Positions 1 through 28,088 of a stretch of 28,088 nucleotides of DNA are shown here, piece after piece. The stretch lies in IMG/VR virus record IMGVR_UViG_3300021368_002387, positions 1-28,088 of that record; one strand, given 5' to 3'. Made by a program: the position numbers and the translations under genes. This DNA comes from a virus. The notes below the pieces were generated by a model that was not told the DNA's origin, did not search any database, and saw nothing but the letters and a program-made list of their open reading frames with translations. How positions within the stretch are numbered: the stretch's first letter is position 1; each line of letters starts with the position of its first letter.

Positions 1-192
1 CAACTTGACAAGTTGTTTGATACAAGCACCGAGTATTTGGTGGATTTGTGGAAGACTAAATATGCAAGTAAAAGAATTAAGAGTCTGATCAAGAACGACC
101 GCGTTTCTGATGAAACGTTATACTATGACGATTTGATCTATCTTGATTGGGAGCAAACAAAAGAAAAATATCTCAATGACGTAGGAAGGTAA
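1..192 (+). CDS. C-terminal end of an unknown protein (cut by window edge)
   Basis: An open frame runs from the first base to a TAA at 190-192 and gives 63 residues ending YLNDVGR. The piece is rich in Lys, Asp, Leu and Tyr, contains no membrane segment and shows no motif I recognise. Only one base separates its stop from the next start, so it is the upstream partner of the 194-1039 gene in the same operon. The GGAAGG inside its last codons probably serves as ribosome binding site for that gene. Function is unknown; that it is a real coding end is inferred from the uninterrupted frame and the tight junction. Confidence 0.7.
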   Translation, partial: QLDKLFDTSTEYLVDLWKTKYASKRIKSLIKNDRVSDETLYYDDLIYLDWEQTKEKYLNDVGR

Positions 193-193
193 A

Positions 194-1039
194 ATGTTAT
201 CCCTCAACGAGTACACAGATCAAAAAGAGTTAACAGAATTATGTGAAGCGCTTATTACATTCGGTGGCCAAGCATATCCTAAATTCAACAACGTCATCAT
301 CATGGCTGGCGGCGCAGGATCAGGTAAAGGTTTTGTGTTGCAGAATCTTGTTGGTGCAGAGGGATATAAGTTTGACGTAGACGAATTGAAAAGTTTGGCC
401 ATGCGGTCAGCAACGTTGAACAAGAAAGTTAAAGATCAGTTTGGTGTTGAACTGTCGAAGATTAATCTGCGAGTGCCAGAGAATGTTTCGAAGATGCATG
501 AGATCATTTCTGGATTAGGTATTGACTCAGCTCGACAACGCCAACTTTATAAGTCAATCATGCTCGCCGATCCTCGTCGCAAACCAAATCTGATCTTTGA
601 TGTGACGTTGAAAGACTTGCGTAAGTTAGAAAAGATCACCAGACAAGCGGCTGAACTTGGATACGATAAAAAAGATATTCACATTGTCTGGGTTGTAAAC
701 GATATCGAAGTAGCGCAGGCACAGAATCAGAGTCGTGATCGTATCGTGCCGCCTGAGATATTGGTCAACACTCACAGAGGTGTCTCGCAAACAATGGCAG
801 ACATCTTAAACATGGGCAAAAGAATCAATAGATATCTTGACGGTGATATTGTTTTTGCTTTTAACAAATTTAAAGTTGACGCTGAGTTAACTGCATCGAC
901 TAGAGGCGGTTCTTACATCAAGAAGGCGAATTACTTCTACGTAAAACGCCGAGGTAAAGATCCACAATCTATCGATCAATTAGACAGTCAAGTAAGAAAG
1001 AAATTACGTGACTATACACCTAAACCACAAAATTGGTAA
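194..1039 (+). CDS. P-loop kinase-like / zeta-toxin-like NTPase
   Basis: This 281-residue protein has a Walker A motif, GGAGSGKG at residues 39-46, directly after a hydrophobic strand (NVIIMA), as in small-molecule kinases and zeta-toxin-type kinases. A second acidic strand (LIFDVTL, about residues 133-139) and DRIVPPEIL (about 182-190) resemble the magnesium-binding strand and the substrate or lid region of that fold. It probably binds ATP and phosphorylates a small molecule or nucleotide, but the substrate cannot be read from the sequence. The ATG lies 4-5 bases after GGAAGG. It heads the glycosyltransferase operon that follows, so a link to sugar-nucleotide chemistry is possible but unproven. 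A plain AAA-type ATPase is the alternative. Confidence 0.6.
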   Translation: MLSLNEYTDQKELTELCEALITFGGQAYPKFNNVIIMAGGAGSGKGFVLQNLVGAEGYKFDVDELKSLAMRSATLNKKVKDQFGVELSKINLRVPENVSKMHEIISGLGIDSARQRQLYKSIMLADPRRKPNLIFDVTLKDLRKLEKITRQAAELGYDKKDIHIVWVVNDIEVAQAQNQSRDRIVPPEILVNTHRGVSQTMADILNMGKRINRYLDGDIVFAFNKFKVDAELTASTRGGSYIKKANYFYVKRRGKDPQSIDQLDSQVRKKLRDYTPKPQNW

Positions 1040-1045
1040 AAAACT

Positions 1046-1366
1046 ATGAATGAATTAATTGGTGAAGTGATTACATGCACCACCCCACAGGGTGATATTA
1101 TTGCTAAACTTGAATCGTTTGATGATGGCATTTTTACACTTGGTCGGCCGCGACTCTTTGTTGTAAACGGCGAAGGCCAAGGCGTGTTGTTACCGGGTAT
1201 CAACGGTACATGTTTTGAATATCCCGCCAAAGCATATATTTCTGTCAACAGTGTCGGCGCTTTTGCTCAGGCAAAAACTGAAGCAGTAAACGCTTGGATG
1301 AATTCCGAACCTGAAAACGATATCAATAAGTCGAACGTACAACCGCTGAAAAGACTTGTAGAATGA
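1046..1366 (+). CDS. Small beta-rich phage protein of unknown function
   Basis: A 106-residue protein starting MNELIGEVITCTTPQGDIIAKLE. The first 75 residues alternate hydrophobic and polar residues with Gly turns, as in small beta-barrel (Sm- or SH3-like) domains. The tail after NSVGAFAQAKTEAV looks helical and then charged. It has no Cys cluster, signal peptide or membrane segment. It sits 6 bases after the kinase-like gene, and its TGA overlaps the next ATG (ATGA at 1363-1366), so it should be translationally coupled to the glycosyltransferase. I do not recognise the family with certainty; the Sm-like fold is inference from sequence texture. Confidence 0.6.
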   Translation: MNELIGEVITCTTPQGDIIAKLESFDDGIFTLGRPRLFVVNGEGQGVLLPGINGTCFEYPAKAYISVNSVGAFAQAKTEAVNAWMNSEPENDINKSNVQPLKRLVE

Positions 1367-2169
1367 TTCCAGGAACGAGGCACATGCCTCTGAAGGTTCT
1401 TCAGGATTACTTCAAAGGCAAAAAGGTTATCATTGTCGGCAATTCTGTTGAAATGATGGATCATGAGTATGGCGAGTTTATTGATTCGTTTGACTCGGTG
1501 ATTCGCATTGGCCGAGGAATGGACATTAGGGGTCGAGCAAATGTACTCGGCACAAAGTGTGATGTCTGGTCAACCGGTGAACACCGCGCTGAGATGTACA
1601 ACGAAAAATCTCTTCAACCTATCATGAACAAATTGCAGGTTGTTTTATACAATCCCAATCGTGCTGATCTGTCGAGTGACAATGTAAAATATCCCGCTTA
1701 TCTTAAATTTCCAGAGACGTTGCGTTATCCAATGTATCACATACCAGAGTTGCGTGAGTGGAACGACAAACACAACATTTGGTTTAGTTGGAATGATTTA
1801 GATAACGAGAAAAGAACCGCACGGTTTTCTAGTGGTATTATGACCATAAAATTTATGATAGAAAAAGTTAAGACATATGATGAGTTTCATATGATTGGTT
1901 TTGATTTTTTCAGAAAAACTACCACACGATTGCGTGGCAAAAATCAAGTTGAACATCGATCATGGCATCGACCGTTGCGTATGAAGGCATGGTCGAATGA
2001 AAGGTTCGATTGGGACCATGATCATAAGACTGAATCAGATTACGCCAGAAAGTGGTTAGATGAAGGTCTGATCACCAAGTGGCATATTCTCAGTGATCTT
2101 GAGTGGCAAACAATCGACAAGCCTAGATACAACGATTACATGTATGCGGACTATGATGGTGAAGAATGA
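1363..2169 (+). CDS. Glycosyltransferase family 29 (sialyltransferase)-like protein
   Basis: This 268-residue protein has the layout of GT29-like proteins found in bacteria and phages. A nucleotide-binding strand VIIVGNS (residues 22-28) is followed by FIDSFDSVIRIGRG (39-52), the counterpart of the sialylmotif L segment (ID.yD.ViR.N). A mid-region SSGIMTIKFMI with a downstream MIGFDFF matches motif S and the following strand. A late His/Glu-rich stretch (DHDHKTESDYARKWL) fits the motif III/VS region. It would transfer an activated sugar, though not necessarily sialic acid, to a glycan on the host surface or virion. It is coupled by ATGA overlaps to the genes on both sides. No signal peptide is visible, so it should act in the cytoplasm. 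Confidence 0.65.
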   Translation: MIPGTRHMPLKVLQDYFKGKKVIIVGNSVEMMDHEYGEFIDSFDSVIRIGRGMDIRGRANVLGTKCDVWSTGEHRAEMYNEKSLQPIMNKLQVVLYNPNRADLSSDNVKYPAYLKFPETLRYPMYHIPELREWNDKHNIWFSWNDLDNEKRTARFSSGIMTIKFMIEKVKTYDEFHMIGFDFFRKTTTRLRGKNQVEHRSWHRPLRMKAWSNERFDWDHDHKTESDYARKWLDEGLITKWHILSDLEWQTIDKPRYNDYMYADYDGEE

Positions 2170-2831
2170 TACAGGTTGCTATCGGGTATGATTCAACCAT
2201 ACCCAAACTCTCTTACACTTGCGCTGAAAGCATTCTTGATCACGCTTCTCAACCTGTTAAGATAATTTTCTTAAACAAAAATACACTGCCACAGGATGTA
2301 TGGTGGCGGCCGCGCGGTGAATATGATAGTACTGAGTTTTCTAACTCTAGATTTTTGACGCCTTACTTGTTTGAGTATCAAGGCAAGTCTCTCTACCTCG
2401 ACAACGATATGATAGTCTGCCATGATGTTGCAGAACTTTTTGATACAACCGACTATTACATGGTCTCTGTTGTAAAACACAATCAGGTGGTGACTAACAC
2501 CACAAAATTTGGCCAAAAACAGACAAAATACGACTGCAAAAACTGGTCGAGCGTCATGTTGTTCAACAATAAAGCATGTAGTCAATTGTCTCCTCTTTAC
2601 GTTAACGAAGCTCCTGGTCTTCATTTACACCAGTTTCACTGGGTTCGTGACCGACATCGAATCGGCTCGTTGCCTTTAGAGTGGAATTATCTGGTTGACA
2701 ATGAAAATCAGACCGAGTATACTCCTAAGTTGATACACTACACAAATGGCGGTCCTTATTACGAGGACACACGTGACTGTGAACACGCTGATGTGTGGAA
2801 AGATGTTGCGAATAAACTTGATATGGAATAG
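2166..2831 (+). CDS. GT8-like glycosyltransferase
   Basis: A 221-residue protein with the GT-A fold layout of family 8-like transferases. The N-terminal strand IQVAIGYDS is followed by a helix and a second strand, VKIIFLNK. Then comes FSNSRFLTPYLFEYQGKSLY leading into the metal-binding DxD at D79-N-D81 (YLDNDM). NNENQ/HY-type elements near the C-terminus (KLIHYTNGGPYYED, about 189-202) match the usual HxxG-like end of the active site. It should use a nucleotide sugar and Mn2+. ATGA overlap with the GT29-like gene indicates the two transferases are made together and probably act on the same glycan. The exact sugar and acceptor are unknown. Confidence 0.75.
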   Translation: MIQVAIGYDSTIPKLSYTCAESILDHASQPVKIIFLNKNTLPQDVWWRPRGEYDSTEFSNSRFLTPYLFEYQGKSLYLDNDMIVCHDVAELFDTTDYYMVSVVKHNQVVTNTTKFGQKQTKYDCKNWSSVMLFNNKACSQLSPLYVNEAPGLHLHQFHWVRDRHRIGSLPLEWNYLVDNENQTEYTPKLIHYTNGGPYYEDTRDCEHADVWKDVANKLDME

Positions 2832-2835
2832 TGTG

Positions 2836-3144
2836 ATGTATATACATGGTTATGCGAATTATGATACGTCCGGTCGTCGCCGGAAGCAAAAAAAGCCTAA
2901 GGGTGAAGTCTACAAAAAATACAAACCTCAGTGGCAACCACTGAAGACGACGATGTACACTCACCGGTCGTCGGATGTTCACTATCCGTCTGCTGAGAGT
3001 GCAGGATTGTCGATTGCCGCACGTCCGGAGAGACAGGAATACACTGGTACGCTCGTCAAAGGCATATCAACCATGCACAAATCCAACGCGGTACCGATTA
3101 TCGACGAGCAAGAGGCGAAGGATCACGCTTCAATGCGCCGATAA
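2836..3144 (+). CDS. Basic, possibly disordered phage protein
   Basis: Starting at ATG 2836 the product is 102 residues. GTG 2833 is in frame directly before it and could also serve; a longer frame from 2746 is not credible because it overlaps the transferase. The protein begins MYIHGYANYDTSGRRRKQKK, then continues Lys-rich and Pro-rich, with few hydrophobic residues. This suggests an RNA-, DNA- or protein-binding, largely unfolded protein. It is the last gene of the first operon; the duplicated promoter module begins 4 bases after its stop. No family is recognised with confidence, although short basic proteins of this kind are common in T4-like genomes. Confidence 0.6.
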   Translation: MYIHGYANYDTSGRRRKQKKPKGEVYKKYKPQWQPLKTTMYTHRSSDVHYPSAESAGLSIAARPERQEYTGTLVKGISTMHKSNAVPIIDEQEAKDHASMRR

Positions 3145-3148
3145 TGCA

Positions 3149-3324
3149 TAAAAATGTGACTTTTTAACACAAAATAGTCTAAAAAACTTCAAAAAAATCT
3201 TTAATGAAATCAATAACTTACGAACGCCGGAAAAGTCGTTGTAAATCAATGACTTGGCGCTTGATCTGGCCTGTGGTTCCTGTATAATTACTCTGTAATT
3301 TGATGATTGAGAGTGATTTTGAGT
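3149..3324 (+). repeat. Promoter module, copy 1 of a duplicated intergenic sequence
   Basis: This gap without a gene is strongly similar to 27824-27984. The first 28 bases are identical, followed by A-rich sequence, an inverted repeat AAGTCGTT / AATGACTT (3233-3240 and 3248-3255), and the near-identical promoter core CTGTGGTTCCTGTA. Both copies lie between the end of one gene cluster and the start of the next rightward cluster. The shared blocks include parts beyond the -35 and -10 boxes, so they may bind a regulator or form an A-rich UP element. Confidence 0.85.
3261..3288 (+). promoter_or_regulatory. Sigma70-type promoter (module copy 1)
   Basis: TTGATC (3261-3266) and a perfect TATAAT (3283-3288) are separated by 16 bases, with TG two bases before the -10 (extended -10 feel). 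Transcription should start near 3295 and drive the small-gene cluster from 3325. The same spacing and flanking sequence occur in copy 2 at 27926-27953. The inverted repeat 3233-3255 sits just upstream of the -35 and could bind a regulator. Confidence 0.75.
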
Positions 3325-3519
3325 ATGAATTTAGTTGGTAAACGAGTTGAGGGTTTCTGGGGTTGTCTCCACCCTTCATCATTTGGTTCGATTTACGCTC
3401 GTGACGATAAAATCGTCAAAATCCGTTGGGACAACGGTTACAATTTTGAGTGTGAGATCAAAGATTTGAAGCGCGGCATGCCTGGTGTCGTTGGTATCTA
3501 TGTTGAGGATTCTGAATAA
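3325..3519 (+). CDS. Small beta-barrel-like protein, unknown function
   Basis: The product is 64 residues from ATG 3325 (MNLVGKRVEGFWG). An in-frame TTG at 3307 would add six residues but has no ribosome site. Alternating strands (KIVKIRWDNG, FECEIKDLKRG) suggest a KOW/SH3-like barrel of the kind that reads or binds nucleic acid. It is the first gene behind the promoter at 3261-3288, so it should be made early. Its stop overlaps the next start (TAATG). No firm family assignment. Confidence 0.65.
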   Translation: MNLVGKRVEGFWGCLHPSSFGSIYARDDKIVKIRWDNGYNFECEIKDLKRGMPGVVGIYVEDSE

Positions 3520-3764
3520 TGGTTATTAATTTTGTGAGTGCCAATGCTGGCGGTCTTGAGTTTTTTGGCGAGTCAGCCGGTATCTGGTGCAAAGCTGGTT
3601 ACGGTTCTAACGTTGAAGAGTGTGCTGAAATCATCGCCAAGTATGGTCTTGCGTCAGTGGTTCAGGCATCATCTTCAATGGATTTTGCCAGTGAACATGG
3701 TTTTGCCGAAGACAACGGCGCCAATGTTATGTTTCAGTATGCCATCAAAGAGTCAGGAGTTTAA
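3519..3764 (+). CDS. Small phage protein, unknown function
   Basis: An 81-residue acidic protein (MVINFVSANAGGLEF...). It has a central helix-like segment (NVEECAEIIAKYGL) and ends in a possible strand (NVMFQYAIKESGV). It starts by TAATG overlap with the preceding gene and lies three bases before the next one, so the three small genes 3325-4106 form one transcript. No motif is recognised. The alternative frame over 3538-3777 is a shadow. Confidence 0.65.
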   Translation: MVINFVSANAGGLEFFGESAGIWCKAGYGSNVEECAEIIAKYGLASVVQASSSMDFASEHGFAEDNGANVMFQYAIKESGV

Positions 3765-3767
3765 GTT

Positions 3768-4106
3768 ATGGGTATGATTGCTAGTGTTTTTCGTGATGAC
3801 AAAGGCGATTGTTCAAACAAGGGTCTATCTGCTTATCATAGCCGCGTTTTGGTCGTAAACGTTGATGGTCCTTTTACTGTGCGAGATGGTCTGCCTGCTG
3901 TCAAAATGGTCAAAGGTAATCTCCGTGGTACCGTCAAGATTGTGCCTCTAAACGAACATGAATCTGGCAAGTGGCTGATGTTTGGCGGAACCTATGTCGG
4001 AACTTCTGACAGTCGATTTGGTGAAAAAGTTAAAGAAATCGCCGGCGAATACGGCGCTGAGTTTCCCGCCTCCATCGTACCTTTTCACGATAGGGTCGAA
4101 GGATAA
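3768..4106 (+). CDS. Small phage protein, unknown function
   Basis: A 112-residue protein starting MGMIASVFRDDKGDCSNKG. GGAG (3756-3759) lies 8 bases before the ATG; a second in-frame ATG follows at 3774. The middle is beta-rich (SRVLVVNVDGPF, GTVKIVPL), and the C-terminal part (GEKVKEIAGEYGAEF) looks helical. It is the last gene before a probable terminator, closing the first early transcript. It has no signal peptide, membrane segment or known catalytic motif, and I do not recognise its family. Confidence 0.65.
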   Translation: MGMIASVFRDDKGDCSNKGLSAYHSRVLVVNVDGPFTVRDGLPAVKMVKGNLRGTVKIVPLNEHESGKWLMFGGTYVGTSDSRFGEKVKEIAGEYGAEFPASIVPFHDRVEG

Positions 4107-4117
4107 GGGTCCTTGGG

Positions 4118-4178
4118 TGGGTGTCGCACTTTCGAAAATTGCTACTGATTGCTATGTGGTGCGACCCCATCGTTTTTT
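4118..4178 (+). terminator. Probable Rho-independent terminator
   Basis: TCGCAC (4124-4129) pairs with GTGCGA (4159-4164), extended by GGG (4119-4121) with CCC (4165-4167) around a two-base bulge. A run of six T follows at 4173-4178. The loop is long (29 bases) but holds a self-complementary TTTCGAAA that can fold on itself. It lies 12 bases after the stop of the 3768-4106 gene. Stem, T-run and position fit termination; the long loop lowers certainty. Confidence 0.55.
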
Positions 4179-4249
4179 CTCTAAGTCATTGATTTTGTTG
4201 CTTATTCTAAAAAGTTATATGCTTATGAAAAAACAGTCTAACCAGACGC

Positions 4250-4278
4250 TTGCTTTACCTGTTTTTTTGTGAGATAAT
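4250..4278 (+). promoter_or_regulatory. Sigma70-type promoter before the folded leader
   Basis: TTGCTT (4250-4255) and GATAAT (4273-4278) are 17 bases apart. The sequence GCTTGC plus TTTACCTGT around the -35 is nearly the same as in the promoter at 27926-27953, so the three sites look like one family of phage early promoters. Transcription should begin near 4285, ten bases before the folded leader. Confidence 0.6.
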
Positions 4279-4294
4279 ATTCCCGTAAAGTGAT

Positions 4295-4385
4295 GAGAGA
4301 CTTCTGGCGTGTTGTTAAGAACTTTGTTCACTGAATGTCGCTCTGCGACGACTGGAACAACACTAGATTTAACTGCTAGTCTCTC
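4295..4385 (+). ncRNA. Strongly folded leader RNA (candidate cis-regulatory element)
   Basis: The leader contains three perfect nested helices. GAGAGACT (4295-4302) pairs with AGTCTCTC (4378-4385). GTGTTGTT (4309-4316) pairs with AACAACAC (4356-4363). GTCGC (4337-4341) pairs with GCGAC (4345-4349). A short hairpin GAAC/GTTC (4319-4322 and 4326-4329) fits inside, giving a branched fold. ACTAG (4362-4366) and CTAGT (4376-4380) can form a competing hairpin that would break both outer helices. The fold lies between a promoter and the ATG at 4409, 13 bases before the ribosome site region. It matches no riboswitch class or tRNA-like RNA I recognise. Confidence 0.6.
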
Positions 4386-4408
4386 TTTCCCCCTTCTGAG
4401 GATTTGAT

Positions 4409-4837
4409 ATGAAAGTTGTTATTTACACCCAATACTGCGAAAACTACGGTGCCCATGATTGGGACGGTAAGGGCGAATGCCCTCAATACTGGAAGTATAA
4501 GGGTGGTTCTTGCTACGTTGTGGAGGCTTCTCTGGAGCAGGCCATGTCTGGCCAGTTTTTCACTGATGTGGCTAAGTGCATCGAATATCGCAATGATTAT
4601 GCTGAAGAGTATATCGTTGGCGAGAATCTGGTCGATGATATCGACTTTGATCCCACCAAAGTTGTGGAAGATTGGGACACCGCTATCTACGCCGAACTGA
4701 TTGAAGGTCAGTTGTCTTGTCGTGAGGATGTAAAAGACTATACCATGGCTCGCAATATCGTTGGCGAACGCACATGGTTGCAGGATGAGAATGGCCGTGA
4801 GAACATATCTTTACGCACGTTTGAGGAGGCCGCATGA
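4409..4837 (+). CDS. Conserved-looking phage protein of unknown function
   Basis: A 142-residue acidic protein beginning MKVVIYTQYCENYGAHDWDG. The opening strand followed by Cys, His and Asp residues (C10, H16, C24, C35) might bind a metal, but no established zinc motif is clear. The remainder is helix-rich and strongly acidic. GAGG lies about 8 bases before the ATG. The gene is first behind the folded leader RNA, so its expression is the most likely target of that element. It is followed by an ATGA overlap. The family seems shared among T4-like phages by its look, but I cannot name a function. Confidence 0.65.
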   Translation: MKVVIYTQYCENYGAHDWDGKGECPQYWKYKGGSCYVVEASLEQAMSGQFFTDVAKCIEYRNDYAEEYIVGENLVDDIDFDPTKVVEDWDTAIYAELIEGQLSCREDVKDYTMARNIVGERTWLQDENGRENISLRTFEEAA

Positions 4838-4974
4838 AGGATTGGTTGCAAGTTGCAATCTATGCCACCGCGTTAGCAACCGTTGTCTTTATGATTGGTT
4901 GGTATGTTTACTTTACTTGGAGTGATTGTCTTGGTGATCATTCATTTCTAACTTGTGCGAGAATGTTACGATGA
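4834..4974 (+). CDS. 46-residue single-span membrane protein
   Basis: ATG 4834 overlaps the previous stop (ATGA) and the frame ends with TGA at 4972-4974. The product has a short charged start (MKDWLQ), one hydrophobic span (about residues 7-28, ending in WYVYFTW), and a short tail with two Cys. It likely sits in the host inner membrane. Its size and position between coupled genes on both sides (ATGA at 4971-4974) argue that it is real despite being short. Function unknown. Confidence 0.6.
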   Translation: MKDWLQVAIYATALATVVFMIGWYVYFTWSDCLGDHSFLTCARMLR

Positions 4975-5147
4975 AGATTGAGAACAAATCAGAAAAAATC
5001 AAGGCGATTCGTGTCGCTGAAGACTGTATTTCCAGCGTGATTCACTCTGGCGGAACGGTCGATATGCAGGTATTTGTCACTTTGAATGCATTGAAGATGG
5101 ACCTGCTTGATTTAATTGATGAAGAAACTTTTGAGGAGATTAATTAA
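4971..5147 (+). CDS. Small acidic helical protein
   Basis: Starting at ATG 4971, coupled to the upstream gene by an ATGA overlap, this gives 58 residues (MKIENKSEKIKAIRVAEDCI...). An earlier in-frame TTG at 4953 would overlap the upstream membrane protein further and has no support. The protein is almost wholly helical in texture and ends DLIDEETFEEIN. GAGG near its end provides the ribosome site for the next gene, whose ATG overlaps its stop (TAATG). Function unknown. Confidence 0.6.
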   Translation: MKIENKSEKIKAIRVAEDCISSVIHSGGTVDMQVFVTLNALKMDLLDLIDEETFEEIN

Positions 5148-5554
5148 TGGTAACTGCGTCTGCTACAACTGGTGTACTTGGTCAACGTCTTGTTGCTGGT
5201 TTTGATACCGCTGACTTTTTTGTTGATCGTGGTATGGGTAAGCGTATTCAGGTGTGGGATCGTGAAGTATCACTGATTCGTAATCCTTTCGGTAAGCGCA
5301 ATAGCGACAAGCCGATTACTCTCGCCAACTTGCGAGATTTGACTGAACGTTTCAGTGTTCTCGCTTTGCGAGTGATTGAAGAGGGTATCCCTGAGGATAC
5401 AGAGGTAGAAGTTTTGTCCTGCGGTTCGATTCGTGAGATACGTGCCAAGTTTCCAGGTAAGCGTATGGTGAATCGATTCCGATCCAAGGGCAGTACCTAC
5501 TATGGTTCAGACAAAGCACCCGTCTTTGATGAAGATGAGGATGATGATGTCTGA
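5147..5554 (+). CDS. Phage protein of unknown function with acidic tail
   Basis: A 135-residue protein with mixed charge. The first two thirds look folded (GKRIQVWDREVSLIRN; LRDLTERFSVLALRVIEEG). Then comes a basic stretch (REIRAKFPGKRMVNRFRSKG) and a very acidic end (DEDEDDDV). Start by TAATG overlap. A basic plus acidic pattern is typical of small nucleic-acid- or polymerase-associated phage proteins, but that is only suggestive. The acidic codon run GATGAGGATGATGATG also supplies the ribosome site and start of the following gene. Confidence 0.6.
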   Translation: MVTASATTGVLGQRLVAGFDTADFFVDRGMGKRIQVWDREVSLIRNPFGKRNSDKPITLANLRDLTERFSVLALRVIEEGIPEDTEVEVLSCGSIREIRAKFPGKRMVNRFRSKGSTYYGSDKAPVFDEDEDDDV

Positions 5555-5714
5555 TAACGAAAAGTTATTACTTTTCTTTTTTCTTGCCGCGGGTATCGGT
5601 CACTTGATCGGTACCTACTACGGTAAAAGGAAAGGTATTGAGACCACGCTTGCGCTTCTGAGTGAAGATGAACTTGCAAACGTGGGAAAGAGGGTTGCAG
5701 AAAAAAATGAATGA
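5547..5714 (+). CDS. Small membrane protein with one N-terminal span
   Basis: Three ATGs in a row (5541, 5544, 5547) lie after GAGG (5537-5540). The last gives the best spacing and a sensible start, MSDNEK. The 55-residue product has a hydrophobic span at about residues 7-25 (LLLFFFLAAGIGHLIGTYY), a basic stop (GKRKG) and a soluble helical tail. It overlaps the previous gene by 8 bases. The basic residues after the span suggest that the C-terminus faces the cytoplasm. Function unknown. Confidence 0.6.
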   Translation: MSDNEKLLLFFFLAAGIGHLIGTYYGKRKGIETTLALLSEDELANVGKRVAEKNE

Positions 5715-6291
5715 GAAAGTTATTTTAACAGATTGTGACGGAGTTTTGCTAGATTGGGCATACTCTTTCGACCGATGGATGAACCGATTCGGTTATCGAA
5801 TACAAGATGATGAGGCCTATGATATCAGGGAACGATATGACCTTGGCATGGCCGACAAACAACGTCTTGTTCGAATGTTTAACGAGAGCGCCACGATTCG
5901 AAAGTTGCCGCCTCTGCGTGACGCAATTAAGTATGTAAAGAAATTGCATGAAGAGCATGGGTATGTCTTTCATGTCATCACCTCTCAGACAAATGATGAA
6001 TACGCCCAACACTTGCGAATCAAAAACCTTTGCGAATTGTTTGGTCCTTCAGTTTTTGAGAAATATGTGTTTCTAGATACCGGCGCCGACAAAAATGATG
6101 CTCTGACTGAATACGCAGGCACATACTGTTACTGGTTAGAAGACAAAATACAGAATGCTTACGTAGGTCAAAGTTTTGGCTTAGAATCTTTGTTGATGGA
6201 TCATCCATTCAATAAATGGGCACCAAATCTTGAAGACCGTCGAGTGAAAAACTGGAAAGAAATTTACGAACGAATTACTGGAGTAGAATAA
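5707..6291 (+). CDS. HAD-superfamily hydrolase / phosphatase
   Basis: From ATG 5707 the product is 194 residues. Motif I is D9-C-D11 in ILTDCDGVLLDW, giving the nucleophile and the acid/base Asp. Motif II is likely T92-S93 in FHVITSQTND, the motif III lysine is probably K129 (DTGADKNDAL), and motif IV is E145-D146 in YWLEDKIQNA. This set fits a small HAD phosphatase, possibly a 5'(3')-nucleotidase-like enzyme acting on nucleotides during phage growth. The substrate is not certain. An upstream in-frame start at 5662 would overlap the previous gene by more than 50 bases and is less likely. It is coupled to the next gene by TAATG. Confidence 0.75.
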   Translation: MNEKVILTDCDGVLLDWAYSFDRWMNRFGYRIQDDEAYDIRERYDLGMADKQRLVRMFNESATIRKLPPLRDAIKYVKKLHEEHGYVFHVITSQTNDEYAQHLRIKNLCELFGPSVFEKYVFLDTGADKNDALTEYAGTYCYWLEDKIQNAYVGQSFGLESLLMDHPFNKWAPNLEDRRVKNWKEIYERITGVE

Positions 6292-6542
6292 TGAATGAAA
6301 TGTTGAATGATCTTTTGAGTCAAGGTGTAGTTTATGTTCTTTTTGAGAAGTTAAACGGTGATATGCGTGAAATGCGTTGTACTACCGCGGTTGATTTGAT
6401 TCCAGAGGCCTCACGACCGAGTGAAGGTTCTACACGTAAGGCCTCAGAAGATACCCGTACAGTTTTTGATGTTGATATTCAGCAATGGCGCTCGTTTCGT
6501 TGGAACTCCGTCAAGGATTACGAATTGGTGGAGTATAAATAG
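6291..6542 (+). CDS. DUF2693-like SH3-type small protein
   Basis: An 83-residue protein with the order of elements typical of DUF2693-type phage proteins. A strand VVYVLFEKLNGDMREMRCTT leads to DLIPE, then a polar linker, then TVFDVDIQQWRSFRWNSV. In that family the WRSFR segment is the most conserved part. They are small SH3-like beta barrels found in many T4-like phages; their role is not established. It overlaps the HAD gene by one base (TAATG), and a T4-type late promoter box lies over its last codons. Confidence 0.65.
   Translation: MNEMLNDLLSQGVVYVLFEKLNGDMREMRCTTAVDLIPEASRPSEGSTRKASEDTRTVFDVDIQQWRSFRWNSVKDYELVEYK
6534..6541 (+). promoter_or_regulatory. T4-type late promoter (TATAAATA)
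   Basis: A perfect TATAAATA covers the last codons and stop of the DUF2693-like gene. In T4 this box, centred at -10, is recognised by gp55 with the sliding clamp and needs no -35. The start would fall near 6547, about 29 bases before the ATG at 6576. It points at the beta-domain protein and the tmRNA gene downstream. Confidence 0.7.
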
Positions 6543-6575
6543 AACGTTAATGATTCAACTAACGAGGATTTGAAA

Positions 6576-7385
6576 ATGCCTTTATCTTTAACTGTACAGG
6601 TGCCGGAAGGTACAACACAAGTACAACTTACTGGTCCTTTCTGGATGTGGGAACCTAATGGTGGTCCTGTCGCTGTTGATAACGGCGATGGAACTTGGAC
6701 TGCAACCGTTGATCCTACTCCTGAAGTATCGATGCAATATTTGTGGGTATGTAACGGTGTACAAGAAAATTTGATTGGTCAAAAAACACCGGTCACTGAC
6801 GGTCGAAACTACGCAAATCGCATTTGGCGGCCGACTGAAGGAACTGAAGGACTGTCAACAGATATTTACGATGAGTATACTGGAGTAACTTGGGTACCTG
6901 TTGAAGATCCTGTGGATGCTGAAGCAAAAGCACAGGCCGCTGTTGAACGATCAGCTGCAATTTTAGACATGCAGAAGTCTCAACAACGAATGAAGATGCT
7001 TGAACAGGCCGAACGACTTATCAACCAGAACAACTCTGAGTATGCACGTGCCGCTGATCCAGAAACTTGCACACTGTGTTATATTCCAGTTACACTTGCA
7101 AACGTAAAAGCGAAAGCAGATGAATTGATGTTGTATGTTAATTCGGTTGATGTAGATCCTGTAACGCTTGATGCTTTGCCTGATCCTGATCCAAACGCAG
7201 ATGTTGCGGAAGATCAGACGCCTACGGTAGAAGCTGGACCGACTGAAGAAGAATTAGAAGCGGCCGCGGCTGAAGAAGCTGCAGCGGCAGATGCTGCAAG
7301 TGATGAAGTTGTTGTAGATGACACTTCTGACACCGGCGGCACCGGTCTGGCCGATGATGGCGAACCTTCTGCCAACACACCATAA
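6576..7385 (+). CDS. Phage protein with E-set/CBM48-like beta domain and acidic Ala-rich tail
   Basis: The ATG at 6576 lies 8 bases after GAGG and gives 269 residues. Residues 1-70 resemble an early-set or glycogen-binding type beta sandwich: VQLTGPFWMWEP, then DNGDGTWTATVDP, then MQYLWVCNG, the order seen in CBM48/AMPK-beta-type domains. Residues 115-190 form a helical, partly coiled-coil region. The last 70 residues are a low-complexity Asp/Glu/Ala tail ending in SDTGGTGLADDGEP. The late promoter directly upstream suggests a virion or assembly protein. Carbohydrate binding is possible but not shown. The tmRNA begins about 10 bases after the stop. Confidence 0.65.
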   Translation: MPLSLTVQVPEGTTQVQLTGPFWMWEPNGGPVAVDNGDGTWTATVDPTPEVSMQYLWVCNGVQENLIGQKTPVTDGRNYANRIWRPTEGTEGLSTDIYDEYTGVTWVPVEDPVDAEAKAQAAVERSAAILDMQKSQQRMKMLEQAERLINQNNSEYARAADPETCTLCYIPVTLANVKAKADELMLYVNSVDVDPVTLDALPDPDPNADVAEDQTPTVEAGPTEEELEAAAAEEAAAADAASDEVVVDDTSDTGGTGLADDGEPSANTP

Positions 7386-7446
7386 TTCGTTGATACATTA
7401 CAAATAGGAAGTGCGGACGCGGGTTCGAATCCCGCCGCCTCCACCA

Positions 7447-7518
7447 AAAGTAGTCTTATCACTGTTGACCGGTCCAGTCGCTCTGAGAAGGCATCACTGC
7501 GCTGAGACTACTTTTGAT
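7447..7518 (+). other. Intervening segment of the permuted tmRNA precursor
   Basis: This 72-base stretch joins the acceptor CCA end to the 5' end of the coding piece and must be removed to make a two-piece RNA. Its ends are complementary (AAAGTAGTCT against AGACTACTTT). They extend the acceptor helix to 21 paired positions, with one G-U pair and one C-A mismatch. The long helix should hold the precursor together and present both cut sites to tRNA-type processing enzymes. Confidence 0.8.
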
Positions 7519-7610
7519 GGGGGCGTTACGGAATCGACGGGCAACCGAAAGTAATGTGGAGAATCAGACGATGAACGCCGTCTGCAAAAACAGGGTTCAA
7601 ATCAATAGTT

Positions 7611-7655
7611 GCAAACGATGACAACTACTTCGGAGACGTAGCACTCGCTGCTTAA
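7611..7655 (+). other. tmRNA tag reading frame
   Basis: From the resume codon GCA at 7611 the frame reads ANDDNYFGDVALAA and stops at TAA 7653-7655. Tags begin AND/ANK in most bacteria and end in LAA or VAA for ClpXP/ClpAP recognition, so both ends are intact. The tag is longer than the E. coli one (ANDENYALAA) and shares its start and end. Products should be degraded by host proteases. Confidence 0.9.
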
Positions 7656-7668
7656 TCCCCGCGGGGCG

Positions 7669-7701
7669 GCCACTGCCTTGTTATCCAAGTGTGGCGTTTT
7701 T
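7669..7701 (+). terminator. Hairpin with T-run after the tmRNA
   Basis: GCCAC (7669-7673) pairs with GTGGC (7691-7695), and CTTG (7677-7680) with CAAG (7686-7689) inside. Five T follow at 7697-7701. It looks like a Rho-independent terminator ending the tmRNA precursor. It could instead be a 3' helix of the coding piece. No clear promoter separates it from the SleB gene, so read-through is likely. Confidence 0.6.
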
Positions 7702-7731
7702 ATTATGAAAGTAATAAACGAGGAGGCGCTT

Positions 7732-8229
7732 ATGTTTAAGCGAATGCTTGCGGTAATACTTTGTATGTTTTCAGTTGAAAGTTTTTCGTCTGAGAATTTT
7801 GAGTCAGAGATTATGTGTCTTGCGACAAATGTATATCATGAAGCAAGAGGTGAGGATTTCGTAGGTCAAGTTGCTGTTGCACATGTTACAATGAATCGTG
7901 TGAACAGCAAAAGATTTCCCGATAGTGTTTGTGGCGTTGTATATCAGGCAAGATATAGTGAGTGGTGGAAGAAACACCACAATAAAAATGTTCCTGTGAA
8001 GAATCAATGTCAATTTAGTTGGTACTGTGACGGCCGATCAGACGCAGTAAATGATACAGAACTTTTTCATGAATTATTAATACTGGCTATTCAGGTCTAC
8101 CATAAAATGATACCTGACAATACCGATGGTTCTCTGTTCTATCATTCACGCCGTGTCGAACCATATTGGGCTTCTAGTTACAATCAGTACGCTCACATAG
8201 GTAATCATATTTTTTATAATGAAAAATAA
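7732..8229 (+). CDS. SleB/CwlJ-type cell wall hydrolase
   Basis: The ATG at 7732 follows GAGGAGG and gives 165 residues. Earlier in-frame starts at 7678 and 7705 run through the tmRNA end and lack a ribosome site. A signal-like start (MFKRMLAVILCMFSVESFSS) is followed by the Hydrolase_2 core. This includes N-x-YHEARGE with the probable catalytic Glu37, QVAVAHVTMNRV, a Cys-rich mid-part (CQFSWYCDG), and FYHSRRVEPYWA near the end. Enzymes of this family cut peptidoglycan glycan strands. Length and layout are complete. With a signal sequence it would act in the periplasm, as an endolysin or late wall-remodelling enzyme. It overlaps the next gene by 11 bases. Confidence 0.85.
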   Translation: MFKRMLAVILCMFSVESFSSENFESEIMCLATNVYHEARGEDFVGQVAVAHVTMNRVNSKRFPDSVCGVVYQARYSEWWKKHHNKNVPVKNQCQFSWYCDGRSDAVNDTELFHELLILAIQVYHKMIPDNTDGSLFYHSRRVEPYWASSYNQYAHIGNHIFYNEK

Positions 8230-9241
8230 AAAACATAGTCTTGCTCTTGTTGCTATTTTCAAAAACGAGGCCGACATTTTAGAAGAATTTATCGATCATC
8301 ACCTTTGGCAGGGTGTTGATCGTTTTTATTTGACCAACAATAACAGTGAAGATGATTATCAATCTGTCATTGACAAATACAAAAAATATGTTACACTGTT
8401 TCAGAACAACAGCAAATCTTTTGATATCAAAGATACAGAACCAGATATTCAAGGTGTTCAACTAGACGAATACAATCTGGCAATCAAAAGAGTCGAGGAA
8501 GACTGGACACTAGTATGCGATTTGGATGAATTCTTTTACACAAGAAAAGGAATGACATTCGATAAAATTTTTGATCAGATGGATGATGAAGAATGCTCGC
8601 AACTTGTAATACCACAGAAGTCTTTTAACTCAAACGGACTGGCGACTCAACCCAAGTCTTTACGTAAAAGTTTTTGTTCAAGGAGAATACAAAAAATTAG
8701 ATCGTATTTTTCAATACACAAATCTATAGTTAGAACTAAACATTGGAAAAAAGCGGCAATCACCGCACAACAAATTGAACAAGGTTATACTGTCCTGTCG
8801 GACCTAGATTTCGCTGGCAAAACAACTTGGTTCACCAGAAATCCGTACTTTCACGCTCTGTTCCTTTCTGACAATTTAGAACGTGAACCGGATAGAAATA
8901 TGATACGTACATGGGAAGGCATTTCTAACTATCGATATCTTGAGGAAGATTTTTTTGAGAAATGTTTTGTGACTTCAAATCACTATATGTGCCAGAGTTA
9001 CGCTAGATGGCGCAAGAATAAAATGTTGAAAGGTTGGGCCGTCAAACCTAGTGTTGGCAGCGACATCCATACAAAAGATAGTTATTACGTCAACAGATGG
9101 AATAGTTTGCATGTTGCAGGACGCGATAAGGATCGACTAAATAAAAGAGGTGCATTACAGATGCATCCACATGTCGATTGGTGTATAAACGATTACGAAT
9201 TAAAAAATTTGGTGGAAGATCATGAGCGGCAAGGGAAGTAA
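8219..9241 (+). CDS. GT2/GT92-like glycosyltransferase
   Basis: A 340-residue protein with the GT-A layout of Glyco_tranf_2_4/GT92 proteins. It has the N-terminal strand SLALVAIFKNEADILEEFI (residues 7-25), where KNE is typical. HHLWQGVDRFYLTNNNSED follows, and the DxD-containing DLDEFFY lies at residues 101-107 after a short strand (WTLVC). The rest carries conserved aromatic and His residues (FHALFLSDN; HVAGRDKDR). It should move a sugar from a nucleotide donor in the cytoplasm. It starts inside the end of the hydrolase gene, and the next gene overlaps it by 20 bases, so this is a compact operon. The acceptor is unknown; this is the third transferase in the window. Confidence 0.75.
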   Translation: MKNKKHSLALVAIFKNEADILEEFIDHHLWQGVDRFYLTNNNSEDDYQSVIDKYKKYVTLFQNNSKSFDIKDTEPDIQGVQLDEYNLAIKRVEEDWTLVCDLDEFFYTRKGMTFDKIFDQMDDEECSQLVIPQKSFNSNGLATQPKSLRKSFCSRRIQKIRSYFSIHKSIVRTKHWKKAAITAQQIEQGYTVLSDLDFAGKTTWFTRNPYFHALFLSDNLEREPDRNMIRTWEGISNYRYLEEDFFEKCFVTSNHYMCQSYARWRKNKMLKGWAVKPSVGSDIHTKDSYYVNRWNSLHVAGRDKDRLNKRGALQMHPHVDWCINDYELKNLVEDHERQGK

Positions 9242-9434
9242 ACCAAGGCCATATTCGGTTGATAATAAAACCTTTGGTGATAATTGGGATAGAATTTTTT
9301 CAAAACGATGTTCAGTATGCGGTGAAGTGTTACCTAGCGCACCTGTGTGTGCCTCGGTACGTGATCAAGCTGATCGGTGTCCTTTACGAATGACAACCGA
9401 GGAACAGAACAATGTCGGAGACAGATTCACGTAA
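9222..9434 (+). CDS. Small KGSKPRP-type phage protein
   Basis: This 70-residue protein begins MSGKGSKPRPYSVDNKTFGD and continues NWDRIF, a start pattern widely shared by short proteins of T4-like and other phages (KGs.pRP.sv....y..nwd.IF). It also carries CSVCGE and a later C-x(11)-C spacing that could bind zinc. It has no known activity. The start lies within the last codons of the glycosyltransferase, preceded by GGTGGAAG. It overlaps the following membrane protein by 23 bases. Confidence 0.7.
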   Translation: MSGKGSKPRPYSVDNKTFGDNWDRIFSKRCSVCGEVLPSAPVCASVRDQADRCPLRMTTEEQNNVGDRFT

Positions 9435-9786
9435 TGAAGTAGAATTAGACTTAGAAAAATATGATAGTCTGATCAATGACCTTCATGATAAAGAGAAAGA
9501 AATTGCTCGACTGAGAGCAGACGCAGTGGCTCAGAAAAAGTCTATTGAGCCAAAAAAGAACAGAAGGGTGTTGGACATCTTTTTAGATGACAACGATGTA
9601 AACGAAAAGGCGATTGTAGGTTTTGCATCATTCGCCATGATGGTTTCGTTTGGTGTGGTTGACTTGGTAACAGGTTGGTTAGGCCAAGATTTCGCTATAT
9701 CTGATACAATATATACATCCTTTGTAGTAGTCACACTTGGATGTTTTGGTATCAGTGAGGCTGGTAAAGCATTCAGTAAACAATAA
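9412..9786 (+). CDS. Two-span membrane protein with N-terminal coiled coil
   Basis: A 124-residue protein. Residues 10-45 are a charged heptad-like helix (DLEKYDSLINDLHDKEKEI). Residues 50-56 are basic. Two hydrophobic spans follow at about 67-89 and 97-117, ending in EAGKAFSKQ. This is the topology of some class II holins and of phage inner-membrane anchors. The SleB hydrolase lies three genes upstream in the same operon, which makes a holin role possible, but no family is recognised. The start at 9412 follows GAGG at about 13 bases. Confidence 0.6.
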   Translation: MSETDSRNEVELDLEKYDSLINDLHDKEKEIARLRADAVAQKKSIEPKKNRRVLDIFLDDNDVNEKAIVGFASFAMMVSFGVVDLVTGWLGQDFAISDTIYTSFVVVTLGCFGISEAGKAFSKQ

Positions 9787-9801
9787 AGTTGGGAGAACGT
9801 G

Positions 9802-10074
9802 ATGTCAGAAGAGATTATGGAAGTAGAAGAACAAGATGATGGTTGGGAACCAAATCTTGAAGATGCACTTGAATCAACGTATGTGATACGAGATTTTCTT
9901 TTTCACTATATTCAGACAGCTGCGGCTGAAGAACAAGATGAAATAGTGAATGAACTCTCGGAACTTGACAATCGGTTGCACATAGTGTTATACTTCCTTG
10001 AAAAGGAAAACCAAAAACTTAATCATGGAGATGATGAAAATGAAAAAGAGGACTTACTCGGCGGAGACGGTTAA
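9802..10074 (+). CDS. Small acidic protein, unknown function
   Basis: The ATG at 9802 follows GGGAGAA and gives 90 residues; GTG 9799 is in frame before it. The protein is strongly acidic at both ends (SEEIMEVEEQDDGWEP; DENEKEDLLGGDG) with a helical centre (YVIRDFLFHYIQTAAAEEQ, LDNRLHIVLYFLEKENQKL). This pattern suits a small helical dimer. Its last 35 bases overlap the start of the isocitrate lyase gene, so the two should be translated together. No family is recognised. Confidence 0.6.
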   Translation: MSEEIMEVEEQDDGWEPNLEDALESTYVIRDFLFHYIQTAAAEEQDEIVNELSELDNRLHIVLYFLEKENQKLNHGDDENEKEDLLGGDG

Positions 10075-11281
10075 ATCTCTACAAGGTTCTGTTCAAATTG
10101 AACACACGCTTGCGAAACTGGGGGCAAGCAAGCTGCGTAAACTCTTTGAAGAAAACGACTACATCAACACATTTGGTGCGTATAATGGACAACAGGCTGT
10201 TCAACATGCTAAGGCCGGTCTCAAGGCGATATACCTTTCAGGATGGCAAGTCGCAGCTGCACATAACACTGCAATGGAAGTCTATCCGGATCAGTCTTTG
10301 TATCCTGTTAATTCTGTACCTGATGTGGTTCGTAGTATCAACAATGCATTTAGGCGTCAAGACCAAATCTCTGTCGCAAACGGAGAAGGAGGCTTTCCAT
10401 TTCTGCCTATCATCGCAGATGCAGAAGCTGGATTTGGAGGAGTCTTAAATGCTTATGAACTGGCAAGAAATCTTATTGAGGCGGGTGCGGCCGCTGTTCA
10501 CTTTGAAGATCAACTTTCTTCAGAAAAAAAGTGTGGACATTTGGGCGGAAAGGTTCTTATCCCTACTTCTCAAGCCATACGTAATCTTAACGCTGCTCGT
10601 CTTGCTTCTGATGTGGCTGGGACCGACACCGTTATTATTGCTCGCACTGATGCCGAAAGCGCTAAACTCATGGTCGGCAACACAGACATCATCGATAAGA
10701 AATACGTCAAGTACTATGGTGCCCAAGGAAGCGCAAGAATTCCCGGCAAAACTTCTGACGGATTCTATCAAATCGAAGAAGGAAAAGGCCTAGACTTTGG
10801 TTGTGAGCGTGGCGCTGCATATGCAGAGTATGCTGATCTAGTCTGGTGCGAAACTTCCAAACCTTGTCTCAAAGAAGCGAAACGATTTGCTGACGCGGTA
10901 CGTGGTTCTGTGCCTGACGCAATGCTCGCCTATAATTGTTCACCGTCATTTAACTGGCGCAAGTCAATTCCAGGTGATGCAGAACTCGCATCCTTCCAGC
11001 GTGATTTGGCTAAGTTAGGATTTAAGTTTCAGTTTATTACACTTGGGGGATTTCATTCCACTAATCATGCAGTATTCCAATTTGCTAAAGAATATAAAAA
11101 CTTTGGTATGCTGGCTTACAGCCGTCTACAAGAAGCCGAGTTTGCGGCAGAAACAGATGGTTATACAAGCACTAGACACCAAGCGGAGGTCGGAGTTGGA
11201 TACTTTGATAAAATCAGTGCGGCGTTGGGTTCAACGTCAACGCAAGCGCTGGCAGACTCAACAGAAGCAGAGCAATTCTAA
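10040..11281 (+). CDS. aceA: Isocitrate lyase (glyoxylate shunt)
   Basis: A complete 413-residue isocitrate lyase, close in length to E. coli AceA (434). Isocitrate is split to succinate and glyoxylate. Visible core: YSAETVKSLQGS at the start, GWQVAA, YPDQSLYP, Mg-site DAEAGFGG (127-134), HFEDQ (154-158), the catalytic loop KKCGH (163-167, Cys165), ARTDA (201-205), WCETS, and the substrate loop NCSPSFNW (299-306). FQFITLGG and a C-terminal TEAEQF like that of AceA are also present. KKCGH and full length separate it from methylisocitrate lyase. GGAG at 10027-10030 supports ATG 10040; starts at 9998 and 10025 would add only unrelated residues. Malate synthase is not in the window. All key residues are intact, so it should be active. 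Confidence 0.95.
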   Translation: MKKRTYSAETVKSLQGSVQIEHTLAKLGASKLRKLFEENDYINTFGAYNGQQAVQHAKAGLKAIYLSGWQVAAAHNTAMEVYPDQSLYPVNSVPDVVRSINNAFRRQDQISVANGEGGFPFLPIIADAEAGFGGVLNAYELARNLIEAGAAAVHFEDQLSSEKKCGHLGGKVLIPTSQAIRNLNAARLASDVAGTDTVIIARTDAESAKLMVGNTDIIDKKYVKYYGAQGSARIPGKTSDGFYQIEEGKGLDFGCERGAAYAEYADLVWCETSKPCLKEAKRFADAVRGSVPDAMLAYNCSPSFNWRKSIPGDAELASFQRDLAKLGFKFQFITLGGFHSTNHAVFQFAKEYKNFGMLAYSRLQEAEFAAETDGYTSTRHQAEVGVGYFDKISAALGSTSTQALADSTEAEQF

Positions 11282-11304
11282 TATTTGTGTATGGGATTTA
11301 GAAA

Positions 11305-11574
11305 ATGAAGGTTAATACAGCGGACAAAATTTTTGATCTTGAAAACGACATCATGAACTGTTGGAACGTGACCGAAGATATTAATACTGTCACCGAACAT
11401 TTCTATGACAGTGAAGAGTGGAAAGACATGGATCCTAAACTTTCCGATGCTCTTGCAAATAAATATTTTGGAATCAAAGAACTGTATGATGTTAAATTTC
11501 AAAAGTTGTTTAAAACTTTTGAAGCAGTATGCAAGGAATATCATCAAATGCGAAGAGGTAATAATGAAGGATAA
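11305..11574 (+). CDS. Conserved phage protein (DIMNCWN type)
   Basis: An 89-residue, largely helical acidic protein. It starts MKVNTADKIFDLENDIMNCW, then VTEDINTVTEHFYDS and a C-terminal helix ending HQMRRGNNEG. Short proteins with a KIFdLEndIMnCWnv start occur in T4-like cyanophages, usually next to the MKDKLL-type gene as here. No biochemical role is known to me. It begins 23 bases after isocitrate lyase and overlaps the next gene by 11 bases. Confidence 0.65.
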   Translation: MKVNTADKIFDLENDIMNCWNVTEDINTVTEHFYDSEEWKDMDPKLSDALANKYFGIKELYDVKFQKLFKTFEAVCKEYHQMRRGNNEG

Positions 11575-11782
11575 ACTACTTCAAGCGGTGAGAACTAAAC
11601 ACGCCGCGAAAATGGTCGAAGCACTTGTCAACATTGAGGTCTATGAAAACTCCGTGGGCATCGGTGAACATCCGGATCTAGTCGGCGCAGTCGAAGAACA
11701 AGTAGACAAGTATGTACATGCACTTGAAATGGTCGAAGGCGTAGATAGAATTTTGAGTGAAAACGGTGATCACTCCAGGTAA
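11564..11782 (+). CDS. Conserved phage protein (MKDKLL type)
   Basis: From ATG 11564, preceded by AGAGGTAATA, the product has 72 residues. It begins MKDKLLQAVRTKHAAKMVEA, then NIEVYENSVGIGEHPDLVGAV and a helical end. The VGIGEHPD phrase is a mark of a small conserved T4-like phage family. It looks like a helical, soluble protein. A longer frame from 11405 lies inside the previous gene and is not used. It overlaps the methyltransferase-like gene by 26 bases. Confidence 0.7.
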   Translation: MKDKLLQAVRTKHAAKMVEALVNIEVYENSVGIGEHPDLVGAVEEQVDKYVHALEMVEGVDRILSENGDHSR

Positions 11783-12452
11783 AGTTAATAAATTTCAACG
11801 CAGTTTCGGAACAATACAAACAACGCAACATCTCTTTATGCAGTATTGTTCCGGTGAAATGGCCAAGACCGATTCTGATCAGAGAATTCTTTTCAGAGAA
11901 GATACGGCTTTGCCTTTTGACCTGTGTTGCATGAGTTTAGACATCATACACTCATTTAACATTCAATCAGTTTGCGACATGGGCGCTGGCTTCAGCACAA
12001 TTTTGTTGAATAGAGAAAAACAACTTGATGTTCTGCATACAGTTGAATCGAAATCTACGATACTAAGCAGAATTCAATTTTATGTTGATCGTTTTACCGC
12101 TCCTCATGGAAGAAATGTAAAACACGAATTTTTTCAGTTGCAAGATTGGAAAGAAAAAGAGTACAAATATCAGTTTGTTCTTTATGATTTATTTTTCCAC
12201 CGCAAAGACAAACCAAACGAACTTGAAACTGTTATTCAAAGAACAATCGATGGCGGTTATATTTGTATCAATGATGTCGCTTTTGAAAACATGGATTTTT
12301 TCGACACACACGCCGGCGACTTGGCAAAGTGGCGAGATGAGTTTCATCGTTTAGTCAAGAAACATAAACTTATGAAAGTGGCCGTCTCAAACGTTGACAG
12401 ATTCGGTCGTTATGGTATAATTTTCCAAAAGCCTTATGAAGATTTCGGATAA
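11757..12452 (+). CDS. Class I methyltransferase-like protein
   Basis: About 231 residues, starting at GTG 11757 or GTG 11766; neither has a good ribosome site, so the start is uncertain. SVCDMGAGFST (residues 71-81) matches motif I of SAM-dependent Rossmann methyltransferases (hDxGxG). It is followed by an acidic strand end (HTVESKS), a later strand QFVLYDLFFHR (about 149-159) at the motif IV position, and GGYICINDV (about 179-187), also usual for this fold. The target is unknown: a small molecule, sugar or protein would fit, and there is no DNA target-recognition domain. It overlaps both neighbours. The N-terminal 50 residues lack a clear match. Confidence 0.6.
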   Translation: MKTVITPGKVNKFQRSFGTIQTTQHLFMQYCSGEMAKTDSDQRILFREDTALPFDLCCMSLDIIHSFNIQSVCDMGAGFSTILLNREKQLDVLHTVESKSTILSRIQFYVDRFTAPHGRNVKHEFFQLQDWKEKEYKYQFVLYDLFFHRKDKPNELETVIQRTIDGGYICINDVAFENMDFFDTHAGDLAKWRDEFHRLVKKHKLMKVAVSNVDRFGRYGIIFQKPYEDFG

Positions 12453-12813
12453 AATTTTTCTTTATCTTTTTTATTTTTTGATTTTTTTCTTTTTGATGCA
12501 TGTTGTACCTAAAGAGTCACATGCAAATGAGGGAAAAATATTTCAACAAGATGAAGAGAGATGTGAACAACTAGTGCAGGACAATTGGCCGACGAAAAGA
12601 ATTGAACTTGCCCAAGAACGCACCGGTAAAACAGCTAGACCCATGGCGTTGAGGTGTTATGAACCGGCCTGTAAAAAACCTTTTTCGTGGTTTTTATACG
12701 AGGTTCGCTACATCAATGGTGAAGTTGCAAAAGTTAATTGCAGCGTCAAAGATGGAGACGAACCTCGACTAGATAGATATAACGATCAGAACAGGTTTAC
12801 ACCGCCCGAATAG
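12436..12813 (+). CDS. Secreted protein, unknown function
   Basis: 125 residues with a strong N-terminal signal: basic MKISDK, a hydrophobic run of aromatic and Leu/Ile residues (about 7-24) and a likely cleavage near SHANEG (29-34). The mature part is small, charged and has four Cys (C43, C74, C79, C101), which could form disulfides in the periplasm. It starts within the last codons of the methyltransferase-like gene. Its end overlaps the leftward gene 12797-13072 by 17 bases, tail to tail. No family is recognised. A role at the host envelope is inferred from the signal peptide. Confidence 0.6.
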   Translation: MKISDKIFLYLFYFLIFFFLMHVVPKESHANEGKIFQQDEERCEQLVQDNWPTKRIELAQERTGKTARPMALRCYEPACKKPFSWFLYEVRYINGEVAKVNCSVKDGDEPRLDRYNDQNRFTPPE

Positions 12814-13072
12814 CTTCTATCTCGCACAATTTGTTTTGATTAAATCTAATCGTTCGACCAGTTTTGAGAACTTTTCCGCGTACGGTAAATTCTTTGATCT
12901 CTGTGTGATTAATCTGACAGGTAGTTTCAACAACCCAATCGTTGCCGAATTTATCTGAGACATATACTGCGTTGTTTACAACACGTATAATTGGTTCCAG
13001 AGTCCTGGTGGGAATAACACCTGCCTGTGCAATGGCAGGTACAAGCAATAATGCTAGTATTAGTTTTTTCAT
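12797..13072 (-). CDS. Small secreted protein on the opposite strand
   Basis: Read leftward from ATG at 13072, after AGGAGA, this gives 91 residues. The start MKKLILALLLVPAIAQA is a textbook signal peptide with AQA before the cleavage point. The mature 74-residue part is beta-rich (IIRVVNNAVYVSDKFG) with two Cys (about residues 55 and 83). Using the earlier in-frame start would place eight residues before the signal and is unlikely. It is an isolated leftward gene between rightward ones, with a divergent control region at 13073-13166. Its function is unknown; it should act in the periplasm. Confidence 0.65.
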   Translation of the reverse strand: MKKLILALLLVPAIAQAGVIPTRTLEPIIRVVNNAVYVSDKFGNDWVVETTCQINHTEIKEFTVRGKVLKTGRTIRFNQNKLCEIEAIRAV

Positions 13073-13131
13073 GGGATTTCTCCTTTCTGTCATCACGACA
13101 GTACTATCGCCTCACGGCGTGTTAATGTTAC

Positions 13132-13148
13132 AGAATTGTTACAATTCT
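13132..13148. promoter_or_regulatory. 17-base palindrome in divergent control region
   Basis: AGAATTG (13132-13138) and CAATTCT (13142-13148) form a perfect inverted repeat around TTA. The site lies between the leftward secreted protein and the rightward cupin gene, 19 bases before the cupin ATG. It could be a dimer-binding operator for both. A TAATAT nearby may act as a rightward -10, but no good -35 is seen. Confidence 0.4.
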
Positions 13149-13166
13149 TATTAATATATAGGCGTT

Positions 13167-13682
13167 ATGATTTTTAGAGATAAAGAACAGTGGATTATTG
13201 ACAAAAAACCTTTCTGGGGAAGAGTGGTTTTTCAGAAGACTTTGAACTGGAATAATGTCATTGAATGGATGAATGTTACTCCTAAAGAAAAACTTCATTT
13301 TGAACCTAAGTGGAATCAAATTCAACTACGAGATTTTCACAAAAACCCGAAACAACCTGCAATATCGAAAGTTATAATTAGTGAACTCACTCAGGTTTTT
13401 TATAGAAACAAAATCACTAATCTGGCTTTCATTGGTCTTGGGAAAGAGTCAGAAAGTTTTGGTTATCACGCTGACGGTATGGATGTGTTTTTGGTGCAGA
13501 TTTTATCTGACATGTCAGTGAAAGTAGAAGGTTATGATACAAAGGATTTCATTGTCGGTGATTGTGTTTACATTCCTAGAGGAACACACCACAAGATAAT
13601 GCCTTATCTGTCAAGAGTAACATTTTCTTTTGGTATAGAAGGCGAGATTGATCCGTCTACGTATATCAAAACGTATAAATAG
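13167..13682 (+). CDS. Cupin / JmjC-like Fe(II) oxygenase-type protein
   Basis: A 171-residue protein whose second half is a double-stranded beta-helix. Y100-H101-A-D103 gives the metal-binding HxD, and VFLVQILSDMSVKVEGYD follows. Then come FIVGDCVYIPRGTHHKIMP, with the second His (H141 or H142) after the PRGT turn, and VTFSFGIE. This arrangement is that of cupin_4/JmjC-type 2-oxoglutarate oxygenases, which hydroxylate proteins such as ribosomal proteins. The protein is short for the family, and only the core is present. The target is unknown. A plain cupin sugar or metal binder is the alternative. A T4-type late promoter lies over its final codons. Confidence 0.65.
   Translation: MIFRDKEQWIIDKKPFWGRVVFQKTLNWNNVIEWMNVTPKEKLHFEPKWNQIQLRDFHKNPKQPAISKVIISELTQVFYRNKITNLAFIGLGKESESFGYHADGMDVFLVQILSDMSVKVEGYDTKDFIVGDCVYIPRGTHHKIMPYLSRVTFSFGIEGEIDPSTYIKTYK
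13674..13681 (+). promoter_or_regulatory. T4-type late promoter for hsp20 (TATAAATA)
   Basis: A perfect TATAAATA overlies the last codons of the cupin gene. With T4 spacing the transcript starts near 13687, exactly at the first base of the first hairpin in the Hsp20 leader, and about 90 bases before the ATG. The match to the box, and the fact that it precedes a separate transcription unit, support it. Confidence 0.7.
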
Positions 13683-13686
13683 ATTC

Positions 13687-13777
13687 GCTGATTCCTTGGG
13701 AAAGGGTCAGCAATATCTCTACGCCGATGGTCGGGTAGAGTTTAACAACAACCTTGCTTTTAAATAAGGAGGCCGTT
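13687..13777 (+). promoter_or_regulatory. Three-hairpin leader of hsp20, possible ROSE-like RNA thermometer
   Basis: Hairpin 1: GCTGA-CCTT (13687-13697) with AAGG-TCAGC (13702-13711). Hairpin 2: CTCTAC-CCGA (13717-13727) with TCGG-GTAGAG (13731-13740), ten pairs with one bulged G. Hairpin 3: CCTT (13752-13755) with AAGG (13766-13769, taking the first two A at 13766-13767), so CCTTGCT faces the ribosome site AAGGAGG. TTGCT opposite the ribosome site upstream of a small heat-shock gene is the mark of ROSE thermometers in proteobacteria. The last helix is weak, as needed for melting. It is an inference from layout. Confidence 0.5.
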
Positions 13778-14227
13778 ATGGTATCTAAAGCATTTTCTTT
13801 TCCACGTTCGCACTTCATTGGATTTGACCACGTATGGTCGGAGATTGAACGCCTTTCAGACATGGCCGACAATAAGTTGTACCCTCCGCACAACGTTGTC
13901 AAAAAAGATGAGACACATTTTTCAGTTGAACTTGCACTTGCTGGTTACACCAAGGAAGCATTGACTGTTGAAGTCAAAGATGGCATCCTCGTAATCGCCG
14001 GCGGTAAGACTGAGGAAGGAGAAGGTGAACGTGAGTATCTCCACCGTGGTATTTCTGCAAAGAAATTCACAAGAACCTTTAGACTGTCTGAACACGTTGT
14101 TGTAGATGGAGCTGACTTCAAAGATGGATTACTGGTCATAGACCTGAGAGTAGAAATTCCAGAAGAAAAGCGTCCTCGTACTATCCCAATTGGAACTACG
14201 GATAAACAACTACTAACAGAGGACTAA
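13778..14227 (+). CDS. Small heat-shock protein, Hsp20 / alpha-crystallin family
   Basis: From ATG 13778 after AAGGAGG, the 149-residue product matches IbpA-type proteins: IGFDHVW near the start, YPPHNVVK at 35-42, and the alpha-crystallin domain at about 36-127. Typical segments are ELALAGYTKEALTVEVKDG, LVIAGGK, EREYLHRGIS and FTRTFRLSEHV, then GLLVIDL. The I-x-I oligomer motif is I136-P-I138. It holds unfolding proteins and may protect phage proteins late in infection; T4-like cyanophages commonly carry such a gene. An in-frame start at 13754 lies in the probable thermometer and is rejected. The gene is followed two bases later by a secreted-protein gene. Confidence 0.95.
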   Translation: MVSKAFSFPRSHFIGFDHVWSEIERLSDMADNKLYPPHNVVKKDETHFSVELALAGYTKEALTVEVKDGILVIAGGKTEEGEGEREYLHRGISAKKFTRTFRLSEHVVVDGADFKDGLLVIDLRVEIPEEKRPRTIPIGTTDKQLLTED

Positions 14228-14228
14228 G

Positions 14229-14462
14229 ATGAAACGTCTGGCAATCGTTGCCATTTGTTTTTTCTCTTCATTCGCTAGTGCTACTGAGATCGAGGAAGTT
14301 GTCGTAAAGGCGAGACAAATTAAAATCGTCTTTGAGAAACTTGCCGATAAGCATCGTCAGGATCCCAAAACGGGAGACTGGTACTATTGTAGTACTCAAT
14401 GTGCGGACCTTGAAAAAAAGACGCAGTGGTTTGCTGTCTACAAGGGTGAGGAAAACAAATAG
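14229..14462 (+). CDS. Small secreted protein, unknown function
   Basis: A 77-residue protein with a signal peptide, MKRLAIVAICFFSSFASA, and a clear AxA-type cleavage at residue 18. The mature part is charged and has two Cys close together (WYYCSTQCADL, about residues 57-64), perhaps a disulfide. It is co-transcribed with hsp20, its ATG following that stop by one base, and ends just before a strong terminator. Its role in the periplasm is unknown. Confidence 0.65.
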   Translation: MKRLAIVAICFFSSFASATEIEEVVVKARQIKIVFEKLADKHRQDPKTGDWYYCSTQCADLEKKTQWFAVYKGEENK

Positions 14463-14474
14463 GGAACAAGGTAA

Positions 14475-14495
14475 GGGGGCTTCGGCCCCCTTTTT
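14475..14495 (+). terminator. Strong Rho-independent terminator
   Basis: GGGGGC (14475-14480), a TTCG tetraloop and GCCCCC (14485-14490) are followed by five T (14491-14495). It closes the hsp20 transcript, 12 bases after the last stop. This is the clearest terminator in the window. Confidence 0.95.
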
Positions 14496-14506
14496 AGGAG
14501 ATACAG

Positions 14507-14656
14507 ATGAACGAAAAGGAATTAGAAGATTGGGTTAATAAAAACCCAGCACTTGCAAACGCAGTAATACCATGTTGCATTGTTTTTGGCGCAGTAACCT
14601 TACAAGTAGCGTCAATCGCTCTCATTTCATGGATGTTGTATATACACTCGTTTTAA
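14507..14656 (+). CDS. 49-residue membrane protein
   Basis: AGGAG at 14496-14500 is followed by ATG at 14507, and the frame ends with TAA at 14654-14656. The product starts MNEKELEDWVNKNPALANAV and then has one hydrophobic span of about 26 residues (22-46, IPCCIVFGAVTLQVASIALISW). It lies directly after the terminator, so it needs read-through or its own promoter, which is not obvious. Its end overlaps the leftward gene by 4 bases. Function unknown. Confidence 0.5.
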   Translation: MNEKELEDWVNKNPALANAVIPCCIVFGAVTLQVASIALISWMLYIHSF

Positions 14657-14784
14657 ACTACGCCAGTTTCAAATGCAGTCAAAGCAATTTTTTTGTCGGT
14701 GGTAAAAAGAATCAGACAACCGCGTGAATCAAAGACTCTAAACTGTAACACATGATCTTTGGTCCACTCGGTTTCTAGTCTCAT
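14653..14784 (-). CDS. 43-residue protein, coupled to lysozyme
   Basis: Read leftward, ATG at 14784-14782 overlaps the lysozyme stop (ATGA). The product begins MRLETEWTKDHVLQFRVFDS and ends ALTAFETGV; it looks like a small beta-rich protein. A longer frame to 14841 would run inside lysozyme and is not used. It is the last gene of the leftward lysis set. I do not recognise it. Confidence 0.5.
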   Translation of the reverse strand: MRLETEWTKDHVLQFRVFDSRGCLILFTTDKKIALTAFETGVV

Positions 14785-15227
14785 ACCTTTTCCATGCGAG
14801 ACATCAAACGCTCCGCGCGGTTTGTGACTTGTCGATACCATCTTGAATCTCTGCCCTCTTTTGCGGCTTCTTTCCAGTCGCCTTCTAGGATGGCAGCATT
14901 CATTTTTTTAAATTTACTCAGGCGTGGCCTGCCCATGTTGAACATCATATTAACCAGGATCTGCTGGATTTCGTCTGGTAGGTTGTCAAATGTCCCTCTT
15001 TCGTATAGAGCGTGACACTCTCGGATGGCAATGTCAAGGTCTGCTTCGAAACACTCCTTAACTCTTTCTTCCGAGATTCTAGTACCGACTGGCCGTCCGT
15101 ACTCGTCGTCACTTTCGACGATAAGGTGACCAACTCCAAACGTGGGGTAACCGAGGTGATCTGTATAGATGACATACTCAACTCCTTCATCTATCTTTAA
15201 CTGTTCGTATACTGCTTCTCTATTCAT
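14781..15227 (-). CDS. T4-type lysozyme (endolysin, GH24)
   Basis: The 148-residue product matches T4 gene e lysozyme (164 residues). The catalytic set is Glu14 in KIDEGVEY, Asp23 in YTDHLGYPTFGVGHL and Thr29, matching T4 E11, D20 and T26. The helical lobe is present (LVNMMFNMGRPRLSKFKKM) and so is DSRWYRQVTNRAERL, matching T4 SRWYNQTPNRAKRV. It cuts the MurNAc-GlcNAc bond of peptidoglycan. There is no signal peptide, so a holin or membrane protein is needed for its release; the gene just upstream on the same strand is a candidate partner. The start has no good ribosome site and may depend on upstream translation. Confidence 0.95.
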   Translation of the reverse strand: MNREAVYEQLKIDEGVEYVIYTDHLGYPTFGVGHLIVESDDEYGRPVGTRISEERVKECFEADLDIAIRECHALYERGTFDNLPDEIQQILVNMMFNMGRPRLSKFKKMNAAILEGDWKEAAKEGRDSRWYRQVTNRAERLMSRMEKV

Positions 15228-15233
15228 CTATGA

Positions 15234-15584
15234 TCACTCGTTGTCGTTTATTTTTAATTGTAATTCTTCAATTTTGGCCGCCAACTTATCAAATTCTTGT
15301 TCGTGGCGTTCCATCTTCCTTTCTATATATGTTAAACGGATATTCTGTTCTGCGTCATCTGGTAGTGAGCCTAACTCTCCGCGAGGCCACTTGATGCGAA
15401 ATTCGCTGTTCATGCCGATTTCGGCATTTGTAATACTAGTCTCTCTTTCGATTTGACTAATACGTGATTCTATGTTAAAGTACGCCAATGTAGCCATCGA
15501 AATTCCGACTAACAGCGCTATAAGATTTCTCAAAGGAATAACTACGTTAGAATCCTCATTGACTCTGAAATCTTGATCTGACAT
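15234..15584 (-). CDS. Single-span coiled-coil membrane protein, probable lysis partner
   Basis: Leftward ATG at 15584 follows AGGAG and gives 116 residues. An N-terminal tail (MSDQDFRVNEDSNVVIPLRN) leads to one hydrophobic span at about 23-42 (LIALLVGISMATLAYF). A charged helix follows (ESRISQIERETS), then a linker (RIKWPRGELGSLPDD) and a C-terminal coiled coil (ERKMERHEQEFDKLAAKIEE). It sits six bases before lysozyme on the same strand. Position and topology suit a spanin-like or holin-like role. A plain membrane anchor is the alternative. The earlier start at 15623 is not supported by a ribosome site. Confidence 0.6.
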   Translation of the reverse strand: MSDQDFRVNEDSNVVIPLRNLIALLVGISMATLAYFNIESRISQIERETSITNAEIGMNSEFRIKWPRGELGSLPDDAEQNIRLTYIERKMERHEQEFDKLAAKIEELQLKINDNE

Positions 15585-15607
15585 TTGTTTTCTCCTGTAG
15601 AAAATGA

Positions 15608-15636
15608 TTGACATTATGATCAAAAAATACTATAAT
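15608..15636 (+). promoter_or_regulatory. Consensus sigma70 promoter for DNA polymerase
   Basis: TTGACA (15608-15613) and TATAAT (15631-15636) are both perfect and 17 bases apart. Transcription should start near 15643, 32 bases before the polymerase ATG. The leftward lysis set must also start within this 90-base gap; TTGGTC with TCATAA on the other strand is a weak candidate. So the two directions would compete. Confidence 0.85.
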
Positions 15637-15674
15637 GACCAATATTCTATACAACCAGTCTAATCAGGTAATCT

Positions 15675-18206
15675 ATGGATTTTTACACACACTTTCAACA
15701 GATCGGCAACCAAATTTATGTGCGTGGTTTTGATGGCGATGAAAGAGTGCAACGTAAGTATAATTACGAACCATTTCTATTTATTCAAAACAGCTGTCAA
15801 AAAAGTGACTACCGAGACATAAAAGGTAATCCAGTCACTAAAAAATATTTCGATAAAATTTCTGACGCACGTGCCTTTCTGAAAGAATATGAAGGTATTG
15901 ATGGTGTCAACATCTTTGGTTATGAAAGATGGGCATATGTGTTTGCGTATGAAAACTTTAAGAACATGGAGCCTGACACATCGAAAATCAACGTTGTCTA
16001 TTTAGATATTGAGGTTGCGTCTGACGATGGTTTCCCAGAACCAGACAAGGCCGAGAAGGAAGTTACTGCGATTACACTCAAACGAAGAGACATGACCATT
16101 GTTCTTGGTTGTGGTGATTTCGAACATGACAATCCGAACTTATACTATCTGAAGTGTAAGAACGAACTTGATCTACTGCAAAAATTTCTGAAGTGTTGGG
16201 AAAATCTTGACGTTGATGTGATCTCTGGCTGGAACACCGAGTTTTTCGATATACCCTATCTTGTCAATCGTATCACTAAACTAATCAGTGAAGAGTCGGC
16301 CAAACGACTCTCGCCTTGGGGCATGTTGCGTGAGTACAGTGTTAACCAAGGCATCAAGTCTCAAGGTGCATATGAAGTTGTCGGTGTCTCACACCTTGAC
16401 TATCTGGCCGTGTATCGTAAATTCTGCTTGGCGCCGAGAGAATCGTATCGTCTTGACTACATCTGTGAGTTTGAACTAGGCGAGAAAAAACTTGATTACT
16501 CAGAACACGGCAATCTGCACACACTTCACAAAGAAAACTATCAAAAATTTATTGAATATAATATTCGTGACGTTGATCTCGTACAGAAACTTGAAGAGCG
16601 TCTCGGTTATATGGACGTAATCTTTGCCTTGACGTATGACTCTGGTTGCAATCATAACGATGGTCTTTCTACTCTGACAATCTGGGATACAATCATTCAC
16701 AACTATCTTATGGATCAAAACATCGTCATACCGACAAAGAAAGTGAATCGACAAGAAAACACTATCGTTGGCGGTTTCGTAAAAGATCCGATTGTTGGTA
16801 TGCATGAGTGGATTATGTCGTTCGATTTGAACTCTCTGTACCCGCACCTGATTATGCAGTACAACATTTCACCCGATACTTGGGTGACAGAAGTACCTGA
16901 TGCCTGTTATGAGGCCGTTGCGAAGGCGAGTGTTGATAGTCTGTTGAACCGCGAGGTCAACACAGATGCGTTGCGGAATCACAATCTGACAATGACTGCG
17001 AACGGTCAACTATATCGAACCGACAAACGCGGATTCTTGGCAGACCTGATGAAAAAAATGTATGATGGTCGTGTGAGTTACAAAAAGAAAATGCTCGCGG
17101 CCAAACAAGAATATGAAAAGAATCCCTCGCCTGAGTTAGACAAACAGATAACACGTGCTCACAACATGCAGTATGCGTTGAAGATTCTTTTGAACTCTGC
17201 CTATGGTGCCGTTGCCAATCAATACTTCCGTTGGTTCGAACAAAAGAATGCTGAAGCAGTCACAACATCTGGCCAGTTATCGATTCGTTGGATCGAAGAA
17301 GCAGTCAACAAATATATGAACAAGATTTTAGGCACCGACGATGATTATGTTGTCGCTGTCGATACTGATTCTGTTTATATTAACTTTGGTCCCATGGTCG
17401 AACGAATTAAACCAGAACGACCAATTGACTTTCTTGCGAAAGTTGCCAGTGAAAAGATCGAACCTTTCATTGACAAGTCTTATCTTGAACTCAAAGAGTA
17501 TACGAATGCTTATGAACAGAAGATGATCATGAAACGTGAGAACATTGGCGACAAGGCCATCTGGACTGCGAAGAAGCGATACATCATGAATGTCTGGGAT
17601 TCTGAAGGTGTTCGATACAACGAACCCAAATTGAAGATGATGGGTATCGAAGCGATTCGATCATCTACACCTGCGGCCTGCCGAGAGTATATTAAAGAAA
17701 CCTTGAAGTTGGTCATGGCGACAGATGAATCGACTGTACAGAAATATATCGCGGATATTCGGCAAGAATTTGAGACACTGCCCTTTGAAAAGATTGCATT
17801 TCCTCGCGGTGTGAATCTTGTAGGCAAACAAACCGATCAGTCTACAGGCAAGTCGGTCACTGTAAGTTATGCAGATAAAGACACAATTTATCGTAAAGGC
17901 ACACCAATTCAAGTCAAAGCGGTGTTATTATACAATTATTTCTTGAATAAATATGGACTCAACAAGAAATATGAAGAAATAAAAGACGGCGAGAAAATCA
18001 AATTCTGTTATCTCAAGATGCCTAATCCTATTCATGACAAAGTGATTGCATGTATACAGGAACTTCCACCCGAATTTAAGTTGAATGATTACATTGATTA
18101 CGAACTGCAATTCGTCAAAGGGTATCTTGATCCTATTAACGTGATTCTAAACGCCGTTGGTTGGGAACACGAAAAAACAAATACACTTGAGGACTTTTTT
18201 GCATGA
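15675..18206 (+). CDS. 43: DNA polymerase, family B, T4 gp43-like
   Basis: The 843-residue replicative polymerase is slightly shorter than T4 gp43 (898). Proofreading exonuclease: Exo I D111-I-E113, Exo II in SGWNTEFFD (D192), Exo III Y295-x3-D299. Polymerase: motif A FDLNSLYP (D384), motif B KILLNSAYG (503-511), motif C DTDS (563-566). The order and spacing match T4 (D112/E114 and DTDS 620-623). All catalytic residues are present, so both activities should work. The C-terminus ends NTLEDFFA, like the clamp-binding tail of gp43. AGGTAATCT precedes the ATG, and the promoter at 15608-15636 drives it. It replicates the phage genome with the clamp, clamp loader and gp41. Confidence 0.98.
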   Translation: MDFYTHFQQIGNQIYVRGFDGDERVQRKYNYEPFLFIQNSCQKSDYRDIKGNPVTKKYFDKISDARAFLKEYEGIDGVNIFGYERWAYVFAYENFKNMEPDTSKINVVYLDIEVASDDGFPEPDKAEKEVTAITLKRRDMTIVLGCGDFEHDNPNLYYLKCKNELDLLQKFLKCWENLDVDVISGWNTEFFDIPYLVNRITKLISEESAKRLSPWGMLREYSVNQGIKSQGAYEVVGVSHLDYLAVYRKFCLAPRESYRLDYICEFELGEKKLDYSEHGNLHTLHKENYQKFIEYNIRDVDLVQKLEERLGYMDVIFALTYDSGCNHNDGLSTLTIWDTIIHNYLMDQNIVIPTKKVNRQENTIVGGFVKDPIVGMHEWIMSFDLNSLYPHLIMQYNISPDTWVTEVPDACYEAVAKASVDSLLNREVNTDALRNHNLTMTANGQLYRTDKRGFLADLMKKMYDGRVSYKKKMLAAKQEYEKNPSPELDKQITRAHNMQYALKILLNSAYGAVANQYFRWFEQKNAEAVTTSGQLSIRWIEEAVNKYMNKILGTDDDYVVAVDTDSVYINFGPMVERIKPERPIDFLAKVASEKIEPFIDKSYLELKEYTNAYEQKMIMKRENIGDKAIWTAKKRYIMNVWDSEGVRYNEPKLKMMGIEAIRSSTPAACREYIKETLKLVMATDESTVQKYIADIRQEFETLPFEKIAFPRGVNLVGKQTDQSTGKSVTVSYADKDTIYRKGTPIQVKAVLLYNYFLNKYGLNKKYEEIKDGEKIKFCYLKMPNPIHDKVIACIQELPPEFKLNDYIDYELQFVKGYLDPINVILNAVGWEHEKTNTLEDFFA

Positions 18207-18403
18207 GATGGTTTTCTAAAATGTTAGAGAGAGATGTTGCTGAGAATCCCGTCGATAGAGTTATCACGGAGAAAGGTCAACATCCAGAAGTAAACAAAGT
18301 ATACGAAGCAAGGTGGGTTTGGTATCACACGATTTTAGCCGTAGAAATATTTTTCACTAATATTCTACTAATCGCAATCTTACTAGCGGTGTTACTAAAA
18401 TGA
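18203..18403 (+). CDS. Small membrane protein after DNA polymerase
   Basis: Start by ATGA overlap with the polymerase stop. 66 residues: a soluble N-terminal part (MRWFSKMLERDVAENPVDRV), a basic and aromatic patch (ARWVWYHT), and one C-terminal hydrophobic span of about 22 residues (44-65). The last residue is a Lys, so it is a tail-anchored type. It may tether replication proteins to the host membrane, but that is speculation from its place next to the polymerase. Confidence 0.6.
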   Translation: MRWFSKMLERDVAENPVDRVITEKGQHPEVNKVYEARWVWYHTILAVEIFFTNILLIAILLAVLLK

Positions 18404-18753
18404 CAGAAGATAAACAAGCACTAAACTTAGGAGATTTTGACTTTGGTTTTTCATTGGTAGATGCCGATGAATTAGATGAGGTCAAAGAATTAAAAACACA
18501 GGTCGCAGAAACAACCTCAAGCGTTGATGGTCTGGCCGGCGACCTACAAGAAGCACAAGCACTCGCTGCTGCATGGGAAGAACAGACTGATCAGTGGCGA
18601 CAGAAAGCAAACGTTATCTATAAAGCAATTCAACCTCTACTTGACAATCTCTCCGTTGACCCCGACAAAGAATACATTTTCTGGCCGGGTGATGAACGTG
18701 TCGCAAAGATTAATGCGTTCAAATTAAAACTTACACAAATCTTGGAGGACTAA
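18400..18753 (+). CDS. Conserved coiled-coil phage protein
   Basis: A 117-residue acidic protein starting MTEDKQALNLGDFDFGFSLV. Residues 30-75 are a coiled coil (DEVKELKTQVAETTSS; AAAWEEQTDQWRQK), and a conserved-looking C-terminal block follows, KEYIFWPGDERVAKINAFKL. A Y-x-W-P-x(n)-R-x-x-K-I end occurs in small proteins of many T4-like marine phages next to the replication genes. Start overlaps the previous stop, and GGAGG in the last codons serves the next gene. Its function is unknown to me. Confidence 0.65.
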   Translation: MTEDKQALNLGDFDFGFSLVDADELDEVKELKTQVAETTSSVDGLAGDLQEAQALAAAWEEQTDQWRQKANVIYKAIQPLLDNLSVDPDKEYIFWPGDERVAKINAFKLKLTQILED

Positions 18754-19605
18754 ATGCAAGAGTATCGTGCCATAAGCCTGCTGGCTTTGGTGTCTGGACT
18801 TGCTTTGTCATGTGTCGCAGGTTATTTTTCAGTAATAGGTCTGGCAACAATTTTTGCAGGCGCCTTCTGGTCTGTTGTCGTAATGGCAGGAACCTTAGAG
18901 GCATCTAAACTAGTCGCAGCGTCTTGGATTTACAGATGTTGGGGCATTGCACCATTTGTTATTAGAACATATATGGTGTTAGCAGTCGTTGTACTAATAT
19001 TGATTACATCAATGGGTATCTTTGGTTATCTATCGAAGGCGCACGTTGATCAAACAGTGATGGAAGGAGGAAATAATGAAATTAGAATTGAATCGTTACA
19101 ACGCAGAATCGATAGACAGAATGATATCATCGACGATTCGCAACTCGTTCTCGGTCAACTTGATGAGGCAGTTTCCATTCTTCAGGAATACGACAGAATA
19201 CGGGGACCAGAAGGTGCGATTGCAGTTAGGGCGTCTCAATCCGAAGAAAGGTCGGCGCTCAACGAGACAATCAATGCGGCGTATGATACTATCGAAGAAA
19301 TTAACGAAGAACTTCTCCCTCTCCGAAGACAGGCGATTGAACTTGAAGCGGAGATTGGGCCGTTAAAATACATAGCGGAGTTAATCTATGGTAACATGGC
19401 TGAAGACTATTTCGATACAGCTGTTCGCTGGATTATTATCATCCTTGTGGTGGTTTTCGATCCTCTGGCTGTGTGTCTTCTTCTTGCGGGAAATGTCGGG
19501 TTGACATACCGTGGAGATAGACCAATTAAAATGATGACAGAGAACGAAGTAATGAGAAATGTTCCTCTAGCATCATCGTCTACGGACGGACATAACCTAT
19601 CGTGA
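18754..19605 (+). CDS. Multi-span membrane protein with central coiled coil
   Basis: 283 residues. Spans at about 6-27, 29-47 and 73-92 are followed by a long charged coiled coil (about 105-205, rich in IESLQRRIDRQND-type heptads) and a fourth span at about 222-246. MAGTLEASKLVAASWIYRCW between spans 2 and 3, then SMGIFGYLSKAHV, matches a conserved membrane protein of T4-like cyanophages whose role is unknown. It starts after GGAGG. The coiled coil between spans would extend into cytoplasm or periplasm. It may be a membrane organiser of infection; that is inference. Confidence 0.75.
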   Translation: MQEYRAISLLALVSGLALSCVAGYFSVIGLATIFAGAFWSVVVMAGTLEASKLVAASWIYRCWGIAPFVIRTYMVLAVVVLILITSMGIFGYLSKAHVDQTVMEGGNNEIRIESLQRRIDRQNDIIDDSQLVLGQLDEAVSILQEYDRIRGPEGAIAVRASQSEERSALNETINAAYDTIEEINEELLPLRRQAIELEAEIGPLKYIAELIYGNMAEDYFDTAVRWIIIILVVVFDPLAVCLLLAGNVGLTYRGDRPIKMMTENEVMRNVPLASSSTDGHNLS

Positions 19606-20147
19606 GTGAGTCTTTTATTCTTTCGTCAAAAGTTGATGAACAATTATGTGATCTTTTGAGGGATCAGTTTGATCAAGAAAGACGCAATTATGATCGAGCC
19701 AGAGAGTATGAAAGAATGAGCTCAACGAAACTTGATCCGATTATCCGACATGCATATGAATCTGCGCTTGCGGCATCACTACAAGAATACTATGACACCT
19801 ATTATTGGTGTGAAAAGTGGTCTACCGAAATTGAAATTTGGCCTTGGAATGTACAAAGGTATAGACCTGGTCATGCATACCGTAACTGGCACATCGAAGA
19901 TAGTGGACCTTGTGACGCAAAACCCTTGCGTAAATTGGTGTTCATGACTTATCTAAACACAGTGACAGATGGCGGTGAGACAGAGTTTATGTCGCAAGGT
20001 TTAAAATTTATGCCTCGCAAAGGATTGACATTGATTTGGCCTGCAATATGGACCCATCCTCACCGCGGCGTTGTTTCGCCGACACAAACGAAGTATATTG
20101 CCACTGGTTGGTGGATGTATAAGGACAGCGTACAGTCGAGAAAATAA
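19602..20147 (+). CDS. 2-oxoglutarate/Fe(II) oxygenase-like protein
   Basis: 181 residues from GTG 19602, coupled by a GTGA overlap. The core follows prolyl-hydroxylase-type 2OG-Fe(II) oxygenases: QRYRPGHAYRNWHIED with H97-x-E99, FMTYLNTVTDGGETEF, GLTLIWPAIWTHPHRGVV with H154, and the 2OG-binding basic residue probably K164 (TQTKYIATGW). The usual HxD is HxE here, and the usual Arg is a Lys; both are tolerated in some members. The target may be a protein or glycan; it lies next to a sulfotransferase. Catalytic activity is likely but not sure because of the changed ligand. Confidence 0.7.
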   Translation: MSESFILSSKVDEQLCDLLRDQFDQERRNYDRAREYERMSSTKLDPIIRHAYESALAASLQEYYDTYYWCEKWSTEIEIWPWNVQRYRPGHAYRNWHIEDSGPCDAKPLRKLVFMTYLNTVTDGGETEFMSQGLKFMPRKGLTLIWPAIWTHPHRGVVSPTQTKYIATGWWMYKDSVQSRK

Positions 20148-20148
20148 A

Positions 20149-20856
20149 ATGGTTTTAAGTGATACGAAGAAACTTCTGTTTCTGAGAGTATGTAAAAATG
20201 CGTCTACAAGTTTGGCTGGTTGGTTTGTGACAAACGCTTGTAACAGAAACAATCCGCGAGATAAGTGGACAGCAATACCTGATTTCCGTATGCCTGATCA
20301 AAATGTGCCACAATCTTTTTTGCAAAAATATTCCTATCATTTTCAATGTCACCATATGACACTGCAAGGTCTCATTGATGAAAAAATTGTCACAGAAAAA
20401 CAACTTGAAGATATGGATATTATTGGTGTAATCAGAAATCCTTTTGATAGACAGATAAGTTTGTTCAAGTGGCTCTATCGCAATGTTGGTGATACTGGTC
20501 CGGGTCCTGTAGAAGAGGCCGGTGATGTTACCGCTTTTAGATATCGATTTAGAGAAGGCAAACATCACTCAGATATTAACAACGAGGTTGTTCAGGCCGA
20601 CTATTTTAAATTGAACGGCGAGATACATCCTAACTGCAAAATATGGTTATGGGAAGATGTCAGATCACAACAAGAAAAATTGATGAAAGAAAAAAATATT
20701 GTGGAGAGATATCCGCTATTGAGATCAAAAGTGTCTAATCGAACAAGAAATAGGCAAGAATTCGAAAGATATTATGATGACAAAACTATGAGAGCGGTCA
20801 GAGAATATTTTGATGAAGATTTTAAACTAATACAAAAATTGAAATTGACAAAGTGA
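20149..20856 (+). CDS. Sulfotransferase-like protein
   Basis: From ATG 20149 the product has 235 residues. The PAPS-binding 5' loop is FLRVCKNASTSLAGWF (CKNASTS at 15-21), and the 3'-phosphate site is VIRNPFDRQIS (Arg95, Arg100, Ser103), the standard pair of the Sulfotransfer_2 family. CHHMTLQGL and YYDDKTMRAVREYFDEDFK at the end also fit. It would move sulfate from PAPS to a sugar or protein. An in-frame start at 20071 overlaps the oxygenase gene and lacks a ribosome site. It is the last gene of this operon; the next promoter overlaps its last codons. The acceptor is unknown. Confidence 0.75.
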   Translation: MVLSDTKKLLFLRVCKNASTSLAGWFVTNACNRNNPRDKWTAIPDFRMPDQNVPQSFLQKYSYHFQCHHMTLQGLIDEKIVTEKQLEDMDIIGVIRNPFDRQISLFKWLYRNVGDTGPGPVEEAGDVTAFRYRFREGKHHSDINNEVVQADYFKLNGEIHPNCKIWLWEDVRSQQEKLMKEKNIVERYPLLRSKVSNRTRNRQEFERYYDDKTMRAVREYFDEDFKLIQKLKLTK

Positions 20857-20873
20857 CTTATATATGATACATT
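20845..20873 (+). promoter_or_regulatory. Sigma70-type promoter for uvsX
   Basis: TTGACA (20845-20850) overlaps the last codons of the sulfotransferase gene. TACATT (20868-20873) lies 17 bases on, with a second choice CATTAT nearby. Transcription should start near 20880, before GGGAG and the ATG at 20909. Confidence 0.65.
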
Positions 20874-20908
20874 ATACGTGTAAATGACCATTATGGGAGA
20901 CATATTGA

Positions 20909-21967
20909 ATGAGCATTCTCGCTAAACTGAAAAGCAACACTACAATCAAAGAATCCGACATTCTCGCAGATTCAAAATTCTTTACGAAGAAAGATATGAT
21001 TCCCACGGAAATTCCTGTGGTCAATCTTGCGTTGTCTGGTCGACTTGATGGTGGTTTAACACCTGGTCTCACCATGTGGGCAGGTCCTTCTAAACACTTC
21101 AAAACTGCCTTCAGTTTGTTGATGGCTAAGGCATACCTAAAAAAATATGAAGATGCTGCGTTACTTTTTTACGACTCCGAATTCGGTACTCCGCAAAGTT
21201 ATTTTACTAGTTTTGATATTCCCATGGACCGTGTTCTTCATACTCCTGTCACAGATGTTGAGCAACTCAAGTTTGACGTAATGAAACAACTCAGTGAGAT
21301 TGAATCTGGCGACAAGGTAATTATCATCATCGATTCAATCGGTAACCTTGCTTCGAAGAAAGAGGTCGAAGACGCGCTTGATGGTAAGTCTGTTGCTGAC
21401 ATGTCACGTGCGAAACAAATGAAGTCTCTGTTCCGTATGGTGACTCCTCATCTGACAATGAAAGACATTCCCATGGTTGTAGTGAATCACACCTACAAAG
21501 AAATCGGAATGTTCCCGAAAGATATCGTAGGCGGCGGTACAGGCTCTTACTATTCTGCTGACAATATCTATATCATAGGCCGTCAACAAGAAAAAGAAGG
21601 TAAAGACGTAGTTGGTTACAATTTTATTATCAACGTAGAAAAGTCTCGACACGTGCGAGAGAAGGCCAAAATTCCTGTCACAGTAACGCATGAAGGCGGC
21701 ATCTCTCGTTGGTCTGGCCTTCTTGAGATTGCACTTGAAAGTGGATTCGTTGTCAAACCATCAAACGGCTGGTACTCTCGTATTGACGCTGAGACCGGCG
21801 AAGTTGAAGACAAAAAGTTTAGAGCAAAAGATACTGACAGCGGTGAATTCTGGATGCCTGTCGTAACAAATCCTAAATTCACCGAGTGGGTCAACAGTAG
21901 ATATCAAGTTGCTCATGAGTCTATTATCAAAGATAACGAAATCGATGAATTCTTGGGAAGCGCTTAA
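20909..21967 (+). CDS. uvsX: UvsX-like RecA-family recombinase
   Basis: A 352-residue recombinase matching T4 UvsX (391 residues). Walker A is GPSKHFKT at 59-66 (T4 GPSKSFKS) and Walker B is VIIIIDS at 137-143. The intervening YDSEFGTPQSYF has the Glu that activates water in RecA/UvsX proteins. The L2-side TGSYYSAD segment follows. It makes filaments on single-stranded DNA and drives strand exchange and recombination-dependent replication. GGGAG precedes the ATG. Its neighbours are the DruA-like, ParB-like and gp41 genes. It shows no truncation or lost residue. Confidence 0.95.
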   Translation: MSILAKLKSNTTIKESDILADSKFFTKKDMIPTEIPVVNLALSGRLDGGLTPGLTMWAGPSKHFKTAFSLLMAKAYLKKYEDAALLFYDSEFGTPQSYFTSFDIPMDRVLHTPVTDVEQLKFDVMKQLSEIESGDKVIIIIDSIGNLASKKEVEDALDGKSVADMSRAKQMKSLFRMVTPHLTMKDIPMVVVNHTYKEIGMFPKDIVGGGTGSYYSADNIYIIGRQQEKEGKDVVGYNFIINVEKSRHVREKAKIPVTVTHEGGISRWSGLLEIALESGFVVKPSNGWYSRIDAETGEVEDKKFRAKDTDSGEFWMPVVTNPKFTEWVNSRYQVAHESIIKDNEIDEFLGSA

Positions 21968-21971
21968 CTAA

Positions 21972-23099
21972 ATGATATTAAATCATGGTGATGCTCAATA
22001 CGCGGCAAATATTTTTAAAGATTTTTTTGCCAACTTTGAACGTATTGATGACTACATGCGAGCAGTGAAGATGGAGAGGGTGTCTCAGATGTCGCCTTCT
22101 CTACCTGGTTTTGGTCCTGAGACTGACATGTTCGACAAGTTTGATATGCACCCAGAAGACATGGAAATTGTTCTCTGTGATGCACGCCAGTCTGACTTCA
22201 TGACTTATATGGAACTTGTAACGTCTGCGCCTGTTGAGTCTAGTATTCCCGGTAAACAGATGTTGCAGTTTGTAAAAGAAAAGAATACTGGCCTGTTACT
22301 TGGCATGATTCGTTTCGGATCACCGACTATCAATTCAAAACCTCGTAACGACTGGTTGGGAAAACCTCTCGACACGATGAACGCTGACATTATGAAGCGA
22401 TTCAACAATTCAGCGATCATGGGTTTCAACATTGTACCTACACAACCTTTCGGGTTCAATTATCTTGGTGGTAAACTGTTAGCAGCGATTTGTTGTACTC
22501 ATGAGATACGTGAGAAACTAAACGCCAAGTATGATGCGAATGTGTGCATGTTTGAAACGACCTCGTTATACGGTTCATCGAAGGCCGCATCACAATATGA
22601 TGGCATGAGGCCATTTCTGCGATTCAATGGTTTGACTGATTCTAATTTTGCGCCGTTGATTAATGACACGACCTTCCGCAGTTTGAACGATTGGTTCACC
22701 GAACGCAACGGTGAACCGCTTGTACCGTCTGATGCGTCTTCACGCAAACTGAAGACACAGACCAAGATGGTATCAATAATCAAAAAATCACTGAAAGAAC
22801 ACAGTGAAACAGAATACGAAAATTTTTGTAAAATATTTAAAGATGCTTTAGACTTGACTGAACGAAAAAGGTCCTTCTACTGCACTTATGGTTTTGACAA
22901 TGTTCCTCAGTATCTAAATATGGAGACTGATGAACTAGTCAGAAAAGATAACTTTGACCGTTTCTATCTTGAGTCGATCTTAGATTGGTGGCGCAAGAAG
23001 GCCGGCAAACGTTATGAGTCTCTTAAATCTGAGGGACGAATTAGAACTGTCGTTGAGACTTGGAATAATAACGCCGAGGACATCGACATTATACGATAA
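21972..23099 (+). CDS. DUF4338 / DruA-like protein
   Basis: The 375-residue protein starts 4 bases after uvsX. Its middle has the layout of DUF4338 proteins: GLLLGMIRFGSP and DWLGKP (about 107-131), ImGFNIVP (148-155), FNYLGGKLLAAIC (162-174), then VCMFETTSLYGSSKAASQYDG (191-211). In DUF4338 the similar blocks are a GxxxF region, a D-x-W-I/L-G, L-L-A, an E-T-x and a short Tyr/Gly part. DruA from the Druantia defence system belongs to this family. T4-like marine phages carry similar proteins next to uvsX and gp41. Here it may help replication rather than defence. The match is by eye only. Confidence 0.55.
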   Translation: MILNHGDAQYAANIFKDFFANFERIDDYMRAVKMERVSQMSPSLPGFGPETDMFDKFDMHPEDMEIVLCDARQSDFMTYMELVTSAPVESSIPGKQMLQFVKEKNTGLLLGMIRFGSPTINSKPRNDWLGKPLDTMNADIMKRFNNSAIMGFNIVPTQPFGFNYLGGKLLAAICCTHEIREKLNAKYDANVCMFETTSLYGSSKAASQYDGMRPFLRFNGLTDSNFAPLINDTTFRSLNDWFTERNGEPLVPSDASSRKLKTQTKMVSIIKKSLKEHSETEYENFCKIFKDALDLTERKRSFYCTYGFDNVPQYLNMETDELVRKDNFDRFYLESILDWWRKKAGKRYESLKSEGRIRTVVETWNNNAEDIDIIR

Positions 23100-23106
23100 C
23101 TCAATG

Positions 23107-23132
23107 AATGTAGCCTCGGTTTGAGGTACATT
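23107..23132 (+). other. RNA hairpin between DruA-like and ParB-like genes
   Basis: AATGTA-CCTC (23107-23117, one bulged G) pairs with GAGG-TACATT (23123-23132), loop GGTTT: ten pairs with no T-run after it. It lies in the only real gap of this otherwise packed operon. A processing or stability hairpin fits better than a terminator. Confidence 0.6.
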
Positions 23133-23147
23133 TCAAAGGAGAAAAAT

Positions 23148-24158
23148 ATGTTAGTAGAAATACACGATCCGCAGGATACACTTACGCAGTATAAAGTGAT
23201 TCAATCGCCTGGAGCATCATGGCGAGAAACCATCCTCCTCGATCCAGAAGATGTCTATGTACCGAAGAATGACACTGAAGGGTCCTTCAACAACCTAGTC
23301 CGTTTCAAGCAGGACACAGGTCACATTAACAAACTCGCTGAAAGTCTACAGAACGGTTGTGATAACACACAACACCCGCCAGTCGTGGTGCGTCTGAAGA
23401 AGCCTAAGTTAGTCAACGGTAAAATGTACAGTTATGAACTGATCTGTGGTTTTCACCGAATGGCTGCAATGAAGAAGGCGTGGATTTTAAACTGGCCTTT
23501 TGCTGTTTACGAATTTGAGGATGACCTCGCAGTGATTCGTTTCCAGAAAGTTGAGAACAACCACGTACTGACTCGACAAGCGACTGCTGATGATCTCGCC
23601 AATACACTCGCCTACATGGTGAATCGTGGTTGGCTTGAAAACACAGAAGCTGATATGGAAACTGAATTGAGTGATATGACAAACATCCATCACTCCACAA
23701 AGTCTGCCGCAATTCGAAAAGCAATTCGAATGACTGGTGCATATCAAGACTTTATCACCTACACTTTCCAAGATGTTGTTGAGTTTCTGGGTCTTCACTC
23801 AAACTACGATGATGATCGGCCAATGTATTCATACAAAGGTATGATTGATGCATCACGTGATGCACACGGTTGGTCTGTCCTTGAAGGATACGAGAGTGAG
23901 TTTTTGATGAATGCAATCAACTCATTCAACGACACTGGTAAGGAAAGTTATTTCATCTGCCACACAAAGAGTCCGACTGAAGAACGTGACCTTTACGAGA
24001 AGCGTAACAAAATGAAAGATACCTTCTCAGAGCTTGAAAATGCTCTTGATAAAGTGTTACAATACCGACAAGAGAAAGGAAGATATCCTTGGCAAGTAGA
24101 AGCATTTCTTCCTCAAAACAACCTTGAAGGTGAAAACGGATTCGTTGAGGCAAATTGA
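23148..24158 (+). CDS. ParB/Srx-fold N-terminal domain protein
   Basis: The ATG at 23148 follows AAGGAG and gives 336 residues; an in-frame ATG at 23121 lies in the hairpin and is unsuited. N-terminal ParB-like core: PPVVVRLKKP (77-86) followed by YELICGFHRMAAMKKAW (96-112), where GFHRMAA matches the ParB G-x-R-R-x-x-A box, with His for the first Arg. VIRF and NNHVLTRQATADDLA follow, like the ParB helix after box II. The remainder is unassigned. ParB-type folds bind CTP, or act as nucleases in phage proteins. Its place between uvsX and gp41 suggests a role in DNA replication or repair. Confidence 0.65.
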   Translation: MLVEIHDPQDTLTQYKVIQSPGASWRETILLDPEDVYVPKNDTEGSFNNLVRFKQDTGHINKLAESLQNGCDNTQHPPVVVRLKKPKLVNGKMYSYELICGFHRMAAMKKAWILNWPFAVYEFEDDLAVIRFQKVENNHVLTRQATADDLANTLAYMVNRGWLENTEADMETELSDMTNIHHSTKSAAIRKAIRMTGAYQDFITYTFQDVVEFLGLHSNYDDDRPMYSYKGMIDASRDAHGWSVLEGYESEFLMNAINSFNDTGKESYFICHTKSPTEERDLYEKRNKMKDTFSELENALDKVLQYRQEKGRYPWQVEAFLPQNNLEGENGFVEAN

Positions 24159-25552
24159 TGATTACAACAGAAAAACTTATTCTGTCTAATCTAATCTACA
24201 ATGAGAGTTATATCAGAAACATTCTACCTTTCTTAAAGGAAGAATATTTTACCACACGGTCTGACCGTGTGGTACTCTCATTGATCTCTGATTATTTCGA
24301 AAAGTACAATTCTACGCCAAGTGCTGAAGCACTGACAATTGAATTGAACAACTCAAATATATCTCAGGGTGATTTCGATGAAGCAACAGAATTTCTAACA
24401 CAGTTAAACGGTGATGCGGCCGAATATGACTGGCTGATGCAGACAACCGAAAAGTTTTGTCAAGACAAAGCAATCTATAATGCAATCATGGAATCGATAC
24501 AAGTTATCGAAGGCAAGTCTGAAAAAGACAAAGGCTCACTGCCTACAATCTTGCAAGAAGCACTTGGTGTTTCCTTTGATACAAACATTGGTCATGATTT
24601 CTTAGAAGACTTTGAAGAACGATATGATTTTTATCATAAAAAAGTTGAACGTATTCCGTTTGATCTCGACTATCTCAATCGCATTACAAGAGATGGTGTT
24701 CCCCGAAAAACATTAAATGTTATTCTCGCAGGCACCGGTGTCGGTAAGACATTGATGATGTGTCACTTTGCGGCCAACAATATGATGCAAGGCAAGAATG
24801 TTCTATACATCACTCTTGAGATGGCTGAAGAACGCATTGCTGAACGTATCGATGCCAACTTGATGAATGTGCCTCTGGCTGATCTTGAAACTTATCCTAA
24901 AGAAACGTACAACAAAAAACTTGAACGTATCAAAGGTAAGACGACCGGCAAATTAATTGTTAAAGAATATCCGACAGCAAGTGTCGGTTCAGGACACTTT
25001 CGCCACCTACTCAACGAACTGAAGAGTAAAAAGAAATTTGTACCTGATGTGATATACATTGATTATCTAAATCTTTGTGTGTCTTCACGTATGCGTATGG
25101 GCGGTTCAGTGAACACCTATTCGTATGTAAAAGCAATCGCTGAAGAATTGAGAGGGCTCGCAGTTGAACAAAACTTACCGATCTTTACCGCAACGCAGAC
25201 TAACCGCACAGGCTTCACATCGTCGGATGTGGGGCTTGAGGACACAAGTGAATCATTCGGACTCCCAGCAACAGCAGACTTCATGTTCGCCGCAATCTCG
25301 ACCGAAGAACTTGAAGGACTCGGACAACTAATGATCAAACAGTTGAAGAATCGTTATGGCGATCCTGCCATGCATCGACGATTCGTTGTGGGTATTGATC
25401 GTGCTCGCATGAAACTGTATGATGTCGAACAATCTGCTCAGTCTAATGTGGTCGTTTCTATTGATGATAAACCTGTCATGGATAACACCGACTTTGGTAT
25501 CGGACTGAAAAAAGAAAAATTCGACAAGAATGTTTTCGACGCCTGGAAGTAA
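24158..25552 (+). CDS. 41: Replicative DNA helicase, T4 gp41 / DnaB-like
   Basis: From ATG 24158 after GAGG (7 bases), sharing an A with the upstream stop, 464 residues, close to T4 gp41 (475). The N-terminal helical domain (1-150) leads to a RecA-like motor. Walker A is GTGVGKT (192-198), followed by LYITLEMAEERIAERID (H1a-type) and Walker B VIYIDYLNL (about 294-302). TATQTNRTGF gives the H3 region with a Gln-Thr pair, and KNRYGDPAMHR the H4 arginine finger region. It unwinds DNA 5' to 3' at the fork together with the polymerase and primase; primase is not in the window. All motifs look intact. Confidence 0.95.
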   Translation: MITTEKLILSNLIYNESYIRNILPFLKEEYFTTRSDRVVLSLISDYFEKYNSTPSAEALTIELNNSNISQGDFDEATEFLTQLNGDAAEYDWLMQTTEKFCQDKAIYNAIMESIQVIEGKSEKDKGSLPTILQEALGVSFDTNIGHDFLEDFEERYDFYHKKVERIPFDLDYLNRITRDGVPRKTLNVILAGTGVGKTLMMCHFAANNMMQGKNVLYITLEMAEERIAERIDANLMNVPLADLETYPKETYNKKLERIKGKTTGKLIVKEYPTASVGSGHFRHLLNELKSKKKFVPDVIYIDYLNLCVSSRMRMGGSVNTYSYVKAIAEELRGLAVEQNLPIFTATQTNRTGFTSSDVGLEDTSESFGLPATADFMFAAISTEELEGLGQLMIKQLKNRYGDPAMHRRFVVGIDRARMKLYDVEQSAQSNVVVSIDDKPVMDNTDFGIGLKKEKFDKNVFDAWK

Positions 25553-25560
25553 ATATTTCA

Positions 25561-25568
25561 CATAAATA
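25561..25568 (+). promoter_or_regulatory. Possible late promoter (CATAAATA)
   Basis: Seven of eight bases match the T4 late box TATAAATA. It starts 9 bases after the gp41 stop and 26 bases before the next ATG. The start would fall inside the hairpin that follows. Because of the one mismatch this is weaker than the boxes at 6534 and 13674. Confidence 0.4.
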
Positions 25569-25569
25569 G

Positions 25570-25590
25570 AGTGGTCTCAAAGAGGCCACT
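25570..25590 (+). other. Hairpin after gp41
   Basis: AGTGGTCTC (25570-25578) pairs with GAGGCCACT (25582-25590) around AAA: nine pairs with one G-T. No T-run follows, and the next ATG is 4 bases away, so the stem may cover the ribosome site region of the lipoprotein gene or mark an RNA end, rather than terminate. Confidence 0.6.
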
Positions 25591-25593
25591 GAA

Positions 25594-25770
25594 ATGAAAT
25601 ACTTACTACTAATAATGATATACTTGACCACATCGTGTATGTCGGTTGAACACATAGACGGCGAAATGCCAACACTTGAATGCGAAGAGTGTGAAAAGTT
25701 TTGTACTGCTGATGTCGATATAGATGTCAGACCTGACAGAGTAGTTTTAGAATGTCACATATTAATATGA
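25594..25770 (+). CDS. 58-residue lipoprotein-like secreted protein
   Basis: ATG 25594 to TGA 25770. It begins MKYLLLIMIYLTTSCMSVEH, a short signal with a lipobox-like TTSC at 12-15 (imperfect, usual L at -3). The mature part is acidic with a Cys cluster (LECEECEKFC, about 29-37) and ends VVLECHILI. No ribosome site is strong, because the hairpin sits 4 bases before the ATG. Translation may need the hairpin to be open or removed. Small phage lipoproteins often act at the host envelope; the function here is unknown. Confidence 0.55.
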   Translation: MKYLLLIMIYLTTSCMSVEHIDGEMPTLECEECEKFCTADVDIDVRPDRVVLECHILI

Positions 25771-25777
25771 GGTAAAA

Positions 25778-26062
25778 ATGAGAAGTACCATAGATTATAA
25801 GTACCGTGAAGATGAAATAATTGCAGAACTGCACGATTACATTGATTCGACATACGATCAACATTATGCACAAAACAAGTTTCAGGCTACCGAGTTTATC
25901 ATTGACGGCGGCCATGGAGAAGGTTTCTGCCTAGGAAATATTTTGAAGTATACGCAACGTTACGGCAAAAAAGAAGGCAAAAACAAAAAAGACTTGATGA
26001 AGGTTCTGCACTACGCCATCATAGCTTTACATGTACATGATCTGGAAGAAAATGACTATTAA
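25778..26062 (+). CDS. DUF3310-like small phage protein
   Basis: The 94-residue product has the mark of DUF3310 (T7 gp1.7-related) phage proteins: EFIIDGGHGEGFCLGNILKYTQRYGKKEG broken here as FCLGNILKY (about 50-58) then RYGKKEG, followed by KKDLMKVLHYAIIAL (about 70-84). These families are linked to nucleotide metabolism (gp1.7 is a nucleotide kinase), but short DUF3310 proteins have no assigned activity. AGGTAAAA precedes the ATG. It overlaps the next gene by 11 bases and lies in the block behind gp41. Confidence 0.75.
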   Translation: MRSTIDYKYREDEIIAELHDYIDSTYDQHYAQNKFQATEFIIDGGHGEGFCLGNILKYTQRYGKKEGKNKKDLMKVLHYAIIALHVHDLEENDY

Positions 26063-26246
26063 TAAATCAGACGGAACATCTATCTTACATACCAAGAATC
26101 TTGACATTAGAACCGAACTTCTAAGATATGTCGCTGAAGGTTATCTCGACAAGGACGACCTTCTAGCGATGTGTCTTGGTTACATGTCACACTCCGATGT
26201 GGTTGAGATGATGATCATGAATGAGCTCGACGGTATACTTGAATAA
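26052..26246 (+). CDS. Small conserved-looking phage protein
   Basis: From ATG 26052 (after GGAAGAAA) the product is 64 residues: MTINKSDGTSILHTKNLDIR, then LLRYVAEGYLDKDDLLAMCLGYMSHSDV and EMMIMNELDGILE. It is a helical, acidic protein. An earlier TTG-type start at 26031 would overlap the DUF3310-like gene further and has no ribosome site. TAATG couples it to asparagine synthase. Function unknown. Confidence 0.6.
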   Translation: MTINKSDGTSILHTKNLDIRTELLRYVAEGYLDKDDLLAMCLGYMSHSDVVEMMIMNELDGILE

Positions 26247-27826
26247 TGTGTGCAATAAACGGTTTTGCCTTGTTAAATTCTTGGTACCAGCCAAGTCATG
26301 TCAAGAAAATGAATGCGGCGAACCGTTTTCGTGGACCCGACAAAACAGACTGGTGGCACGATAAACACATTTCACTAGGCCACAATCTACTGAGTATTTC
26401 TGGCGACATTGAAACATCACAACAACCTTATGTGACAAAGAAAGGCAATGTCTTTGTTTATAACGGCGAATGGTTTGATCACACTGGTTACGATACCGAA
26501 TATCTAGCAGAGATGATTGACTATCACGGCATAGAATATCTGAATGACATCAATGCTCAGTTTGGTCTTGCATGGTATGACAAAGAAAACTGCCGTGTGA
26601 CAATTGCGAGAGACCATTTTGGAATTAAACCTGTCTTCTACTATCTGAAGGATGGTAAGTTTTATTTTTCTTCATCAATACACGGACTGAGAGAGTGCGT
26701 CAACATTGTTCCTGATGAAGAACAATTGATGAAGTCAAACAAGAAAGGTTTCTTTTATGAAGGAAATTTCACTCCCTATAAAAACATACATGTGTTGTCT
26801 CCAGGTGAGTACATTACTGTCTGTCTGAAACGAGTCAAAGAAATCGCTAGAGGCAGTTTTCATGACTATCAACTTGATACGATAGACATGAAAGACCGAG
26901 ATGTGAAGAAATTGATCATCGAAGCGATTGAACAGGTGGGTTATTCTCAAAATCAAATTGCGCTTGCTCTGTCGGGTGGTTTAGATTCGTCAACGATTGC
27001 ATCCGTTCTCAAGTCAAGTAATCCACTTTGCATCACAAACAAGTATGTTTGGCCGGGTCTTGAAGACCAGAAGATGGACATTTACTCAAAAGATTTTGCA
27101 CTTGCAAACAGAACAGCAGAAGAATATGGACTAAAAATGGTTCACGCTGAGTGCAATCATCTGAATCATGCTGATCTTGAGAATGGTGTAGCACAGTCAT
27201 CGTTGTTGCCTTTGCAGGATTTTGACCGGCAGGTCGCAAGATTTGTTTTCTGTAGAGAGACAAAGAGACAAGGCATTAAAGTATTGTTGACGGGTGATGG
27301 TGCAGATGAAATTTTTACTGGTTACTCAGGTCACAATAGACTTTACGAATGGACTGATGAGCGACTTGTACAATTTATTAGAAATAGACTTGAAGAAAAA
27401 AGAAAAGATCAGATTTCATTTCCAGAACACGTTTTAGGCCGAGACATACGGAACAATTACCTGTTTCTTGAATTGTTCAGACTTGTCAATACATACAACT
27501 TGACCATGGATGCTCACAGTGGTTTTCACGGTGTTGAGTCACGTGTTCCCTTTTTACATCAAAAACTGGTCAGAACAATGTTATCAATTCCTTCTGAGAA
27601 AAAATTGAGGTTGATGCCGGAACTTGATCTGAAACTTAGAGCGAACACCAAATTCTATCTCAGATCACTTTTCAAGAAAAATCTGCCTGAACATGTATTG
27701 ACCCGCAACCAGAAGGCTGGATGTTGTCTGCCTTGGAATAGTCTGTATCCTTCCAGATCAATGCAGAGTAAACGTGAAATTGTGCAAAAGATCAGACCCC
27801 TACTAGGTCATCACAAATTGATCTAA
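26246..27826 (+). CDS. asnB: Asparagine synthase (glutamine-hydrolysing type)
   Basis: A 526-residue protein near the length of E. coli AsnB (554). It begins Met-Cys2, the Ntn nucleophile. The glutaminase half shows RGPD (29-32), GHNLLSI (45-51), YNGE (72-75), D83 and RDHFGIKP (122-129). The synthase half has the ATP pyrophosphatase loop LALSGGLDSS, then LTGDGADEIFTGY and GVESRVPFLHQK. It makes Asn from Asp, ATP and Gln. The usual Arg in HERLSI, which holds the glutamine carboxylate, is Leu48 here. Glutamine use may therefore be weakened and ammonia preferred, unless another residue takes over. It is the last gene before the second promoter module, coupled to the gene before. Confidence 0.9.
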   Translation: MCAINGFALLNSWYQPSHVKKMNAANRFRGPDKTDWWHDKHISLGHNLLSISGDIETSQQPYVTKKGNVFVYNGEWFDHTGYDTEYLAEMIDYHGIEYLNDINAQFGLAWYDKENCRVTIARDHFGIKPVFYYLKDGKFYFSSSIHGLRECVNIVPDEEQLMKSNKKGFFYEGNFTPYKNIHVLSPGEYITVCLKRVKEIARGSFHDYQLDTIDMKDRDVKKLIIEAIEQVGYSQNQIALALSGGLDSSTIASVLKSSNPLCITNKYVWPGLEDQKMDIYSKDFALANRTAEEYGLKMVHAECNHLNHADLENGVAQSSLLPLQDFDRQVARFVFCRETKRQGIKVLLTGDGADEIFTGYSGHNRLYEWTDERLVQFIRNRLEEKRKDQISFPEHVLGRDIRNNYLFLELFRLVNTYNLTMDAHSGFHGVESRVPFLHQKLVRTMLSIPSEKKLRLMPELDLKLRANTKFYLRSLFKKNLPEHVLTRNQKAGCCLPWNSLYPSRSMQSKREIVQKIRPLLGHHKLI

Positions 27827-27984
27827 AAATGTGACTTTTTAACACAAAATATTCTAAAAAAATTTTCAATAAAAACAACGACTTACAGACGCAGGAAAAG
27901 TCATTATAAATCAATGACTTACGGCTTGCGTTTACCTGTGGTTCCTGTACAATTACTCCTGTAATCAATTGAGAGAGGTTGTGC
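27824..27984 (+). repeat. Promoter module, copy 2
   Basis: This repeat begins at the asparagine synthase stop codon. It shares with 3149-3324 a 28-base identical start, the A-rich tract, an inverted repeat AAGTCATT / AATGACTT (27898-27905 and 27913-27920, perfect here), and CTGTGGTTCCTGTA around the promoter. It holds no gene of its own. Confidence 0.85.
27926..27953 (+). promoter_or_regulatory. Sigma70-type promoter (module copy 2)
   Basis: TTGCGT (27926-27931) and TACAAT (27948-27953), 16 bases apart, as in copy 1. The TTTACCTGT downstream of the -35 is also found at 4255-4263. Transcription should start near 27960 and drive the cut gene at 27985. Confidence 0.7.
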
Positions 27985-28088
27985 ATGAAGTTTTCGGTTT
28001 ATCAATATCAGATGTCCCGTGAGGTCGCTGATCGTGTGAACACCAATGGTTGGGATGTCGCGGCTCGCGAGTTTCCCGAAGTCAACAT
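27985..28088 (+). CDS. N-terminal part of an unknown phage protein (cut by window edge)
   Basis: GAGAGAGG lies 6-13 bases before ATG 27985. The visible 34 residues begin MKFSVYQYQMSREVADRVNT and continue GWDVAAREFPEVN, a helix-like start of a small soluble protein. The copy 2 promoter should drive it, so it is probably an early gene like 3325-3519. The end is beyond the window, and no family can be given from this much. Confidence 0.7.
   Translation, partial: MKFSVYQYQMSREVADRVNTNGWDVAAREFPEVN

Follow-up and report, generated by a model that had tools for sequence, protein, structure and literature searches.

Genes and features of the locus

We identified in the window (the whole stretch of DNA analyzed, an IMG/VR record of 28,088 bases) genes encoding a T4-type DNA polymerase (gp43), UvsX and a DnaB-type helicase (gp41). 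The DNA polymerase shares no more than 47.5% identity with its top-listed matches, which come from marine cyanophages. Judged from its sequence, the region from 7385 to ~7702 (+ strand) is a complete circularly permuted (two-piece) gene of a T4-like phage for tmRNA, the RNA that releases stuck ribosomes. Its parts and neighbors are:

6534..6541, + strand: T4 late-promoter motif TATAAATA, upstream of the 269-aa protein gene that runs into the tmRNA
6576..7385, + strand: gene for a 269-aa protein, the stop codon abutting the tmRNA 5' end
7385..7446, + strand: acceptor piece, from the outer P2 strand to CCA (start of the RF04321 match, sequence, P2 covariation)
7385-7388 and 7561-7564, + strand: outer P2 pairs, AUUC with GAAU (alignment with relatives)
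7395-7401 and 7551-7557, + strand: P2, seven pairs, ACATTAC with GTAATGT (sequence)
7419-7435, + strand: T-arm, GCGGG (7419-7423) with CCCGC (7431-7435) (sequence)
7436-7442, + strand: acceptor 3' strand, CGCCTCC (sequence)
7443 and 7444-7446, + strand: A73 and CCA (sequence)
7447..7518, + strand: intervening segment (IVS) of 72 nt between the mature ends (fold)
7519..7702, + strand: coding piece, with GGGGGCG, D-region, P2 strand 7551-7557, PK1, tag and 3' domain (Rfam, ARAGORN, alignment)
7519-7525, + strand: acceptor 5' strand, GGGGGCG (sequence)
7565-7599, + strand: PK1, stem A 7565-7570/7579-7584 and stem B 7572-7576/7595-7599
7611..7655, + strand: tag reading frame ANDDNYFGDVALAA and stop codon (7653-7655) (ARAGORN)
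7656..7702, + strand: 3' domain, with G-rich strand, hairpin and T-run (alignment of relatives, fold)
7732..8229, + strand: cell wall hydrolase, endolysin-like (PF07486)

The 269-aa protein has no match in Pfam, in PHROG or in phages. Because the stop codon of its gene abuts the tmRNA 5' end, the two are likely to be cotranscribed. In four related loci (L017, L025, L026 and L033), a homologue of the hydrolase follows the tmRNA within 0.3 kb, and a homologue of the region 5662-6291 is kept upstream of the tmRNA in related contigs. A preliminary description of this DNA had placed the gene next to late T4-like genes; its neighbors in the window are replication genes and a lysis-type hydrolase rather than late structural genes.

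The window also encodes a Zeta-toxin/AAA-like kinase (194-1039, + strand; phrog_5268), which has 65% identity in L017, and, between the UvsX and helicase genes, a protein similar to DruA of the Druantia defense system (21972-23099, + strand; PF14236, E 1.4e-9; full-length phrog_19197). A phage-encoded isocitrate lyase (10040-11281, + strand; PF00463, E 1.3e-86) has the KKCGH motif and no PHROG match. Its relatives occur in 151 viral stretches in IMG/VR, on contigs of up to 164 kb, which suggests that it is a widespread glyoxylate-shunt gene of these phages.

Structure and limits of the tmRNA gene

A cmscan search matched the permuted tmRNA family (RF04321, tmRNA_permuted) to positions 7385-7655 with 103.9 bits (cut-off 47, E 1.5e-19), exceeding the gathering threshold and covering the whole model (1-213). 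ARAGORN also called a permuted tmRNA, with the tag ANDDNYFGDVALAA. The alphaproteobacterial model (RF01849, alpha_tmRNA) scored 57.1 bits (cut-off 50) over part of its length, and the tmRNA falls outside the bacterial clade in the tree described below; the betaproteobacterial model (RF01850, beta_tmRNA) scored 57.8 bits, below its cut-off of 84, and reaches 7702. The covariance search proposed in the preliminary description thus brought RF04321 and RF01849 over their cut-offs and left RF01850 under. Its core reading, a circularly permuted tmRNA in a T4-like phage, is borne out by Rfam and ARAGORN and by the T4-type gp43, UvsX and gp41.

The permuted order is evident in the sequence, where CCA (7444-7446) precedes the IVS (7447-7518) and the GGGGGCG that begins at 7519. 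The third acceptor pair, G7521 with T(U)7440, is the alanine-identity pair G3-U70. The resume codon GCA (7611-7613) lies 11 bases past PK1 and opens a tag frame with a hydrophobic AA end. Indeed, the acceptor stem, T-arm, P2, PK1 and tag start all lie where they had been described. The preliminary limits of 7395-7668 located the gene correctly but were slightly short, since conserved outer P2 pairs start it at 7385, and the 3' hairpin ends at 7695 and is followed by a T-run to ~7702, an estimate of the 3' end. Within the 3' domain, we propose that the G-rich strand 7663-7667 pairs with 7675-7679 as a pseudoknot. The hairpin (7669-7673/7691-7695) and the GTTTTT that follows it could mark the end of the transcript; a terminator scan called no intrinsic terminator 3' of the tmRNA, though the hairpin with GTTTTT is visible.

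P2, the helix that joins the two pieces, is kept by compensatory changes in the sequences compared. In a fixed-register comparison of nine distinct relatives, P2 was paired in 52 of 54 cells, compared to a mean of 36.4 when the strands were dealt randomly (52 reached in none of 10,000 shuffles); the register was set by eye from the alignment of relatives, and kinship among the rows inflates such tests. Positions 3, 5 and 6 show three or four pair types among the nine sequences, with changes running in both directions. An automatic P2 search of relatives taken singly was not significant for some of them, and the fixed-register comparison is the stronger test.

A phage-only clade of permuted tmRNAs

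A pattern scan recovered 38 viral stretches, nearly all of which have a permuted tmRNA. A strict signature was present in 20 viral contigs and absent from all 84,980 bacterial and archaeal genomes of a species collection. A maximum-likelihood tree of 56 tmRNAs places the window inside a phage-only clade of 20 (support 99/97) that is separate from 29 bacterial genes, another phage group and the tmRNA of the Methylophilales phage Melnitz. Two relatives, on contigs of 160 and 164 kb, combine the tmRNA with a homologue of the late sigma factor gp55 at ~50% identity. A nucleotide search of INPHARED phages with the window tmRNA returned no match at E 1e-5; matches at E up to 10 were confined to the T-arm and attributable to chance. 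In one relative (L036, 747-830), the tmRNA starts immediately after a tRNA-Met gene, and its 5' end may therefore come from tRNA 3' processing.

The preliminary description held that the gene points to the host lineage. This did not hold, as the alpha and beta models score alike (57.1 and 57.8 bits) and the tree places the tmRNA among phage genes. Neither the models nor the tree is decisive for the host, the tree having been built without verified betaproteobacterial genes (among 200 genomes searched with the beta model, none had a match above the cut-off).

tmRNA genes are integration sites of many mobile elements, and this raises the alternative of host DNA on a phage contig, whether from bacterial contamination, misassembly or an integration-site remnant. 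No result of our analysis favors this alternative. The conserved neighbors in many independent contigs, the completeness of the gene, the phage-only clade, the absence of the strict signature from bacterial genomes and the tmRNAs on the 160-164 kb phage contigs refute it, and we consider its probability negligible. Rather than a recent capture from a host, the phage clade indicates a long-standing phage gene.

Association with a late-promoter motif

The distribution of ATAAATA suggests that the phage permuted tmRNAs often lie behind a late-promoter motif, although the motif alone does not show timing. Of 23 phage loci that are largely non-redundant, 12 have it close upstream of the RNA 5' end, starting 43-62 bases before the T-arm; shuffled upstream sequences gave a mean of 0.22 (maximum 3), and none of 27 alphaproteobacterial loci has it there. 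ATAAATA also precedes the tmRNAs on both large contigs (160 and 164 kb). In the window, the motif is absent beside the tmRNA; the nearest copy (6534..6541) is ~850 bases upstream, one gene away, so that a late transcript would reach the tmRNA only by reading through the 269-aa gene. The late motif was found twice in the window versus 0.93 expected in 28 kb, which is near chance and weak on its own. No gp55 gene was found on the window fragment.

Early expression, as proposed for phage Melnitz to recycle host proteins, is a less probable reading that still deserves weight. Upstream of the Melnitz tmRNA lies the sequence TTGACA-17-TATAAA, which its authors call an early promoter (PMC9004378). 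This sigma70-like site overlaps the late motif, and early expression is thus possible in that phage. However, the same site is also a perfect TATAAATA, and all 12 positive loci have the motif at a fixed distance. Furthermore, unscored inspection of the other 11 motif-positive loci revealed no -35 box as good as that of Melnitz. The late motif makes the timing testable and contrasts with the early expression proposed for Melnitz.

Exchange of the intervening segment

Together with the acceptor stem, the IVS of the window forms a single long helix (-43 kcal/mol, z -5.5), and none of 200 shuffles was as stable. In this helix, and in most of the phage clade, CCA lies opposite UGAU with one mismatch. 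The architecture is common to the other loci of the phage clade with an IVS of at least 55 nt. The IVSs of L173 and L179 (98-99 nt) have several internal hairpins and match no Rfam family besides tmRNA itself.

Sequence comparisons indicate that the IVS is exchanged as a module between phage tmRNA genes. For example, L024 and L096 are 96-100% identical in every part of the tmRNA and have unrelated IVSs of 55 or 20 nt, and L025 and L033 likewise combine 98-100% identical tmRNAs with unrelated IVSs. Conversely, the window and L025 share an identical block of 147 bases that includes the IVS, whereas their acceptor 5' parts are 72% and their coding parts 89% identical; the IVSs of L039 and L034 are 94% identical, their coding parts 56%. 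Among the loci compared, the window IVS recurred only in L025 and every IVS lay within a tmRNA gene, a pattern unlike that of a free mobile element. The simplest account would be homologous recombination in the conserved tRNA-like flanks.

These observations are consistent with a broader view, which we offer tentatively as having nearly as much in its favor as against it, that T4-like phages express their permuted tmRNAs as part of the late regulon, and that recombination swaps the discarded IVS (20 to ~100 nt, of several unrelated types) between tmRNA genes and keeps the mature RNA. Diversifying selection may then act on the IVS itself, or the IVS may have its own function. Both the late-motif association and the IVS exchange seem to be unreported; a literature search whose coverage left out most subscription journals found no paper on IVS exchange. 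The exchange provides a natural series in which the same mature RNA has different precursors, useful for studying how two-piece tmRNAs are processed.

Proposed function in trans-translation

From these features we infer that the tmRNA is expressed, processed and used for tagging. Very probably, the window encodes an intact two-piece tmRNA that would be transcribed late, processed and active in trans-translation with host SmpB. Late in infection, the gene would be transcribed by the RNA polymerase of the host, directed by the phage sigma factor gp55. RNase P would cut before G7519 and 3' processing would free the CCA at 7446, removing the 72-nt IVS and leaving two pieces that the acceptor stem and P2 hold together. 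The RNA would be charged with alanine by the alanyl-tRNA synthetase of the host through G3-U70, and host SmpB would deliver it to stalled ribosomes. The ANDDNYFGDVALAA tag would then direct the products to ClpXP-type proteases. Such activity could keep ribosomes free when stop codons are missing from phage late mRNAs and from decaying host mRNAs. We found no SmpB on 36 viral records (the window included) or on seven more that include the 160- and 164-kb contigs, in a search that was positive for control genomes. Host SmpB is therefore presumably used, although the window and most relatives are fragments whose missing parts could carry the gene.

The negative SmpB search would also suit a decoy or regulator that dampens trans-translation in the host, its tRNA-like part capturing the SmpB or alanyl-tRNA synthetase of the host and its tag going unused. 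In E. coli, tmRNA is inhibited by a tmRNA-like part on its own (PMC4131195, PMC11915505), and a dampening role is reported for the tag-less form of phage DS6A. Yet nearly all relatives retain the tag frame, the resume context and an LAA-type end, and PK1 and the 3' domain are conserved as well. None of these would be needed by a decoy, which makes this role unlikely.

Comparison with known tmRNAs

The preliminary description named no described example of such a gene next to late T4-like genes, but the two-piece tmRNA of phage Melnitz was reported in 2022. The same study counted tmRNA genes in 402 phages, with 133 unique, and ARAGORN predicted 53 of these to be two-piece, mostly in aquatic phages (PMC9004378). 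A 2025 tmRNA database holds 79 bacteriophage sequences (PMC11915505). Phage-encoded permuted tmRNA is thus already known and the window is a further example, extending it to another, apparently uncultured T4-like lineage.

Like the window, Melnitz (MZ577097) is a marine T4-like myophage with a permuted tmRNA gene (RF04321, 113.4 bits; tag ANDNYVPVDYALAA). Unlike the window, it occupies another branch of the tree and has a 142-nt IVS, a clear alpha_tmRNA match (106.7 bits) and other neighbors. It has TATAAATA directly upstream of the tmRNA, as TTGACA-17-TATAAATA (L072, 45990-46450), whereas the window has it one gene further upstream. A glutamine riboswitch lies directly downstream of the Melnitz tmRNA; cmscan found none in the window. 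The tmRNAs of Bxz1-type mycobacteriophages and Bacillus phage G are also phage-encoded but are made in one piece from genes of standard order (PMC4131195). The window shares its gene order, acceptor stem, T-arm, P2 and tag context with the permuted families RF04321, RF01849, RF01850 and cyanobacterial RF01851, and its RF04321 score (103.9 bits) is lower than those of the best-listed alphaproteobacterial genes (~127-166 bits).
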